Virus record (IMG/VR): IMGVR_UViG_3300036939_000003 | Location: 1-51,693 of that record | Reading direction: 5' to 3' (one strand) | Origin: a virus | DNA length: 51,693 bases | In this document: one piece after another, positions 1 to 51,693 of the stretch | Layout of the letters: every line of letters begins with the position of its first letter | Position numbering within the stretch: the stretch's first letter is position 1 | Notes under the pieces: model-generated | Databases searched by the model: none | What the model was told of the DNA's origin: nothing | Seen by the model: the letters and a program-made list of their open reading frames with translations, nothing else | Program-made: the position numbers and the translations under genes

Positions 1-127
1 AGATTCTGTTATGCACAAGGTCAAATAACAAGACAGATTGTTAATAAATGCTACAAATTTAATTTATTTACTAATGAATAAACAAGGGATGGCAGATAAA
101 CCTAAAATCAGAACAATAACAAAGGCT
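1..127. repeat. Terminal direct repeat, left copy
   Basis: These 127 bases are identical to the last 127 of the window. An exact overlap of 127 bases is what a de Bruijn assembler run at k=127 leaves on a circular contig, so the natural molecule is probably circular (or circularly permuted) and about 51,566 bp. The end of the HExxH peptidase gene and the start of the next small gene lie inside it. Confidence 0.93.
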
Positions 128-268
128 TATATCATCAAGAAAGTTGACCGCCAGCAACTCGATGACTACCAACGACAGCACGAAATAGGCTTGCTTCGTA
201 TTCTGATACTCAAACAGCCTGAAAAAGCACAGGAAATACTTGATGAAATGAAGGCGAAAGCGGCGTGA
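74..268 (+). CDS. Small hypothetical protein, 64 aa
   Basis: I do not recognise this protein. It is rich in Lys, Gln and Ile and mostly helical in character, with no membrane segment. On the circular molecule its ATG at 74 overlaps the last bases of the HExxH peptidase gene by 8 bases, so it continues the late head operon by translational coupling. A second ATG at 89 (MADKPK) follows an AAGGG-like stretch and could be the real start. Convergent with the minus-strand gene that ends one base further on. Its place between MuF/peptidase and the scaffold suggests a minor head-region role, which is inference only. Confidence 0.6.
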   Translation: MNKQGMADKPKIRTITKAYIIKKVDRQQLDDYQRQHEIGLLRILILKQPEKAQEILDEMKAKAA

Positions 269-490
269 TTATTGTGTTTTGGTAATGTGTTTCGTGTAGT
301 TATTTCCGCGATTACTCCATTCTTCAGGCGTGTGCTGAATGAATCTTTGCAGACTTTCAAAGCCACCCCAACCAATCACTGATGTAATATAGTCGAACAG
401 TTCAGCATAAGAGTTAAATTCAAGACATTCTTTAACACCTTTGCTCGTTTCATACTCAAGAATAAGTTTGGAGGTTGTGACCTGTTCCAT
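269..490 (-). CDS. Small antisense hypothetical protein, 73 aa
   Basis: Unrecognised acidic/aromatic 73-residue protein on the strand opposite to all surrounding late genes. It fills the gap exactly between the preceding plus-strand stop and the tRNA-like element. An extended -10 box (TGATATAAT) ends 6 bases upstream of its ATG, which would place the transcription start at or beside the start codon, so the mRNA may be leaderless. Independent transcription from the opposite strand inside the structural module fits a gene expressed in the lysogen, but no function can be read from the sequence. Confidence 0.55.
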   Translation of the reverse strand: MEQVTTSKLILEYETSKGVKECLEFNSYAELFDYITSVIGWGGFESLQRFIQHTPEEWSNRGNNYTKHITKTQ

Positions 491-496
491 AGCTAA

Positions 497-505
497 ATTA
501 TATCA
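497..505 (-). promoter_or_regulatory. Extended -10 promoter for the 269-490 gene
   Basis: Read on the minus strand this is TGATATAAT, a perfect TGnTATAAT extended -10. No good -35 lies 16-18 bases upstream, which extended -10 promoters do not need. The ATG begins 6 bases downstream, implying a leaderless transcript. Confidence 0.5.
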
Positions 506-538
506 TTAGTTGCTAGTTAATGTGGTAAAATAAAGGGT

Positions 539-685
539 ACAGTCAGTGCCAGAGATGCCATCCGGCTGAAAGGTTTAACGGTGATGTGTTGGGAAGAAAG
601 CCAGCAACGATTAGCTAGACGCTTCAAACGGAGCTATGACCATAAAGATTTGGAGCGCCACAGGTTCGAATCCTTGTCTGACTGT
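539..685 (+). ncRNA. tRNA-like structured RNA element
   Basis: The ends pair perfectly as an 8-bp stem: ACAGTCAG (539-546) with CTGACTGT (678-685). Directly stacked on it is a T-arm-like hairpin, ACAGG (660-664) with CTTGT (673-677) and loop TTCGAATC, carrying the tRNA TTCGAAT signature. The remaining 113 bases do not make a normal D arm and anticodon arm. They can form hairpins at 548-566, 587-606 (TGTTGG/CCAGCA) and 621-634 (GCTTC/GGAGC). There is no encoded CCA. It is too long for a tRNA and too short for a usual tmRNA. It lies in an otherwise geneless stretch (491-698) before a small gene. A tRNA remnant or a tRNA-mimicking phage RNA are both possible. Confidence 0.45.
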
Positions 686-698
686 TATTGAATAATCT

Positions 699-866
699 AT
701 GACCGATTTCTCTAACCTAACCAAAGAAGAATTAGAATCAGCTTTACTTGTCGAAGAAGCTGCGTGTGAAGATATGAAATATCAGCCACCTGGCAAATCA
801 AAAGAGTTTTGGAAAGCGGTTGAGAATATTAATAAGATTAAGGATGAGTTGAGGAAGCGTAAATGA
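699..866 (+). CDS. Small acidic protein, 55 aa
   Basis: ATG at 699, 13 bases after the tRNA-like element. The product is a short charged, helix-forming peptide that begins MTDFSNLTKEELES and ends in a basic DELRKRK tail. It overlaps the next gene as ATGA, so the two are translationally coupled. Unrecognised. It sits in the head operon between the HExxH peptidase and the scaffold. Confidence 0.6.
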   Translation: MTDFSNLTKEELESALLVEEAACEDMKYQPPGKSKEFWKAVENINKIKDELRKRK

Positions 867-1270
867 GACTTAGAACGATGCACAAAAGGCGAAAGCGCAA
901 ACTGTCAAACAAACACAAAACTTCAATAATTTGCGGTGGCTTTGAAATCAGCCTTTTCCAAACAAGGAAGAATGGTTCAAAAGTACGAAGCGTATTTTTC
1001 AAGGGCAGAGAAGTGCCTGAAGAAGCATTCAAAGGTTTTACTTTGAGCGTACAAAACCCACTTGCTGACGTTTCTGAAAAACAAGGCTTTTATCGTACAT
1101 ATTTAGATTTAGAGCCAGAAATAAATTTTAGTGTAGAGGTAACAGATGAGTTTTTCCGCTTGCTAGGTATGCGAAAGTTTACGGAAAAGAACGATGATGG
1201 AACATTTACTCATACAATGATTTGCGACACAAAAGATTATGAAGTGTTCAATGATGGTGTCATTGAATAA
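863..1270 (+). CDS. Hypothetical protein, 135 aa
   Basis: Coupled to the 55-aa gene by an ATGA overlap. A very basic N-terminus (HKRRKRKLSNKHK) is followed by a mixed alpha/beta body with no membrane segment. An in-frame ATG at 878 is an alternative start. I do not recognise a family. It is the last gene before the scaffold-capsid leader, so it closes the terminase-portal-MuF block. Confidence 0.6.
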   Translation: MRLRTMHKRRKRKLSNKHKTSIICGGFEISLFQTRKNGSKVRSVFFKGREVPEEAFKGFTLSVQNPLADVSEKQGFYRTYLDLEPEINFSVEVTDEFFRLLGMRKFTEKNDDGTFTHTMICDTKDYEVFNDGVIE

Positions 1271-1292
1271 TTTTTCTTGCAATTACTAAGAA

Positions 1293-1298
1293 TATAAT
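1293..1298 (+). promoter_or_regulatory. -10 box of the head/tail late promoter
   Basis: Perfect TATAAT. The nearest -35-like hexamer (TTGCAA, 1277-1282) is only 10 bases away, too close to serve, so the promoter may rely on an activator or phage factor. A start at about 1305 would make a leader of roughly 115 nt ending at the terminator at 1374-1420. Confidence 0.45.
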
Positions 1299-1304
1299 GT
1301 AAAT

Positions 1305-1420
1305 TTATTCGCAAGTGCGATAAGCACCAAAGAATTTAATAACTCAAAATGAGTTACGGCTATCAATAGTCACGGCTCACAAGATTTGGATGAAGTTCCA
1401 AGTTTTGTGAGCCTTTTTCT
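1305..1420 (+). ncRNA. Structured leader RNA upstream of the scaffold/capsid operon
   Basis: Three consecutive hairpins follow the -10 box: TCGCA/TGCGA (1309-1320), TAACTC/GAGTTA (1340-1356) and the terminator hairpin (1374-1413). No open frame fits here. The layout of late promoter, short RNA and intrinsic terminator just before the late genes is what lambda has at pR'-6S RNA-tR', where Q protein is needed for read-through. The analogy is inference; the hairpins are directly visible. Confidence 0.55.
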
Positions 1421-1425
1421 TTTTT
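1374..1425 (+). terminator. Intrinsic terminator just before the scaffold gene
   Basis: GGCTCACAA (1374-1382) pairs with TTGTGAGCC (1405-1413), with an inner TTGG/CCAA extension, and is followed by TTTTTCTTTTTT. The next start codon is at 1431, so the terminator stands between a promoter and its operon rather than at an operon end. Confidence 0.8.
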
Positions 1426-1430
1426 AACTT

Positions 1431-2111
1431 ATGGCAGAAGAAGATAACAACGAGCATACCAGAGAGGTACGCACGTTAACCACATTGCTTGAAAAGAACG
1501 GGAATGACGCGCTTAAACTGGCAGAATCGCTTTTAGCGGACAATGCCGACTGGCGTAAGAAAAACCGTGATTTGAAGGCAAAGATTCCCGCTGAAGGCTC
1601 ACGTGTCCTTTCCGCTGATGATGCGAAAAAGTACGACGAACTTCAACAGATTTTCTCAAACCTCGACCTTGAACAGGTCAAGCAAAGAGTTGAGAAGTAT
1701 CCAGACCTTGAAAAGAGCAACAAGGAATTATCTCAAATGGAAACATTGAGAGAGCTTGCCGAGGTTGGTGGTTACAAGATTCCCGCTCTTAAAAAGATCA
1801 TGCAGGATTTTCCCGATGCCGAGATAAGCTTCAAAGAAGAATCCGACCAGAACAATAAAGTACGCAAAGTGCCGTACATTCGCACCGATGGCAAAGAGTC
1901 ATCATTCGACGCATTTGTTGACCAGCACAAGTTAGCAGATGTTTACTCGCTCAAAGCGAACGAGACTCATGTACCAGTAGGCAACCCGCCAAACCCCCCG
2001 GCATCGGGCGACAGCACATCACTTTTTGACCGCATCCGAAAGGACGCTGAAGCGAAAAAGAAAGCTGCCCCGCCTGCGCCGAGTCTGCGCGACATTGCCG
2101 TAAGCATTTAA
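1431..2111 (+). CDS. Capsid scaffolding protein
   Basis: The 226-residue product is highly charged and largely helical, with coiled-coil-like stretches over roughly residues 45-110, and a Pro/Ala-rich tail. This is the profile of siphophage scaffolds, which nucleate procapsid assembly and then leave the shell. It lies directly before the decoration and major capsid genes, the usual scaffold position. I see no Ser protease motif, so it looks like a pure scaffold. Family assignment rests on position and composition rather than on a signature motif. Confidence 0.7.
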   Translation: MAEEDNNEHTREVRTLTTLLEKNGNDALKLAESLLADNADWRKKNRDLKAKIPAEGSRVLSADDAKKYDELQQIFSNLDLEQVKQRVEKYPDLEKSNKELSQMETLRELAEVGGYKIPALKKIMQDFPDAEISFKEESDQNNKVRKVPYIRTDGKESSFDAFVDQHKLADVYSLKANETHVPVGNPPNPPASGDSTSLFDRIRKDAEAKKKAAPPAPSLRDIAVSI

Positions 2112-2127
2112 TCAGGAGACAAAAACA

Positions 2128-2529
2128 ATGCCACTAGCTATCAGCAGAACCACGGGCGGTCTTGCACACGCCCCCGCTTTTGTAGGCGAGATTCTGGCTA
2201 CGGATGAAGTACGCGTCGTTGTTACGGCACTTTCCGCGAACGAAGTGGACGCAAACGGCTATTTAAAGCCGGGCGTTCCTTTCTTACAGACGGGCGCACT
2301 CGTAACGGCTGGCGCGGTTTACGGCGTAACCATCGAATCAATCAAAGTTGCAGCCTCAAATTCGTCGGCAGACATCGCAGCCGCAACAACAGCCATTCCC
2401 GTCGCAGTAGGAACCATAGGAACCGTTAACCGCGACATCGCAGAAGACAATCTCGGACGCGCTTACACAGCCGCCGAAATTGCAGGATTCGGGCTTGCAG
2501 GCTCGACATTAAAACTAACCAGAACTTAA
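2128..2529 (+). CDS. Head decoration protein (gpD/DUF2190-like)
   Basis: A 133-residue, Ala/Val/Thr-rich, beta-strand protein with good AGGAG spacing before its ATG. Small beta proteins of this sort that lie between scaffold and major capsid protein are capsid-stabilising decoration proteins, as lambda gpD is. No Cys and no membrane segment. The precise family (gpD or DUF2190) cannot be decided by eye. Confidence 0.65.
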   Translation: MPLAISRTTGGLAHAPAFVGEILATDEVRVVVTALSANEVDANGYLKPGVPFLQTGALVTAGAVYGVTIESIKVAASNSSADIAAATTAIPVAVGTIGTVNRDIAEDNLGRAYTAAEIAGFGLAGSTLKLTRT

Positions 2530-2547
2530 TAAAGGAGACACGGAAAA

Positions 2548-3603
2548 ATGAGTACATTTAGTTGGATTTCCGCAATAGACACGCTTTCCGAGCCTGCTTT
2601 AACAGTGCTGGCTCAAACCATCAACCCAACGGACGTGCCCGATAATCTTTTGTATGAAAGATTTTTCCCGCGCGAAAACGTGGATTCGGTTGATTTAGAC
2701 GATATTACAACGATTGATTATAGACCCGTCGCAGACCGCCGCGAATGGAACCAGCGCGGCAGGTTGATCCCGAACAAAACGCCCGATACTCGCAAAGTGT
2801 CCATCGTTCCGATTGAGTCTTATTTCAAATGGGGCGAATACGAGATGCAGAAAATGGCGGAGCGCACGTTAGGCAACGCCGCAGTTTTGCAGCAGATTAT
2901 GGAAACCTCCATTCCCGGCAAGCTCAATCAATTAGTTGAATCGAACTATCGCAGAATCGAGATGGACGTTTTCAACGCGTGGGCAAACGGGACTGTAATC
3001 CAGAAAAACCCGCAGACGGGCGAAACCTACACGGCATCGTTTAACTTCGACGCTACGCGCTACACGACAGCGCCTACCGCGTGGAATGACGGCTCTGTAA
3101 ATGCCTACAACCTTTTTCAAGCGTTTCTTGCATCGGCTACCGAAAGAATCGGACCGGTTGCGGGCGCGATGATGAGACAGGCGACTTACAACGCTATTCA
3201 GGCAGATGCGCCGCAATCAGTATCGGGGATCGTCCCATCTCGCCGGGAGATAGAAATGAGACTTCAGGACGCTTTAGGAACTGATTTCGCATTCGTCATC
3301 AACGAGCAGACATTGGAGCCTTTCAACGATGGCGGCACGGCTACGACTTCAACAAAGGTCTGGACGGCGCAAAAGGTTGCGGCTATCCCGGCAGGCGTTC
3401 GGGTCGGTCGAACTGCTTTCGCTCCCGTGGTACGCGCTATGGAACTTGTCAGAACATTGCCGAATCAGGGTATCGACGTGCGCGGTATGACTGCTTACTA
3501 CGAAGGTGGTTTGGGCGGCAGAACTTTAGACCTGGAAGTTCAGGTCAATGCAATGCCGGTTCCGAATGAAAACAAACTTTTCGTTATCAATGCGGGCGTT
3601 TAA
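2548..3603 (+). CDS. Major capsid protein, lambda gpE type
   Basis: 351 residues, the usual length for the gpE family (Phage_cap_E). Recognisable family stretches run through it: LLYERFFPRENVDSVDLDD near residue 35, PVADRREWNQRGRLIP near 60, TPDTRKVSIVPIESYFKWGE near 80, and the E-loop/spine helix with MQKMAERTLGN. It forms the icosahedral shell after assembly on the scaffold. AGGAGACACGG gives a strong ribosome-binding site. Surrounded by scaffold, decoration and connector genes in canonical order. Confidence 0.92.
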   Translation: MSTFSWISAIDTLSEPALTVLAQTINPTDVPDNLLYERFFPRENVDSVDLDDITTIDYRPVADRREWNQRGRLIPNKTPDTRKVSIVPIESYFKWGEYEMQKMAERTLGNAAVLQQIMETSIPGKLNQLVESNYRRIEMDVFNAWANGTVIQKNPQTGETYTASFNFDATRYTTAPTAWNDGSVNAYNLFQAFLASATERIGPVAGAMMRQATYNAIQADAPQSVSGIVPSRREIEMRLQDALGTDFAFVINEQTLEPFNDGGTATTSTKVWTAQKVAAIPAGVRVGRTAFAPVVRAMELVRTLPNQGIDVRGMTAYYEGGLGGRTLDLEVQVNAMPVPNENKLFVINAGV

Positions 3604-3630
3604 CAGAACGCCCCTTTTAGGAGAACTCAA

Positions 3631-3813
3631 ATGAGCGAAAAAAGAATAATTTCAGGGATTCCGGTTGACGGGACAACTTATGGACCCGGCATGGAAGACG
3701 AGTTAGCTGAGAAACTCGACGCAAAACAAATCACATATTTAACCGAGCAGGGAGCGATTGAAGGATTCACAAAAAAGGAAGAATCCGACAGTAAAACTTC
3801 AAGCAAAAAATAA
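3631..3813 (+). CDS. Small head-region protein, 60 aa
   Basis: Short acidic protein with a Lys/Ser-rich tail (SDSKTSSKK). It has an AGGAG site and overlaps the next gene by one base (TAATG). Small proteins between capsid and connector are frequent in siphophages (FI-like position in lambda), but no family is evident here. Confidence 0.7.
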   Translation: MSEKRIISGIPVDGTTYGPGMEDELAEKLDAKQITYLTEQGAIEGFTKKEESDSKTSSKK

Positions 3814-4160
3814 TGCCGACACCTAACCCGGAACCAACCGCCGAACAAATCGAGATAGTTGCTGAAATAACGTTTCTGTCAACCGATGAAGTATCGGCAA
3901 TGGTTTCATCTCCCTCTACTCAAGATGCGGCAGACGCTAAATGGGCGCGAACCCTTGCTGATATTGCTCTTTGGGAAGGTGGGCTAAAGGATGAATCGGG
4001 AGACGTGAAAAAGGTCGGTGAAATCGAGTTCTTTGAAGGTGCTGCCGTGGGGTCAAGATTAGACTTTCGCAACCGTGTGCTTCGGCGTTACGGCAAAAGT
4101 CCAGTCTCAACGGAAGCGGCAAGCATTCAATTAGACGGTTCCAGTCTGAGGTGGTTTTAA
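3813..4160 (+). CDS. Head-tail connector (adaptor-like) protein
   Basis: 115 residues, mainly helical and acidic at the start, ending with a region (FRNRVLRRYG) typical of small head-completion adaptors that bind the portal ring. It follows the capsid genes and precedes the stopper and tail-completion genes. The ATG overlaps the previous stop. Family by position and general character only. Confidence 0.65.
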   Translation: MPTPNPEPTAEQIEIVAEITFLSTDEVSAMVSSPSTQDAADAKWARTLADIALWEGGLKDESGDVKKVGEIEFFEGAAVGSRLDFRNRVLRRYGKSPVSTEAASIQLDGSSLRWF

Positions 4161-4558
4161 TGAACCGAACGGCACTTGCACAAAAGGCAGCACCGGCAGC
4201 ATTTAAGAAAGTTGCGGGAAAAGGTTTTGCCGAATTTGTGGATGTTTACCGCACGGATAAGGTGGCAGACGGGTTCGGTGGCGATAAGCTGACAAACGAA
4301 AGAAGCGTCAACTATGAACCGATTCCGGTTGTTCGCACACCCCATCGGCGCGAGGTGAGGACTCAGAACGGCACTATCTGGTCATCGGACAAGTTCAGTA
4401 TGCCTCTTGTATGGGCGGAAGAACTTGAAATAAGAGTCACCGACAAATTGAAAAGACTAGAGGGCGGCGTTGCCGTGCCGGAAAAGGATTTTCACATTGT
4501 CGAGATAAAACAGGCGGGCGTTCTTTATGAAATATTCGTAGCGTCCGAACAGGAATAA
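4151..4558 (+). CDS. Head-closure (stopper-like) protein
   Basis: 135-residue mixed beta protein overlapping the adaptor gene by 10 bases. It contains a strand-rich central part (YEPIPVVRTPHRREVRT) and a late FHIVEIKQAG strand pair. Head-closure proteins of this size form the ring that seals the portal and meets the tail. No sharp motif is present, so the role is assigned from order: portal, MuF, capsid, adaptor, stopper, tail completion. Confidence 0.55.
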   Translation: MVLMNRTALAQKAAPAAFKKVAGKGFAEFVDVYRTDKVADGFGGDKLTNERSVNYEPIPVVRTPHRREVRTQNGTIWSSDKFSMPLVWAEELEIRVTDKLKRLEGGVAVPEKDFHIVEIKQAGVLYEIFVASEQE

Positions 4559-4560
4559 AT

Positions 4561-4842
4561 ATGGCTGAAATTTACAAAGAAAAAGTAACGGTCAAAGTAA
4601 ACGAGGAAAAGGCAGTAGGTGGCGACGGTACTGATTTTCACGAGGTCAGGATTCGCGGCAATCGCTCACACTCTAATCTCGTTTTAACCAACGCTTACGG
4701 CTCACGCGATTTCGAGGACGGCAAAGAGTACGAGCTTGTCATTCGCGAAGTCGAAAGAAAGCCGAAAACCGCTAAAACGACTGCGGCAAAGACTTCTACT
4801 GCCAAAACTGAGACAGATGACAGTAAGACTGAAGACAGTTAA
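4561..4842 (+). CDS. Small beta protein with a Thr/Lys-rich tail
   Basis: The first 60 residues look like a compact beta fold (VTVKVNEEKAVGG and FHEVRIRGNR strands). The last 30 are a low-complexity stretch of Lys, Thr, Ala and Asp, probably disordered. Unrecognised. It overlaps the HK97-gp10-like gene by 26 bases, so the real start of that gene lies inside the repetitive tail. Confidence 0.65.
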   Translation: MAEIYKEKVTVKVNEEKAVGGDGTDFHEVRIRGNRSHSNLVLTNAYGSRDFEDGKEYELVIREVERKPKTAKTTAAKTSTAKTETDDSKTEDS

Positions 4843-5152
4843 AAACGAGCTTCCTAAATTGATAGGGAAGATGCGCCCGAAAGTTGCTGACGCTCTAAAC
4901 CGCGCGGCGTTTGAAAATGAATCGGTTTCCAAGCAATTGGCTCACGTTGACACTGGGGAGATGCGAAATTCCATCCACGTATCAAAAACGGCAACTGCTA
5001 ACGACCTTCAGGCAGAAACCAAAGTCGGAGCCGAGCACGGAATATTTGAAGAATTAGGAACTGTACACCGTCCGCCTCATCCGTTTTTTATGCCGGGATT
5101 TGAGGCGGCATCAAGGCAGTTAAACGATGAACTTAAAGATGTTTTGAAATGA
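4817..5152 (+). CDS. HK97 gp10-like head-tail joining protein
   Basis: Read from the ATG at 4817 (MTVRLKTVKNELPKLIG), 111 residues. The family pattern is clear: an N-terminal helix, VDTGEMRNSIHV (the 'D-T-G-x-L-R-x-S-I' signature), then VGAEHGIFEELGTVHRPPHPFFMPGFE, typical of gp10-like proteins that sit between neck and tail tube. An open frame extends upstream to 4736 but that part is read out of frame from the previous gene's tail. Overlaps the next gene by ATGA. Confidence 0.8.
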   Translation: MTVRLKTVKNELPKLIGKMRPKVADALNRAAFENESVSKQLAHVDTGEMRNSIHVSKTATANDLQAETKVGAEHGIFEELGTVHRPPHPFFMPGFEAASRQLNDELKDVLK

Positions 5153-5571
5153 GCGAATCGGTACGCATTAACAGGTGGCTTTACGTAACGTTATCGGAAG
5201 ATGCGACGCTTATAGCACAGGGCATTAAAGGCGTACGCGATTACATACCGGAGCAGGCTGAGTTTCCGCGAATCGTCTATAACCTTCAGGCTGGCAGGGA
5301 TGTGAACGGAATTGGAGGTGTAAGGCTTTTAACCCGTCCTTTATATCAAATTAAGTTGATAAACAAAGGGAATATCGAGAGCAACTATCTGCCTTTGATA
5401 GAAAGAATGGACGAGCTGCTTCACAACAAGACCAACGAGACTTTTGAGGGTTATGTTTTCTCAGCCCGGAGAGAACAGGAGATTAATTATTTTGAACCGG
5501 GCGAGAAAGGTACAGACATAGTTTACAGGCACGTGGGCGGGCTTTACCGCATAGATTGTTACGCAATATAG
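5149..5571 (+). CDS. Tail completion / tail terminator protein (DUF3168-like)
   Basis: 140 residues with a DUF3168/gpU-like outline: helix, then strand pattern with FPRIVYNLQAG (P-x-I-x-Y), a middle LLTRPLYQIKLI strand, and a closing beta segment. Proteins of this class cap the tail tube and fix its length. Coupled to the gp10-like gene by an ATGA overlap and directly followed by the tail tube gene. Confidence 0.7.
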   Translation: MSESVRINRWLYVTLSEDATLIAQGIKGVRDYIPEQAEFPRIVYNLQAGRDVNGIGGVRLLTRPLYQIKLINKGNIESNYLPLIERMDELLHNKTNETFEGYVFSARREQEINYFEPGEKGTDIVYRHVGGLYRIDCYAI

Positions 5572-5580
5572 GAGATTATT

Positions 5581-6567
5581 ATGGGAAGAGGTACATCAGG
5601 AAAAGTAGTACAAATCGGTGCGGAAACCACGCCGGGGACTCAGGTAGCAGCAAATAAAGCGCCAACCGCTTTTTCTTGGAATCTGAGATTTGAAAAGAAT
5701 GTTACGGACTACACAGCACAAGGGTATAACTTCACTACCGTAAGCGCTTTGCAACGCGCGTGGATGGGCGGCGACCTTAACGGTCCTTTTTCATTCAATG
5801 AAATTATTTATCCGCTTTCTTCTCTTTTCGGAGCGCCGACACCGACAACACCAAGCGGCGGAACAAACGCAAGAACATGGGCGTTTCTTCCTGCACCCCG
5901 CGGAGCCTCAACAATTAAGACTTATACGGTTGAGCAGGGAGATTCAACAGCCGCTAGAATCGCAACCCATGTTGCGGTCCGAAGCCTTGATTTTGATTTC
6001 GGCACTGATGAAATAACTGTCAGCGGCGGTTTGCTAGGCAGAACGGCGACAAGCGGAGTTCTTACAAGCTCTCCGACATCACTCGCACAGATTATCGGCT
6101 CAGTTAATCAAATTGACGTTTATATGGCGGCGGCGGGCGGGCTTGCTACGTTGTTTGATCCGGGTAATAAGATAACTGACGCTATTGACGAACGTTTTTC
6201 TATCGGTGAAAAACTCGACCCGCGTTTCGTTCATAACACCACTTATCAATCATTTAAAGATTTGATTGAGAAAAGACCTGACCTTGATTTTTCATTTACA
6301 ACGGAAGACAACGCGCAAAGCCGAACGTTGTACGATGCGGCTGTAGGCAATGTTTTTAAATATCTCGGCTTGAAAATCACCGGACCTATTATCGAAGGTG
6401 CAATTCCTTACGAATTTAGGCTAACCGTAGCTGCAAATGTAACCCCGAACGAAGAAGTGGATGCTGGCGGTGTATGGGGCTATAGCTATAGCGGAAAACC
6501 ACAGTACGACAGCACTCTTGGTTCGGCGTTTAAAATCGAAGTCACAAACATAATGACCGCTTTATAA
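5581..6567 (+). CDS. Major tail tube protein
   Basis: 328 residues, opening with GAETTPGTQVAANKAPTAF, a common opening of siphophage tube proteins. The body is Thr/Gly/Ala-rich beta structure. A good GGAG site lies before the ATG. It polymerises into the hollow tail tube around the tape measure. The neighbours (terminator before, gpG-type chaperone and tape measure after) are exactly those expected. Confidence 0.85.
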   Translation: MGRGTSGKVVQIGAETTPGTQVAANKAPTAFSWNLRFEKNVTDYTAQGYNFTTVSALQRAWMGGDLNGPFSFNEIIYPLSSLFGAPTPTTPSGGTNARTWAFLPAPRGASTIKTYTVEQGDSTAARIATHVAVRSLDFDFGTDEITVSGGLLGRTATSGVLTSSPTSLAQIIGSVNQIDVYMAAAGGLATLFDPGNKITDAIDERFSIGEKLDPRFVHNTTYQSFKDLIEKRPDLDFSFTTEDNAQSRTLYDAAVGNVFKYLGLKITGPIIEGAIPYEFRLTVAANVTPNEEVDAGGVWGYSYSGKPQYDSTLGSAFKIEVTNIMTAL

Positions 6568-6571
6568 AAAT

Positions 6572-7060
6572 ATGGGATTTAGCATAACAAACTTTAAGAA
6601 CCCGCCTATTAGCGCGGTTTTCGAGAAAAACGGCAATCAATTAAACCTTGACATTGACGCTGACATCATCACTCCTGCTTTCATTGAAGGAATAAAGGTG
6701 AAAATGCAGCGCGAGGTTGCAAAGCTAAAGGACAAATACGCGCAGACTGTTGAAACTCTGAAGAGTCAAAAACCAAAACAGCTAAAAGCAAAAGACGAAT
6801 CGGATGCTCTCGCGTCACTTGAAAAAGAAATTAAAGAAATTGATGCGAAATTAGATGAGGCGCGTTATATGGCGGAAGTCTTATCTCAGATTATCGTGAA
6901 ATGGGACGTTGAGGATAAAGATGGACAGCCTTTTGCTCTGAGCGTGGAAAATTTAATGACTTTACCTCCAATACTTTTGGGTGAACTTTACTCTTTCTGT
7001 TTTGATGCGATAGCTCCAAAAAAAACGAATGTGATGACATCAGGCGCTACTTCTCAGTAA
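6572..7060 (+). CDS. Tail assembly chaperone, short form (gpG-like)
   Basis: 162 residues with a long charged helical middle (about residues 45-105) and an acidic C-terminal helix. It lies between tail tube and tape measure, where lambda gpG and its relatives coat the tape measure during tail assembly. Near its end the run of eight A (7018-7025) is a -1 slippery site that would extend it into the longer gpGT-like product; see the separate entry. Confidence 0.82.
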   Translation: MGFSITNFKNPPISAVFEKNGNQLNLDIDADIITPAFIEGIKVKMQREVAKLKDKYAQTVETLKSQKPKQLKAKDESDALASLEKEIKEIDAKLDEARYMAEVLSQIIVKWDVEDKDGQPFALSVENLMTLPPILLGELYSFCFDAIAPKKTNVMTSGATSQ

Positions 7061-7266
7061 GGGGTTGGTCAAAACGCCACCCACCGCCAAATTGGTTTTT
7101 TGAAATCGAGATAGCAAGAATTTTAGGCGTTGACGTGCGTGAGTTACAGGGCATACCTATTTATCTTCAGAAAAGGGCTTTAGCTGTCCATAACTCTAAA
7201 AAAGAGGCGTTGCAAGAAATCGCCAAAAGGTCTAATGCGCAGGTTTGCTACGTGCTGGATATTTAG
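6572..7266 (+). CDS. Tail assembly chaperone, -1 frameshift product (gpGT-like)
   Basis: The zero frame reads CCA AAA AAA ACG at 7016-7027, so A_AAA_AAA at 7018-7024 is a classic slip site. After a -1 slip the frame stays open for 80 codons to the TAG at 7264 and encodes an aromatic T domain (WFFEIEIARILGVDV, then LQKRALAV). It ends 2 bases before the tape-measure ATG. Without frameshifting, 7061-7268 would be an unexplained gap. The fusion would be 231 residues. Programmed -1 frameshifting here is conserved among long-tailed phages (established knowledge); the exact slip efficiency is unknown. Confidence 0.85.
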
Positions 7267-7268
7267 AG

Positions 7269-10200
7269 ATGGAAATAGCGAAACTTATTGCAGTTTTTGA
7301 AGGCGAAACCTCAAACTTTGAGGCTGCAAATAAGCGCGTTGAATCCGGGATAGAAAAAACATCACAAACCTATATTGACGCAAACGGTAGAATGCGCGAC
7401 GCTTCGGGAAGGTTCGCAAGTTCAGCCGAAAAAGATATGGGGCGCGCAGGCAATGCGTTTACCGTTTTTAGTTCTCATGTAGGCAATATAGGCGATAAAT
7501 TCAAATCTCTGGGCGGTTCGATGCAGAGTTTTGGTGCAACGCTTTCCGCATCGATTTCACTTCCTTTAACTGCTCTCGGCGCGTTAAGCGTCAAAACTTC
7601 AGCCTCATTCGATTCATTAAAAAGAGGCTTAACCGCCGTTGCTGGCTCATCCAGTGAAGCGGAACGCCAACTGTCAAGATTAAAAGAAGTCGCAAAACTT
7701 CCCGGGCTTGGATTCAAAGAAGCGATTCAAGGCGCTATAAATCTACAGGCGGCAGGGTTTAACGCCGAACTTGCCGAACGCGCTCTAAAAGGATTCGGTA
7801 ACGCTCTTGCCACGGTCGGAAAAGGAAAAGCTGAATTAGACGGCGTTATTACCGCACTTAGCCAGATAGCTTCAAAAGGCAAAATCTCAGCCGAAGAAAT
7901 CAACCAGTTAGCAGAACGCGTTCCGCAGATTCGGCAGATAATGAAATCCGCTTTCGGCACGTCAGACACGGAAGCCTTGCAGAATATGGGGATTTCCGCC
8001 GAGGCGTTTGTCGGCAAAGTCACCGCCGAATTGGAAAAACTTCCACAGGTTACGGGCGGAATCGGCAACGCGTTTGAAAACCTTTCAGACCTCGTAGAAC
8101 AGGCGCTATTGCCTGTCGGAGACGCGATAAACAGCTTTCTTATTCCTGCGATTGAAACAGTCTCGCCATACATTCAGCAGCTTTCCGATTATTTCAAATC
8201 ACTGTCACCGACCATGCAGGGAGTAGTTCTTGCAATCGGCGCGATAGCTACGGCGGCGGGTCCGGTTATAGCACTTCTAGGCACGGCAGGAATTGCAGTT
8301 GGAGGGCTTGCAACACTATTCGGAACGCTCGGAACGGCTATTCCGATAATAGCCGCGGCATTTGCCACTTTTGCGCCCGTGATAGCAGTCGTCGGCGCAC
8401 ATCTTGCGGCGCTTTATCTTGCGTGGACGCGAGATTTCGGAGGAATAAAAACTACAACGCTGGAAGTTTGGGAGGTGGTTAAATCTGCTACTACAACGGC
8501 GATAAATGCTATTTATGATTTAACGCAAAGGATCGGAGGCGATATTGTCCGATGGTGGAACGATAACTATCCGCTAATCGAGCAGACCGTGAAAAACGTC
8601 TCGGAAGGAATGAGGCAAGCGATCCAGACAGTAGGCACGTGGATTGCGGACTTCTGGGCACGGCACGGCGATACAATCGTTCAGGTAATTAAAAACGCGT
8701 GGGATTCTGTTTCATTTATCGTTTCAAACGCGGTAAAAGGGATTCTCGCTGTTATTAAAATCACTTTGCAGGCGATAAACGGCGATTGGGCTGGAGCGTG
8801 GGAAACCGTCAAGGATACTACGCGCCGTGCATTCAGCCAGCTAGAAGTGATGTTCCGCGCAATCGGAAACGCTTTGCTTGACGCTTTCGCACGGATGATA
8901 GTCGGGGCTGTAGATTTCGGCAAATCTCTTTTCAATGCCATCGACAGCGCAATAAGACAAGTAATAGTCGCATTCGCAAACCTGCCTCAAAATCTGATCA
9001 GTCTGGTTCCGAAATTCATTGCCGCGGGCTTGTCAATCGGCGCGGCGTTAGTAAACGGAATCAAAGACGGTTTAAGCGGTGTCGCTACTGCTACGGCAAG
9101 CGTCGGCGGCACTCTCCCTCAAAACAATACATCTCTTATCAACGGCGCTACGCAGGCAAAAGCACAGGCTGAAGCGCTTGCAAAAGCGGCAACTATTATT
9201 GTTGCGCCGCCCCCTACTTCTCCGACAGGCACGGGAGGCGGAGGAAAGGTAAGCAAAACCAAAAAAGAAGATACGGGCGACAAATGGGACTGGCGGGCGA
9301 TAAAAGCCTTTGGCGAGGCGATGGGCTTTAATGTCGGAAAGACGGCAAGCAAGAACGGCGCGACATTCGGCGGCAAACATAACCCCGGAAGCGCACATTA
9401 TGCAGGGCTTGCCGTAGATTTTTCGGTAAAAGGAAAGACATCCCAGCAGATAGCCGAGTTTTTTCAGAAAGCATTGGAATCGGGATTACGCGTACTGGAC
9501 GAGCGCAAAGGTCCGATGACACCCGGTGCTGTCTGGAAAGGCGCTCATCTCCATTTAGAAGCGTCGAAGAAACGCTCATTTCTGCCGAATAATCCAGAGC
9601 TTGAAGTCTTGGACCGCGCACGGCTCGAAAGCAACTCTAAAGTAGCATCGGTTCTCAAAGACCAGTTTCAGGACTTATCTCAAAAAGGCGATACGTTCCG
9701 CGACGTGATTAAGTCTCTAAGCGGCGAATTGCAGTCTTTCGGCGTGAACACGCGCGAAGGGCAGATAGCACTTGAGCTGATGGGTGAGAAGTTCCAGGAT
9801 TTAACCGAAGCGCAAAAAGCAGAAGTTATCGAACTGGCTAAACGGGTTGACTGGCAGAATAAGCAGAAAGAATCTCTCGCTAGCTTTGAAAACGTTCTCA
9901 AAGATTTGGGATTGGTAAAAGAGCCTACAATCTTCGAGCGAATTGACACATTTTTCAGTGATATTACTCTAACTCAGAAAATCAAAGGAATGGCTGATGC
10001 CGTCAGCTTAACGGTCGAAAGATTCAAAGAAATGCTCAAATGGAACGAGAGCATAAAAGGACTTACACCCGACTCCTTGAACATCCCAATCGAGCCAGAA
10101 AGAGATTTAAGAGAAACTGCCGGCGCGGCTGAAGCTGTGCCGCTACTTAATACCATCGGAGACATCGCCCCTCGTATTACAAAGCCGTGGGAAGATTTTT

Positions 10201-10772
10201 TCAAGACCTTAAGAGACGGTTTCGGCAGCATCCGCGAATCTATGCCGCCACTTAGAGAATCGCTAGGTGAAGCTTTACTCGATATTCCTTCAAGAATGGC
10301 TGACGTGTGGACTAACGCTATACAAAACACGGACGGAACTATCAAAGGATTTTTCAAGTCCCTGTTAACCGGATTCGCTCAGATGGTTAACCAAATTCTT
10401 ATGGAACTAGCCCGCATAGCAATAATGAAGGCGGTCACCTCGCTTTTCTCAGCGGCGTTAGGCGGAGGTTTCGGCTCTGCGGGACCGGCAGCACCGGGAG
10501 TAGGTTTAATGGCTGGCGCTCGTGCGGCGGGCGGTCCGGTGTCCTCAAATTTACCGTATCTCGTAGGCGAAAAAGGATGGGAGGTATTTGTCCCGAAAAC
10601 AAACGGGCAGATTCTCAATCAAGATCAACTTGGAAAACTAGGCGGTCAAAAAGTAGAGATTCACAACCATTTTCACCCAGACCCGAAGACGGGCAGATAT
10701 TCGCAGGAATCGGCTGAACAGGCTGGACGGCGCATGGGAGGACAGATTCAAAGAAGTCTTGTACGCGGTTAA
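7269..10772 (+). CDS. Tail tape measure protein with embedded M15-type peptidase
   Basis: About 1167 residues from the ATG at 7269 (MEIAKLIAVFEG); an upstream frame start at 7245 falls inside the gpGT tail and is unlikely. N-terminal helical part, hydrophobic segments around residues 320-400, a Gly-rich linker, then at about 670-775 a D,D-carboxypeptidase-like (peptidase M15) domain: GSAHYAGLAVDF supplies the zinc His and Asp, and GAHLHLE the second His pair. It sets tail length and reaches the cell envelope during infection, where the peptidase would cut peptidoglycan stems. At about 42 Angstrom per 28 residues of helix a long tail is expected, but no measured value is claimed. Confidence 0.9.
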   Translation: MEIAKLIAVFEGETSNFEAANKRVESGIEKTSQTYIDANGRMRDASGRFASSAEKDMGRAGNAFTVFSSHVGNIGDKFKSLGGSMQSFGATLSASISLPLTALGALSVKTSASFDSLKRGLTAVAGSSSEAERQLSRLKEVAKLPGLGFKEAIQGAINLQAAGFNAELAERALKGFGNALATVGKGKAELDGVITALSQIASKGKISAEEINQLAERVPQIRQIMKSAFGTSDTEALQNMGISAEAFVGKVTAELEKLPQVTGGIGNAFENLSDLVEQALLPVGDAINSFLIPAIETVSPYIQQLSDYFKSLSPTMQGVVLAIGAIATAAGPVIALLGTAGIAVGGLATLFGTLGTAIPIIAAAFATFAPVIAVVGAHLAALYLAWTRDFGGIKTTTLEVWEVVKSATTTAINAIYDLTQRIGGDIVRWWNDNYPLIEQTVKNVSEGMRQAIQTVGTWIADFWARHGDTIVQVIKNAWDSVSFIVSNAVKGILAVIKITLQAINGDWAGAWETVKDTTRRAFSQLEVMFRAIGNALLDAFARMIVGAVDFGKSLFNAIDSAIRQVIVAFANLPQNLISLVPKFIAAGLSIGAALVNGIKDGLSGVATATASVGGTLPQNNTSLINGATQAKAQAEALAKAATIIVAPPPTSPTGTGGGGKVSKTKKEDTGDKWDWRAIKAFGEAMGFNVGKTASKNGATFGGKHNPGSAHYAGLAVDFSVKGKTSQQIAEFFQKALESGLRVLDERKGPMTPGAVWKGAHLHLEASKKRSFLPNNPELEVLDRARLESNSKVASVLKDQFQDLSQKGDTFRDVIKSLSGELQSFGVNTREGQIALELMGEKFQDLTEAQKAEVIELAKRVDWQNKQKESLASFENVLKDLGLVKEPTIFERIDTFFSDITLTQKIKGMADAVSLTVERFKEMLKWNESIKGLTPDSLNIPIEPERDLRETAGAAEAVPLLNTIGDIAPRITKPWEDFFKTLRDGFGSIRESMPPLRESLGEALLDIPSRMADVWTNAIQNTDGTIKGFFKSLLTGFAQMVNQILMELARIAIMKAVTSLFSAALGGGFGSAGPAAPGVGLMAGARAAGGPVSSNLPYLVGEKGWEVFVPKTNGQILNQDQLGKLGGQKVEIHNHFHPDPKTGRYSQESAEQAGRRMGGQIQRSLVRG

Positions 10773-10774
10773 TT

Positions 10775-11395
10775 ATGCCAATCGAATTTGACGAGGTAGA
10801 ACTTAATAGAATGTATTCACCCGCAGCGCACGGCGGACCTGTTTTCTCTACGTCCATCTACGGGAATCCTTTCGGCTATCGTCAGAGAAATATAAATCAA
10901 TTCGATGCCATCCACGTTTACGAGTTCGATTTTGAAGGACAGCGCGAGGGCAGCTACTTTGAAGAGCTTGTAGCTTTTTTTATGACTCGTAAAGGTCGCG
11001 CGATAGGCTTTCGCTTCTTTCCTTTTGATGACAACTCTTGGATTAACAATCAGATCGGTACATACGCGACAGGTACAGCTACCTATCCCTTATACAAAAG
11101 GTACGCGGTAGGTTCCCGAACTTATGAGAGAAGAATACTTAAACCTAACAACGATTTAGTCGTTGCGGTCGGCGGCGTTCCGGTTTCTGCTTCGGTTAAT
11201 ACAGCGACGGGACACATAACAATATCAGGCAGCCACTCTCACGGCGCGGCGATTACCGTCACATCAGGTACGTTCTGCATTCCAGTTACTTTTAACACAG
11301 ATAAAATGGACAGGTCATCGAGCGCACCGGGTTATTTTAATTTTAATGGATTATCCGTGGTGGAGATTCTCGCCGCTGAATTAGGGCTTACATGA
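10775..11395 (+). CDS. Baseplate protein, DUF2460 / GTA gp12-like (distal tail)
   Basis: 206 residues. The opening FSTSIYGNPFGYRQRNINQ and the middle FFMTRKGRAIGFRFFPFDDNSW are typical of DUF2460, the distal-tail family of Rhodobacter GTA and related siphophages. It would form the ring at the tail tip to which the hub binds. It starts 3 bases after the tape measure stop and overlaps the next gene by ATGA. Confidence 0.82.
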   Translation: MPIEFDEVELNRMYSPAAHGGPVFSTSIYGNPFGYRQRNINQFDAIHVYEFDFEGQREGSYFEELVAFFMTRKGRAIGFRFFPFDDNSWINNQIGTYATGTATYPLYKRYAVGSRTYERRILKPNNDLVVAVGGVPVSASVNTATGHITISGSHSHGAAITVTSGTFCIPVTFNTDKMDRSSSAPGYFNFNGLSVVEILAAELGLT

Positions 11396-12237
11396 CAACA
11401 GACCAAATAACAGCACTTCAAAAAGGCACTTCTTCAATCTGCATGCTTGCCAAGCTAACGGCGGCGGCGGACAAGGGAGGTTTTGTTATCAGGATAGCTC
11501 TAAACACCAGAAAGATTACTTTTGAAGGTGAAGACTATAATCCGTTTCCGGTCGAAGCATCCGAACAGGAGATAACAGCGGGAACGTCAGTAGATAACGC
11601 TACCTTTCAAACCATGCTATCTGATGCGCTGAATCGCCTCAATCTTCGGGGAGGTATATGGCAAGGCGCAAAGGTGGAAATAATCAAAGTGGATTATTTA
11701 AATCTCGGCATCGGTGCAATCGAACGCTACCGGGGAAGGTTCGGAGAGGCGACGATTAACGGTCGTCAGGTTAGCCTTGAATACCAGAGCCTTACGCGCC
11801 TTCTTTCTCAAGAAATCGGAGACAAAACAAGTCACCTTTGCCGCTACCAGCTTGGAGTATATGACTATAAAAACAACTTCTGCCCTGTAAATCTAGCCTC
11901 ATTTACTCAAACAGGAAGTGTCACGGCAAAGACGAACGATCAGAAGTTCACCATCTCAATCAGCATGGCAGACGGCTACTACTACCGGGGAAAAATCAAG
12001 TGGACATCGGGGAGCAATAACGGGCTTTCAATGGAGACTCAAAACAACGTAGGAAACGTTTTAACACTACTCCAGCCTATGTATAAAACAGTGCAGATAG
12101 GCGACACGTTTCAACTAATAGCGGGCGACGATAAGAAACTATCGACGTGTCATAACAAATTTAACGCGGCGATAGACTTCGGCGGGGAAACCGAGGAAAT
12201 GCCTACGCGCGACGATTTATTTAAATTCCCTGATTAG
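11392..12237 (+). CDS. Baseplate hub protein, DUF2163 / GTA gp13-like
   Basis: 281 residues. Features of the DUF2163 family: LNTRKITFEGEDYNPFPVE, then RYRGRFGEATING, then a Cys-containing part (SHLCRYQLGVYDYKNNFCPVN, late LSTCHNKF) that binds an iron-sulphur or zinc site in relatives. It follows DUF2460 and precedes NlpC/P60 as in GTA gene order 12-13-14-15. Confidence 0.82.
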   Translation: MTTDQITALQKGTSSICMLAKLTAAADKGGFVIRIALNTRKITFEGEDYNPFPVEASEQEITAGTSVDNATFQTMLSDALNRLNLRGGIWQGAKVEIIKVDYLNLGIGAIERYRGRFGEATINGRQVSLEYQSLTRLLSQEIGDKTSHLCRYQLGVYDYKNNFCPVNLASFTQTGSVTAKTNDQKFTISISMADGYYYRGKIKWTSGSNNGLSMETQNNVGNVLTLLQPMYKTVQIGDTFQLIAGDDKKLSTCHNKFNAAIDFGGETEEMPTRDDLFKFPD

Positions 12238-12238
12238 C

Positions 12239-12670
12239 ATGGCTAAGAAAGCAGTAAAAAAACAGCAGATTGTTGAGGCGGCTAGAAAGTGGCTCGGAAC
12301 GCGCTACCAGAATCAAGGGCGTGATAATTACGGTCTGGACTGTGGAGGGTTGATTCTCGTTGTTGGCAGAGAATTAGGCATATCTAGCTTAGAGTTTTTG
12401 GGCTATTCCAACAACCCGGACGGAGAGACTTTCGAGCGACTATTATGCCAGGAGTTAAACGAAGTTACGCCGAAAGAGAAAGTTCAAATAGGAGACATTA
12501 TCGCTTGTGATTACGGCGACGGAATACAGCATACAGCTTTTGTAACCGATAAAGACCCGAAATTAAAAATTATTCACGCTAAAAGAGCGCATGGAGTAGT
12601 CGAACAGTTCATACACGGCAGAGATTTAAGAGCGTGGGTCAAGACGTACAGGGTAAAGGGAGTTAAATGA
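12239..12670 (+). CDS. Tail-tip NlpC/P60 cysteine peptidase, GTA gp14-like
   Basis: 143 residues with the NlpC/P60 core: LGTRYQNQGRDNYGLDCGG puts the catalytic Cys at 35, and GDGIQHTAFV near residue 100 supplies the His. It would cleave peptide stems in peptidoglycan during DNA entry. Position three in the GTA-like baseplate set supports this. It overlaps the following gene by ATGA. Confidence 0.88.
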   Translation: MAKKAVKKQQIVEAARKWLGTRYQNQGRDNYGLDCGGLILVVGRELGISSLEFLGYSNNPDGETFERLLCQELNEVTPKEKVQIGDIIACDYGDGIQHTAFVTDKDPKLKIIHAKRAHGVVEQFIHGRDLRAWVKTYRVKGVK

Positions 12671-12849
12671 AAGCAAATCTTTATATTAATGTGCAAATAG
12701 ATTCGGAAAGAGTAGAGAAAGCCCGTCAAAAGTGGCTTAAAAATGAAATAACGCTTGATGAATACAAAGCAGAGATAAATAAAGCGGCTTTAATCGGAAA
12801 AACCAAGCCAGCCCCGAAAGGGACATTAACAGTTGCAAATAGTAAATGA
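12667..12849 (+). CDS. Small baseplate-region protein, 60 aa
   Basis: Short, charged and helical, with overlaps of 4 bases to both neighbours, so firmly inside the operon. Its C-terminus carries PAPKGTLTV, a nine-residue string also present in the unrelated 97-aa protein at 49852. Function unknown. Confidence 0.7.
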   Translation: MKANLYINVQIDSERVEKARQKWLKNEITLDEYKAEINKAALIGKTKPAPKGTLTVANSK

Positions 12850-15800
12850 ATCTTTTTAATTCAAAATTCGGCTTTTATAAACAGTTTCTTATAGCATCTG
12901 TTTTTCTTCTCGGATGCGTATTAACCATTCGTGCCGAACCTATTTCTCTGACTGCCGTTTTAACTTCTCTCGCCATCTCAGCCGCAACAACAGCAGCGTC
13001 CTTTGCCTTAAATTACCTGATGGCTCCAAAGCCGAAAGGTCAAGATAAGGGAAAATTACAAGGCGAGATTCAGCTGTCTAATGTTGGTGAAGACCTTTTT
13101 ATAAATGAATACGCGGGCTGCCGTCAATCAGACGGTATAGGTGGTATCAAATCAGGAGTTATCTTTATCTACGCTTCGCAGATTAGAAAAACCGTTGTCG
13201 AAACATCGGGCGGAGGCGGAGGCTCGCGCGGCGGAAAAGGCGGAGGTTCAAGGAGCGCCCCGGCAAACCGCGAGTATCATTATTTTATAGATTTAGCCTG
13301 CATGGTCGGGCGCGGCAAGGTTCGCATACTAGAGATAAAAGCAGGCACAGATGTACTATACCGCAACTATCCGCAAGGCTCGGTCACTGGTACTACTTAC
13401 GAGACCGCTACGAGTTATTCAGGAGGCGCGGCATTATCTACGGACATTACTTTTTCGGGCAGTAACAAGATAACGATGCCAACCTCGTCCACTGCCACTT
13501 TTACCATTACTGGCGATGGAAGCGAACACGCATTTTATATCTATTACAAGGCGGCGGCTGACAGGTCGCTGAACGTTACCATCAACGGTGTGGCGCGTAC
13601 CATCGCGCTTCCTGAAACGTTTGGAAGAATCGAATCCGTGATGATCGTCGGTGATACGAACGTTGGAGCTACCACATTCTTCATTCAGAATCCGGGCGCG
13701 TCCGTCGAGATTGACAAGATTGTGATGGGCGAAAGGTTTACCGTGCCTCCTGAGTTTCCGCCCGGTCCCATATCAGGCGGCAAGAATCCCGATTACATTA
13801 ATCCCATTACGACCTACAGCGCCAGCACGTTACGCGACCCTACGCTTTCGGACTACCGCGCGGCTGATGAGTACAACTATCAGCCTAAGAAAGATTCTAC
13901 AGGCGCTACCGAAGCAGCTATTACGGCAGGGGCTAATATTCGCATATATGAGGGAACATTAGACCAATTACCCGACCCTCTCTTGCAAGCGCATTTTGAA
14001 GCGAAATACGGCGCAGGCTCAACTCCTGCCTATCGCAACCGTTCATATTTCGTACTGGAAAACTTTGAGATTACCAAATATGGTTCGGTTCCGAATATTA
14101 CTGTAGTTGTCGAATCCATTGACAACAAGACATTAAGCCAATTATACGCCTCGCGCTCGGCACGAACGGGGCTGGACTCTTCCGAATACAATTACACTTC
14201 ATTTGATAACGTCAATTTGCGAGGGTTTGCGATTACTAACAGGCAGGCTCCAAAAACAGAAATGTCTCTTTTAAATCGACTGTTCGATGTGGACGTTTAC
14301 GAAGACACCGAAGGGCTTATAAAAGGTGTAGTACCGACAGAGACAGTAGCGGCTACCATATATTCGACTGATTTAGATGTTGACGTTAAGGAAGACGTGG
14401 AAGAAGATGCAAAACCCGTCGCCATTCAAACGAAGATTCAAAACGAGTATGAACTGCCTAAGACATTGGAAGTGTCGTTTTTCAACCCCGAAAAAGATTT
14501 CGAGATCGGAAGTGTCCACGCCACACGCGAAGTGACCGTATCGCAGAAAAAAGAAAACATCGAGGCTAATCTGGTTCTAACTGAAGCCGAAGCGCAGAAG
14601 ATATGTGATAGAGAGCATCAGAGAATATTAGTAGAAAAGGACGGATCGAGTTTTACCACTTTTCAGAAATGGGGATACTTGCGACCTACAGACCTTGTAT
14701 CAGTACAGAATTTAGAGGGAGATTTTGAGCGAATAAGATTAAAGGCTAGAAACGGCGACGTTCCGGGGAAATTAACATTTACAGGCGTGTCTCGTAACGT
14801 GCTTGAACCTTTTCCGCGAATATTTACAGAACCGTCTGAAAATCCTAACATTCCGCCCATTTTCAAAGTGCCACCTCACGTTATCGGGACTATATTCGAT
14901 TTTGGAAACTTAAGAACATCGGACAATCAAACAGGATTCTATGTCGCCTGTGCAATGACCGACCAGATGTACACGTGGCAGGGCGCGTCTCTTTACTGGG
15001 AAAGGGAAACCGGCTATGAACTTCTCACAAATGTTAATAACCAGGCTACTATCGGGCGCACCTTAACAAACTCTCTGGGGACGCTCCCGACTACGCCCGT
15101 TGGTTGGACTGAAAACAGTTGGGACACCACTTCGACAGTAACCTTTGATTTATTTAACGGCGAGGTAGAAGCCAGAACCGATGCCGAAGTTTTAGACCGT
15201 TTCAACGTTCTACTTGTAGGTGACGAGCTGATAGCTTTTGCCACCGCCACACGTGTAAACGGTTTTCCTAACAGATGGACAGTCTCTCGATTAAGACGAA
15301 GACTAAAAGGCACTTATTCCACATCTCATATTGCAGGCGAACGCGTTCTTTTAATGAGCGACGCTGTTAAATTCGTGCCCGTAGATTTGTCAGAGTTCGG
15401 AAAGGCACGAAACTATAAATTTGTATCTAGCGGGCAGGATATTACAAAAGCCTCATCGTTTAACTATACGTGGGGCGGCACGACCGAGCCTCCTACTAAT
15501 TTCAGAGGAATATATAAAGGAACTGTCGTTACTTTCAAATGGGATGCGTCCATAACGGCGGGAGTTAAAGGCTACCGCATAACGGATGAGAATAATAATA
15601 TTATTATTCCATTCACGTCAGACACGGAGTTTACCGTACCCGTGGATAGAGCTGTATTTAAATATAAAGTATTCGCCATATCTCGCTATGATGTTGTTTC
15701 TACTAATCATATTTATTTAGAGTATGTAGTTCCGCCTCCGCCGAAGTTTACAAATCCTTATCGGGGCGTAGTTCTTCAAACCGGAGAATTTCAAAAAACA

Positions 15801-17072
15801 TCGGCAACAGGTGGTTTATGGGACGGTTACGCCAATATTAATTATCACCTTCTCGACTACAGCGGAACTATCCGTTTTACGGCAGATGTCACTACTGTTA
15901 AACGTGCTTTCGGGTTCGTAGCATCCAACAGTTTCGGGGATAGTTTCTATTTTGATACCTACCAGAACATCGCGATAGGAATACTGCTCGATTCCAACGC
16001 CACAGCCTATTTTATCTGCAACGACCCTACCCATGCAACGATGACCTCTCTAGGGGCATACCTTGCGGGTGATGAGTTTTACATTACTTTACGAAGACCA
16101 GTAACGGGCGGCGAAACGGGAACCTCAATGAATCCGGGCGCTAATATCTACCGTACACGCGCGGGGACTACTATATTACTAGGATTCGTAGCGGCGGCGG
16201 GTGAAAGCACGTCAGGCGCATTGGCTTCTAACGTAGAGATGAGCCTGCCTGTCGGATTCGGCGTATCTCTTTATACTCAAAACACTACTTTTCCGTCCAC
16301 GTTAAAAATAGAAGGTGATCTTTTCCCGATTGACCCCGTTCGACCAAGTTTGGAGGGAAGTTCAGGCGCTTACACTACATCTTCAAGCGGGCTTACGTAC
16401 GACCAGACCACTGGTAATATGACGTGGGTTTCCGGTTCGCCAGTAGCGTGGACAGGCGAATGGTTCAAAGCGGGGCAAAACGGTGAATGGGGATTCAAAC
16501 CGAAGGCTAACTCAGCTTTTCAAATAGGTTTTACGGCTGACACATCATCAAGTTCTCTAGGTTTATATTTAAACTTTAAAGCAGATGGAACGGTTGACCT
16601 CGTTAATACATCTTTAGGAACTACAAATAGTCTCGGAGCTTACACGGCTGATTCATCCTATGCTTATCGGCGTGTCGGTAATTATATTTTTATCCGTTCA
16701 GGATTAGACACCAACCGTCTGATACACGCTAACGCTTATTATTATCTTGCAAACTCGACTCTTATACGTCTGATGGTCAAGCCGACTGCCGCGGGCGGGC
16801 TTACGGCGTTCACAATGAAGCGCGGGCAGCCTTCCGAGATTAATTCTTTGACCGGATACGTGAAGGGAAGCGAAGTTACTCTAGCACCAGCATTTGTCGG
16901 TAAAAACCTATTAAGCAGCAGTCCCGAAATCTACCGACCATTGGGAGCAAAAGACGGCGATCCGGTTGTGATGAGCGGCGATAGATATATTGTAGCTCCT
17001 GCCGCCGCCACAACATCAATTTCAGTTTACGAGACCGCACTACTTTCAGGAGGAACTTTTACTTACAGCTAA
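12846..17072 (+). CDS. Tail tip hub / host specificity protein, GTA gp15-like
   Basis: 1408 residues. The N-terminus has a signal-like hydrophobic stretch (FLIASVFLLGCVLTI) and a second one (LAISAATTAASFALNYLMAP), which is usual in gp15/gpJ-type hubs. A Gly-rich loop follows near residue 120, then a long beta-rich body, a fibronectin-like part (TTEPPTNFRGIYKGTVVTFKW near 890), and C-terminal jelly-roll-like repeats (FGFVASNSF, IGFTADTSSS). It forms the central spike and recognises the host. The variable C-terminal third is the likely receptor-facing part. Confidence 0.82.
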   Translation: MNLFNSKFGFYKQFLIASVFLLGCVLTIRAEPISLTAVLTSLAISAATTAASFALNYLMAPKPKGQDKGKLQGEIQLSNVGEDLFINEYAGCRQSDGIGGIKSGVIFIYASQIRKTVVETSGGGGGSRGGKGGGSRSAPANREYHYFIDLACMVGRGKVRILEIKAGTDVLYRNYPQGSVTGTTYETATSYSGGAALSTDITFSGSNKITMPTSSTATFTITGDGSEHAFYIYYKAAADRSLNVTINGVARTIALPETFGRIESVMIVGDTNVGATTFFIQNPGASVEIDKIVMGERFTVPPEFPPGPISGGKNPDYINPITTYSASTLRDPTLSDYRAADEYNYQPKKDSTGATEAAITAGANIRIYEGTLDQLPDPLLQAHFEAKYGAGSTPAYRNRSYFVLENFEITKYGSVPNITVVVESIDNKTLSQLYASRSARTGLDSSEYNYTSFDNVNLRGFAITNRQAPKTEMSLLNRLFDVDVYEDTEGLIKGVVPTETVAATIYSTDLDVDVKEDVEEDAKPVAIQTKIQNEYELPKTLEVSFFNPEKDFEIGSVHATREVTVSQKKENIEANLVLTEAEAQKICDREHQRILVEKDGSSFTTFQKWGYLRPTDLVSVQNLEGDFERIRLKARNGDVPGKLTFTGVSRNVLEPFPRIFTEPSENPNIPPIFKVPPHVIGTIFDFGNLRTSDNQTGFYVACAMTDQMYTWQGASLYWERETGYELLTNVNNQATIGRTLTNSLGTLPTTPVGWTENSWDTTSTVTFDLFNGEVEARTDAEVLDRFNVLLVGDELIAFATATRVNGFPNRWTVSRLRRRLKGTYSTSHIAGERVLLMSDAVKFVPVDLSEFGKARNYKFVSSGQDITKASSFNYTWGGTTEPPTNFRGIYKGTVVTFKWDASITAGVKGYRITDENNNIIIPFTSDTEFTVPVDRAVFKYKVFAISRYDVVSTNHIYLEYVVPPPPKFTNPYRGVVLQTGEFQKTSATGGLWDGYANINYHLLDYSGTIRFTADVTTVKRAFGFVASNSFGDSFYFDTYQNIAIGILLDSNATAYFICNDPTHATMTSLGAYLAGDEFYITLRRPVTGGETGTSMNPGANIYRTRAGTTILLGFVAAAGESTSGALASNVEMSLPVGFGVSLYTQNTTFPSTLKIEGDLFPIDPVRPSLEGSSGAYTTSSSGLTYDQTTGNMTWVSGSPVAWTGEWFKAGQNGEWGFKPKANSAFQIGFTADTSSSSLGLYLNFKADGTVDLVNTSLGTTNSLGAYTADSSYAYRRVGNYIFIRSGLDTNRLIHANAYYYLANSTLIRLMVKPTAAGGLTAFTMKRGQPSEINSLTGYVKGSEVTLAPAFVGKNLLSSSPEIYRPLGAKDGDPVVMSGDRYIVAPAAATTSISVYETALLSGGTFTYS

Positions 17073-18052
17073 TGGCACTACCGGCATCAGGCAAAATAGT
17101 TCATATTTATCCGCACGCACACGGTTATTTAAACGGCGCGTATGTTACCTCTTTCACTGATTCGGCGGGAGTAGCGTTTTTTGGCGGGGCTACTTTTAAG
17201 ACCAGCCAGATTAACGGTAAATCTGCATTCTCACTATCAAGCACGGACTATTTTAATTCAAACTCTACTATTGACCTCTCTAGCACATCAGGAATAACAG
17301 CGTGTGCTTATCTTAAAGTAACACTAGCGCCGGCATCTTTCGGTGTACTATTCGAGCATTCGGCTAACTACAATACGAATAACGGTTGGGTTATATATGA
17401 TAACCCGAGCGTTACCCTTTCATGTGGGGCGCATGACAACACGTCTGCTACTTATAACATTTTCACCACTTCAGAAACTTTCGCCACCTATAAGCCTATT
17501 ATCTACACTCATAATAAGTCTCTATCTGTAAATGAAGCTATCGTAAGGGTATCAAATGCAGCATCAGTGGGAAGTTACAACGTAAACGGCAACACGACTG
17601 GTAACTTTGGAAACGAGACTTTATATATCGGCGGGCGCGGCGGCTCATCGAGTTACGCATCTTTTGATTTTGCGATATTTCTGCTTTATAACCGGATTCT
17701 TAACTCCACCGAAATCGGGGATGTCGAAACAGAATTTAACACTCTGTTTGTCCCGTCGATACCGAAACTAAAATGGACTGCTTACAGATTAGTAAATATC
17801 CCCGCTTCGATAGTCGCTTCCCGTTACATAGACGTAGCGCAGGATTTAACCGGAGTTACATTTGACGACGGGAAAGTACTTTTCCTACGCTATAACGGAA
17901 TAGGACACGTAAGCGCGGGAACAATGGCTCACGTAGTGGAAACGCTGAATACTTATGTTCCGCCGACAACGCCTTACGTGTATGATTTCTTTATAGCAAA
18001 AAGACAGGGTTCTACTATTTATTTAAGAGATGGGCGGACTATTGCTGTTTAG
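17072..18052 (+). CDS. LamG/concanavalin-like receptor-binding protein
   Basis: 326 residues overlapping the hub stop by one base. Residues about 1-225 have the LamG outline: a strand-rich sandwich with GYLNGAYVTSFTDSAG, LYIGGRGGSSSYASFDFAIFLLYNRILNSTEI, the last being the characteristic closing motif 'Y.R.Ls..EI'. Such domains bind sugars. It is the last gene of the structural run, so probably a tail-tip receptor-binding accessory. Ends 4 bases into the convergent gene at 18049. Confidence 0.7.
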   Translation: MALPASGKIVHIYPHAHGYLNGAYVTSFTDSAGVAFFGGATFKTSQINGKSAFSLSSTDYFNSNSTIDLSSTSGITACAYLKVTLAPASFGVLFEHSANYNTNNGWVIYDNPSVTLSCGAHDNTSATYNIFTTSETFATYKPIIYTHNKSLSVNEAIVRVSNAASVGSYNVNGNTTGNFGNETLYIGGRGGSSSYASFDFAIFLLYNRILNSTEIGDVETEFNTLFVPSIPKLKWTAYRLVNIPASIVASRYIDVAQDLTGVTFDDGKVLFLRYNGIGHVSAGTMAHVVETLNTYVPPTTPYVYDFFIAKRQGSTIYLRDGRTIAV

Positions 18053-18273
18053 GTTGAAGCCTTATTCCAACTAATAGTAGTGTATCTATTTTTAATCTCT
18101 ACTTCATAACCATTTAATATAAGCCACTCTCTAGCCTCGTGACCTATTATTTGATAGTAGACTATCTGAGTATTGCCGCATAGAGATTGTGCCGTGATTC
18201 TCTGGCAGATAACGTCTAATTCGGTGTGTTTGCCTGTCGAGAGACGTTTGGCTTCTTTAGCTGTAATTCTCAT
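18049..18273 (-). CDS. Small antisense phage protein, 74 aa
   Basis: The sequence starts MRITAKEAKRLS and ends with GYEVEIKNRYTTISW, the outline I recall from small proteins of many unrelated phages ('KEA...L...GY.V......T.ISW'), whose function is unknown. Convergent with the LamG-like gene by 4 bases. A TATAAT box ends 7 bases before the ATG, so the transcript is probably leaderless. Confidence 0.65.
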   Translation of the reverse strand: MRITAKEAKRLSTGKHTELDVICQRITAQSLCGNTQIVYYQIIGHEAREWLILNGYEVEIKNRYTTISWNKAST

Positions 18274-18280
18274 ACAGGGT

Positions 18281-18312
18281 ATTATATAAAGTTAGTGAAA
18301 TTTTAGTGAAAT
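18281..18312 (-). promoter_or_regulatory. Promoter and twin operator-like repeat for the 18049-18273 gene
   Basis: On the minus strand TTCACT, an 18-base spacer and TATAAT (18286-18281) make a fair sigma-70 promoter. On the plus strand TTAGTGAAAT occurs twice, 18292-18301 and 18303-18312, one helical turn apart, across the spacer and -35. Two copies on one DNA face look like a binding site for a regulator. Confidence 0.5.
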
Positions 18313-18532
18313 AAGGAAATTAAACCCGATTAAATACATCCTTCTAGCAAATATTCAGCATCTCTAAATCAAAGAAATTTAATGGCTTAGAATCACTTAA
18401 AAGCGTAATCGTCTGCTTGTTTGGCGTGCGATTCCTATTTTACACCAACTTTTTCGTGGCTAATACTCTTTTAGAATCAATAAGTTACAGGATTAACATT
18501 TTTGTACATTTTACACCAAATCCTTTGTGTTG
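18313..18532. other. Presumed attP region with integrase arm-type repeats
   Basis: A geneless A+T-rich stretch beside the integrase. ATTTTACACCAA occurs at 18437-18448 and 18508-18519 (71 bases apart), and the same core inverted (TTGGTGTAA) at 18571-18579. Repeats of this kind next to int are typical of arm-type integrase sites, with the core crossover between or beside them. A stretch CTTAAAAGCG near 18406 resembles an anticodon loop, but a full tRNA half cannot be recognised, so the core is not assigned. Confidence 0.5.
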
Positions 18533-18566
18533 AAAAAATGGTGGAATAAAGGGGATTTACCCCACC
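18533..18566 (-). terminator. Intrinsic terminator of the integrase operon
   Basis: On the minus strand GGTGG pairs with CCACC (18562-18566 with 18540-18544), and the run ATTTTTTC follows. It lies 16 bases past the integrase stop codon. Confidence 0.7.
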
Positions 18567-18581
18567 AATTTTGGTGTAATT

Positions 18582-19724
18582 TTAATTTACGGCTTCTGTC
18601 GGAGTGAAGATTGTGTAATGGTCTGGATTTATGTCAGAAGAAACAGCCTGTAGAGCCGCCCGCATATTCTCATCTAAAACGTGCGTGTATATTCCGGTCG
18701 TGCTAATTCGCGCGTGTCCTAACGCTTCCTGAATCATCCTGCTTTCGTGACCGTCATCGAGCATCTTAGTCGCGAAGGAATGCCGCAAATCATGAAAGTG
18801 GAAGTCTTCTATCTGGGCGCGGTCTAAAGCATTCCACCATGCTATTTTGAAATCTTTCAAAGGCTTTCCGGTTTTTTGAGATATAAAAAGGTGATCGTTT
18901 GCTTTTTCCGATAGAGATAAAAAGATGTTCCACACTACAGGCGAAACGAGGGCTTTTCTTGCTTTATTCTGTTTAGATTTTTTGATATTAACGGCTTGGC
19001 GTGAGTGGTCTAAGTCCTGTTTTCTGACTCCGAGAATCTGCCCCCTGCGCCATCCGGTTAAAAGAGCAATTAGAACTATTGCAAGCAACTGCGTGTTTTT
19101 GGCACAGGCTACGAGCAATCTTTGTTTTTCCTCGATTGTTAAATACCTTTCGCGCGATTCCGGTTCAGCCAGCATCTTAACAAACCGCATCGGGTTTTCT
19201 TTCAGCTTCCTGTTTTCAACCGCATAGTTAAATAATCTCTTTAACGTAGTGAGTTCTCGGTTGACGGTGGAAGTCTTAACCGTTGGGCGTTCGCAACTAG
19301 CGTGAATCTGCCTTTCGCACTTCTGGCAGCGAACTTTCTGCTCCAATCTCCAAGCCTTGTAGTTTTCGCACATTCTAGGCGTGACGGATTTTAGCAGTAC
19401 GTTCTTAAAATAAGTTTTAAGATAATTGCACTCGATAACCTTTTGTTTGTAAGTGGTATTATTAATTTTGCAATAGGGAAGGTAGTCATCATCTATAAAT
19501 TCCGCAAAATGGGTTTTATCCTTTAGTAAATCAAATTCGCCGTTTCTTATCTTGCTTACAATTAAATCTTCACGTTCTTTTGCCTTATCCTTAGTCTTGC
19601 AGTCCTTCAATGCGTGGTGATAGCGTACTCCGCCTATCATCCCTTCAGCAATCCAAGTGCCTTTGTCATAATCGGGATTGCCGCGTTTTACTCGTTTTCC
19701 TTTATAGCGTTTATATAATGAAAT
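18582..19724 (-). CDS. int: Tyrosine integrase, probable ATT start
   Basis: Site-specific recombinase for insertion and excision of the prophage. From the ATG at 19638-19640 it has 352 residues, but this misses a conserved N-terminal arm-binding segment. The frame stays open upstream and reads SLYKRYKGKRVKRG...TWIAEG, like relatives. The only plausible start is ATT at 19724, 8 bases after a perfect AGGAGG. That gives 380 residues. Catalytic residues (380-aa numbering): Arg near 226 (GWRRGQ), HDLRH 311-315, His 337 (LGH), Tyr 346 (GIYTH). A CxxC-x4-H-x2-C cluster near 133-144 in the core-binding domain may bind zinc. First canonical ATG at 19640 is the conservative alternative. Confidence 0.88.
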   Translation of the reverse strand: MSLYKRYKGKRVKRGNPDYDKGTWIAEGMIGGVRYHHALKDCKTKDKAKEREDLIVSKIRNGEFDLLKDKTHFAEFIDDDYLPYCKINNTTYKQKVIECNYLKTYFKNVLLKSVTPRMCENYKAWRLEQKVRCQKCERQIHASCERPTVKTSTVNRELTTLKRLFNYAVENRKLKENPMRFVKMLAEPESRERYLTIEEKQRLLVACAKNTQLLAIVLIALLTGWRRGQILGVRKQDLDHSRQAVNIKKSKQNKARKALVSPVVWNIFLSLSEKANDHLFISQKTGKPLKDFKIAWWNALDRAQIEDFHFHDLRHSFATKMLDDGHESRMIQEALGHARISTTGIYTHVLDENMRAALQAVSSDINPDHYTIFTPTEAVN

Positions 19725-19732
19725 AACTTTTA

Positions 19733-19738
19733 CCTCCT
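19733..19738 (-). promoter_or_regulatory. Perfect Shine-Dalgarno that fixes the integrase start
   Basis: AGGAGG on the minus strand. No ATG, GTG or TTG lies in frame within reach; the in-frame codon 8 bases downstream is ATT, a rare but known start (infC). This site is the main reason to extend the integrase upstream of 19640. Confidence 0.65.
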
Positions 19739-19762
19739 ATGAGGACAAAGATTATAATGCAA

Positions 19763-20233
19763 TTAGTTTGAACAATAAAATATCGTTCTTTCATCTTGCA
19801 ATTTATTCGCAAAATCTTGAAGCTCTCGCATCCAATTTTTGTAAAATTCAATCTGATTGTCTCTGAAACCACGATAGCCTTCAAATTTTTCAATAGGAAT
19901 TTTAGCGGGATAAGTTAAATCTTCGCCAAATGCAATTTCAGGGATTTGAGCTTTTAGCGACCTGAAAGAATCAAACGTGGCGTACATTTTATCCAGCTTT
20001 AGAAATCTTTCCGCATACCAATCAACAACCTCTTTGAATAGTTTGCGGTCAACCTGATTTCCTTTGCTGTATGACCATTCATTACAGACATAATACAAGT
20101 TAGGTTCGCGCTTTTCATCAAGATTAGACTGCACGAAATTCACTAATCCGAAGGGGTTTCGCAACCAGTTCATATCAGCAATGATTTCTTCTTCACCGTT
20201 TTCTTCGATATATAAAGTCAAATCTAATGACAT
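19763..20233 (-). CDS. Hypothetical protein, 156 aa
   Basis: Soluble, aromatic and acidic protein; the start MSLDLTLYIEENGEEEIIADMNWLRNPFG resembles phage-encoded proteins of unknown function that open with a short beta strand and a 'N-x-T/W-x-x-N' turn. No catalytic motif seen. It is one base from the stop of the HTH gene and precedes the integrase, so it is in the int/xis operon. Confidence 0.65.
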   Translation of the reverse strand: MSLDLTLYIEENGEEEIIADMNWLRNPFGLVNFVQSNLDEKREPNLYYVCNEWSYSKGNQVDRKLFKEVVDWYAERFLKLDKMYATFDSFRSLKAQIPEIAFGEDLTYPAKIPIEKFEGYRGFRDNQIEFYKNWMRELQDFANKLQDERTIFYCSN

Positions 20234-20234
20234 A

Positions 20235-20558
20235 TTACTGTAAAACCTCGCTTACATCTTCCTTATTCAATCTTCTTAAACCTTCCATCTTTGACCACGC
20301 ATTTATTTCTGATAGATGAAAACGTGGATCGCCGCCAACGTAGTGAACAGGTAAAGGAAACTCGTCACGTTTTACCCAGTTTATGATTGATTGTTTTGTG
20401 ACCTGCCAGTAATCCGCTAATTGAGTGAGCGTCATAACCTCTCTTGCGGGTGGGTGGCTCGATTTAATTTCCTCAAACATTCCCGAAATAATATCTTTTG
20501 AGATACCGGATAATGTTTCTTTTAATTCGTCTTGGTTAATTATTATTGCTGTAGGCAT
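20235..20558 (-). CDS. Excisionase-like helix-turn-helix protein
   Basis: 107 residues. Residues about 42-90 form a winged HTH of the MerR/HTH_17 class: MTLTQLADYWQVTKQSIINWVKRDEFP, then the wing VHYVGGDPRFHLSEINAW. Proteins with this domain near integrase genes usually act as recombination directionality factors or small regulators. A strong AAAGGAGA site precedes the ATG. Located in one minus-strand operon with int. Confidence 0.72.
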   Translation of the reverse strand: MPTAIIINQDELKETLSGISKDIISGMFEEIKSSHPPAREVMTLTQLADYWQVTKQSIINWVKRDEFPLPVHYVGGDPRFHLSEINAWSKMEGLRRLNKEDVSEVLQ

Positions 20559-20615
20559 AACATCTCCTTTTTAGTAAGTTTAAGTGTCATAAAGTGGGTT
20601 AAGAGGTTCTCTCTA

Positions 20616-21266
20616 CTATTCCAAATCATTAGGGTTATCCAGATAAGGCTGCCAATAATCCATCATTTTGAGAGCGTGGAGTGTTTTTCTGCCAGCACTT
20701 TCAACTTGTTCTCTGCCTTCTAGTAGCATACTGACGCTCCCGATGTATCCGACATCTCGGCAATCGCCGTAATGAAAAGCAGGATTATCTTTTGCTTCCT
20801 TAAAATCCGTTCTCCGAAATACTTCTAGTTTGGCTTGTTTGTATGGTTCTCTATGCCAATTATATTTGTAATCAAGTCGCCTAATATGAAAGGAAAATTC
20901 TTCGCTAATATAAAGAAGCCTTTCGTTTTGGTTCTCATAGCAAATAACTTTTGATTGAGCGTTGCGCTCAATCCACATATAGCAATCGCCGTGCATTTCA
21001 CCGAAAGCGTTTTTTCGTGAGAAATTCTCGCGTTCTGTCATTACTTCATAGGCTTGATTAAATATAGGTAGTCTTTGGATAAGGCGAAGCGCGGCGTATC
21101 TATCATAAAACCATTGCAAATGAAGTTCACCGACATCATCTAGGCTTAAATATTTATCAGGATTCCAATAAAACTTATTGTCTACCTCTCGTTTTATTGA
21201 AGCGCGAAATTCATCTTTGAATTTATTTAATTCTGTTTCCGCTTCCGAAAGTTGAATTTCATTCAT
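20616..21266 (-). CDS. Hypothetical protein, 216 aa
   Basis: Soluble, helix-rich, highly charged, with many aromatic residues and no motif I can name. It is the first gene after two stacked intrinsic terminators and a consensus promoter, so it leads the xis-int operon. Whether it is a regulator, cargo or recombination helper cannot be said from the sequence. Confidence 0.62.
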   Translation of the reverse strand: MNEIQLSEAETELNKFKDEFRASIKREVDNKFYWNPDKYLSLDDVGELHLQWFYDRYAALRLIQRLPIFNQAYEVMTERENFSRKNAFGEMHGDCYMWIERNAQSKVICYENQNERLLYISEEFSFHIRRLDYKYNWHREPYKQAKLEVFRRTDFKEAKDNPAFHYGDCRDVGYIGSVSMLLEGREQVESAGRKTLHALKMMDYWQPYLDNPNDLE

Positions 21267-21280
21267 AATTTTTCACCCCA

Positions 21281-21324
21281 TAAACACAAAAACGCCCGCA
21301 CTCCCTTTCGGAAGTACAAGCGTT
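21281..21324 (-). terminator. Promoter-proximal intrinsic terminator T2 of the xis-int operon
   Basis: On the minus strand a 15-pair stem (with G-U pairs) closed by GCGTT/AACGC carries a GAAA tetraloop and is followed by TTTTTGTGTTT. It lies 15 bases before the first start codon, so transcription must pass it to express the operon. Confidence 0.78.
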
Positions 21325-21333
21325 ATGTTAAAT

Positions 21334-21369
21334 AAAAAAATCCCTCTCAAACTATAAAGTTTGAAAGAG
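21334..21369 (-). terminator. Intrinsic terminator T1, minus strand
   Basis: CTCT-CAAACT (21344-21353) pairs with AGTTTG-AGAG (21358-21369, two-base bulge), loop ATAA, and reads into a run of seven T on the minus strand. It may end the cargo operon coming from 24.1-21.5 kb, and it also blocks transcripts from the promoter at 21393-21422. Confidence 0.75.
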
Positions 21370-21389
21370 AAGTAAGTAAGTTGCGCAAA
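21369..21389. repeat. 21-bp direct repeat, left copy
   Basis: GAAGTAAGTAAG followed by TTGCGCAAA; identical to 24540-24560. The palindrome TTGCGCAA is at its centre-right. This copy covers the likely transcription start of the minus-strand promoter; the other lies in the early leader. The two copies bracket the 3.2-kb cargo/immunity segment. Confidence 0.85.
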
Positions 21390-21392
21390 TTA

Positions 21393-21422
21393 AATTTAAT
21401 CCAAAAAGATTAATCGTGTCAA
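21393..21422 (-). promoter_or_regulatory. Minus-strand promoter of the xis-int operon
   Basis: On the minus strand a perfect TTGACA (21422-21417), an 18-base spacer and TAAATT (21398-21393). Start expected near 21386, inside the 21-bp repeat, followed at once by terminators T1 and T2. Confidence 0.6.
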
Positions 21423-21523
21423 ATAAAATATGAGACTGAAAATTAAAACGGCTTGACTTGATGCTGAAAGCCATTGACGGCGCTCGCATCTTTTGAAGTA
21501 TTTAGTTGTTTCGAGATCGTATT
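21423..21523. other. Gap between the minus-strand promoter and the 79-aa gene
   Basis: With the leader this makes 257 geneless bases (21267-21523). Apart from the promoter, two terminators and repeat listed separately I see nothing coding here. Confidence 0.5.
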
Positions 21524-21763
21524 TCATCTTCCTAAATTTTGCATATTGTTACCAATTTGGGCGACCATAGATTCTGTTATAAGAATAGTTCCAATAGCAA
21601 CGGCTATTGATACAGCTATAGCAATAATACCAATCACCATGCCGACATTCTTAATTTGCTTATTTGTGCTACTGCTGACGAAAGCGATTTGGAATATTTC
21701 AACACCTTTATACATGAGATAAACGCAAAGCAGATAAATCATTATTTGCATTAAGCCAACCAT
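21524..21763 (-). CDS. Small membrane protein, 79 aa
   Basis: Two predicted membrane helices: residues about 2-24 (VGLMQIMIYLLCVYLMYKGVEIF) and 42-65 (VGMVIGIIAIAVSIAVAIGTILI). The short polar turn suggests both ends on one side. Located in the lysogen-expressed minus-strand block one base from the DUF2846 gene, so probably a cargo or superinfection-exclusion component. The role is inference. Confidence 0.68.
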   Translation of the reverse strand: MVGLMQIMIYLLCVYLMYKGVEIFQIAFVSSSTNKQIKNVGMVIGIIAIAVSIAVAIGTILITESMVAQIGNNMQNLGR

Positions 21764-21764
21764 T

Positions 21765-22199
21765 TCAATTCTCCTTTAATTCAGTAACCACAATACTGGA
21801 ATCTTTTATATTCTTTTTATCAACGGGCTTGAGTTGTTTTATGTCGTAAGCTCCGCTTTCTTTACCGATCAATGCTAAACCGGCTGGCATTAGCTTTCCG
21901 TCAGATTGCCAGTTCATTCGGATATAGTAAGTTTCTCCAGGCTCAAAGTTCATTTCTATCCCGCCAAACTTTTTATTCTTTAGTCTGAAGGTATGTTTAC
22001 CCGCTTCGATCTGAGCGATAAAGAATTTAGCGGGACGAATCTCTGCGATTTCCTTATCGTCAAGAAAGATAGGCTTTTTAACAGTTCCGAGTGTTGTTCC
22101 AGCGGCGTAAGAGTAAACATAAACAATCGCTCTAGCTGCCTGACCAAAAGCCGTAAAACTAAAAGTTAATATTAGCAGTGTAATAATTAGAGTTTTCAT
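21765..22199 (-). CDS. Secreted DUF2846-like protein
   Basis: Read from the ATG at 22199 (MKTLIITLLILTFSFTAFG), which has AGAAGGA at good spacing; a longer frame to 22235 has none. The first 20 residues are a signal peptide without a lipobox Cys. The rest fits DUF2846: VYVYSYAAGTTLGTVKKPIFLDDKEIAEI, then IEAGKHTFRLKNK, then FEPGETYYIRMN. Such proteins are exported beta-sandwich proteins of unknown function. In a prophage cargo block it would modify the envelope of the lysogen. Confidence 0.72.
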   Translation of the reverse strand: MKTLIITLLILTFSFTAFGQAARAIVYVYSYAAGTTLGTVKKPIFLDDKEIAEIRPAKFFIAQIEAGKHTFRLKNKKFGGIEMNFEPGETYYIRMNWQSDGKLMPAGLALIGKESGAYDIKQLKPVDKKNIKDSSIVVTELKEN

Positions 22200-22200
22200 A

Positions 22201-23277
22201 TTATCCTTCTGACTTTTCGCCTTCGTAGAAAGCAAAGACGCGCCTTAATTGTTCGGCGTGATTGTAAATATCGTTAAGATTTGTAATAGCAACACGTTCT
22301 TCACTACGCTTTTCATCGAAAATTCCCAAATATTTTTGATTGCGGTTGAAATAGAGACGGGCGAGAGGTTTTCTATTGTTATCATCGAGAAGGATGCCCA
22401 TATAGCTTTTTGTGTCTCTGTGAACGATTCTCTTTGGATCAACCATATCTCTGAGTAATGACTTGATAATATAAAATCCTTCTAACTCATCTGCTGTGGT
22501 ATCAATCTCATCTTCACGGCTTACAGGTTCTGCTTTTTCGGGTTCCGGTTCGCTTGGTAAAGGACTGCCGGACATAACTGATTTCAGACGGTCATTGATG
22601 CGGTCATTTATCAGTTGATTGAAGGCGCGTTTTACTATTCCGTTAAAATATTCGCGCCTGGTTGGAGTCAGAACACCGGAAAACACGTTTGAAGCGACAA
22701 GTTTTACAAAATCATCCGTGGGATTTTCGAGTTGTTGGGTGAGAATCTTTTTAATCTGACGGGTGTATTTTAACTCACCTGCGGTTGCCATTATTTCATC
22801 AATATTAAATTGTTGTTTGGTTAGTTTTTTAAGTTCGGTTAAGGCAACATCATCTAGTTCCGTGATATTAAACTCGAAAAATGGTTTTTCATCCATTTTG
22901 TTCGGAGCTTCAAGATCGGTAAAGAATCTATAAACCAAACCATTAGTTAATACTGCGATTCGTGCGTCTGTAACTGAAAAGTATCTAAATAACTGCGAGG
23001 CATGATTAATACTCAAATCGCCGCCGCAATGTTTGCACTCAAAGAGCATTATTATTTTGTCATCTTTTTTAATTGCGTAATCTACTTTCTCGCCTTTCTT
23101 GATACCGACATCAGCAATAAATTCCGGTACAACTTCAGTTGGATCAAAGATGTCATAACCCAGAATGTTTATAAAAGGCATTACAAGCGCGTTTTTAGTA
23201 GCTTCTTCAGTTTGCAGAAGGGAACAAAGTTTTTCGGTTTTATTAGAAAGTTGTTGCAGTTGTTCAATGAAGTCCAT
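22201..23277 (-). CDS. PD-(D/E)XK nuclease, HsdR N-terminal type (prophage defence candidate)
   Basis: 358 residues. Core: VDYAI with Asp 66, then KIIMLFECK with Glu 80 and Lys 82, the D-x(13)-ExK nuclease signature of the type I restriction R-subunit N-terminal family. The helicase motor of real HsdR is absent. After about residue 240 there is a Pro/Glu linker and a C-terminal beta domain (YIIKSLLRDMV...SYMGILLDDNNRKPLARLYFN). Stand-alone proteins of this shape are common in prophages and near defence genes. The gene overlaps the DUF2846 reading frame region and is just left of the ImmA-repressor pair, so it should be expressed in the lysogen. Confidence 0.8.
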   Translation of the reverse strand: MDFIEQLQQLSNKTEKLCSLLQTEEATKNALVMPFINILGYDIFDPTEVVPEFIADVGIKKGEKVDYAIKKDDKIIMLFECKHCGGDLSINHASQLFRYFSVTDARIAVLTNGLVYRFFTDLEAPNKMDEKPFFEFNITELDDVALTELKKLTKQQFNIDEIMATAGELKYTRQIKKILTQQLENPTDDFVKLVASNVFSGVLTPTRREYFNGIVKRAFNQLINDRINDRLKSVMSGSPLPSEPEPEKAEPVSREDEIDTTADELEGFYIIKSLLRDMVDPKRIVHRDTKSYMGILLDDNNRKPLARLYFNRNQKYLGIFDEKRSEERVAITNLNDIYNHAEQLRRVFAFYEGEKSEG

Positions 23278-23319
23278 TAGGCTTTCTCCAGATTGCCCTT
23301 AAATTGCAAGGTATTTTAA

Positions 23320-23760
23320 TTAAATTCCATAAAGAAACAGTACACGCTGCCTTTCTTTAAAAAGCCAATAGGCGTGCGTTGTCGGATTTTCTTCCAAAAA
23401 TGAGTAATCATTCAACATCGGTAGCGGAATCAGAGCAATAAGCGCAAAAGCGTTCGCTACTAGCTGCTGCTTTGCGTGCATAGATTTCATTGGAACCTGC
23501 AAAACAGCGTGAAATAATTCGTGGAAAGCCGTTTCTAGCCATTTCAGCCCACGCAATCCTTTTTTAATAAAGATATAGTCATCGCCCTCATACCAAACGT
23601 GATAGCCACGTTTTTTGAGTTTTAATTCAGCAATGTCTATTTGACTTGTTTCCCCCAAAACAAAAAAATCTTCAGCCGTTAGAGCACGCTCATTAAAAGC
23701 GGGAATCATTTCTTTTACTCTATCGTATGAGATTTTAATGCAACGGTTATGGCTCTGCAT
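23320..23760 (-). CDS. ImmA/IrrE-like metallopeptidase
   Basis: 146 residues with HELFH at 80-84, the zinc-peptidase signature, in AFHELFHAV. In ImmA/IrrE the third ligand is the Glu of 'E-A-N-x-F-A'; here the aligned stretch reads VANAFA, so that Glu appears to be Val. Activity may be reduced or use another ligand. It overlaps the repressor gene by 14 bases, the standard ImmR-ImmA arrangement in which the peptidase cuts the repressor to induce the prophage. Confidence 0.82.
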   Translation of the reverse strand: MQSHNRCIKISYDRVKEMIPAFNERALTAEDFFVLGETSQIDIAELKLKKRGYHVWYEGDDYIFIKKGLRGLKWLETAFHELFHAVLQVPMKSMHAKQQLVANAFALIALIPLPMLNDYSFLEENPTTHAYWLFKERQRVLFLYGI

Positions 23761-24130
23761 TGTTCTGAGTTTTGAGCGACTTTCTGAACTTTATATACTC
23801 TTTAATATTCAATAAATCTTCTTCATCAAACCCTTCAAAATCTGAGACTTCAAGCGGCGCGGGTAACAGGCTGTTTTCGGGCGCGTGACCGGCTAATGTC
23901 AAAGCTTCGTTTATATCTTTCTCAAAATAAGTAGCTAATCTTTTTACTAAATCTTTTGGTGGTTGACTGGGTTTTTGGTTAGTCGATTGCGGTGAGCCGT
24001 TCATCAACCTATTAATTGTAGCAACGTTGCTTTTTACTGCTATGGCTAAATCTTTTTGTGTTTTGACAGGACAGTTACTAAAACCCTCTTTCATCCAAAG
24101 CGCAAAGGCTTCCGCGTTAAATTTTTCCAC
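23747..24130 (-). CDS. cI: CI-like (ImmR-type) repressor
   Basis: HTH_XRE domain at the N-terminus: FALWMKEGF, TQKDLAIAVKSNVATINRLMNG, with the recognition helix around SNVATINRL. It then runs through LVKRLATYFEKDINEALTLAGHAP and an acidic tail, without a LexA-type peptidase domain, so induction would depend on the ImmA-like partner. The frame is open to 24229, but that would translate across both O1 and O2. The GTG at 24130, 5 bases from O1, fits the domain start and implies a leaderless or nearly leaderless mRNA, as for lambda cI. Confidence 0.8.
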   Translation of the reverse strand: MEKFNAEAFALWMKEGFSNCPVKTQKDLAIAVKSNVATINRLMNGSPQSTNQKPSQPPKDLVKRLATYFEKDINEALTLAGHAPENSLLPAPLEVSDFEGFDEEDLLNIKEYIKFRKSLKTQNNAEP

Positions 24131-24134
24131 GATA

Positions 24135-24149
24135 TTACTAATTTTGTAA
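24135..24149. promoter_or_regulatory. Operator O1
   Basis: TTACTAATTTTGTAA, an imperfect 15-bp palindrome. It overlaps the -35 of the cro promoter and lies just before the repressor start. Confidence 0.75.
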
Positions 24150-24173
24150 TATTTTTCATTTCTAGTGTAGATT
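24144..24173 (+). promoter_or_regulatory. Promoter of the cro-like gene
   Basis: TTGTAA (24144-24149), 18 bases, TAGATT (24168-24173). The -35 is inside O1 and the start point is beside O2, so repressor binding to either would block it. Confidence 0.55.
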
Positions 24174-24179
24174 TTTTCC

Positions 24180-24194
24180 TTACTAATATAGTAA
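24180..24194. promoter_or_regulatory. Operator O2
   Basis: TTACTAATATAGTAA, a perfect 6+3+6 palindrome, 10 bases before the cro-like ATG. Confidence 0.82.
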
Positions 24195-24203
24195 GATTCA
24201 GGA

Positions 24204-24431
24204 ATGCAGGATAATGATGTTTCAACCATACAATTTGACCCCGATGCCTTAAAAACCGCATTGGAAGAAGCTAATCTCTCGCAAGCGGATTTTAATAGGC
24301 TAATTGGTTTTAAGCACGTAAATACAGTAAATAAGATAATTAAACGAAAAAGAATTGCTACAGCTTCCGAATTGCTTCAGTTCGCATTTGCTCTAAACAA
24401 AGATCCGAAAGAATTTTGTAAAGAAAGTTAA
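24204..24431 (+). CDS. Cro-like HTH regulator
   Basis: 75 residues, almost entirely one HTH: DALKTALEEANLSQADFNRLIGFKHVNTVNKIIKRKRIATASELLQFAFALN. Divergent from the CI-like gene, with operators before and after it. A lytic-side repressor that would compete for the same 15-bp operators. The very short size without extra domain is typical of Cro. Confidence 0.82.
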   Translation: MQDNDVSTIQFDPDALKTALEEANLSQADFNRLIGFKHVNTVNKIIKRKRIATASELLQFAFALNKDPKEFCKES

Positions 24432-24436
24432 AATAG

Positions 24437-24451
24437 TTACTAAAATAGTAA
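24437..24451. promoter_or_regulatory. Operator O3
   Basis: TTACTAAAATAGTAA, a perfect 6+3+6 palindrome, 8 bases upstream of the early promoter -35. Confidence 0.82.
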
Positions 24452-24459
24452 TTCTTTAC

Positions 24460-24488
24460 TTGACTGATTACTAAATTAGTAATAAACT
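24460..24488 (+). promoter_or_regulatory. Early rightward promoter
   Basis: TTGACT (24460-24465), 17 bases, TAAACT (24483-24488). Operator O4 occupies 15 of the 17 spacer bases, so bound repressor would exclude RNA polymerase. Confidence 0.68.
24468..24482. promoter_or_regulatory. Operator O4
   Basis: TTACTAAATTAGTAA, a perfect 6+3+6 palindrome lying exactly in the early promoter spacer. Confidence 0.85.
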
Positions 24489-24493
24489 CTTAA

Positions 24494-24580
24494 ATGTAGT
24501 CACCAATACTACATATTTTTGAAAATAGGAGAAGAAAGGGAAGTAAGTAAGTTGCGCAAAAACAAACTCGCTTCCCCTTT
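24494..24580 (+). ncRNA. Structured leader of the early operon
   Basis: From the expected start, ATGTAGT pairs with ACTACAT (24494-24514) and is followed by ATTTTT, a possible early terminator. Then GGGAAG (24538-24543) pairs with CTTCCC (24571-24576), enclosing the right copy of the 21-bp repeat. The first gene starts 6 bases after this second hairpin. Confidence 0.45.
24540..24560. repeat. 21-bp direct repeat, right copy
   Basis: Identical to 21369-21389. Here it forms part of the loop and left arm of the early-leader hairpin, including the palindrome TTGCGCAA. Confidence 0.85.
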
Positions 24581-24586
24581 AACAAA

Positions 24587-25138
24587 ATGGCACATCTGGA
24601 ACACAAATTATTAAAACAAGCTACGGCACAGGTTCTTGCTAATCAATTAACCTACGGCGAAGAACACGGCGCGAGAGCCTGGAAAGCGATTGCAAAAGCG
24701 GAAATTGAGTTAAAAGAAAACGGTTCAATCAGTTTTGAAAACAGTACATTAACCTTCGTCTCGCGCTTTTCAGCTAAACAGAGAATGGTTACAGCCGCAG
24801 GATGCCACGAATCCTGCGATTGCACAGGTCAATATTCATATCACAAAGCATTATTCGATATTTTAACGCGTTACAACGAACTGGAAGCAGAAGAAATGTT
24901 CGCCGCTTTTCCCGAGGCTACTCCGCAGGATGAATTGCAAGCCAGAGCAAAGCAAGCTGGAACCGAATATAAAGCATTTGCAAACTCGCTTCCGTTATGG
25001 GTTAAAGACGAAGCCAAGCAATTCGACTTATGGCTGATGTCTGGCGATGAAAGAAACCGTTGGATTCAGGATAATGCACCGCTTATCAAGCCAACTTCTA
25101 CGTACAAGCCACAGCGTTTGGGTTCAGTAAGGTTCTAA
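24587..25138 (+). CDS. SWIM-like zinc-finger protein, 183 aa
   Basis: First gene of the early operon. Residues about 45-95 read STLTFVSRFSAKQR...GCHESCDCTGQYSYHKALFDILTRYNE, the outline of a SWIM-type zinc finger (C-x-C ... C/S-x-H-x-x-A ... L..Y), with Cys-x-Cys and His in place. SWIM fingers bind DNA or protein. The C-terminal half is helical (DEAKQFDLWLMSGDERNRWIQ). Function unknown; a place directly under the immunity promoter suggests an early regulator. Confidence 0.62.
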   Translation: MAHLEHKLLKQATAQVLANQLTYGEEHGARAWKAIAKAEIELKENGSISFENSTLTFVSRFSAKQRMVTAAGCHESCDCTGQYSYHKALFDILTRYNELEAEEMFAAFPEATPQDELQARAKQAGTEYKAFANSLPLWVKDEAKQFDLWLMSGDERNRWIQDNAPLIKPTSTYKPQRLGSVRF

Positions 25139-25175
25139 AGCACGGGCGGCTAGTCCGCCTTTTAGGAGAAACGAG

Positions 25176-25406
25176 ATGGTTAGATTCCACAAAAAAGAAA
25201 CAAAAGGTGCAGGTGCGAATGGCTCAACCGTTAATGATTGTTGGGTTGATATTTCTTTTCACGGACAAAAAGCCGGGTACATCTACAAAAGCAAAGGTGA
25301 AACATTTTACGTTTCCTCTGTCCATTTTGACGGAGTAGATAAAGAAAACAAATTCACGAGCTTAAAAGGTGCAAAAGATTTTGCTAGGCAAATGCTGAAC
25401 TCTTAA
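25176..25406 (+). CDS. Small early protein, 76 aa
   Basis: Beta-rich, beginning MVRFHKKETKGAGANGSTV, with a GGAG site. No motif or membrane segment. Unrecognised. Confidence 0.62.
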   Translation: MVRFHKKETKGAGANGSTVNDCWVDISFHGQKAGYIYKSKGETFYVSSVHFDGVDKENKFTSLKGAKDFARQMLNS

Positions 25407-25409
25407 CCA

Positions 25410-25478
25410 ATGAAAGCAGGACGTAAATCAAAGGCGTGGGCTAATGCAAGACGCGCCTCTTTGGAGAAACGAAAATGA
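25410..25478 (+). CDS. Possible 22-aa basic peptide
   Basis: ATG at 25410, product MKAGRKSKAWANARRASLEK plus RK. It stops by ATGA overlap with the next gene, and the next gene's own GGAG site is inside it. It might be a coupling leader peptide or just chance. Confidence 0.3.
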   Translation: MKAGRKSKAWANARRASLEKRK

Positions 25479-25699
25479 CAAACCAGCAAGAACTTCCTTC
25501 AAAAATCGTATTCCCAAATCTATTTGACAGTACATTACCGCCTACGGAAATGAAGGCAATCGGTCTAGGTGAATTTCCATACGATTGCAGAGCTAAATCC
25601 TTGCGCCCAGACGCAATGGTTTATTACGGCGAAAGTTCTTGGATAGATTCGGGCGATAAAAATTTCGATAAACGCTTGAAGGAATTGGACGAATTTTAA
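25475..25699 (+). CDS. Small early protein, 74 aa
   Basis: Soluble acidic protein (MTNQQELPSKIVFPNLFDS). GGAGAAACG precedes the ATG. No domain recognised. Confidence 0.58.
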   Translation: MTNQQELPSKIVFPNLFDSTLPPTEMKAIGLGEFPYDCRAKSLRPDAMVYYGESSWIDSGDKNFDKRLKELDEF

Positions 25700-25714
25700 C
25701 TAAGGAAAAAGATT

Positions 25715-25963
25715 ATGTCATACGGATACGGTTTAGGAGTTTACTGGGAAGACTACAACGACCCTGAAGAACCTGATAACGATTGGTGCAATACGTGCCA
25801 AACAACTCTTGATGGGTGTATTTGTCCAGAAGTGTCAGTCATTAACGTTACTTGCCCCAAATGCCAACGAAAGCACGAGGTATTAAACGAAGGGCAGTCA
25901 ACAGATGCGGTTTGCTACAACTGCAAACCAAAAGTTGATTTGGATTTTGAACCACCTTTTTAA
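25715..25963 (+). CDS. Zinc-ribbon protein, 82 aa
   Basis: Eight Cys: CNTC near 27-30, CIC near 37-39, CPKC near 47-50 and CYNC near 68-71, arranged as one or two zinc ribbons. Such small ribbon proteins are common early phage products that bind nucleic acid or host RNA polymerase. Acidic ends. The start MSYGYGLGVYWED has an AAGGA site. Confidence 0.65.
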   Translation: MSYGYGLGVYWEDYNDPEEPDNDWCNTCQTTLDGCICPEVSVINVTCPKCQRKHEVLNEGQSTDAVCYNCKPKVDLDFEPPF

Positions 25964-25983
25964 CAAGGCAAACAGTTTTAGAG
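25958..25983. repeat. Cassette-flanking repeat R1, left copy
   Basis: 26 bases (TTTTAACAAGGCAAAC then AGTTTTAGAG) identical to 26236-26261; both copies are followed by RTTAT. The pair brackets the single membrane-protein gene 26009-26218. A decayed third version (AACCCCCTTTACTAACAC) follows the next gene near 26725. Confidence 0.88.
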
Positions 25984-26008
25984 ATTATCCAAAAGAGAGA
26001 TTATCAAT

Positions 26009-26218
26009 ATGAATAAAAGAGAAAAAATAGGATGCACAATCGCAGCTCTACAATTCCTTGTTGTAACACCACTAAGTTACATTTACACATTTTTATTATT
26101 GAGACATATCAATGCAACCGACGCACTTTGGTTGCTTTTCTGGATAAATTTGCCCTTAGCCCTAATTGTTTCAGTCGTATTTAAATACATTGAAATATTT
26201 TTATCAGAAAAGGATTAA
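26009..26218 (+). CDS. Small two-helix membrane protein, 69 aa
   Basis: Two hydrophobic helices: about 10-30 (TIAALQFLVVTPLSYIYTFLL) and 38-60 (ALWLLFWINLPLALIVSVVF). Short charged ends. Single gene between the two R1 copies. Unrecognised. Confidence 0.6.
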   Translation: MNKREKIGCTIAALQFLVVTPLSYIYTFLLLRHINATDALWLLFWINLPLALIVSVVFKYIEIFLSEKD

Positions 26219-26235
26219 CCCCTTTTTACTAACGC

Positions 26236-26261
26236 TTTTAACAAGGCAAACAGTTTTAGAG
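26236..26261. repeat. Cassette-flanking repeat R1, right copy
   Basis: Identical to 25958-25983. It supplies the intergenic/RBS region of the next gene. Confidence 0.88.
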
Positions 26262-26287
26262 GTTATAGAGAAGAGAGCAGAAAGATC

Positions 26288-26719
26288 ATGAACACACAAG
26301 AGCGAATAAATTGGATGCTTCGGCACGAAAACCTGTGGAACGACCGGGCGGCACTACTCGAAAAAATGTACGCAGATGGCGTTTACAGCAAAAAACTATC
26401 GAATGTGGATTTCTGCCTGACAGGTTTAATCGAGCGCTGCCGAAAGATTAAAAAACTGACTAAAAACCCATCGTTGCCTATCCAGCCCTTAACAGATTTG
26501 GTAGTGACTACCGACAACTTTGATGAGCTTATCAGCAAGCGCGAGATCAAAGATATTTTAGTCCAGTCAAAGCATCCGGTTAAGCGAATGGATGAAAACA
26601 GTTTTACCTATTACGACTACGCTGTATTCAAAAGACGAAAGCACGGAAAACCACCAACGCACGTTATTGACGAAATAAATACGATTCTTAGCGGTGGAGC
26701 GATTGATTACATTTATTAA
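26288..26719 (+). CDS. Hypothetical early protein, 143 aa
   Basis: Charged and helical (RIRHENLWNDRAALLEKMYADG-like start region), followed by a basic C-terminal half (KRRKHGKPPTHVIDE). No domain recognised. GAGAGCAGAAAG lies before the ATG. Confidence 0.6.
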   Translation: MNTQERINWMLRHENLWNDRAALLEKMYADGVYSKKLSNVDFCLTGLIERCRKIKKLTKNPSLPIQPLTDLVVTTDNFDELISKREIKDILVQSKHPVKRMDENSFTYYDYAVFKRRKHGKPPTHVIDEINTILSGGAIDYIY

Positions 26720-26772
26720 CCAATAACCCCCTTTACTAACACTTTAGGGCTAACAGATTAAGCATTAAAAAT

Positions 26773-26910
26773 ATGAAGACGAAAAAACGATGTTGTATCT
26801 GCGATAACCAGTCCGGCGAAAAAGGGACTTACGAAGAAGTAGAACATTGCCGTAAATGCGGCAGACCTATTTGCGGTTACTGCAAGCCTGCTTGCTGCGA
26901 TTTGGATTAG
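26773..26910 (+). CDS. 45-aa zinc-finger protein
   Basis: CCIC...HCRKCGRPICGYC...CC places eight Cys and one His in 45 residues, in the order of a small cross-brace (B-box/RING-like) or double-knuckle finger. Below usual calling length but clearly protein-like. It is 2 bases before the next zinc-finger gene. Confidence 0.58.
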   Translation: MKTKKRCCICDNQSGEKGTYEEVEHCRKCGRPICGYCKPACCDLD

Positions 26911-26912
26911 TT

Positions 26913-27209
26913 ATGAAAAAACCAATAGATATTTTGTTGTTTTGCCCTCAATGCAGTGAGCAACACATTGACAAAGCAGAACCGGATAATTGTCAGGATT
27001 GCGGACACGGACGCAAATTCCATTTTAACGCGGGTGAAAGAAATATTTGCGCTGTCGGCAGGCAAATAACCAACGACAAAATTGATTGCCACTGTGACGG
27101 GTTTACGGCTTGGCTTAATCCACCGCATAAATCACATCGTTGCCATAACTGCAATTACGTTTGGCGACCTTTTGAATATCCGACAAATGGAGTTTTAGCA
27201 ATCAGCTAA
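26913..27209 (+). CDS. Zinc-finger protein, 98 aa
   Basis: Read from ATG 26913 (MKKPIDILLFCPQC). CPQC near 11-14 and CQDC near 30-33 form one knuckle; later C..CDC..H and CHNC near 85-88 another. The stretch H..KCNN is recognisable as a ribbon. An upstream open start at 26856 lies inside the preceding gene and is dismissed. Confidence 0.65.
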   Translation: MKKPIDILLFCPQCSEQHIDKAEPDNCQDCGHGRKFHFNAGERNICAVGRQITNDKIDCHCDGFTAWLNPPHKSHRCHNCNYVWRPFEYPTNGVLAIS

Positions 27210-27221
27210 CCGAGGTAGAAA

Positions 27222-27644
27222 ATGAGAAACGAACCTAACCCAAACCAAACATCTTTATTCACTAACCACCAATACCCTAGCTATCCTGCTATCCGAAAGA
27301 ACTCGGAAGCCTCTAAAGATGCCGCCGAACTCGTAGCAGATTCAGCACAGGTTATCAGAGCGAAAGTCCTTGAAACACTATCAACAGGCGACACGCTAAC
27401 GGCTCAGGAAATAGCCGATAAAGTTGCTCAGGACTTCTGGAACAAAGGGCGCAGGTGGGGCAATGACTTTGAGAAACACTTATTAAAGCTAGAGGACTCT
27501 GTAGAGAGTCGTATATCAGAGCTTAAGAAATCTGAACACATCGTAGCGGTTATTGATATGACCACAGGCAAACCTAAAAGACGCTTGAATCGTGCGGGTA
27601 ATGTTCGGATAACGATTCTAAAACTTAACGTGTCAGGGAAGTAG
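27222..27644 (+). CDS. Winged-helix-like protein, 140 aa
   Basis: Central TLTAQEIADKVAQDFWNKGRRWGNDFEKHLLKLEDSVESRISELKKSEHIVAV looks like a helix-turn-helix/winged-helix unit of the kind used to sense or bind DNA in small phage regulators. The ends are disordered (NPNQTSLFTNHQ, and basic KPKRRLNRAGN). Followed by a weak terminator. Confidence 0.62.
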   Translation: MRNEPNPNQTSLFTNHQYPSYPAIRKNSEASKDAAELVADSAQVIRAKVLETLSTGDTLTAQEIADKVAQDFWNKGRRWGNDFEKHLLKLEDSVESRISELKKSEHIVAVIDMTTGKPKRRLNRAGNVRITILKLNVSGK

Positions 27645-27678
27645 ATCAAGGGGATTTTTTCTTTATGTTTTTCTCTAG

Positions 27679-27718
27679 GGCGGTAAAGCCGAATGAGTAA
27701 GCCGAGCCGCCTTTTATT
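27679..27718 (+). terminator. Weak intrinsic terminator
   Basis: GGCGG (27679-27683) pairs with CCGCC (27707-27711), followed by TTTTATT. Lies between the winged-helix gene and a run of tiny genes; the T tract is short, so termination would be partial. Confidence 0.45.
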
Positions 27719-27724
27719 AACACT

Positions 27725-27847
27725 ATGAAAACACAAAACATTAAATTCGCAATCATTCTAGCAACTTCTGCCCTCGTATCTTATTCAGCTGGTTATTACA
27801 TCGGCGTAGTTCAAACGGCTGAAGTGGTTAAGGAGCTTATAAAGTAA
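27725..27847 (+). CDS. 40-aa single-helix membrane peptide
   Basis: MKTQNIKFAIILATSALVSY then SAGYYIGVVQTAEVVKELIK. One signal-anchor helix. Stop overlaps the next start (TAATG). Confidence 0.5.
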   Translation: MKTQNIKFAIILATSALVSYSAGYYIGVVQTAEVVKELIK

Positions 27848-28005
27848 TGTGGAAATTCTTCTTTTACGGAATCGGTCTAGTTCTAGCAATTATCGGAATC
27901 TTTAGCAGAGAAAGTGACGTTATAAAAGCACTTTACGCAATAACAGCACTCCTCGGACTAGGTTTTGGCAAGGTCGTTGAACTTTTGGAGAAACTAAAGA
28001 AATGA
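27847..28005 (+). CDS. 52-aa membrane protein
   Basis: MWKFFFYGIGLVLAIIGIF forms one helix; ALYAITALLGLGFGKVVELL a second, then a basic end. Coupled by one-base overlap before and ATGA overlap after, so really translated. Holin-like in outline but far from lysis genes. Confidence 0.52.
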   Translation: MWKFFFYGIGLVLAIIGIFSRESDVIKALYAITALLGLGFGKVVELLEKLKK

Positions 28006-28268
28006 AAGTCGAAATTAACGTAACACAGGAACATATAGACAATGGTTTGGCTGATAAATGTTTTGCATGCCCTGTCGCTTTGGCTCTCAGCGAGAAAGTG
28101 AAACCGGCAGCGGCAGTCCATCGAGGCTTAATTCTTATTGGTGAAAAGAATTTATCACAACCATTAAGTGTCGCAGAGTTTGTTAATGATTTTGATGAAG
28201 GCGTAAAAGTTGAACCCTTCTCTTTCTCTCTTGATATACCGGAAGAATATTTAAGGAGTCAGCAATGA
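28002..28268 (+). CDS. Small early protein, 88 aa
   Basis: Contains KCFACPVALALSEKVKP, a Cys-x-x-Cys-x-x-A pattern found in short phage proteins I cannot name, with a beta C-terminus. Coupled to neighbours on both sides by 4-base overlaps. Confidence 0.62.
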   Translation: MKVEINVTQEHIDNGLADKCFACPVALALSEKVKPAAAVHRGLILIGEKNLSQPLSVAEFVNDFDEGVKVEPFSFSLDIPEEYLRSQQ

Positions 28269-28381
28269 ACTTAATCGAAAAACTATCAATCATCATCGGC
28301 AAGATTCAGAACTACTTTAACCAGAGGAAAGCAATCAGAAATGCTCATCTGTCTAAACTGCACATTAAAAGAATGTCATAA
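28265..28381 (+). CDS. 38-aa basic peptide
   Basis: ATG at 28265 overlapping the previous stop; a basic helical peptide (LIEKLSIIIGKIQNYFNQRK) that overlaps the following gene by 41 bases in another frame. Only one of the two may be real. Confidence 0.35.
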   Translation: MNLIEKLSIIIGKIQNYFNQRKAIRNAHLSKLHIKRMS

Positions 28382-28559
28382 GGGGTCGCGTTCGTGCCTT
28401 GTTAAAAAGGCTGAGATGCAGACTAAAGACTACTGGCGAAAGCGGTACAGAAAGCAGGTAAAGAGCAAGCCGAGGCGAAAGATTGATAACGCGGAATTTA
28501 TTAAAAAGGGCTTATTAGCCTGTCTGAACAAATTAAATCATGAACTTAACACATACTGA
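28341..28559 (+). CDS. Small Cys/Lys-rich protein, 72 aa
   Basis: CLNC near 4-7 plus CHKGSRSC near 12-19 suggest a zinc knuckle, followed by a strongly basic helix (KDYWRKRYRKQVKSKPRRK). Probably binds nucleic acid. GAAAGCAATCAGAA before the ATG is a poor ribosome site, so coupling is likely. Confidence 0.55.
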   Translation: MLICLNCTLKECHKGSRSCLVKKAEMQTKDYWRKRYRKQVKSKPRRKIDNAEFIKKGLLACLNKLNHELNTY

Positions 28560-28767
28560 TGACGCTACCGACCTTCAAAAAGGTGACATCGTTTTCATTA
28601 AGTTTGAGGTTTTAGAACCTCCAACTAATTTAGGAGATGTAAGACTCCGATATTACGCAAGACGCGGAGCCGATGAATACGCTGCAAAATCGGTTAATTC
28701 TATTTTTATCAAACGTCCGAAAAGCAGGCTTCTAAAAAGAATCATCAACAAGATTTTCTCTAAATAG
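28540..28767 (+). CDS. Small early protein, 75 aa
   Basis: Beta-rich start (MNLTHTDDATDLQKGDIVFI) with a basic C-terminal tail (KRPKSRLLKRIINKIF). Overlaps the previous gene by 20 bases. Unrecognised. Confidence 0.55.
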   Translation: MNLTHTDDATDLQKGDIVFIKFEVLEPPTNLGDVRLRYYARRGADEYAAKSVNSIFIKRPKSRLLKRIINKIFSK

Positions 28768-28772
28768 AACTT

Positions 28773-28874
28773 ATGAGACGAAACACGATATACGAATGTA
28801 AATGCGAATACTGCAAACCTTCTCTTGTACGCCTCTTATGGAAGTCAATCAAGAGACGACTTAAAAGGAAGTGA
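28773..28874 (+). CDS. 33-aa basic Cys peptide
   Basis: MRRNTIYECKCEYCKPS with C-x-C-x-x-C, then SIKRRLKRK. Too short for most gene finders but it sits in a tight operon gap. Confidence 0.38.
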   Translation: MRRNTIYECKCEYCKPSLVRLLWKSIKRRLKRK

Positions 28875-28888
28875 GGTAACAGAAGATT

Positions 28889-29200
28889 ATGAAACTTTCA
28901 GAAGCAATTAGAGAAGGTGCGAAATTAAGACCGCAAACTTTTGGCTCTTTTTTTGACACAAACAGCGAAAACGTTGTCTGCTCTTGCACTCTCGGCGCTG
29001 CTTTTGAAGGTAAAACGGGTTACGTTTCGCTCAAACTTGAATACGTGAATCAACTGCATCCAGTGTTTCCTGAATTAGCTACACAAGTGGAATTAAACGG
29101 ATTGCGACGAGATTTAGCTCAAGCGGTAACTCAATTGAATGACGGCGAGCGTTGGACACGCGAACAAATAGCCGATTGGTTAGAAGAAAAAGGTTATTAA
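28889..29200 (+). CDS. Conserved phage protein, 103 aa
   Basis: MKLSEAIREGAKLRPQTFGS, then CSCTLGAAFE, then RWTREQIADWLEEKGY. This 'KLSEAIR.GA.LRPQ ... W.W.REQIADW' outline recurs in siphophage genomes of unrelated hosts (from memory); no function is known. GGTAACAGAAG precedes the ATG. Last gene before a geneless structured stretch. Confidence 0.7.
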   Translation: MKLSEAIREGAKLRPQTFGSFFDTNSENVVCSCTLGAAFEGKTGYVSLKLEYVNQLHPVFPELATQVELNGLRRDLAQAVTQLNDGERWTREQIADWLEEKGY

Positions 29201-29455
29201 TTTTTCAATGACCTTGCGATGTACAAAATCTTGGTCTAGTAAAACTGAAACGCGGCAATCGTTTGCCAATAACTAAACCGCGTTTCCATTGGTTGATAAA
29301 GGGTACTGACTGAAATACTTCACCTTTATCGCATCATCGGGAATGAGCTTCCCTCATCTAGAACTGGCAACCGTTCAAGATGATTAGATAATAAAAGTAT
29401 TGATAAATAGTTGAAAAGGCTTAATTAAAGACAAATATTGTCTGTAAATTTGTTT
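29201..29455 (+). ncRNA. Geneless stretch with four hairpins
   Basis: 255 bases with no credible gene. Hairpins seen: A, GAAACGCGG/CCGCGTTTC (29247-29286) with an alternative inner GGCAA/TTGCC; B, GATAAAGG/CCTTTATC (29295-29330); C, ATGAG/CTCAT (29343-29357); D, TCATCT-A-GAAC/GTTC-A-AGATGA (29354-29383). C and D share bases 29354-29357 and exclude each other. A weak promoter (TTGCGA, 17, TAGTAA) would start transcription at hairpin A. Function unknown; a leader or small RNA. Confidence 0.5.
29429..29443. promoter_or_regulatory. Palindrome before the CII-like gene
   Basis: AGACAA-ATA-TTGTCT, a perfect 6+3+6 dyad 12 bases upstream of the ATG at 29456. It has the size of an operator but not the sequence of O1-O4. 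Confidence 0.45.
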
Positions 29456-29965
29456 ATGAAAAACTACAAAAAGACTGCACTTGAAATCTACGGATTGTAT
29501 CACGATGCAAACGGCTCCATTACCGGAATATCCAGCCGATTACAGCGCAATGATTCAAGTAAATTATCGAGACAGATAAATCCTAATGATGACCGTAGAG
29601 ATAACTTCTATATCGAATTACTTGAAGCTCATCGGGCTATGGCTGAATTTATGCCCGATTTAGAGGAAGAAATCTGGAAAATTCTCGAACGCGAAAGAAG
29701 CGTATTTATAGGCAAAGCATCAGCAAGGCGAAAAAAGACAGCCGAACATCTCTACAAGCTTCAGACCGAAATTGCCGAGTTTAACTATAAACGCGATATA
29801 GGTGTGCCACAGGAAGAACTTGAAAAAGAATGCTACGACATTCTACCGGCAGCAAAAGCACTTGTTGAAGACATTTGCGGCTCGAAAGAGCAAACAAAAG
29901 ATGAAATCCAGCAAGATTATTTTCCCGCTAACGGGAACGGCGACGGGAAAGGTTTAGTTAGTTAA
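29456..29965 (+). CDS. Putative DNA-binding protein (CII-like)
   Basis: From ATG 29456 (MKNYKKTALEIYGLY), 169 residues; the open frame reaches back to a TTG at 29438. The N-terminal part TALEIYGLYHDANGSITGISSRLQRNDSSKLSRQINPNDDRR matches the outline of CII-type regulators in many prophages, followed by long helices (RERSVFIGKASARRKKTAEHLYKL) for oligomerisation. Four bases before the methyltransferase. Regulatory role is inference. Confidence 0.5.
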   Translation: MKNYKKTALEIYGLYHDANGSITGISSRLQRNDSSKLSRQINPNDDRRDNFYIELLEAHRAMAEFMPDLEEEIWKILERERSVFIGKASARRKKTAEHLYKLQTEIAEFNYKRDIGVPQEELEKECYDILPAAKALVEDICGSKEQTKDEIQQDYFPANGNGDGKGLVS

Positions 29966-29968
29966 GTT

Positions 29969-30838
29969 ATGCGCTTATTGGATTTATTTGCCGGGATTGG
30001 CGGCTTTAGCCTCGCAGCGCATTGGATGGGATGGGAAACGGTTGCTTTTGTAGAAAAAGACGAGTTCTGCCAGAAAGTATTGAGAAAGAATTTCGGAGAC
30101 GTGCCTATATATGGAGACATTCGTGAATTTGAGGGAACAACATACAGAGGTGCAGTTGACATTGTTTGTGGCGGATTCCCTTGCCAGCCATTCAGTGTTG
30201 CCGGTAAGCAAAAAGGGCGAGGTGACGAGCGTTTTCTCTGGAAAGAAATGCTTCGAGTTGTTCAAGTGTGTCAACCGCGATGGGTCGTCGCTGAAAATGT
30301 TCGTGGATTACTTTCTAACGAGCGCGGATTGGTATTCGAGAGTGTGTGTTCTGATTTGGAAATGGCGGGCTACTCCGTTCAATCGTTTATTGTTCCAGCT
30401 TGCGCCGTCAATGCGCCCCATAAACGAAACAGGGTTTGGATTGTTGCTAACTCCAACTGCATCAGACGCGAAAATGAGCAAGAAAAACAAATCAAAGCTT
30501 TACAAGACAAAATCGGGAAGTTATCGCCTACGCAACAAAGCGGGAACGTCAAGCAATGCGGGGCTTGCAAATATGATTCAGTTGCTACCTACGCCGATGG
30601 CAAGCAACGCACGAAAACACGATTACAGGTCAGAGAAAGCAAAACAGAAAGGCAACGGGCAGACTTTGAGCGAAGCGATTGGGTTGAAACTGCAACCGAG
30701 CTTTGTGGAATTAATGATGGGGTTTCCAATCGGGTGGACAGACTTAGAGCGTTAGGCAATGCGATTGTCCCCCAAATAGCTTTTGAAATATTCAAGGCGA
30801 TAGAACACGCCAAACAGCAGTTCCGAGTTAAACCGTAA
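29969..30838 (+). CDS. dcm: C5 cytosine DNA methyltransferase
   Basis: 289 residues. Motif I LFAGIGGFS at 6-14, motif II VEKDEFC near 28, motif IV GGFPCQPFS with catalytic Cys 72, motif VI AENVRG 109-113, motif VIII HKRNRVW 151-157, motif X GNAIVPQIA 263-271. The TRD region (160-250) is short and very hydrophilic, and a normal motif IX is missing from this frame; a motif-IX-like GFPIGW occurs instead in the overlapping +1 frame. Product: 5-methylcytosine in phage or host DNA, probably to evade restriction. No cognate nuclease is adjacent, so it is an orphan enzyme. Confidence 0.92.
   Translation: MRLLDLFAGIGGFSLAAHWMGWETVAFVEKDEFCQKVLRKNFGDVPIYGDIREFEGTTYRGAVDIVCGGFPCQPFSVAGKQKGRGDERFLWKEMLRVVQVCQPRWVVAENVRGLLSNERGLVFESVCSDLEMAGYSVQSFIVPACAVNAPHKRNRVWIVANSNCIRRENEQEKQIKALQDKIGKLSPTQQSGNVKQCGACKYDSVATYADGKQRTKTRLQVRESKTERQRADFERSDWVETATELCGINDGVSNRVDRLRALGNAIVPQIAFEIFKAIEHAKQQFRVKP
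30111..30755 (+). CDS. Candidate overprinted gene in the +1 frame of the methyltransferase
   Basis: An open frame of 214 codons lying wholly inside the methyltransferase gene. It does not look like a random shadow. Residues 90-121 read NRLLFQLAPSMRPINETG then LLLTPTASDAK, 158-168 repeat the motif as LLPTPMASNARK, and 198-212 end as FVELMMGFPIGWTDL. I recall hypothetical phage proteins with the same order of elements (W..S..C.L.WK, LLFQLAPS, LLPTPTAS, NP.FVE.MMGFP.GWT), often near cytosine methyltransferases. No clear ribosome site precedes the ATG, so either a weak start, coupling or a +1 shift would be needed. Function unknown; could complement the missing motif IX/target region. Confidence 0.5.
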   Translation: METFVNLREQHTEVQLTLFVADSLASHSVLPVSKKGEVTSVFSGKKCFELFKCVNRDGSSLKMFVDYFLTSADWYSRVCVLIWKWRATPFNRLLFQLAPSMRPINETGFGLLLTPTASDAKMSKKNKSKLYKTKSGSYRLRNKAGTSSNAGLANMIQLLPTPMASNARKHDYRSEKAKQKGNGQTLSEAIGLKLQPSFVELMMGFPIGWTDLER

Positions 30839-30895
30839 CTCAACGGTTATCTGAATACCGTCGAACTTCAGAGAACCTTATTTCACATGGACAGT

Positions 30896-30919
30896 GGGCG
30901 CATCTTTCGGGGTGCGCTC
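30896..30919 (+). other. 9-bp hairpin before the 85-aa gene
   Basis: GGGCGCATC pairs with GGTGCGCTC around TTTCGG, ending 9 bases before the ATG at 30929. No T run, so more likely an RNA structure controlling translation or processing than a terminator. Confidence 0.5.
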
Positions 30920-30928
30920 GTAACAAAA

Positions 30929-31186
30929 ATGACGAGAGAAGAACATTTACAGTGGGCAAAGGAACGCGCATTGAAGTACTGCGACAATAAGCAACCTCTA
31001 GCGGCTTGGATTTCCTTTAGAAGTGATATGAGCAAGCACGGAGAAACACGAAATCATATTGCTCTACCTATGGGTGATGAGATGTTCAGTTTCTTTCTGC
31101 AATCGCCTGAATCCGTTGAAGCAATCCAAATTATGAACAATCCCGGTCCGTTTAATATTCGCAGATTTATTGAAGGTTTTAACTGA
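30929..31186 (+). CDS. Conserved phage protein, 85 aa
   Basis: From ATG 30929: MTREEHLQWAKERALKYCDN, then FRSDMSKHGETRNH, ending RRFIEGFN. This family ('MTREEHL.W.K.RALEY ... S.L.KHPET ... FI.GFN') is frequent in tailed phages without known role (from memory). The stop overlaps the RusA start (TGATGAG). Confidence 0.7.
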   Translation: MTREEHLQWAKERALKYCDNKQPLAAWISFRSDMSKHGETRNHIALPMGDEMFSFFLQSPESVEAIQIMNNPGPFNIRRFIEGFN

Positions 31187-31530
31187 TGAGTGAAATAAAA
31201 CTAACTTTACCTTATCCGCCTTCACTAAACCGGCTTTACCGAATGGTGAACGGAAGATTTCAGATAAGCAAGGTTGGTAAGGGCTATAAAAACGAGATTA
31301 TGTGGCTCTGTAAAGTTAATCGGGTGCAGCCTCTCGCTAGTGAAATAGCTTGTGAGTTTAAGTTTTACAGACCTCAAAAACGCGGTGATATTGACAATCT
31401 TTTCAAGGTTCTGGCTGATTCGCTAATTGGTAGTTGTTATTGCGATGATTCGCAGATTAAAGAGATTCACGCTTATAGATTTGATGACAAATTAAATCCG
31501 CGTGTAGAGATTGAGATTAGAGAAATATGA
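31186..31530 (+). CDS. rusA: RusA-type Holliday junction resolvase
   Basis: 114 residues. N-terminal LTLPYPPSLNRLYRM, then the active-site block KRGDIDNLFKVLADSLIGSCYCDDSQIKEI with the conserved Asp residues. RusA dimers cut Holliday junctions at CC sequences and help resolve recombination and replication intermediates. Starts with the phage's recurrent ATGAGTGAAATA string. Ends by ATGA overlap with the next gene. Confidence 0.92.
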   Translation: MSEIKLTLPYPPSLNRLYRMVNGRFQISKVGKGYKNEIMWLCKVNRVQPLASEIACEFKFYRPQKRGDIDNLFKVLADSLIGSCYCDDSQIKEIHAYRFDDKLNPRVEIEIREI

Positions 31531-31985
31531 AAAGTTCAGCAAAAGATTATCCGACATCACTTTCAACGCCGATTGATAGAACGGCAGCGCGGGTTATCTC
31601 AAAAGGGACTCACTTTGAGTTTAAGGCTACTGAAATAAACCGTGAGATTTGGGAGATTCCGCCTCCATTAGTTTTCCCGATACCGGAAAGCATTAAAGCA
31701 CTTATCGGAACGAAGAAAGGTGATTTAACAGTTATCGGATATTTAGGAGCGGGAAAGGCAAACAATAAAGGTGCTCGTATTTTAGTTCGATGTGTTTGCG
31801 GTAAATATGAAAAGCGGGTGGCGAATAAATGGAGAAAGCCCCAGAAGGCGAAAAGTTGCTGCCACTTTTGCGAACTAAAAGCAAAGCTAAAAGTTTCTAA
31901 TCTTCCTTATGAAGAAAGAAACAGAATTGAAAATATGGAACGCGCTCGACACGGTTTTCCTTTGAAGCCGATTAAAAAGGATTAG
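31527..31985 (+). CDS. Zinc-ribbon protein, 152 aa
   Basis: Residues about 70-130: GDLTVIGYLGAGKANNKGARILVRCVCGKYEKRV...KSCCHFCEL. The CVCG ... C-x-x-C set forms a zinc ribbon; the fold 'G.LTV.G......R..VRC.CG.Y' recurs in phage replication-region proteins (from memory). DNA binding is probable. Linked to RusA by ATGA overlap. Confidence 0.68.
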   Translation: MKSSAKDYPTSLSTPIDRTAARVISKGTHFEFKATEINREIWEIPPPLVFPIPESIKALIGTKKGDLTVIGYLGAGKANNKGARILVRCVCGKYEKRVANKWRKPQKAKSCCHFCELKAKLKVSNLPYEERNRIENMERARHGFPLKPIKKD

Positions 31986-31987
31986 TT

Positions 31988-32143
31988 ATGAAAACCTGTA
32001 AACGATGTAATAAGGAAAAACCTCTCAAGGACTTCTATGAGCATTTAACAAGCAAAGACGGTCACTTAAATATCTGTATTGATTGTAAGAGAGTAGAGGC
32101 AAATAACAGGAAAAGAAGGTTAAGAGCGAGGTTAGGTAAATAA
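31988..32143 (+). CDS. 51-aa zinc-finger protein
   Basis: MKTCKRCNKEKPLKDFYEHL, then DGHLNICIDCKRVEAN and a basic tail. The 'CK.C....PL..F......DG....C..C' layout is that of the small HNH-associated finger found alone in many phages. Confidence 0.65.
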   Translation: MKTCKRCNKEKPLKDFYEHLTSKDGHLNICIDCKRVEANNRKRRLRARLGK

Positions 32144-32145
32144 AT

Positions 32146-32361
32146 ATGAAACAAGTAACAGAAAACGCGAAAGCTAAGATACTCAAAAGATACACGGTTG
32201 AAGAAATACGCACTATATTCGCCAAACGCCTTGACGATGATTTACTGGCATCGGTGGGCGTTCTGGAAATGGGCGTGGTTTCTCAGCGACATTCCGACCC
32301 GCATATTGCTGTCTGGAAAGGATATGAAATATTAACTGATTCACGTTACTTAAATTTATGA
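32146..32361 (+). CDS. Small early protein, 71 aa
   Basis: Helical N-terminus, MKQVTENAKAKILKRYTVEE, then a strand GVVSQRHSDPHIAVWKGYEI. Unrecognised. Ends by ATGA overlap with a 27-aa peptide. Confidence 0.58.
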   Translation: MKQVTENAKAKILKRYTVEEIRTIFAKRLDDDLLASVGVLEMGVVSQRHSDPHIAVWKGYEILTDSRYLNL

Positions 32362-32441
32362 CCTTCATTAAAGGATACATATTAACTTTAACCTTTCTCT
32401 GCTTATTCATAACAGCAGAGGAAATGAGGGCGGGGGATTAA
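32358..32441 (+). CDS. 27-aa signal-like peptide
   Basis: MTFIKGYILTLTFLCLFITAEE then MRAGD. One hydrophobic helix. Its last codons lie in repeat R2. Confidence 0.4.
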   Translation: MTFIKGYILTLTFLCLFITAEEMRAGD

Positions 32442-32443
32442 AT
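32413..32443. repeat. Cassette-flanking repeat R2, left copy
   Basis: 31 bases identical to 32717-32747 (start CAGCAGAGGAAATGAGGG, end GGATTAAAT). Encodes AEEMRAGD and a stop, and supplies the purine-rich ribosome site of the next gene. Confidence 0.9.
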
Positions 32444-32707
32444 ATGCACTGGACAGAAAGAAGCACAGAAGATTTCTTATCAAGGATTACTTTTGATTTT
32501 ATTGCCCAACTTAATCGGCATTCAGATGTTTTTGACGAGGACGAAAAGTTGACTATCGAGCAAATGATTGAAAAGGCTCGTTCGATCGGCTTTAAGGTTG
32601 CGTTAGTTGCTTACAAAGCAGATGCGCCTGTCAATTCTGAAATATTTTCTCGTTGTTGGGAAAAGCAGAGTAAGCCTGCTGACTTCTTTGAACTTGAAGA
32701 AAACTAG
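32444..32707 (+). CDS. Small acidic protein, 87 aa
   Basis: Helical and acidic (DEDEKLTIEQMIEKARSIGFKV). No motif. Single gene between the two R2 copies. Confidence 0.58.
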   Translation: MHWTERSTEDFLSRITFDFIAQLNRHSDVFDEDEKLTIEQMIEKARSIGFKVALVAYKADAPVNSEIFSRCWEKQSKPADFFELEEN

Positions 32708-32716
32708 AAATGTTAG

Positions 32717-32747
32717 CAGCAGAGGAAATGAGGGCGGGGGATTAAAT
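32717..32747. repeat. Cassette-flanking repeat R2, right copy
   Basis: Identical to 32413-32443. Here it forms most of a 12-codon remnant frame (32710-32745, MLAAEEMRAGD) directly followed by the ATG of a 21-aa peptide. Confidence 0.9.
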
Positions 32748-32811
32748 GGAAATTCTTTTTATCGGTTTTATCGCAGCGATCTTTTATCTTAAATACCATC
32801 GTAAAAAATGA
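32746..32811 (+). CDS. 21-aa single-helix membrane peptide
   Basis: MEILFIGFIAAIFYLKYHRK plus K. Uses the ribosome site inside R2. Last gene before the replication-region promoter. Confidence 0.38.
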   Translation: MEILFIGFIAAIFYLKYHRKK

Positions 32812-32853
32812 TGTTTTAGAAGCGGAAATAATTGAGTAAAACGCCCATTTTTA

Positions 32854-32882
32854 TTGACTTTTATTGATATTTGAATTAAGAT
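32854..32882 (+). promoter_or_regulatory. Promoter of the replication-region operon
   Basis: TTGACT (32854-32859), 17 bases, TAAGAT (32877-32882). The surrounding ATTTTTATTGAC and later TTTGAT-like bases are shared with the promoter at 38235, suggesting one phage promoter class. Confidence 0.65.
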
Positions 32883-32889
32883 TAAAGAT

Positions 32890-33050
32890 GTCTGACGGTA
32901 ACACTTTTCTAGTTACGCCATTGGTGTAATTTGACGAGAGGTATTTAAATTTCTACACTAACAAAGCCACTTATCTTGGCTCGTTATGGAAGGTGTTTGC
33001 CGTCAGACAGCAGCACTCGTCAGCGAGTTTAAGGTAAGTGGCTTTTTGTT
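32890..33050 (+). ncRNA. Highly structured leader or small RNA
   Basis: The expected start falls at the first base of a long-range stem: GTCTGACGG (32890-32898) pairs with CCGTCAGAC (33000-33008), continued by AACAC/GTGTT (32900-32904 with 32993-32997). Inside is TTACGCC-ATT-GGTGTAA (32913-32929). After it, ACTCG-TCAG-CGAGT (33015-33028). AAAGCCACTTA (32963-32973) pairs with TAAGTGGCTTT (33035-33045), followed by TTGTTTTT, an end-of-RNA signal. The terminator pairing reaches into the long stem's loop, so two alternative folds exist. Confidence 0.68.
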
Positions 33051-33052
33051 TT
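33035..33052 (+). terminator. Terminator arm and T tract before 33063
   Basis: TAAGTGGC then TTTTTGTTTTT. Its partner arm is 62 bases upstream, with the 33015-33028 hairpin in the loop. It stands 11 bases before the first gene, so read-through is required. Confidence 0.55.
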
Positions 33053-33062
33053 TGGAGTAAAT

Positions 33063-33659
33063 ATGCCATCAGGATACACAGCCATAATAGGCGAAAAAGA
33101 TAATGTTAAGTTTCAGGAGTTTGCGCTTCTTTGTGCGCGAGCTTTCGGCGCAACAATTCTAATGCGTGATGATTCACTGGATGTGCCGATTCCAGAAGAA
33201 TTTCAACCCACTGATTACCACTCTAAACAATTAAAGAAGGCTAATTGGGAACTTGATAAGGTTAAACAAATGACTGATGCGCAAATTAAACGCGCCATCC
33301 TAAAAGAGTTTAACGAAGAAGTTGCTCGAATTACTGGATACATCGAAAAAGATAGGATACTAGCCGAAAAATACGGTCGTATGATTTGCGACGTACAGGC
33401 TTGGAAACCTCCAACTGATGAGCATAAGGAAATGAAAAACTTTATGCTCCAACAACTTCACGAATCCTTAAAATTTGATTGCGGACTTTATAGCGAAACA
33501 GACATTCCAAAAACAATGCCTTCAATAGATGAATGGCGTAAGAAGAAAATCGAAAAGATAGCTAGAGATATTACTTACCATACTGAGGAAAATCAGAAGG
33601 AAATTGAACGGACTAACAAGCGTAATCTCTGGATAAAACAATTAAGAGAAAGCCTTTAA
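33063..33659 (+). CDS. Conserved phage protein, 198 aa
   Basis: MPSGYTAIIGEKDNVKFQEF, ALLCARAFGA, MRDDSLDVPIPEEFQPTDYH, then long charged helices. This family is common in siphophages and prophages, usually near replication genes (from memory); function unknown. GGAG site before the ATG. First gene after the structured leader. Confidence 0.75.
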   Translation: MPSGYTAIIGEKDNVKFQEFALLCARAFGATILMRDDSLDVPIPEEFQPTDYHSKQLKKANWELDKVKQMTDAQIKRAILKEFNEEVARITGYIEKDRILAEKYGRMICDVQAWKPPTDEHKEMKNFMLQQLHESLKFDCGLYSETDIPKTMPSIDEWRKKKIEKIARDITYHTEENQKEIERTNKRNLWIKQLRESL

Positions 33660-33681
33660 CCCATTAACTTGAGAGGAGAGA
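33656..33681. repeat. Cassette-flanking repeat R3, left copy
   Basis: 26 bases (TTAACCCATTAACTTGAG then AGGAGAGA) identical to 33976-34001; contains the AGGAG ribosome site of the next gene. Confidence 0.9.
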
Positions 33682-33683
33682 AA

Positions 33684-33872
33684 ATGAAAAAACAAATTTT
33701 AGAAACTGAAATACCGACAAACATTGCCTGTCCTGATTGCGGGGCGCGTGTTTGGACTGATAACGACATTGAGTTTTGCAAGGGCTGTTCTTGGTCGAGA
33801 GCCGTTGCCGTTAAACCTGTTCATTACAATCAGCACACACGAGGCGGAAAGCAGCCGAAAATAAACAAATGA
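33684..33872 (+). CDS. 62-aa zinc-ribbon protein
   Basis: CPDCGARVW near 16-24 and FCKGCSW near 32-38 make a zinc ribbon; basic C-terminus. A TTG at 33669 is in frame, but the AGGAG site points to ATG 33684. Ends by ATGA overlap. Confidence 0.65.
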   Translation: MKKQILETEIPTNIACPDCGARVWTDNDIEFCKGCSWSRAVAVKPVHYNQHTRGGKQPKINK

Positions 33873-33979
33873 AAAAGAGTGAAAGAATATTCTGGATGTT
33901 AATGCGGTGGCTGTTCAAAATCTTACTTACCATCTTTATATTACTGTGCATTTACAGACTTGTTACAGCACCACGTTAA
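33869..33979 (+). CDS. 36-aa membrane peptide
   Basis: MKKSERIFWMLMRWLFKILL then TIFILLCIYRLVTAPR, one hydrophobic helix with a basic N-terminus. Coupled to the zinc-ribbon gene; both sit between the R3 copies. Confidence 0.5.
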   Translation: MKKSERIFWMLMRWLFKILLTIFILLCIYRLVTAPR

Positions 33980-34001
33980 CCCATTAACTTGAGAGGAGAG
34001 A
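33976..34001. repeat. Cassette-flanking repeat R3, right copy
   Basis: Identical to 33656-33681, again providing the AGGAG site of the following gene. Confidence 0.9.
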
Positions 34002-34003
34002 GA

Positions 34004-34216
34004 ATGGCTTACATAAGCGAACACGACACGAGGAAAGCAATCATTACTTGTCTGGAAGTTTTGGAAATTAAAGGCGATAACCCAATGATTGACAAATTAC
34101 AGATTGAAGCTAGGGAATTGCTAAGAAACTCATTAAGTTCACTCGATAAAGATTGGCATATTCGACTACTTTTGGATATCAGAAAGGATGTAAGAGAAAA
34201 GTTGATAAATAAATAA
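34004..34216 (+). CDS. Small helical protein, 70 aa
   Basis: MAYISEHDTRKAIITCLEVL, then helices to the end. The AGGAGAGAGA site supports ATG 34004 over the TTG at 33989. Unrecognised. Confidence 0.6.
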   Translation: MAYISEHDTRKAIITCLEVLEIKGDNPMIDKLQIEARELLRNSLSSLDKDWHIRLLLDIRKDVREKLINK

Positions 34217-34222
34217 CAAGTT

Positions 34223-34310
34223 TCAGGAACGCGGAAATCTAAAAATGGAGGAAATACAAATTATTACGATTAAAACTTCCTCTAGCAAACAAACCAATCC
34301 GCGTTCCTGA
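34223..34310 (+). other. 13-bp inverted-repeat leader with a 21-codon frame
   Basis: TCAGGAACGCGGA (34223-34235) pairs perfectly with TCCGCGTTCCTGA (34298-34310); inside it GAGGAA (34248-34253) pairs with TTCCTC (34277-34282). An ATG at 34245 opens 21 codons (MEEIQIITIKTSSSKQTNPR plus S) whose stop is the last base of the right arm. It may be a leader peptide controlling the next gene. The arm core AACGCGG/CCGCGTT also occurs in hairpin A at 29247-29286. Confidence 0.55.
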
Positions 34311-34319
34311 TTAAATATT

Positions 34320-34760
34320 ATGAGTGAAGAAACTTGGATTTATCTAATTAAAGACAACTTTACAGGTCTACACAAAATTGGTCGTAGCCACGACCCAAAA
34401 GGAAGGTATAAAAAGCTGTGCAAGCAAGATACTTTAATGCCTTACCCTAACGATTTTGTTTTCGTTGGAGCATGGAAATCAACCTCTTTAAGTGAAAAGG
34501 AACTGCACGAAATTTTCGGCTTTTGCAGAAAACGGGGTGAATGGTTTGACCTTTCCGAGGAGGAAGTAGCTTGGATTGAAAGCAAATATTTCTACATCAA
34601 AGAGAATCTTTTCCTCCAAACATCTTTATTCGATAACCTCCTTGACGCTGGATTAATACACACTGCGGTTTATCAACTCAAAGGCGATAAGGAAAAGGAA
34701 ATAGCAAACGCAGACATGGTTGATTATTTAATAGAAGGTTTTGACGAATATTTTATCTAA
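34320..34760 (+). CDS. GIY-YIG (T5orf172/MUG113-type) nuclease-like protein
   Basis: 146 residues. WIYLIKDNFTGLHKIGRSHDP is the GIY-YIG-like opening (Y-L-I-K ... H-K-I-G-R-S), followed by RYKKLC, EKELHEIFGFCRKRGEWFDLS with the conserved Glu-His and GEWF. Proteins of this group are stand-alone nucleases or homing-like enzymes in phages. One-base overlap with the replication initiator gene, just right of the inverted-repeat leader. Confidence 0.78.
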   Translation: MSEETWIYLIKDNFTGLHKIGRSHDPKGRYKKLCKQDTLMPYPNDFVFVGAWKSTSLSEKELHEIFGFCRKRGEWFDLSEEEVAWIESKYFYIKENLFLQTSLFDNLLDAGLIHTAVYQLKGDKEKEIANADMVDYLIEGFDEYFI

Positions 34761-35758
34761 TGGCTGAAATTCCACAACAAGCAATAAAAGACTGGCATAC
34801 GGTAAAACCGTCAAGTTATGCAGCGTTTTGCCTTATGTGCCAAGTCAAAGACACTCGCTCGGAAGATGTCTATTTAGATCAAGCCAAAGCTTCAGAATAC
34901 GGGATTAAAAAGAGTGCTTACTACTATGCTTTTGATGAACTGGAAAGTGAAAACTGGATTGCCTTTTCCAGAAAAGCGGATGGCAAGAAATGGTGGAAAC
35001 TACTCAAAGGGTTTTCCGCAAACGTTGAAATTGAGCAACCGATTGAAGATGAAAATTCCGCAAACGTGGAAAACGAGAATGAAAAAGAGTCCATAAGCGT
35101 GGAAAATTCCGCAAATACGGAAAAAGAAAGTGAAAAAATTCCGCAAACGTGGAATGAAAATTCCGCAAACGTGGAATCCCCCCTAGAACCCCCTATAAGG
35201 ATAAATATTAACCAAAAAGAAATTAAACCAAAGTATGAAGAAAGTCTTTTCGTCGTTCGCCTTTCGGATAGTGACACGGAATTGAGAAGTGCAATTGCAG
35301 GCAAAATCGGAGAGAAGAAGAAAACTGAACCTGTTTCTCCTGAAGAATGGGTTCAAATCGTTCAGGTTTTCGATAATTGGAAAAGAGTATTCAGAAAAAA
35401 CCGTTCAACTAGACTTACGGCGGAAAGGGGAAGGGCAATTCTAGACAGATTACGTTCAATTCATAAATTCACTGTTGAAGAAATCGAGAAGGCGATCAAA
35501 GGGTGTAGAGCCAGCCCAAATCATAACGGCACTAATGACGGCAAAGTATACGATGAAATAGAACTTATCTGCCGTACAGATCAATTCACTGAAAGGTTTA
35601 TAGGGTATTACGAAGTAGCTAACCAAAACGGAGCAAAAAATGCAATTAGTAAAAACGGAAACGGCAATTATCGAAACGGAAAGCAAACCGCTTTCCCCAG
35701 CAATCAGCGAACTGATGAGGAAACTCTCGCTCTCATCGGAGCAAGCCCCAAAACCTGA
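34760..35758 (+). CDS. Replication initiator (lambda O-like)
   Basis: 332 residues. The N-terminal 85 form a winged helix (VKPSSYAAFCLMCQVKD, ASEYGIKKSAYYYAFDELESENWIAF). A low-complexity middle (90-140) with repeated ENSANVE coincides with DNA iterons. The C-terminal half (EEWVQIVQVFDNWKRVF ... IEKAIKGCRASP) resembles initiator C-domains that recruit the helicase. As in lambda, the origin seems to lie within the gene and the next gene is a DnaC-like loader. The two open frames overlap by 119 bases. Confidence 0.78.
   Translation: MAEIPQQAIKDWHTVKPSSYAAFCLMCQVKDTRSEDVYLDQAKASEYGIKKSAYYYAFDELESENWIAFSRKADGKKWWKLLKGFSANVEIEQPIEDENSANVENENEKESISVENSANTEKESEKIPQTWNENSANVESPLEPPIRININQKEIKPKYEESLFVVRLSDSDTELRSAIAGKIGEKKKTEPVSPEEWVQIVQVFDNWKRVFRKNRSTRLTAERGRAILDRLRSIHKFTVEEIEKAIKGCRASPNHNGTNDGKVYDEIELICRTDQFTERFIGYYEVANQNGAKNAISKNGNGNYRNGKQTAFPSNQRTDEETLALIGASPKT
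35014..35176. repeat. Five iterons: probable replication origin
   Basis: 16-bp dyad units: TTCCGCAAACGTTGAA (35014), TTCCGCAAACGTGGAA (35056, 35139, 35161) and TTCCGCAAATACGGAA (35107). Spacings 42, 51, 32 and 22. Each is an interrupted palindrome TTCC...GGAA (TTGAA in the first). Units 1, 2, 3 and 5 are read as SAN(V/T)E but unit 4 is read in another frame as IPQTWN, so the DNA rather than the protein is being kept. An A+T-rich run (GGATAAATATTAACCAAAAA) follows at 35198 as a possible unwinding element. Confidence 0.82.
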
Positions 35759-36422
35759 ATGCGAGGTTTGCAATGATGCGCCAACAGGAATGGTGATTGT
35801 CAGAGAAAACGGCTATTCGTTCGCTAAACCCTGTGTTTGCAGGTTGGAAAAGTTACGCCGTAATCGTCTCGCTCAGATACCGCAGATTTACAAGGATGTT
35901 TCGATTGACACTTTGAAAGCCATCAATAATTCGCAGCAAAAAGCGGTTGCTCTCGTTAAAGCTTACCCGCAGGATAATTTTATCTTTTGCGGTCGTTTTG
36001 GCTCGGGCAAAACATACCTTCTCTGGACGCTTTACAAGGCGGCTGTGATGCGTGATACGGAAAGAGTAGTAGCCTGCAAGATGGTTACTCTGATTGATGA
36101 GTATAAAAGATTTATTGCCGATTCTATGGCGAATGTGGATAAGCCGGTTTATCCGAGAATAGCGGCGGCAGACCTTCGCCAAGACCATACCAAATACTCG
36201 ATATTTTTTGACGATATTGATAAGGAAACTCCGACAGAGTTTGTTGCTAAACAGGTGTTCGATTTAGCCGATGCGATTTATGAGAATAAACACCAGATCG
36301 TGACTACGACAAATTTAACAGTTACGGAATTAGTTGATTATTTCGACAGGGCAGATAAAAGATACGGCGGCGGTATCGTTCGCAGGTTAATTGATAACGC
36401 CCATCGGATTGAGATGTTTTAA
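35640..36422 (+). CDS. DnaC-like helicase loader (AAA+ ATPase)
   Basis: 260 residues. Cys-rich N-terminal finger CEVCNDAPTG ... CVCRLEK, then AAA+ domain with Walker A GRFGSGKTY near 118-126, Walker B IFFDDID near 188-194, and sensor-like TTTNLT near 222. It would load the host replicative helicase at the phage origin. GGAG lies 7 bases before ATG 35640, so the long overlap with the initiator gene seems real. Confidence 0.85.
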   Translation: MQLVKTETAIIETESKPLSPAISELMRKLSLSSEQAPKPECEVCNDAPTGMVIVRENGYSFAKPCVCRLEKLRRNRLAQIPQIYKDVSIDTLKAINNSQQKAVALVKAYPQDNFIFCGRFGSGKTYLLWTLYKAAVMRDTERVVACKMVTLIDEYKRFIADSMANVDKPVYPRIAAADLRQDHTKYSIFFDDIDKETPTEFVAKQVFDLADAIYENKHQIVTTTNLTVTELVDYFDRADKRYGGGIVRRLIDNAHRIEMF

Positions 36423-36443
36423 CGGTTAAAAGAGGAATGTATC

Positions 36444-36463
36444 AGTGGTTAAGTGTAACCATA
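36444..36463. repeat. Cassette-flanking repeat R4, left copy
   Basis: AGTGGTTAAGTGTAACCATA, identical to 36716-36735; it holds the hairpin GGTTA-AGTG-TAACC. Confidence 0.88.
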
Positions 36464-36473
36464 GGGATTGATT

Positions 36474-36695
36474 ATGGAAAAAGAAAATAAGAAAAATGCA
36501 AGTTTCTTGTCTAATACGCTAACTAACCGCGAATTTGAAATAAGATGGTATCGTCAAAACGGTAAATATTCGGAACGAATCGCCAGAGATGGGCACGGGC
36601 AACTGTACTTAATCGGTGACTGGTCGTGGAATCGAAATTATCCTGAAAAAGCCGAAACAGTTGAACCTTTGATTCGCTTAGCTAAATCCAATTAG
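36474..36695 (+). CDS. Small protein, 73 aa
   Basis: MEKENKKNASFLSNTLTNRE, then a beta segment with four Trp (IRWYRQ, IGDWSWN). Single gene between the R4 copies. TTG 36468 is an unlikely alternative start. Unrecognised. Confidence 0.58.
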   Translation: MEKENKKNASFLSNTLTNREFEIRWYRQNGKYSERIARDGHGQLYLIGDWSWNRNYPEKAETVEPLIRLAKSN

Positions 36696-36715
36696 CGGCT
36701 TAATATTTATAGCGG

Positions 36716-36735
36716 AGTGGTTAAGTGTAACCATA
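36716..36735. repeat. Cassette-flanking repeat R4, right copy
   Basis: Identical to 36444-36463, with the same GGTTA/TAACC hairpin. Confidence 0.88.
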
Positions 36736-36751
36736 AAGATGAGAGGTGAAT

Positions 36752-36946
36752 ATGATTGAAACAAAAGATAAACGTAAAAATTCAACAACTGATTCAATGG
36801 TGCAAAAACTGTTAAAAATGGCAGAACTTGCTTCAAAACTCTTACCTCGATGTATTCACGGAAACCCTATGCGCGATTTTACAGGGGCAATTCTTTATCC
36901 CTCATGCGGATGTAAAGAAAAGTTATTTAACAGCAATAAGTATTAA
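36752..36946 (+). CDS. 64-aa putative zinc protein
   Basis: Basic helix then RCIHGNPMRDFTGAILYPSCGCK, a C-x-H ... C-x-C set that could bind one zinc. GAGAGGTGA precedes the ATG. Unrecognised. Confidence 0.55.
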   Translation: MIETKDKRKNSTTDSMVQKLLKMAELASKLLPRCIHGNPMRDFTGAILYPSCGCKEKLFNSNKY

Positions 36947-36949
36947 TTT

Positions 36950-37276
36950 ATGAGTGAAATAGAACTAATCGGAAAATGTGGATGCGGTAAACCTAACAGG
37001 TATCAGGTACCCAATAATCAATTAGCCTGTAATAAACATCTTCGCTGTCCAACGTATGATGAAGCAGTAAATATGCTGATTCAAGCAAGACAGGAAAATG
37101 CTTTAATGAGAGAAGTTTTAGATTCTATCGCTAACCCGATTCGTGTAATGCAAGAGGAAGCAGAAAAGAAAGGCGCAAGATTAGATGGAATGATGGCAAT
37201 GTCTTTGGCTAATGATGCGAAATGGTTATCACAACAAGCGCGTGAAGTATTGGATAAGGTGAAAAGTGATGAGTGA
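36950..37276 (+). CDS. Small zinc/helical protein, 108 aa
   Basis: N-terminal C-x-C ... C-x-x-H-x-x-C (KCGCGKPN ... ACNKHLRC) finger, then two long helices, possibly a coiled coil. Starts with the recurring ATGAGTGAAATA. Unrecognised. Confidence 0.6.
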   Translation: MSEIELIGKCGCGKPNRYQVPNNQLACNKHLRCPTYDEAVNMLIQARQENALMREVLDSIANPIRVMQEEAEKKGARLDGMMAMSLANDAKWLSQQAREVLDKVKSDE

Positions 37277-37550
37277 AAAATATTTAAGGTTAGAAGAAAT
37301 GTTTCGTGTTGATGGCGGTCTTCATCCAGAATATGAAAAAGGTTGGAACGATGCTATTAAATTTGCTATTGAAAACCAAATGGTGTTTTTCGGCTACCGA
37401 GACAGAAACGGGGAAGCCACGCATAAAGGAATAAGAGGTAATTACGCATCAGAATATTTTGGCGAGATTTATGAAAAACTCGAAGCGTTTGAAAGGATTG
37501 CTGATGAAATTAATGAGATACGGAAAGAACATACGGTAAACGACTATTAA
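37269..37550 (+). CDS. Small protein, 93 aa
   Basis: MSEKYLRLEEMFRVDGGLHP, then HPEYEKGWNDAIKFAIE and a helical end. GTG 37266 is three bases upstream. Overlaps the previous gene by 8 bases. Unrecognised. Confidence 0.58.
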   Translation: MSEKYLRLEEMFRVDGGLHPEYEKGWNDAIKFAIENQMVFFGYRDRNGEATHKGIRGNYASEYFGEIYEKLEAFERIADEINEIRKEHTVNDY

Positions 37551-37585
37551 ATAATGGCTGAACCTGTAAGGAGAATTTAATGAGT
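37549..37585. repeat. Cassette boundary repeat R5, copy 1
   Basis: AAATAATGGCTGAAC (37549-37563) and AAGGAGAATTTAATGAGT (37568-37585), both repeated at 37796-37834. The first half contains ATGGCTGAACCT, the start of the gene at 38013; here it yields only the 8-codon frame MAEPVRRI. Confidence 0.85.
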
Positions 37586-37801
37586 GAAATAAAATATAAA
37601 GATGATGGAAAAGGTGAATGGCAGTCTATCGGAGCAGAATTATATTTATCAGGTGCGCTAACTAATAGTAAATATCATTTAGAAATTAAGGCTTATGGTT
37701 CAGATAAAGAATCCTGTCAAATCAATCTTCATAGTCTTTTACAAGACCTTCGGGATGTGATGGAGGATTACATTTTAGAATTGCGTGATGAAATCAAATA
37801 A
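37580..37801 (+). CDS. Small beta protein, 73 aa
   Basis: MSEIKYKDDGKGEWQSIGAE, strands then an acidic helix (LLQDLRDVMEDYILELRDEI). Uses the AAGGAG site of R5 copy 1. Unrecognised. Confidence 0.58.
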   Translation: MSEIKYKDDGKGEWQSIGAELYLSGALTNSKYHLEIKAYGSDKESCQINLHSLLQDLRDVMEDYILELRDEIK

Positions 37802-37834
37802 TGGCTGAACATAACCAAGGAGAATTTAATGAGT
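37796..37834. repeat. Cassette boundary repeat R5, copy 2
   Basis: Same two blocks as copy 1 with 6 instead of 4 bases between them. The vestigial ATGGCTGAAC runs out of frame into the next gene. Confidence 0.85.
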
Positions 37835-38020
37835 TTTGATTTTGAAGATGACGAAGACGATCCGCGTATTTGCGAGATATGCGATGAAGATTTGCCGGCA
37901 GATAGTGAAGATTACAGCATCCACGAAAAATGCGCTGATGTTTTACGTGAGGCTTTGAAATCCCCTATTGCAGTTATTTACCACGATGACGGCACGATTG
38001 AACGATTTAATAATGGCTGA
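37829..38020 (+). CDS. Small acidic zinc-finger protein, 63 aa
   Basis: ICEICDEDLPAD ... IHEKCADVL: C-x-x-C and H-x-x-x-C, one zinc knuckle. Very acidic start (FDFEDDEDD). Its stop overlaps the next start. Confidence 0.6.
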   Translation: MSFDFEDDEDDPRICEICDEDLPADSEDYSIHEKCADVLREALKSPIAVIYHDDGTIERFNNG

Positions 38021-38022
38021 AC
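38009..38022. repeat. R5 half-repeat, copy 3 (functional start)
   Basis: AATAATGGCTGAAC; here the ATGGCTGAACC is the real start of the 38013 gene. Copies 1 and 2 look like fossils of this start. Confidence 0.75.
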
Positions 38023-38228
38023 CTTTCAAATGTGATTGCGGCGAATTAATCAAACCGCCTGAGATTCTTCCGGCGATGGTTCTAGGCGGTTCTGCCGAAT
38101 ACGGAGAGTTTCAAATAAAACTTACCTATCTTTGCCCGAACTGCAAGAAAGAACAAAAGACGCGCTATCGTGGCAAATTGGGGATAGATACCATTGAGAT
38201 TTATTCGATAAAGACTAACCAAAGCTAA
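38013..38228 (+). CDS. Zinc-ribbon protein, 71 aa
   Basis: MAEPFKCDCGELIKPPEILP near the start and YLCPNCKKEQKTRYRGKLG later give C-x-C ... C-x-x-C. Overlaps the previous gene by 8 bases. Last gene of the early/replication run before the lysis promoter. Confidence 0.62.
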   Translation: MAEPFKCDCGELIKPPEILPAMVLGGSAEYGEFQIKLTYLCPNCKKEQKTRYRGKLGIDTIEIYSIKTNQS

Positions 38229-38234
38229 TTTTTA

Positions 38235-38263
38235 TTGACATATTTTGATTAATCATCTATAAA
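38235..38263 (+). promoter_or_regulatory. Consensus promoter of the lysis/late operon
   Basis: TTGACA (38235-38240), exactly 17 bases, TATAAA (38258-38263). The best promoter in the window. Start expected near 38270. Confidence 0.78.
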
Positions 38264-38269
38264 ACAAAG

Positions 38270-38370
38270 TAGAATTTATTAGCCGTGCGCTTTTACATTG
38301 GGCGCATTGCAAGCTTATCGGCGGCTTGTGCGTATTGAGAAATCAGTACCACAAGCCGTTTTTCTTTTTC
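38270..38370 (+). ncRNA. Structured leader of the lysis operon
   Basis: GTGCGC (38285-38290) pairs with GCGCAT (38302-38307). CGGCTTGTG (38322-38330) pairs with CACAAGCCG (38350-38358) and TTTTTCTTTTT follows: an intrinsic terminator. Alternatively GCAAGC (38309-38314) pairs with GCTTGT (38324-38329), which removes the terminator's left arm. An attenuator or antitermination leader is likely. Confidence 0.6.
38322..38370 (+). terminator. Promoter-proximal terminator before the hydrolase gene
   Basis: Nine-pair perfect stem CGGCTTGTG/CACAAGCCG with a T-rich tail, 12 bases before the ATG at 38383. Confidence 0.8.
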
Positions 38371-38382
38371 ACTCAAAACAAA

Positions 38383-39699
38383 ATGTCAGTTAGAAACTAT
38401 ACCGATCAGGATTTATTAAACCGTGTAGCATCTTTGCCGATGTTTGAAGGCTTTCCGCCGAATTACTGGCTTTGCTGTGTTCGTTCCGATGAAGACGCAT
38501 ACAACAAGTTTGATGACAAGTTTTATTTATTCAAAGGTCAACAGTTTGTAAAGGTCTGGAAAGGGACTACTAACGCGGGCAAATTCGGATTAAAGAGTTT
38601 TCACACTTACAACTCGGAAGGGGTTGCGCTTCTAAAAGGCGACACCATCATTTACGAATCTCATACGCGCGGCAGTCATAAGGGCAAAGTATTAGCCTAC
38701 GTGCAGCAGAAAAGCTTTCCATACTTTCGTGATAACGACAGAGATAATTTTCACGAAGAAATAGGCAGAGAACGCCATGGCATCATTGGCGCGAATATCC
38801 ACCCTGCAAGCTATATCAAAGGCTCACGGGCTGAAAGACAGTTTATAGAGGGTTGGAGTATAGCCTGTATGGTGTTTGCCGTGCGGTCTGAATTTGATGA
38901 TTTTATGGCGATTACTCAGGGGCAAAGGAACCTGACGCTTTGCATCCTGAAAGAATGGAATCCGCCAAAACCAACGGGTTTTAGTCATTTTCAAAACTTA
39001 CGCAGTGAAGAAATAGATTTAGAAATTCCAGTTTCCACAGTCGAACACGCAAGACCAATTGGCAACATTCAAAATAGCCTACCTGTAACGCCTGTGGATA
39101 TGGAGCCGGAAATGAGCCCAATGGAAGGTGATTCAGATTCGGCTTCAAATTCTATCCTGAACAAAATACCGATTTTAGAAAGTGCTGAAAACACTATCGG
39201 AAAAGTGCAGGAAACGATAACCGAAAAAATAGGCGACGGCGAAAAACAGATTGAAAAAACTGTTTCGGAAGTCAAAAACACTTTCGAGCCGAAAAATATT
39301 CCCGCTTTTATTCCGCGATTCGGCAAGCAGTGGTTTTTAGGCTTGATTCCAGGAGCAGGCTTCTTATCAACCGTAATCGCTTACATCAATAATGCTCCGC
39401 AATGGCTGATTTTTCTTTTCGGCGCGTTGACCGGCATTGCTCTGTGGAACTTCTTCGGTCTAGTAATCAAGCACCGCGAAAAAGTCCTTGATTTTGTTAT
39501 CAAGTGTTATGAAGCGACCAGCCACCCGGAAATGCACAATTTGATACCTACCCCCGCAAAAGGGTTTTTTACGAACGGTGCGCGGCGCGAGGGGATAATT
39601 GAGGCTGTTAATCAAACGCCCGTTGAGCGTCTTGCGGCTGCGTGGCGTGAGCTTCCTGCAAGCGAAAGAGCCGCCTTTATAAATAAACAAAAATCATAA
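38383..39699 (+). CDS. Putative peptidoglycan hydrolase with C-terminal membrane domain
   Basis: From ATG 38383 (MSVRNYTDQDLLNRVAS), 438 residues; a longer frame from 38326 would be inside the terminator. Residues 95-175 contain RHGIIGANIHPAS (His 140) and GWSIACMVFAV (Cys 162), the 'G.NIH......WS.GCQVF' layout of L,D-transpeptidase-like phage lysins (from memory). Then an acidic linker (200-310), two membrane helices at about 315-362 (LGLIPGAGFLSTVIAYI, WLIFLFGALTGIALWNFF) and a short cytosolic tail. A lysin fused to a membrane anchor or pinholin-like part; first gene of the lysis operon. Confidence 0.6.
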   Translation: MSVRNYTDQDLLNRVASLPMFEGFPPNYWLCCVRSDEDAYNKFDDKFYLFKGQQFVKVWKGTTNAGKFGLKSFHTYNSEGVALLKGDTIIYESHTRGSHKGKVLAYVQQKSFPYFRDNDRDNFHEEIGRERHGIIGANIHPASYIKGSRAERQFIEGWSIACMVFAVRSEFDDFMAITQGQRNLTLCILKEWNPPKPTGFSHFQNLRSEEIDLEIPVSTVEHARPIGNIQNSLPVTPVDMEPEMSPMEGDSDSASNSILNKIPILESAENTIGKVQETITEKIGDGEKQIEKTVSEVKNTFEPKNIPAFIPRFGKQWFLGLIPGAGFLSTVIAYINNAPQWLIFLFGALTGIALWNFFGLVIKHREKVLDFVIKCYEATSHPEMHNLIPTPAKGFFTNGARREGIIEAVNQTPVERLAAAWRELPASERAAFINKQKS

Positions 39700-39728
39700 G
39701 GAAACAGTGGAGTTTATAGGGTGAAATT

Positions 39729-39974
39729 ATGCCGAAGTTTAGAAAGAAACCAATAGTTATCGAAGCAGTGCACTTTCATGGGCAGCCCGTTACTGGGGTA
39801 TGTCGTGGCGAGAACTGTAAAGGAAATGGTTATAAAGACGATCCCGCTCATATTCATACACTAGAAGGCGAGATGTCCGTTAATTATGGTGATTGGGTTA
39901 TTAAAGGCGTGATAGGTGAGTTTTATGCATGTAAGCCGGATGTTTTTGAGGCTACTTATGAGGAAGTGAAATGA
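39729..39974 (+). CDS. Conserved phage protein, 81 aa
   Basis: MPKFRKKPIVIEAVHFHGQP, HIHTLEGEMSVNYGDWVIKG, GEFYACKPDVFEATYE. This is the familiar small phage protein family with 'RKKPV.IEA ... H..T.EG.M....GDWIIKG..GE.Y.CK...F..TYE'; role unknown. Confidence 0.82.
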   Translation: MPKFRKKPIVIEAVHFHGQPVTGVCRGENCKGNGYKDDPAHIHTLEGEMSVNYGDWVIKGVIGEFYACKPDVFEATYEEVK

Positions 39975-40081
39975 TTTTCAAATGGTTTAGATTCTACAAG
40001 TTTTGGCTCTTTGAACCTGAATCGGTAGAGATTTCACAAGATATAAATATTCAAAAGTGTTTCTGCGGTATAGGAGATTAA
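39971..40081 (+). CDS. 36-aa peptide
   Basis: MIFKWFRFYKFWLFEPESVE then a CFCGIGD end. Aromatic N-terminus; overlaps by ATGA before and abuts the next ATG. Confidence 0.42.
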   Translation: MIFKWFRFYKFWLFEPESVEISQDINIQKCFCGIGD

Positions 40082-40531
40082 ATGGGAATTGCACATACAC
40101 AAAATACAGACAGATTGTTTCCAATGGTATCGCCTTCGGTAAAACAAAAATACACGAATGAAAAGCATTTAGAGGCTGATGAGTCAATCAGTAATAGTGG
40201 TACGAATAAGGTGATTTTCGACATTTTGCGGGATTTGTTAAGCACTGCAAACGTAACAACGGGCGCACTTCCTAGAGTAAATAGGGAGGGTGGATTTGCG
40301 GCACTTTCATTGGTTGATGTTGTAAAACGAGACGACATCGTGCGTGTTTTTGAACAATACGGCTTTTCTTTAGAACCAGAAAAACAGTCGATGGAAAATG
40401 GGTTTGTTGTGGAAAGAAGTTATATGCAACTTCGTTGCCCGCATTGCGAAAAGACGTATGAGGTTGAGATTGGTAACAACCCCCTTGTTAGGGACGGTTT
40501 GACGATTCGTCCGATTGAAAGGAAAAGTTAG
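40082..40531 (+). CDS. Hypothetical protein with zinc knuckle, 149 aa
   Basis: Helical middle (NKVIFDILRDLLSTANVTTG; NREGGFAALSLVDVV) and late LRCPHCEKTYEVEIG, a C-x-x-C motif lacking an obvious second pair. Looks like phage accessory proteins with a disordered start. Unrecognised. Confidence 0.6.
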   Translation: MGIAHTQNTDRLFPMVSPSVKQKYTNEKHLEADESISNSGTNKVIFDILRDLLSTANVTTGALPRVNREGGFAALSLVDVVKRDDIVRVFEQYGFSLEPEKQSMENGFVVERSYMQLRCPHCEKTYEVEIGNNPLVRDGLTIRPIERKS

Positions 40532-40542
40532 GAGATTAAATT

Positions 40543-40824
40543 ATGCAATTAGAATTATTTTTTTCAGTTATTGCGAACGTGCTTCAAGGGTACATATTAA
40601 GTTCTAAAAAGATAGCACCTTTCGCTAAATACGCTCTTAAGACGAGAGATTATCTAAACCTTTTCTTTCCCGAACATCTCTACCCGAAAGGCGCGGGGCT
40701 TAACGAAGATGTCAAAGCTCAGATTGAATCTATCGGAGCAGAGAAAATAGCCGTTCCAGTTTCGGAAGTTAAAAAGGCGGGCAAAGAATATAAATTTAAT
40801 ATTCCCTTTATTAAAGGAATGTAA
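40543..40824 (+). CDS. Hypothetical protein, 93 aa
   Basis: Amphipathic start (MQLELFFSVIANVLQGYILS) and a beta/Lys-rich end. GGAG site. Unrecognised. Confidence 0.55.
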   Translation: MQLELFFSVIANVLQGYILSSKKIAPFAKYALKTRDYLNLFFPEHLYPKGAGLNEDVKAQIESIGAEKIAVPVSEVKKAGKEYKFNIPFIKGM

Positions 40825-40833
40825 GGAGACGAA

Positions 40834-41298
40834 ATGAGTTTAACAACAAATCCAAACGACCCAAGGTTACAAAAACAAAAGGAAGTTGGTCAGCACGATA
40901 CATATTTAGTTTTGCCTGATGAAGAACTTTCAAAAGGTTTCGTGCGCCCTTATCGAGATAAATACATTCACGTAGGGCGGCATTATAAAGATGGCGTAAG
41001 GATGCTAGAAAAGCCCGATAAAAGCAACGGTAAAACATATGTCGCTATTGCCGATATTAGCCATGATGGAAAAATTATCGGAGGTGCATATATCACTCAA
41101 GAAGAACTTGACCAATACAACAAAACAGGTGGTTATATCGGCGGTTGCGGAACTGAAACCGTGATGGGGCAAAAACTATCAGAAACCTATGCCCGCTTTC
41201 CTAAATTCTATAGTGCGACATTCTGTGTAGGATGCAACAAGCATTTGCCTGTTAGTGAGTTTAGATGGTCAAAAGACGATGAAGTTGTTGGAAGTTGA
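40834..41298 (+). CDS. Conserved phage protein, 154 aa
   Basis: GGYIGGCGTETVMGQKLSET, YARFPKFYSATFCVGCNKHL, PVSEFRW: a highly recurrent siphophage family of unknown function (from memory) with a C-terminal C-x-x-C. Strong AGGAG site. Confidence 0.75.
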   Translation: MSLTTNPNDPRLQKQKEVGQHDTYLVLPDEELSKGFVRPYRDKYIHVGRHYKDGVRMLEKPDKSNGKTYVAIADISHDGKIIGGAYITQEELDQYNKTGGYIGGCGTETVMGQKLSETYARFPKFYSATFCVGCNKHLPVSEFRWSKDDEVVGS

Positions 41299-41299
41299 A

Positions 41300-41374
41300 A
41301 TGAAAAAGTTATTACTCCCAATATCTTTTATTTTAATTTGTATTTTAGTCGCTTGTGTTGCGGCTTATTGCTAA
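41300..41374 (+). CDS. 24-aa membrane peptide
   Basis: MKKLLLPISFILICILVACV then AAYC. A minimal signal-like helix placed directly before the holin candidate; its stop abuts that ATG. Could be a lipoprotein-like peptide (LVAC as lipobox). Confidence 0.42.
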   Translation: MKKLLLPISFILICILVACVAAYC

Positions 41375-42013
41375 ATGAAACAGAACGTAATGCTTATACC
41401 ACTCATTTCTCACGGTGTTGGATATATAAAAACAGGTGTCATCTCTACCGTTCTCGGTTGGGCGGCGGGCTATTTGATAATGATTTTCTTTGAAGTTCCT
41501 ATCAATCAGCTTCAATGGTACGAAAACCCGATGGTTATTTCAGCACTGGTGACTGCTGGTTTTCTCTCGCTGAATAAATTGATGGAAGTATGGGGTGACA
41601 GGAAAAAAAGCCTTGACACGGTATCGCAGAAACGCGAGGAGCAACACGCAACGTATTCGGATAAATTAGCAGAACTGACAAGCAAGGAGCGCGGCGAATT
41701 ATTGGGAAACCTTAAGGAAGTCTATGAAACGGAAATTCTATTTATCAAAGGTCAGCGCAACTTGAAAGATGCCGAGGCGTTTGAAGCGAGAATAAGGGCG
41801 CATAAGGCTGTTAATGAGGTGAATCGCTGTAACGGTCACATATTTATTCTTCACAGTCTTTTATCAAAAGCAGGAATCGAGATACCGGAATTTCAGGTGC
41901 GTTCCTATGATGAACTGATGCACGGGATAGATGAGGAAGTAAATCGTTATCAAAAACAGATGGTGATTCAAATGGAAGAATTGAGAGGTAGAAACGATGG
42001 GAAAGATAGTTGA
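41375..42013 (+). CDS. Holin-like membrane protein, 212 aa
   Basis: Two or three N-terminal membrane helices (about 20-38 TGVISTVLGWAAGYLIMIF, 50-66 NPMVISALVTAGFLSLN), then a long charged coiled coil to the end. It lies in the lysis cassette and overlaps a second small membrane gene. Assignment is by topology and position. Confidence 0.5.
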   Translation: MKQNVMLIPLISHGVGYIKTGVISTVLGWAAGYLIMIFFEVPINQLQWYENPMVISALVTAGFLSLNKLMEVWGDRKKSLDTVSQKREEQHATYSDKLAELTSKERGELLGNLKEVYETEILFIKGQRNLKDAEAFEARIRAHKAVNEVNRCNGHIFILHSLLSKAGIEIPEFQVRSYDELMHGIDEEVNRYQKQMVIQMEELRGRNDGKDS

Positions 42014-42257
42014 TTTTATACGCCTTAACGCCTTTTTGATCATTATTTTCCTTAATGCGCTCACTATTGTTTTGTTCATAACGAACAATTACCGGGACAC
42101 TGAAAGAGAACGATATTTAGAGGCTCGCGGTCGCATCACGGTGGTAGTTATCAAATCAGGAATGAGGCGCGACATTTACACACCGGATGAGCAAAAAGTA
42201 ATTGATGAGAACTGGGAAGCGGCGAATTTAGGTGAGGATGAACCACTTAAGAGGTAG
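41997..42257 (+). CDS. Small single-helix protein, spanin-like, 86 aa
   Basis: N-terminal anchor LNAFLIIIFLNALTIVLFI, then a charged periplasmic-type domain (NNYRDTERERYLEARGR). The form of an i-spanin. It overlaps the holin candidate by 17 bases. No separate o-spanin lipoprotein is obvious. Confidence 0.45.
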   Translation: MGKIVDFIRLNAFLIIIFLNALTIVLFITNNYRDTERERYLEARGRITVVVIKSGMRRDIYTPDEQKVIDENWEAANLGEDEPLKR

Positions 42258-42260
42258 AGA

Positions 42261-42569
42261 ATGAAAGTTTATAAATACGAAATAAAAATTGAAGATTTCT
42301 TTGAACTGTATCTGCCTAAGGACGCGAAACTCTTGACCATCCAGACGCAAAACGATAAGCCGTGCGTGTGGTTTCTGGTTAATCCCGAAGCCGAAAAAGA
42401 AAAGCGTTATTTCAGACTCGCAGGAACGGGGCACGAAATAGAAAAAGAATTTGAACATCAGCTTGAGTACGCAGGAACTTTTCAACTCGGTTCATTCGTC
42501 GGACATCTTTTCGAGATTCTGACTAGCGAAAAAGTTTTGGTTAGAGCGATGCAAAATAATTTATTTTGA
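42261..42569 (+). CDS. Hypothetical protein, 102 aa
   Basis: Alternating strands and helices with GAGGTAGAGA before the ATG (same ribosome-site string as the next gene). No motif. Confidence 0.6.
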   Translation: MKVYKYEIKIEDFFELYLPKDAKLLTIQTQNDKPCVWFLVNPEAEKEKRYFRLAGTGHEIEKEFEHQLEYAGTFQLGSFVGHLFEILTSEKVLVRAMQNNLF

Positions 42570-42577
42570 GGTAGAGA

Positions 42578-42952
42578 ATGGCGGAAACAATCATTATCGG
42601 GGACACGCTTGAAAGGACGGTTTATTTTTATGAGCCTCTCGCTTCAAATCCGACAAAACCCGATTACACAAAACCGATTGATTGGGCGGGGTACGCGGTG
42701 ACTTTCAATATCAAGAACGGCTCCACCTTAAAGACTTATTCGGGCGGTAAAGTCGTTTTGACCACTTTAGACGGTGAAACGAAATTAAGCGTCGTTAAAA
42801 TAGCCCTCACGCCGGAAGATACCGATGCTCTTAAAGTTAGTAGCGAAAATATCCTGAGCAGCAGTTATCTGGAATTTAAGCACACTGCAACGGGCAGAGA
42901 ATACACCAGGGCGCGACGTGACGAGATTATAAGAGCGAAAGCTAAAAAATGA
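42578..42952 (+). CDS. Baseplate/fibre-attachment protein (BppU N-terminal-like)
   Basis: MAETIIIGDTLERTVYFYEP, then WAGYAVTFNIKNGSTLKTYS and LTPEDTDALKVS. The outline 'GDT..R.V.F ... G..VTF.I..' resembles the N-terminal domain that links fibres to the baseplate. First gene of the tail-fibre block. Confidence 0.55.
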   Translation: MAETIIIGDTLERTVYFYEPLASNPTKPDYTKPIDWAGYAVTFNIKNGSTLKTYSGGKVVLTTLDGETKLSVVKIALTPEDTDALKVSSENILSSSYLEFKHTATGREYTRARRDEIIRAKAKK

Positions 42953-43347
42953 TAGAAACGGTATCAATCATTAAAGAACCCGCTGAAATCGTCATCATTG
43001 AAGAAGGCGATTCGAGAGAGATTGTCGAAGTTTATGACGAAATAACTGAAGTAGCCGAAATAGCGGGGCAGGGAATACCGGGCGCCGACGGGCATACACC
43101 AACCGATGATGAATTACTTGACTTGATAACGCCGCTTATTCCTTTAGGGAATGATGCCAACTACATTCACAATCAAATCGGGGCATCGTCCTTGTGGGTG
43201 ATAACTCATAACTTAGGAAAATACCCGTCAGTCACGGTAGTCGATTCAGGCGGAAGCGTGGTTGTCGGCGATGTCACCTATACAAGTTTGAACAGTTTAA
43301 CGATAAGTTTCAGCTCGCCTTTCGGAGGCAAAGCATTTTTGAATTAA
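42949..43347 (+). CDS. Tail fibre protein with conserved C-terminal domain
   Basis: 132 residues. NYIHNQIGASSLWVITHNLGKYPSVTVVDSGG then VVGDVTYTSLNSLTISFSSPFGGKAFLN is the well-known phage fibre/appendage module 'W.I.HNLGK.PSV.V.DS.G......V.Y...N..T..F...F.G.A.LN'. Overlaps the previous gene by ATGA. Confidence 0.72.
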   Translation: MIETVSIIKEPAEIVIIEEGDSREIVEVYDEITEVAEIAGQGIPGADGHTPTDDELLDLITPLIPLGNDANYIHNQIGASSLWVITHNLGKYPSVTVVDSGGSVVVGDVTYTSLNSLTISFSSPFGGKAFLN

Positions 43348-43358
43348 GGGAGTAAATT

Positions 43359-44519
43359 ATGCCATTACCACTATTAACAGGAGCAGATTTCAACAAGCAG
43401 GAAGCCAGAAATATGGTGCTGCATCTTCTGGCAACCGCACCGTCAAGCCCGACAGAGGGACAAGTTTATTATCATACAGGCGACCATAAATGGTACTGGC
43501 ACAACGGCACAACGTTCAAAGATGTGACCGATGCAGTTACTTTGGCAGGTCAAGCCGCTTCTTATTATTTAGCGAGAGCAAACCACACGGGATCGCAAAC
43601 CGCTTCGACTATTTCTGATTTTTCATCTTCGGTAAATACTCTTATCGGGGGCGCTACCATCGCTCAATCTCAGGTAACGAATCTGACAGGCGACTTGGCG
43701 GCAAAAGCGCCTTTAGCTTCGCCCGGGCTTACCGGAACGCCGACAGCGCCGACAGCGACCGCAGGAACGAACACAACTCAAATAGCCACTACCGCTTATG
43801 TGGTAGCCGAGATTCTAGCCCGCCTCGCGTCAAACGATGCGATGCTTTACAAAGGCGCAATCGACGCTTCAACCAATCCCAATTATCCTGCGGCTGACGC
43901 GGGGCATACTTACCGAATATCGGTTGCGGGTAAGATCGGGGGCGCATCGGGCGCAAACGTCGAAGCTGGCGATATTATCATTTCTCACGTTGACGGAAGC
44001 GCGGGAGGAACGCAGGCGGCGGTAGGTGCAGATTGGGACATCATCCAGGTCAATATTGACGGTGCTGTAACTGTCAACGGCACTCAAACGCTGACCAATA
44101 AGACTATTAATGCCGATAACAACACGATTACCAATATCGGCTCATCGGAAGTCATAGCGGACATCATCACAGGTCAAACCGAAGAAACAACGATTGCAGG
44201 CGGTGATTACATTCTTATCTGGGATGCTTCGGCTAGTGCGCTTCGCCGTATGTCGAGAACCAATTTCGTTGCGGGTATAACCGGAACTGTGGGCAATTAC
44301 TCGGCGACAATCGGAAACGGCGCATCGACTTCTTATACCATCACTCAAGCCACGCACGGGCTTCGCTCGGACGCAAGAATGCACGTCGATGTCAAAGACG
44401 CTTCGACGGGTGAAGTCGTCTTTGCTGATATTTCGGTTAATAACTCAAACGGAACGGTAACGATTGCCTTTGCCACAGCACCGGCAACGAATGCTTATAG
44501 AGTCACGATAATTGGATAA
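43359..44519 (+). CDS. Tail fibre protein, 386 aa
   Basis: Opens PLLTGADFNKQEARNMVLHL, then YYHTGDHKWYWHNGTTFKDV (fibre 'Y..G....YWNGT' module), ATAGTNTTQIATTAYV (the common fibre hinge 'T..T..IATTA.V'), TVNGTQTLTNKTINA, and a C-terminal beta domain with ITQATHGL. Strand-rich and Ala/Thr-rich. Receptor recognition is likely. Confidence 0.82.
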   Translation: MPLPLLTGADFNKQEARNMVLHLLATAPSSPTEGQVYYHTGDHKWYWHNGTTFKDVTDAVTLAGQAASYYLARANHTGSQTASTISDFSSSVNTLIGGATIAQSQVTNLTGDLAAKAPLASPGLTGTPTAPTATAGTNTTQIATTAYVVAEILARLASNDAMLYKGAIDASTNPNYPAADAGHTYRISVAGKIGGASGANVEAGDIIISHVDGSAGGTQAAVGADWDIIQVNIDGAVTVNGTQTLTNKTINADNNTITNIGSSEVIADIITGQTEETTIAGGDYILIWDASASALRRMSRTNFVAGITGTVGNYSATIGNGASTSYTITQATHGLRSDARMHVDVKDASTGEVVFADISVNNSNGTVTIAFATAPATNAYRVTIIG

Positions 44520-45226
44520 TGAAGATTCTAACGCAAATAAGTAAAACCACGCCTGTTGATGCAGATGAAATTGCGTTCAATGATTCTGCCGCATCGTTCG
44601 TGCTTAAAAAACTGACGTGGGCGAATTTGAAAGCGACGCTGAAAACGTATTTCGACACTCTCTATCAGGCTGTTCTCGTATCGGGAACGAACATTAAAAC
44701 CATTAATGGCAGTTCTATTTTAGGAAGCGGCAATTTAACTGTATCAGGAGGCGGAATGAGTATTTTAGCAATTCAAAATTACACGGGCACTTTAAGCTAT
44801 GCTCTTTCGACCACGCTTGGGGATGTTGACGCAACGAACGCCGTACTATCTTTTACAACTGGCGCAACAGGCAGAACGCTGATTACGGTTGAATACTGGG
44901 CTGAACTCACAGTTACATTCTCAGGAGATCAAGCTTGGTCGGGTGCGGAACAATCTCTTGTTTTAAGAAGCGGCTCTACAGAGGTGAGTTCACGAATTGC
45001 CGCGCCGATACCTCTTCAATACAGCATATATGAAACAAATGCAGGTGCTACGGCAGACATAATCCCAAGAGGACGTGTACGGGCAGAGTTTTTGATGAGT
45101 CTTACCGCTTCAACCGCCTACACACTAAAACTTTCAGCAATTAAAAATTCTGCTGGTCAGGGCTACACAATTAAATCAAACAACACCACTCTCGGAGCAT
45201 TAACAATAGCCGCTTACGGCAACTAA
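44519..45226 (+). CDS. Tail fibre / receptor-binding protein, 235 aa
   Basis: Starts with a fibre-like stretch (DAAFNDSAASFVLKKLTWAN-type) and TYFDTLYQA, then INGSSILGSGNLTVS, a motif of fibre shafts, and a beta C-terminal domain. One-base overlap with the previous fibre gene. Confidence 0.75.
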   Translation: MKILTQISKTTPVDADEIAFNDSAASFVLKKLTWANLKATLKTYFDTLYQAVLVSGTNIKTINGSSILGSGNLTVSGGGMSILAIQNYTGTLSYALSTTLGDVDATNAVLSFTTGATGRTLITVEYWAELTVTFSGDQAWSGAEQSLVLRSGSTEVSSRIAAPIPLQYSIYETNAGATADIIPRGRVRAEFLMSLTASTAYTLKLSAIKNSAGQGYTIKSNNTTLGALTIAAYGN

Positions 45227-45230
45227 TTTT

Positions 45231-45617
45231 ATGGCACTAAAAGTAGCTTTTTATAATTTCACGGACGTAAACGGAGAGCAGAGAAGCAGGATGCTTTCTG
45301 TCGGCAGAACTAACTTGGCGTGGGGAATGGATGACAGCAGTATCTTATTCGATTCATACGCAAGCCCGGAAGAATCACAACGTGGAAAGATAGCAGTTAT
45401 CGAATCACTGCCTTGTCCCGTTACTTTCGCACAGGTATTGCCGATACTCAAACTGGAAGGCGTAGTTATAAACGTTCTATCGGATGCTATCTGGGACATT
45501 GCCGCCGATACCGCGTTCATTCCCGATTGGTCGGAAGAAATCAACCCGGAAACAAACGAGCGCGTTAGGAAACTGAAAACCTTAAACGAGCTAGGCGCTC
45601 AGATTATTGATGTGTAA
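45231..45617 (+). CDS. Fibre-region hypothetical protein, 128 aa
   Basis: Small alpha/beta protein (MALKVAFYNFTDVNGEQRSR). No motif. It directly follows the fibres, where chaperones or accessory attachment proteins often lie. Confidence 0.6.
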   Translation: MALKVAFYNFTDVNGEQRSRMLSVGRTNLAWGMDDSSILFDSYASPEESQRGKIAVIESLPCPVTFAQVLPILKLEGVVINVLSDAIWDIAADTAFIPDWSEEINPETNERVRKLKTLNELGAQIIDV

Positions 45618-45808
45618 TGACAAGCGAAGAATACAGACGAAGGCGTAAACCACAGCCCGTTAATCTGGGCAACAGGTGCATCCATCACGTTGAATGTAAA
45701 AATACAGTGAGCGATATGCGTACAAATATTTGTAATGAATGCGCGGAAAAGGTTGCTAAAGAGGTTAATCGAGATTTGAGGAGACAGCAAAAAGGTGATC
45801 TTTACTAA
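45617..45808 (+). CDS. Zinc-finger protein, 63 aa
   Basis: GNRCIHHVECKNTV ... NICNECAEKV: C-x-x-H ... C, C-x-x-C, a compact finger. One-base overlap with the gene before, 14 with the one after. Confidence 0.6.
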   Translation: MTSEEYRRRRKPQPVNLGNRCIHHVECKNTVSDMRTNICNECAEKVAKEVNRDLRRQQKGDLY

Positions 45809-46223
45809 ACAACGCTGTGATATGGATTGCGGGGCGGCAATGGTCGCATCAGAGGCGGAAGTCTCTTATGAACGAGCCAGAGCATCAATAGCACCTGATG
45901 TCTGTGCATTTGGAATGTACTATGCGGAATTATTGCACGCTCTTATCAAAATAACAAAATTAGATTACCGTCTGACTATCAAACCAAAGCCCGAAAACCT
46001 TGCAAAGTATCTCCGGCGTCAGAAACTTAAAACAAGCGAGATTTATCTATGTGAGCGTACCAACATCACTAATCCTTTGTGGCGTGTTCATTATGTAGGA
46101 ATGGACTGCGATGAGAACCTTTACGATCCATTAGAGCAAGGTGTTATCGAAAACGCTCGTGTTATTAGTGATTATCACAAAGAGTGGAATGTATTAGGGG
46201 TGATTAGAAAGTTTATAAAATGA
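45795..46223 (+). CDS. C39/papain-like cysteine peptidase, 142 aa
   Basis: GTG start. KQRCDMDCGAAMVASE places Gln 6 and Cys 12 as in papain-like 'Q-x(5)-C-G'; LWRVHYVGMDCDENLYDP gives His 99 and Asp 111 in the classic 'H.V.....N...YDP' context. A complete triad. It may process a phage protein or act on the host. It precedes the terminase genes by an ATGA overlap. Confidence 0.65.
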   Translation: MIFTKQRCDMDCGAAMVASEAEVSYERARASIAPDVCAFGMYYAELLHALIKITKLDYRLTIKPKPENLAKYLRRQKLKTSEIYLCERTNITNPLWRVHYVGMDCDENLYDPLEQGVIENARVISDYHKEWNVLGVIRKFIK

Positions 46224-46864
46224 GCGAAGAAAATAAACTCACAGGAAAGCAAAAACTGTTCGCTGATGCCTATATCGGCAAAGCGCATTTTAACGCTCGA
46301 AAAGCGGCGGAAATGGCTGGCTATAACGGTGATTGTAATTCCCTGGCTGTTATCGGTTCGCAGAACTTAAGAAAACTTAATATTTCGAGCTACATCGAAG
46401 AAAAGTTGAAAAATTTCGGAATGGGCGCAAACGAAGTATTAACAAGACTTGCGCGCATTGTAAATGGGGATGTTGACGACTTTTTGAGTGAAGACGGTTT
46501 TTTTGATCTAAAGAAGGCACGGCAGAACGGAAAAACGCCTTTACTGAAAAAACTGAAACAGAAGCGCACCATCAAGCAAAAGAAAACTGAAGTTCGTGAT
46601 GATATGAGAGGTTTTCTTGCTGAAGATGAAGTAGAGGCGATTGAATCAGACGTTGAAATCATTTATGAGGAAGTCGAGTTTGAAATGTATTCCGCACACG
46701 AAGCGTTAAGAGATTTAGGTAAGTTTCATAAGTTGTTTACGGATAAGACCGAACTTAGCGGAACAGTTCAAACTGTCGGTTTGACCAAAGAAGAGTTTGA
46801 AGCAGAAGCGGCTAAAAACATTGCACAGGCTAAAGAAACTTTAAATAAATTTGATGGCGAATAA
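46220..46864 (+). CDS. terS: Terminase small subunit
   Basis: 214 residues. LTGKQKLFADAYIGKAHFNARKAAEMAGYNGDCNSLAVIGSQNLRKLNISSYIEEKL is the small-terminase HTH (Terminase_2) region. The C-terminal half is charged and helical for oligomerisation. Recognises the packaging site, often within or near its own gene. Directly before the large subunit. Confidence 0.88.
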   Translation: MSEENKLTGKQKLFADAYIGKAHFNARKAAEMAGYNGDCNSLAVIGSQNLRKLNISSYIEEKLKNFGMGANEVLTRLARIVNGDVDDFLSEDGFFDLKKARQNGKTPLLKKLKQKRTIKQKKTEVRDDMRGFLAEDEVEAIESDVEIIYEEVEFEMYSAHEALRDLGKFHKLFTDKTELSGTVQTVGLTKEEFEAEAAKNIAQAKETLNKFDGE

Positions 46865-48317
46865 TCCAAACATTTTATTTCGGACAAGGCGGGCTTTTTT
46901 AATGCTTCGGCATTTGGATTTGCAAACCGCTTCCGGTATTCCTGATGCGCGGTGGGAAAAGTTTCAGATTGATGAATTAAATAATGATGCGATGTTCGGG
47001 CTTGAAAGAAAATGCCGCCAGGTCGGCTGGTCTTTTCTTATCGCTATGCGCGGTGTGGCAGATGCGATTCTGGATAAGCGAAGTTCTGTTTATAACTCGA
47101 TAAATCAAAGAGAGGCACAGGATAAAATCAGGTACGCTCGCGCAATATATGAAAACATTCGCTACTACAAGGATTTGCCGAAAATCATCATTGATAATCG
47201 TCAGGAAATAGAATTTGATAACGGCGCAAGATTAATCTCAACGGCAGGCGGGCGCGGAATCCCTAACTCAAACTTTTTCATTGATGAAGCAGCTTGGAAG
47301 ATGAACGCTAGAGAAATCTATACGGGAGCGGTGCCAGTTATTTCAAAAGGCGGCACTTTCCGCATGGGTTCATCGACAAATGGCGCAAGCGGCATCTTTT
47401 GGGAAATTGACACGGAAAGTTTTCAAAAATATCCAGACTTTGTTCGTACGTCAACAAAATGGTGGGAAGTTGAAGCGTTTTGTACGGATGTTAAGAGGGC
47501 AGTTAAAGAAGCGCCGAAAATGTCCACAAAGGAACGTGTTGAAGGATTTGCAACCGAACGCCTTAAGAAAATATTCGCTAATACCGTTTTAGAAGACTTT
47601 CAGCAGGAATATGAAGCCGTTTATGTCGATGAAACGACAGCATGGATTACCTGGGACGAAATCAAACAGAACACGCACAATGACTTGGTATATGAAGCAG
47701 TAACGTGTGAAAAGAACATCGATGAGGCGCTAATTACCATTGAAAGGTTTGGCAAATTAATACAATCGGGGAGTATTGAATCGGTATTCGGTGCGGGCGT
47801 TGACGTGGGACGCACAAGAAATTTAACTGAAATCGGGTTGGTTGGAATCTCTACAACACAGACCTATCCGCTTCGCTTAATGATTTCGCTTGATAACGTC
47901 AAATACGATGACCAATTAACAGTCCTAAAGAAGTTAATGCAGTTCGGAATAGTCAAGATGCTTATTGACAGAAACGGCATCGGCTCAAATTTAGCTGAAA
48001 ACATGGAAGATGCTTACCCTTCAAAAGCTGAAGGGGCACAATTCGCGCTTGAATCAAAAAGACTATGGGCTACAGATGTCAAGATGCGTATGCAGCAGAA
48101 TAAAGTTCCTTTACCGCCTGAGCCGGAATTGGGCTATCAAATCCACTCCATTAAACGAAAGGTTACTGCTTCAGCAAACATGGTTTTTGATACTGAAAAG
48201 AATGAGAAACATCATGCAGATAAATTCTGGATGCTGGCATTAGCACTTGCGGCGGCGAATCAACCAGTCCACGAATTTACGGAACGCTCACAACAGGTTT
48301 TGAGCTTATTAAAATGA
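46854..48317 (+). CDS. terL: Terminase large subunit
   Basis: 487 residues from ATG 46854. ATPase: CRQVGWSFLIA near 56-66 as Walker A-like, NSNFFIDEAAW near 144 as Walker B with catalytic Glu. Nuclease (RNase H fold): GVDVGRTRNLTEIGLVG near 320, IDRNGIGSNLAE near 372 and HHADKFWMLALALA near 462. It cuts and pumps DNA into procapsids. Overlaps TerS and the portal gene by short stretches. Confidence 0.93.
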   Translation: MANNPNILFRTRRAFLMLRHLDLQTASGIPDARWEKFQIDELNNDAMFGLERKCRQVGWSFLIAMRGVADAILDKRSSVYNSINQREAQDKIRYARAIYENIRYYKDLPKIIIDNRQEIEFDNGARLISTAGGRGIPNSNFFIDEAAWKMNAREIYTGAVPVISKGGTFRMGSSTNGASGIFWEIDTESFQKYPDFVRTSTKWWEVEAFCTDVKRAVKEAPKMSTKERVEGFATERLKKIFANTVLEDFQQEYEAVYVDETTAWITWDEIKQNTHNDLVYEAVTCEKNIDEALITIERFGKLIQSGSIESVFGAGVDVGRTRNLTEIGLVGISTTQTYPLRLMISLDNVKYDDQLTVLKKLMQFGIVKMLIDRNGIGSNLAENMEDAYPSKAEGAQFALESKRLWATDVKMRMQQNKVPLPPEPELGYQIHSIKRKVTASANMVFDTEKNEKHHADKFWMLALALAAANQPVHEFTERSQQVLSLLK

Positions 48318-49852
48318 TTAGTTTACTAACGAGAGGAAAAATGGCACTCCAATTAGCATACAGGGCACTGACTGACCCCGAATCCATCTTGGCTAAACAG
48401 TCGGCGGATGAGCACTTAAATCTCTACCGCTTATCTTGGGCTTACTACCAGAGCAAAGTGTTTGCCCCAGGCGATGACTGGACGGCACTTTTATCGGCAA
48501 GCGGGCTGTACAAGCATACGAGACTCGTATTTAATCCCGTGCCCCAGATAATAGACTTTTATGTGGACAATATTTGGAGTCAGGCGGGCGATGAGAAATA
48601 CCCTAAACTTATCACACCTGTTTCAAACGGTGTTGACGATAAGTTGATTGAGGCTGTTGCTCAACTTGACCAGTGGACGAACTGGCGAAAAGATCAACAA
48701 GAAGTTAAGTCCTACGCGGCGGCGACCGGAAACACTCTCGTTGAAGTCATAGACGATATGCAGCGCGGCAAGGTCACTCAAAAAACAATATGGGCTGGAT
48801 ATGTTAAGGGAGTAACTCTCAACGATGCGGGGGATGTGCAGCAGTACGCTCTTGAATACGAGGTTTATGATTCAAAGGAAAAGAAAAGCTACAAGTACGG
48901 AAAGATAGTTACAAAAGAGGAAATTAGATATTTTAGGGACGACAAACCTTTCGATTACGGTGTCGGGGCTGTTATACCAAACGCTTACGGCTTTTGCCCT
49001 GCTGTCTGGTTTCGCCATTCGGGGGGCGGCGTTAATGGTCGTGCGGCGTTTACGGACTACGCAAAAGTCAACCACGTCAATTCTCTCGCATCGCACCTGC
49101 ACGACAACATTCATAAAGAAATCGAATCGGGCAAAATCATCTTTGCCGATAAGCCGGATCAATTCACTGTTATATCAGGCGGCAATAAAAACAGCGACGG
49201 AACGCTTAATGAAGTTGATCCGCGTCTTGATAGAGTATTAATCGGGATGGTCGGGCAGGGAAATATCGTGGATATGTCGGGACTTCTCAAACTAGCCGAA
49301 GCCCATCCTTATTTAAAAGACTTGCTACTTAGTTTTGGCGACGATTACCCTGAATTAGAGTACAGGCAGATTATCAAAGAAAACGCGCAACTGTCAGGCA
49401 TAGCACTAGAACGACTGCTTACACCCGCACAGAATCGTCTTGATAGAGCAGCGCCTAACTACGATGGACAGCTTATTAAATTAAGACAGATGCAGATTGC
49501 AATAGCGGGTTGGAGAACTCGAAACGGGTGGACAAATCTAACCAAACAGCAGCAGTTATTTTCACCGTTTGACCTTACTTCATACGACAGAGGCGACCTA
49601 GATTTTAACCTTAAACCGTCTCGTCTAATCGAGCAGACCGAAGACGAAAGAGAAGATTTACTGATGAAGAAAACTAACCGGGCTGTTGTGAGTGCCGATA
49701 TACTGCCGCGCGATGAACTGTTAAAGATTCTAGGTAAAACGGATGATGAGATAATCGAGTTATTAGCCAAATTGGATAAGCAAACCGTATCAGTAGGAAA
49801 TGCACTCGGTAGGGCTATTGATTCAGGGCAGGGATTGGAGCTTGATAACTAA
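48314..49852 (+). CDS. Portal protein (SPP1 gp6-like)
   Basis: 512 residues. Helical N-terminus, then RLVFNPVPQIIDFYVDNIWSQ (the portal stem region), YAKVNHVNSLASHLHDNIHKE, and ENAQLSGIALERLLTPAQNRLDR late in the wing. It forms the dodecameric DNA gate. Overlaps TerL by ATGA and MuF set follows after a small gene. Confidence 0.9.
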   Translation: MISLLTRGKMALQLAYRALTDPESILAKQSADEHLNLYRLSWAYYQSKVFAPGDDWTALLSASGLYKHTRLVFNPVPQIIDFYVDNIWSQAGDEKYPKLITPVSNGVDDKLIEAVAQLDQWTNWRKDQQEVKSYAAATGNTLVEVIDDMQRGKVTQKTIWAGYVKGVTLNDAGDVQQYALEYEVYDSKEKKSYKYGKIVTKEEIRYFRDDKPFDYGVGAVIPNAYGFCPAVWFRHSGGGVNGRAAFTDYAKVNHVNSLASHLHDNIHKEIESGKIIFADKPDQFTVISGGNKNSDGTLNEVDPRLDRVLIGMVGQGNIVDMSGLLKLAEAHPYLKDLLLSFGDDYPELEYRQIIKENAQLSGIALERLLTPAQNRLDRAAPNYDGQLIKLRQMQIAIAGWRTRNGWTNLTKQQQLFSPFDLTSYDRGDLDFNLKPSRLIEQTEDEREDLLMKKTNRAVVSADILPRDELLKILGKTDDEIIELLAKLDKQTVSVGNALGRAIDSGQGLELDN

Positions 49853-50145
49853 TGAGCGAAATTAAAATTAAAATCACTATTGCTGGAAACGAAGTTGAAT
49901 TATCAGTTGATGAAGCAAAAGACGTTTACATTCAACTTCAAAAACTATTCATTCATACCGTATCAATTTCAAGTGTTTGGGCAGACAGTCCAGCACCTAA
50001 AGGAACGCTGACAGTTAGCGGAGGTTTGCCGTTAGATGCTCAGGGAATAGTAGTAGAAGGATTAAAAGCGCCAAAGCTTGGAAAAGCGGTTATCAAAGCT
50101 TTCGATAATACTTTTAAGGCTGCAAGGAATAAAGATAGAGTGTAA
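49852..50145 (+). CDS. Small head-region protein, 97 aa
   Basis: MSEIKIKITIAGNEVELSVD, a beta-type start, with PAPKGTLTV (residues about 49-57), a string also found in the 12667 protein. The C-terminal region is helical. One-base overlaps on both sides. Unrecognised. Confidence 0.66.
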   Translation: MSEIKIKITIAGNEVELSVDEAKDVYIQLQKLFIHTVSISSVWADSPAPKGTLTVSGGLPLDAQGIVVEGLKAPKLGKAVIKAFDNTFKAARNKDRV

Positions 50146-51092
50146 TGCCGACTATCTACGAACTAGCAAAATCTCATCGGTCCCGACTGTTGCAGCGTGA
50201 AAGTGCGGCGACCAGAGAAATCCTTCGCGCTTTTCAAGTTGTAGTAGATAATCTTGCACCGTATATAGAGGCATTAGAGGAAGAATTAAAAGAAAATCCT
50301 GCGTTATCGGCTACTAAAGTTTTACTACTCGAAAGATACAAAGCATTAGAATCACAATTAAAAACCGAGATAGAGCGTTTTAGCGCGAATGCGGCACGTA
50401 TCACGACCGAAGCACAGCGCGTTAATACATTTGAAGCATTCAGAGAAGCGGCGGAACTTATCAGAGGTCAATCGGATGCTTTTCTGGCTCTACCATCGAG
50501 AGCAATGACAAGTTTTATCGGCTTAGCTTCTGACGGTTCACCACTAGAGAAGATATTCGCTGATATTTCTGGCGGTGCTGTTCAGGGCGTAAAGGATGCG
50601 ATTATCGAGGGCATAGCGTTCGGGAGTTCAAAGAGAGTCGCTTCCAACCTGCGAAAGAGTTTCGGCACACCCGCGCACAGAGCGCTTGTAATATCGAGGC
50701 AGGAAACTCTACGGGCTTACAAATTCGCCGCGCTTTCTGTGTATAGGGATAACCCAACCATCGTAAAGGGCTGGATATGGCTATCTGCCAGAAGTTCCCG
50801 AACTTGCGCTGTCTGTTGGGCAATGGATGGAACAAAACATAAATCAGACGAAGATTTTGGAAGTCATATTTGTTGCCGTTGTACGCCTCTACCTTTTATT
50901 GATAAAGAGTTGCCGAAAACAGGTGTAGAGATATTTGATTCTCTCGATGCTCAAACTCAAGCGGATATTCTAGGTAAATCTAAGTATGAGCTTTATTCAA
51001 ACGGAAAGATTCAATTAATGGATTTAGTTGAAACTCGTAATAGTAGAAGATGGGGCAAAGTGAGAAGTGAGAAGGCTTTGAGGGATTTATGA
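50145..51092 (+). CDS. Minor head (MuF-like) protein
   Basis: 315 residues. Long helical N-terminal part, then the MuF core ISRQETLRAYKFAAL and a C-terminal zinc-like motif SSRTCAVCWAMDGTKH ... ICCRCTPLPF, with C-x-x-C, H and C-x-C pattern. MuF proteins bind the portal and are injected or structural in the head. Portal, a small gene and MuF is standard order. Confidence 0.9.
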   Translation: MPTIYELAKSHRSRLLQRESAATREILRAFQVVVDNLAPYIEALEEELKENPALSATKVLLLERYKALESQLKTEIERFSANAARITTEAQRVNTFEAFREAAELIRGQSDAFLALPSRAMTSFIGLASDGSPLEKIFADISGGAVQGVKDAIIEGIAFGSSKRVASNLRKSFGTPAHRALVISRQETLRAYKFAALSVYRDNPTIVKGWIWLSARSSRTCAVCWAMDGTKHKSDEDFGSHICCRCTPLPFIDKELPKTGVEIFDSLDAQTQADILGKSKYELYSNGKIQLMDLVETRNSRRWGKVRSEKALRDL

Positions 51093-51205
51093 AGCGTCTT
51101 AAATTCTGGTTTTATGTATTTTATTACATCTTTGCCGCACTTAAGCAGTTCTGCGATTCGGCTGGCGAGATTATAGCTTTATTTATGAATTACGATGACG
51201 AATAA
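51089..51205 (+). CDS. 38-aa membrane-like peptide
   Basis: MKRLKFWFYVFYYIFAALKQ then FCDSAGEIIALFMNYDDE. Coupled to MuF by ATGA and overlapping the next gene by 11 bases in another frame. Confidence 0.45.
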   Translation: MKRLKFWFYVFYYIFAALKQFCDSAGEIIALFMNYDDE

Positions 51206-51647
51206 ACCAAAAACATTCAAAGTTTATCCTGAAAAGCGCGGGCGGAATTGGGGATGGTATTTCGTGGTTAAAATCCATCCGTCAAAAGAGGCGTTTGATG
51301 CTTCTATGCGAAAACTCGGGCACGACAACCTAGAAGAAACGGGAGGTCTGACAACTTGCCATAAAGCCTACTTAGTTTCAGAAGATGGAACGGAAGAAAG
51401 AACACGGGACATCGGGCATATTCACTTAATCAGCGAGGCTTTAGGTTCTGAGGCTATTTCGCACGAAGCGACGCACGCGGCAATCGGCTGGGCGCGTGAG
51501 GTAGAGTTAGACCCAAACAAAATATTCGATTTAAGCGGAACAGGAAGCGTATCTGACGAAAACGAAAGATTCTGTTATGCACAAGGTCAAATAACAAGAC
51601 AGATTGTTAATAAATGCTACAAATTTAATTTATTTACTAATGAATAA
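51195..51647 (+). CDS. HExxH metallopeptidase-like protein, 150 aa
   Basis: AISHEATHAAIGWARE gives HEATH at 90-94, and NERFCYAQGQITRQ at 123 gives a Glu (124) that can complete the zinc site. A soluble, single-domain protein without signal peptide. In the head operon after MuF, it might process capsid components or act on the host after ejection. Its C-terminal codons lie in the terminal repeat and continue on the circular molecule to position 81. Confidence 0.72.
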   Translation: MTNKPKTFKVYPEKRGRNWGWYFVVKIHPSKEAFDASMRKLGHDNLEETGGLTTCHKAYLVSEDGTEERTRDIGHIHLISEALGSEAISHEATHAAIGWAREVELDPNKIFDLSGTGSVSDENERFCYAQGQITRQIVNKCYKFNLFTNE

Positions 51648-51693
51648 ACAAGGGATGGCAGATAAACCTAAAATCAGAACAATAACAAAGGCT
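51567..51693. repeat. Terminal direct repeat, right copy
   Basis: Identical to 1-127; see the left copy. Confidence 0.93.

Follow-up and report, generated by a model that had tools for sequence, protein, structure and literature searches.

In a virus record of 51,693 bases, analysed over its full length (hereafter the window), the gene for a C5-cytosine DNA methyltransferase contains a second, conserved gene in its +1 frame. We consider it likely that the two overlapping frames specify the two polypeptides of a single C5-cytosine methyltransferase, in which the nested chain (beta) provides target recognition and motif IX in trans to the large chain (alpha). This reading rests on in silico evidence, namely selection on both frames, a motif IX at the end of beta, and fused relatives that carry the same module in frame between motifs VIII and X. 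The translation of beta in this phage, the assembly of alpha and beta, the need for both chains and a target sequence set by beta are inferred, without protein, ribosome-profiling or methylation data. The features of the locus are the following.

29969-30838, + strand: alpha, C5-cytosine DNA methyltransferase large polypeptide, 289 aa, with motifs I-VIII and X and without motif IX (PF00145, phrog_363)
29987-30004, + strand: motif I of alpha, FAGIGG, SAM binding (frame-0 translation; conserved in the homologue alignment)
30111-30755, + strand: beta, nested gene in the +1 frame of alpha, 214 aa, ATG start, proposed target-recognition and motif IX polypeptide (phrog_1008, open-frame conservation, synonymous suppression, dN/dS)
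30173-30187, + strand: motif IV of alpha, GFPCQ, with the catalytic Cys72 (frame 0; PCQ invariant in the homologue alignment)
30222-30224, + strand: alternative start codon of beta, GTG, with a purine-rich AAAAAGGGCGAG just upstream (at or adjacent to the ATG site of most relatives)
30327-30410, + strand: conserved core of the N-terminal part of beta, residues 73-100, DWYSRVCVLIWKWRATPFNRLLFQLAPS, overlapping alpha motifs VI-VIII, a predicted beta-hairpin (W74, S76, C79, L81, W83, R92 and L97 far above the synonymous null)
30413-30445, + strand: motif VIII of alpha, APHKRNRVWIV (frame 0; homologue alignment; constraint lost downstream)
30441-30473, + strand: LPTP module 1, LLLTPTASDAK, beta residues 111-121 (+1 translation)
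30582-30614, + strand: LPTP module 2, LLPTPMASNAR, beta residues 158-168 (+1 translation)
30690-30740, + strand: motif IX of beta, LQPSFVELMMGFPIGWT (the equivalent in fused homologues aligns with M.HhaI RKLHPRECARVMGYPDSY; hhalign of beta against the fused families, 98%)
30752-30781, + strand: motif X of alpha, LGNAIVPQIA, directly after the beta stop (frame 0)

A second coding frame inside the methyltransferase gene

Alpha is a member of PF00145 (DNA_methylase) by motifs I, IV (PCQ), VI (ENV) and VIII in one chain. It matches this family with E=2.7e-53 (residues 1-220, profile positions 1-227 of 324, the match ending past motif VIII), TIGR00675 with E=1.2e-42 and phrog_363 with E=5.8e-85. 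Inside this gene the initial annotation had described an uninterrupted +1 ORF of 214 codons with two LLxTPxAS modules and the C-terminal sequence FVELMMGFPIGWTDL, all of which are present as described.

The open +1 frame is conserved well beyond what frame 0 would leave by chance. Synonymous-codon permutation of the window gene leaves the +1 frame open in only 0.045% of cases, with a mean of 5.4 stops. Homologues were fetched by the frame-0 protein only, a selection that is blind to +1, and 80 of the 83 distinct loci obtained are free of +1 stops from motif IV to motif X, against 1.06 expected under synonymous permutation. The same loci contain 4 stops in +1 where 311 are expected; frame-0-intact homologues with scattered +1 stops, which would have refuted the proposal of a second gene, were thus not seen. 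When counted up to motif IX only, the +1 frame is open in 81 loci and interrupted in none, the remaining 2 having no match to the motif pattern. No depletion is found in the +2 frame (1289 stops vs. 1324 expected). As a control, methyltransferases were analysed in 16 bacterial genomes holding such loci, leaving out 7 further loci that were unusable. Methyltransferases with full-length Pfam matches (canonical) have no depletion of +1 stops (84 vs. 92.7 expected) and no motif IX in +1 (0/7); truncated-match methyltransferases of the same genomes have 11 stops for 50.6 expected and carry motif IX in +1 in 14 of 15 cases.

Synonymous variation gives a consistent picture. In a frame-0 alignment of 84 sequences, codon identity at identical-residue positions, as a ratio to the null, is 1.12 before the overlap, 1.33 near its start, 1.47 in motifs IV-VIII, 1.92 in the recognition (TRD) region, 2.50 at the end of the overlap and 1.08 after it. 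Suppression of synonymous variation is confined to the overlap, with normal levels on either side; the initial annotation had proposed this test. At the level of single +1 residues, conservation also exceeds the synonymous null: W74 (99% vs. 53%), S76 (100 vs. 38), C79 (85 vs. 15), W83 (100 vs. 29), R92 (80 vs. 18) and L97 (92 vs. 26) in the N-terminal core, and P196 (95 vs. 24), M203 (100 vs. 51), G204 (98 vs. 23), P206 (99 vs. 24) and W209 (93 vs. 30) towards the C terminus.

It could be argued that the +1 frame is not a gene and merely a by-product of frame-0 conservation and composition. Some +1 residues are indeed forced by motifs IV, VI and VIII, and the caveat that conservation might in part be imposed by frame 0 holds for early residues (LASHS from PCQPFS), but not for many others, such as W83, C79, G204 and P206, that lie far above the null. 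The synonymous-codon nulls, the +2-frame and canonical-methyltransferase controls and the near-neutral TRD of frame 0 (see below) all contradict this explanation, to which we give practically no credence. On the permutations, the stop counts and the residues above null, both pure chance and forced conservation were rejected. The ORF at 30111-30755 is not a chance ORF, and the second coding frame is confirmed.

A profile search with the 214-aa product, suggested in the initial annotation, was successful in part: beta matches phrog_1008 ('DNA methyltransferase') with E=4e-27 (residues 14-212, profile positions 36-281 of 329), and nothing meaningful was obtained for it in Pfam, NCBIfam or PDB sequence searches.

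Recognition region and motif IX in the +1 frame

To assign the recognition region to a frame, changes were counted by their effect in both frames. Over motifs IV-VIII both frames are constrained (dNN/dSN of 0.22 for frame 0, dNN/dNS of 0.53 for +1). Past motif VIII, frame 0 is near neutral (dNN/dSN 1.19) and +1 is constrained (dNN/dNS 0.44). Gap-free pairs, used so that the alignment favours neither frame, give values of 1.08 (frame 0, dNN/dSN) and 0.26 (+1, dNN/dNS) for the TRD region, with +1 more conserved than frame 0 in 53/53 pairs, though the sequences are related and the pairs not independent. With another estimator, dNS/dSS is 0.63 for frame 0, and a weak constraint on this frame past motif VIII is not excluded. 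As frame 0 is near neutral and +1 constrained past motif VIII, the recognition region is read mainly in +1, and the 'TRD' of the annotated methyltransferase is largely a pass-through of the other frame.

Within this region the LPTP sequence in +1 is 73-94% conserved, compared to 24-49% under the synonymous null, and a beta mostly has 1-3 xTP modules (range 0-6). The modules may be related to target specificity. The number of LPTP modules differs among relatives (e.g., the betas of L004, L030, L206 and L322), as if they had been duplicated or lost.

The proposal that frame 0 contains motif X without motif IX, the latter being supplied by +1, extends well beyond the window: no motif-IX-like string is found in frame 0 of the window, and it is absent from frame 0 in 229 of the 231 loci, with only 2 having it there. 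Alpha also fails the criterion that motif IX and the TRD lie on the same chain, with motif IX in +1 and a near-neutral frame-0 TRD. Given the missing motif IX and the near-neutral TRD of frame 0, alpha by itself is without a part required in C5 enzymes, and beta has motif IX at the right place.

The identification of motif IX is supported by actinophages, in which the same module occurs in three arrangements: fused, split and nested. In the fused form (Wachhund gp69, Aggie gp53, PFR1 gp45, DLane gp65), motifs I-VIII, the LLPTP modules, motif IX (EWMMGWPAGWVT, or EWMMGLPDGLVT in PFR1) and motif X are found in one frame. In the split form (Peaches gp77/gp76, Catdawg gp6/gp5, Float294 gp62/gp61), the frame-0 protein ends just past motif VIII, and an overlapping +1 ORF contains the modules, IX and X; the betas of this form match phrog_1008 with E=3.3e-96 to 5.2e-59. 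In the nested form, to which the window belongs, motif IX is in +1 and motif X is back in frame 0. This geometry was observed in 148 non-redundant loci, and among the 227 loci in which both motifs were located, 173 have a spacing of 44 or 74 nt from the +1 motif IX to the frame-0 xGN.

M.HhaI is matched by a profile built from the fused proteins (E=6e-33 to 8e-33). In a second segment of the HMMER alignment, the fused consensus krlspafvEWlMGlpeGwvt..lGNGVvpq lies opposite RKLHPRECARVMGYPDSY..FGNSVVIN, the motif IX-X part of M.HhaI. This segment is not significant alone and its assignment rests on the register and on the motif X that follows. For the motif IX stretch, hhalign relates beta to the fused families at 98%. 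A confident fold was predicted for one fused protein (L319, pTM 0.81), and the model superimposes on M.HhaI with Z 24.9 over 231 residues (rmsd 3.1), aligned from the first to the last residue, so that this fused relative is predicted to be an M.HhaI-like enzyme. Judged by these alignments, beta ends in motif IX, which frame 0 lacks.

Structure prediction for beta alone is less informative. The AlphaFold model is poor (pTM 0.29) and shows no confident fold; the strands of the N-terminal core (residues 80-87 and 93-100) reach a pLDDT of ~90. At E<=0.001, a Foldseek search with this model against viral models gave no more than three matches, each with a low TM-score and the best of them to the beta homologue of phage KM23-C739, and no match at Z>=2 was obtained against the PDB with VIA-align.

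Proposed mechanism and the role of beta

In the proposed mechanism, alpha would contribute motifs I-VIII, for SAM binding and catalysis, together with the motif X helix at its C terminus, while its stretch from motif VIII to motif X would be mostly a passive read-through of the +1 frame. Beta would be translated from its own internal start and would comprise, in this order, an N-terminal domain over alpha motifs IV-VIII, the target-recognition part with the LPTP modules, and motif IX. Alpha and beta would then assemble, with beta docking as the small domain, into an active sequence-specific enzyme.

The initial annotation had left undecided whether beta is an overprinted gene or both frames are used through a +1 shift. 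Programmed ribosomal frameshifting from frame 0 to +1 past motif VIII would produce one fused enzyme, and the order seen in actinophages, with I-VIII in frame 0 followed by TRD-IX-X in +1, amounts to one enzyme after a single shift; fused single-ORF relatives exist as well. However, the segment of beta upstream of motif VIII would then stay untranslated and is nevertheless conserved, in the nested form motif X could be reached only by shifting once more, back to frame 0, and an internal ATG is favoured across loci. We consider a frameshift unlikely, and an independently initiated nested gene fits better. The term 'overprinted' is apt in that there is a second gene, but beta is most likely the recognition and motif IX part of the same enzyme and not a new, unrelated protein.

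Internal initiation is preferred because the conserved +1 segment starts upstream of motif VIII. In addition, an ATG lies in the open +1 frame close to the conserved start region in 218 of 221 loci, its most frequent site being favoured by the choice of GAT. At this commonest start codon, which matches or adjoins the window GTG, an ATG is present in 149/221 loci. It arises when GAT is chosen for a conserved frame-0 Asp, with a GAT:GAC ratio of 144:41 where the background is 1969:2047; for the frame-0-selected set alone the two ratios are 54:28 and 648:675 (p=0.003). For the window itself the true start of beta is undecided, and translation may begin at GTG 30222 rather than at ATG 30111.

Beta could also be real and have a separate function (e.g., control of the methyltransferase, anti-restriction or clamp binding), its likeness to motif IX being secondary. 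Loci in which IX and X are fused to alpha (L273, L274, L275, L277 and others) still have a +1 ORF with the N-terminal domain of beta and LPTP modules over motifs IV-VIII, and +1 is open over these motifs in 11 of 21 fused loci (2.35 expected). The retention of this ORF is unexplained by a simple 'missing half' model. In addition, a QLTLF-like string is found at the equivalent +1 site near the N terminus of beta in 10 of 84 loci, above the 1.05 expected from synonymous shuffles. A separate function does not account for a frame 0 that is without motif IX in nearly all loci examined and near neutral over the TRD, and we find this explanation quite improbable. Within the preferred two-polypeptide enzyme, a second function of beta remains a tentative possibility: because the N-terminal domain persists in +1 where TRD, IX and X are fused in frame 0, it might act as a partner or controller (perhaps tethering the enzyme to replication), so that beta would be not only the missing half.

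The QLTLF of the window itself (beta residues 15-19, 30153-30167) lies near the N terminus of beta and resembles the bacterial sliding-clamp-binding motif; a role in clamp binding is putative, inferred from likeness only. No free-standing beta genes were seen in pattern-based scans, and an overlapping methyltransferase is present in all of the at least 80 IMG/VR loci fetched with beta.

Distribution and comparison with known systems

Relatives of the locus are found in phages of Paenibacillus, Lacticaseibacillus, Acinetobacter, Escherichia, Pseudomonas, Mycobacterium, Gordonia and other hosts, and in bacterial assemblies from Bacillota, Bacteroidota, Pseudomonadota and further groups. A tree of 179 alpha sequences, restricted to motifs I-VIII and with the root and the direction of change undetermined, separates the nested loci from the rest by a single branch (99/93); in it the split label requires at least 4 changes (gains or losses) relative to the fused group. 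The forms have changed repeatedly between nested, split and fused.

Several loci have features of their own. One chromosome assembled from an uncultured Roseovarius (OX638333.1) contains five copies of the gene-pair locus with equal match scores (L218-L222). In a Brevibacillus fortis contig (L190) the alpha frame is broken by an early stop and the beta region still matches. The window encodes, by eye only, a tyrosine-recombinase-like integrase (RHSFATKMLDDG.ESRMIQEALGHARISTTGIYTHV) at 18582-19640 on the - strand, which suggests a temperate phage.

Existing records differ in their treatment of the locus, with some annotating the large chain only and others both chains. The depositors of Lily list gp63 as 'g62 internal gene', those of phage K1G annotated both genes, and mycobacteriophage records often show two adjacent methylases under one match. 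Annotation pipelines tend to drop one of two overlapping genes. In L006 (KT997847.1, 1291-2127 of the locus), the genes called by the depositors keep to one frame over 80 codons before passing to the +1 ORF, with the remainder of frame 0 in another frame of the record, making this an example of a misread annotation.

If our reading is correct, the annotation of a large fraction of phage 'dcm' genes is incomplete, and the large chain by itself would have neither target recognition nor motif IX, a possible reason for inactive clones and for unassigned specificities. The same-strand overlap of >600 nt is conserved across many tailed-phage lineages, with one frame for the recognition module and the other for the catalytic core, and the nested/split/fused series would be a natural test of a protein that changes reading frame yet works. 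In the open-access literature, to which our search was limited, we found no description of the arrangement as a phage-wide feature, nor an explanation of it. New in this work are the spread of the arrangement, the placement of the recognition region in beta by selection, the conserved extra N-terminal domain of beta and the repeated changes between nested, split and fused forms.

By analogy, the closest characterised precedent is M.EcoHK31I. According to Lee, Kam and Shaw in 1995, its small chain is reportedly read from another frame nested in the large-chain gene, and both chains are said to be needed in vitro. The window resembles this enzyme in having I-VIII and X on alpha and IX on beta, and, given the nesting reported for EcoHK31I, in having beta in an alternative frame nested in alpha. 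M.EcoHK31I (YGGCCR) is a two-polypeptide C5 methyltransferase with motifs I-VIII and X on the large chain and motif IX on the small chain (PMC3404938). In contrast to the window, where selection places the TRD in beta, its TRD is predicted on the large chain, and it is part of a restriction-modification system. For M.AquI (CYCGRG), alpha contains motifs I-VIII and beta the distal variable region with IX-X (PMC3404938). This resembles the split actinophage form, with motif X on beta, whereas the window has motif X on alpha and a beta that lies entirely within the alpha gene. Fragment complementation is known for C5 enzymes, in that artificial splits just past motif VIII work in M.SssI and M.HhaI, and cuts between VIII and the TRD complement best in M.SssI (PMC3404938, PMC3439449).

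Among phages, the pairs of Peaches, Catdawg and Float294 have the same beta family, overlapping alpha in +1, but differ from the window in that alpha ends past motif VIII and beta also carries motif X. From gene numbers and from membership of cluster A4, to which Peaches presumably also belongs, we infer that the two methylase genes of phage Kampy (cluster A4) are the same overlapping pair as in Peaches. Both Kampy genes are transcribed early, and at 15 minutes one of them shows the highest transcription of any gene (PMC4626039). Gp62/gp63 of Paenibacillus phage Lily comprise an internal gene at the same position as the window beta, in a record without stated function or conservation. In ShiLan, a hidden HNH endonuclease lies out of frame inside a phage methylase (PMC11855218); it is similar to the window in being an out-of-frame gene within a phage methylase gene, but represents a mobile insertion with an HNH enzyme in another frame, and the window beta has no HNH match. 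The window locus is a variant of the known two-polypeptide C5 methyltransferases, with evidence from selection that recognition lies in the nested chain.

Follow-up and report, generated by a model that had tools for sequence, protein, structure and literature searches.

The c4 antisense RNA of phages P1 and P7 (Rfam RF01695) is a short phage RNA that controls termination or immunity by base pairing with complements found within its own transcript unit. It is listed in PMC2864571. The CI RNA of satellite P4, described in PMC4825925, is likewise short and pairs within its own transcript unit, with control of termination or immunity as the outcome. The OOP RNA of phage lambda is a small phage RNA that has its own promoter and lies beside replication genes (in part from PMC12197685). 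IsrK, from the Gifsy-1 prophage of Salmonella, combines two products of a single promoter: a short RNA that stops at the terminator, and a longer mRNA made by read-through, on which the short RNA acts (PMC4825925).

Here we describe a locus in a 51,693-base virus record, the whole of which was analysed and is referred to as the window. Judging from sequence, we consider it reasonably probable that the window carries a gene for a small RNA that is a unit of its own and folds into a knot. On this reading the RNA is an outlier of a phage RNA family that occurs widely, and it would serve as an early trans regulator with minor read-through. The plus-strand gene order is DNA methyltransferase (29969), RusA-like resolvase (31186), small genes, the RNA and a phrog_8905 gene (33063), followed further downstream on the same strand by a replication-initiation protein (34760) and then a DnaC-like loader (35640). 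The features of the RNA are as follows.

32854-32882, plus strand: sigma-70-like promoter TTGACT-17-TAAGAT, from a consensus match, with a predicted start at 32890
32890-32909, plus strand: S1 5′ arm, which enters the pseudoknot and makes up the RNA's opening 20 nt; 20 pairs, −28.5 kcal/mol
32911-32931, plus strand: local hairpin between the arms, with core TTACGCC/GGTGTAA at 32913-32929, from sequence and fold
32933-32938, plus strand: GACGAG, a possible second pseudoknot strand with CTCGTC at 33017-33022
32963-32984, plus strand: S2 5′ arm (terminator helix), in which AAGCCACTTA at 32964-32973 matches the family motif
32988-33008, plus strand: S1 3′ arm, within the S2 loop, from sequence and duplex energy
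33023-33045, plus strand: S2 3′ arm, the terminator stem, from sequence and duplex energy
33043-33053, plus strand: T-rich tract TTTTTGTTTTT, from sequence, with a predicted RNA end at about 33050-33053
33055-33659, plus strand: GGAG ribosome-binding site, then the first gene to follow the terminator (CDS 33063-33659, 198 aa, phrog_8905, function unknown)

The putative promoter matches the sigma-70 consensus at 9 of 12 positions. Bare consensus matches of this kind are common (7 were seen in 4 kb, versus 9.1 expected from shuffles). Base 32890, the eighth after the end of the promoter at 32882, is the first base of GTCTGACGG and of helix S1, and the promoter position and predicted start given in a preliminary description of this DNA agree with these coordinates. 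S1 joins 32890-32909 to 32988-33008 with one bulge. It includes the pairing of GTCTGACGG (32890-32898) with CCGTCAGAC (33000-33008) and of AACAC with GTGTT, as first described, but it is 20 pairs long rather than 14. S2 joins 32963-32984 to 33023-33045 with 22 pairs and one bulge (−29.8 kcal/mol). Its outer part, AAAGCCACTTA (32963-32973) with TAAGTGGCTTT (33035-33045), is the terminator pairing already recognized inside the loop of the long stem, and the helix extends inwards from there. Because the 5′ arm of S2 lies inside the S1 loop and its 3′ arm lies beyond S1, the two helices interlock without a common base, and modelling suggests that they can coexist as a pseudoknot. A pseudoknot helix of 20 pairs could be threaded because the transcript begins with the 5′ arm of S1, so that this end is free. 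The hairpin between the arms has the 7 pairs reported for it at 32913-32929, one of which is a G-U pair. Pairing between GACGAG and CTCGTC would be weak (−7.3 kcal/mol) and would compete with the local hairpin ACTCGTCAGCGAGT.

The predicted fold of the 163-nt RNA has an energy of −53.7 kcal/mol, compared with −37.1 (sd 3.5) for shuffled sequences (z −4.8; 0 of 200 were as stable), and the pairing of the 5′ segment with the terminator loop (−31.4 kcal/mol) was equalled by 1 of 2000 shuffles. S1 and S2 are two of the 11 inverted repeats reported in the whole 51.7-kb window. When the window and record G001 were scanned for duplexes over their full length, the RNA ranked first in the window; the energies were dominated by long gapped duplexes and told little beyond this ranking. 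A simple terminator scan did not report the S2 site, because the S2 loop is longer than the scan's loop limit of 3-8.

These folds bear on a second model, a cis-acting leader switch or attenuator, which we regard as possible but doubtful. The operon transcript would fold with the terminator closed, or with closure delayed or prevented, and an infection event (an antitermination protein, a trans RNA or upstream translation) would set the level of read-through into 33063 and the replication genes. Folds with a single helix are nearly equal in energy (−53.7 kcal/mol for S1 versus −50.3 for S2), which is consistent with a switch, as is the start of the first gene 17 bases past the terminator stem. 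Two relatives described below, L090 and L277, have the same ending as the window: terminator, GGCTTTTTGTTT-GGAGT-ATATG, gene start. S1 and S2, however, do not compete for bases, and together they would reach about −67 kcal/mol before loop costs (the sum obtained by adding S1 to the S2 fold). The promoter also lies exactly at the first base of the RNA, which marks an independent unit. The bistable leader suggested earlier is thus less likely as stated, given that both helices can form, although a kinetic switch is conceivable.

The gene directly downstream does not appear to define the RNA. Homologues of phrog_8905 were found in 18 named phage records, and none of six phrog_8905 loci in other phages (one of them, L012, without annotation) has a comparable leader before the gene; the five annotated loci have a gene or tRNA close upstream. 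The idea of a leader tied to the phrog_8905 gene family was therefore rejected. No relatives were found by way of the downstream gene or of the replication protein, a DNA search of seven related records gave only short chance matches, and L016, the closest relative by portal-region protein (57% identity), has no family match. The pattern GTCTGACGG..CCGTCAGAC occurs in eight stretches of viral contigs, a number not above chance, and all eight are unrelated. Two other features of the surrounding DNA can be recorded here. At 34223-34310, directly before the gene at 34320, a perfect 13-bp inverted repeat, TCAGGAACGCGGA/TCCGCGTTCCTGA, surrounds a second, 8-bp hairpin; the stretch folds at −32.2 kcal/mol (z −4.85) and has no U-tract. 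In addition, repeated gene-start sequences of two kinds, CAGAGGAAATGAGGGCGGGGGATTAAAT and TTAACCCATTAACTTGAGAGGAGAGA, each occur twice before small genes, at about 32413-32446 and 32715-32749 and at about 33657-33684 and 33976-34005.

Evidence for a family came from a pattern scan of IMG/VR for AAGCCACTTA-N40..70-TAAGTGGCTTT (21 fixed bases, 31 spacings), which returned 41 viral stretches where fewer than one was estimated by chance. Nearly all of these show a promoter, a 5′ hairpin, the common stem and a U-tract. A relaxed pattern returned at least 119 stretches and a longer-loop pattern 79, partly overlapping. The family RNAs are phage sequences of about 90-130 nt with a lower stem AGCC[GA][CU]UUA/UAA[AG][CU]GGCU, and they follow a common plan in which a promoter stands in register with the RNA and the 7-nt loop of a 5′ hairpin finds its pairing partner within the terminator hairpin's loop. 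Conservation of S2 is partly forced by the search patterns, which require the S2 stem, and because AAGCC/GGCUU is common at the base of terminators, the S2 match carries information in part of its length only. Among the matches listed, an exact 7-bp complement between the upstream 60 nt and the terminator loop was present at 196 of 210 S2-motif loci (near-identical contigs included, all of them kept for this test), versus 30 of 210 after shuffling of this upstream segment. Four matches in a genome collection, three from Lachnospiraceae/Oribacterium and one from Chitinophagaceae, were treated as unrelated, because the similar sequence in L037 is a plain long hairpin.

The covariation of the family was assessed in a seed alignment of 39 sequences, for which the counted structure comprised P1 (GUUG/CAAC), the pseudoknot, S2 and the apical hairpin P3. 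In counts that ignore the relatedness of rows, 93.6% of cells were paired versus 78.1% in shuffles, 210 cells had changed on both sides versus 67.6, and the whole-structure covariation score was 0.472 versus 0.173, each unmatched in 500 shuffles; the number of further pair types was reached in 26 of 500. Shifting the partner by 1-3 columns reduced pairing to 35-50%. Pseudoknot cells were 99.3% paired, five of the seven pseudoknot pairs had changed on both sides, and three of the seven showed all four Watson-Crick types. Within S2, U-G was the commonest pair at columns 36-98. A test independent of the seed used 57 matches to R1, the model of the family, lying outside the seed (58 loci searched), 56 of them distinct. 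In 54 of the 56, the exact complement of the loop 7-mer was present in the member's own terminator loop, with 28 different 7-mers represented, whereas the 7-mers of other members matched in 2 of 2936 trials. Of 146 relatives, 108 have a promoter scoring at least 8 of 12 that is placed to start the RNA exactly where P1 begins, compared with 1-4 of 146 at six displaced positions; the window promoter scores 9 in the family register. An in-register promoter, compensating changes in the loop pairing and a terminator in the relatives all support the discrete small RNA originally envisaged.

The length of the 5′ pairing varies within the family. Divergent members with other 5′ strands retain S2 and the knot, with pairings of 9 bp in L209, 9 bp in L183 and 11 bp in L235/L134, and L090 carries a pair of 5′ hairpins, for whose loops the terminator loop offers two possible partner sites. 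Copies are usually single: 49 of 50 records searched whole matched, and a clear second, diverged copy elsewhere in the contig was found in two records, G023 and G049. The diverged second copies have an S2 of the form AG[UC]CUUUUAG, an unchanged knot and a shared AAGUGGUA, and perhaps constitute a sub-family of their own; they are located at L059:7466-7565:- and in L274 (G023:14300-15000), where the contig also has a canonical copy.

Several properties link the window RNA to this family. The lower stem motif, followed by a U-tract, is present at 32964-32973 and 33035-33045; the 5′ strand pairs within the terminator loop, with 20 pairs versus 7-11 in the relatives; and a sigma-70-like promoter is placed to start transcription exactly where the 5′ stem begins. 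The layout from terminator to gene start is that of L090/L277. With rusA on one side and replication-initiation/DnaC-like genes on the other, the RNA also has surroundings that many family members share. The 5′ hairpin GUUG-N-[CA]GU-N5-CAAC is absent from the window, as it is from L134/L235 and L209, and so is the apical CCCC/GGGG hairpin (P3). Model R1 gives the window 23.4 bits from S2 alone, which is at noise level (antisense-strand matches of true members reach 37.8 bits), and gives borderline scores of 36.7 bits to L134/L235 and 39.6 to L209. Taken together, the exact S2, the promoter register, the topology and the neighbourhood make the RNA a likely relative of the family, and the missing GUUG hairpin and noise-level score place it as an outlier. 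The preliminary description had named compensating changes as a check on the long stem; these were found in the equivalent helix of the relatives, but none were found for S1 of the window, which has no close homologue among the sequences searched.

The same observations can be set against the view that the locus has nothing to do with the family and is simply a terminator with a long loop, to which an upstream segment happens to be complementary. The noise-level R1 score, the lack of a common 5′ sequence and an S1 without a close homologue are all compatible with that view, yet a pairing as strong as S1 arose in only 1 of 2000 shuffles, and chance would also have to supply the exact S2 motif, the same promoter register, the topology and the type of neighbourhood. 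We consider a chance complement improbable.

The neighbours of the family were counted at 193 loci (near-identical contigs included, with names taken from one representative each). The count took only loci with the 7-bp complement and left out L037, L081, L177, L180, L184, L190, L192 and L233, which were judged to be chance hits. Genes found mostly upstream on the opposite strand encode a Sak-like annealing protein (77 loci) or SSB (24 loci), and a repressor/Cro-like protein is encoded directly upstream at 28 loci, at a median distance of 127 nt. Mostly downstream lie genes for a replication-initiation-like protein (54 loci, at a median distance of 228 nt) and for RusA (30 loci). The downstream gene is that of a major head protein at 14 loci, and the upstream protein lacks a PHROG at 17. 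The variety of neighbours indicates that the element is not tied to one gene and that it favours, like the window RNA, operon starts near replication genes. Long variants such as L179 and L194 have a longer apical part and precede a major head protein gene rather than replication genes. In many relatives a second long conserved noncoding stretch, beginning CCGTACTCC[AG]CACG, lies between the RNA and the replication gene, about 10-230 nt past the family RNA (L127 8560-8855, L034, L101, L030, L109 and others); in L127 it has no Rfam match up to E 1, and it is possibly another structured RNA. Six tRNA genes lie near the family RNA in L044 (2346-2864).

Proximity to genes for replication initiation, SSB, Sak-like proteins and RusA might suggest an element acting at the level of DNA or replication, with the interlocked repeats forming DNA hairpins or the transcript priming replication. 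The nearly palindromic element of the relatives, whose antisense strand scores up to 37.8 bits, would fit such a role. The promoter register, the U-tract on one strand and the G-U pairs of S2 instead point to RNA, and the 14 loci that precede a major head protein gene do not fit a replication element. This model strikes us as very improbable.

Further evidence relevant to an attenuator came from sequences beyond the terminator. In tests confined to loci with the canonical 5′ motif and an exact complement, the 5′ strand of the relatives was complementary to the post-terminator stretch. At 41 loci that have a particular downstream element, the mean score was 9.54 versus 7.76 (sd 0.27) in shuffles (0 of 1000), and the z score was about 3.4 when each 7-mer was represented by a single row. 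Since the tail complement occurs only in read-through RNA, a second state is possible in the relatives. A wider tail test on 131 rows was nevertheless weak (27 of 131 for own tails versus 12.2% for cross-matches), tail complementarity was not seen in the window, and the next gene in relatives is often 200-500 nt away and of differing type (head protein, replication, rusA).

It has also been considered that temperate phages use the family for immunity or incompatibility based on RNA, in which the 7-mer sets immunity groups; we regard this proposal as speculative and unlikely. A fixed scaffold would display a hypervariable 7-nt loop (28 kinds in 56 sequences), with complements in the same unit, located in the terminator loop and, in some members, just past the terminator. 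The RNA of a resident phage would pair with the nascent RNA of a related incoming phage having the same 7-mer and would set termination before the replication genes. In the window RNA, the specificity arm would then be 20 nt long.

Under the preferred model, a discrete small RNA with minor read-through, host RNA polymerase would start at 32890, as the position of the promoter suggests. The order of the arms suggests that the first 20 nt would pair with 32988-33008 as the latter emerges during transcription, and that S2 would then close around the 3′ arm of S1 and end the transcript at about 33052. The product would be a pseudoknot with its 5′ end in a 20-pair helix and its 3′ end in the terminator, a presumably stable RNA with both ends locked. 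Such an RNA would most likely act in trans in early phage regulation, and a minor read-through product may feed the downstream operon, as in Gifsy-1 IsrK.

The knotted-terminator RNA family looks uncatalogued, with no Rfam match and no literature description found. A cmscan of the whole window against 4227 families of Rfam 15 gave no match at the curated threshold, loosened scans of the window region and one relative gave only sub-gathering matches, for example to microRNA models, and scans of relatives (8 and 10 loci, whole) found only the tRNAs of L044; the failure to match a known RNA family noted at the outset thus extends to the relatives scanned. A search of a limited paper collection for phage RNAs with pseudoknots and terminators found no description, and the word ‘pseudoknot’ does not occur in the available portion of a 2025 review of phage small RNAs (PMC12197685). 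In named phage genomes the family is almost absent: blastn with L029, L038, L127 and L105 against 50,697 phage records found a single record, that of the podovirus MW202484.1 (Manatee Spring), with two of the four queries. In this record the RNA comes after a gene for a helix-turn-helix protein, which matches the replication protein of the family; the RNA overlaps a predicted CDS and precedes rusA. An RNA with a very clear covariation signal in at least about 200 environmental phage contigs (near-identical ones included) is therefore missing from Rfam. Its frequent site, at the head of early operons beside repressor-like and replication genes, is where phage fate is decided, so that direct tests can be made of a part played in timing, immunity or replication. 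The link from 5′ end to terminator loop also offers a clean model for the effects of a knot on intrinsic termination and RNA stability.

Comparison with the described phage RNAs places the locus near several of them. The c4 and P4 CI RNAs differ from the window RNA, which cmscan did not match to a known family, whose pairing partner lies inside its own terminator loop, and whose promoter is in register with its first base. The window RNA resembles OOP in being small, in having its own promoter and in adjoining replication genes; OOP is antisense to cII, whereas the window RNA runs with the operon. The likeness to IsrK extends to an own promoter, a short RNA with its own terminator and, as proposed here, partial read-through into a downstream phage gene, and the difference lies in the pseudoknot between 5′ end and terminator loop, which is predicted for the window and has no mention for IsrK in the passages of PMC4825925 consulted. 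By analogy, IsrK appears to be the closest working parallel to the window RNA.
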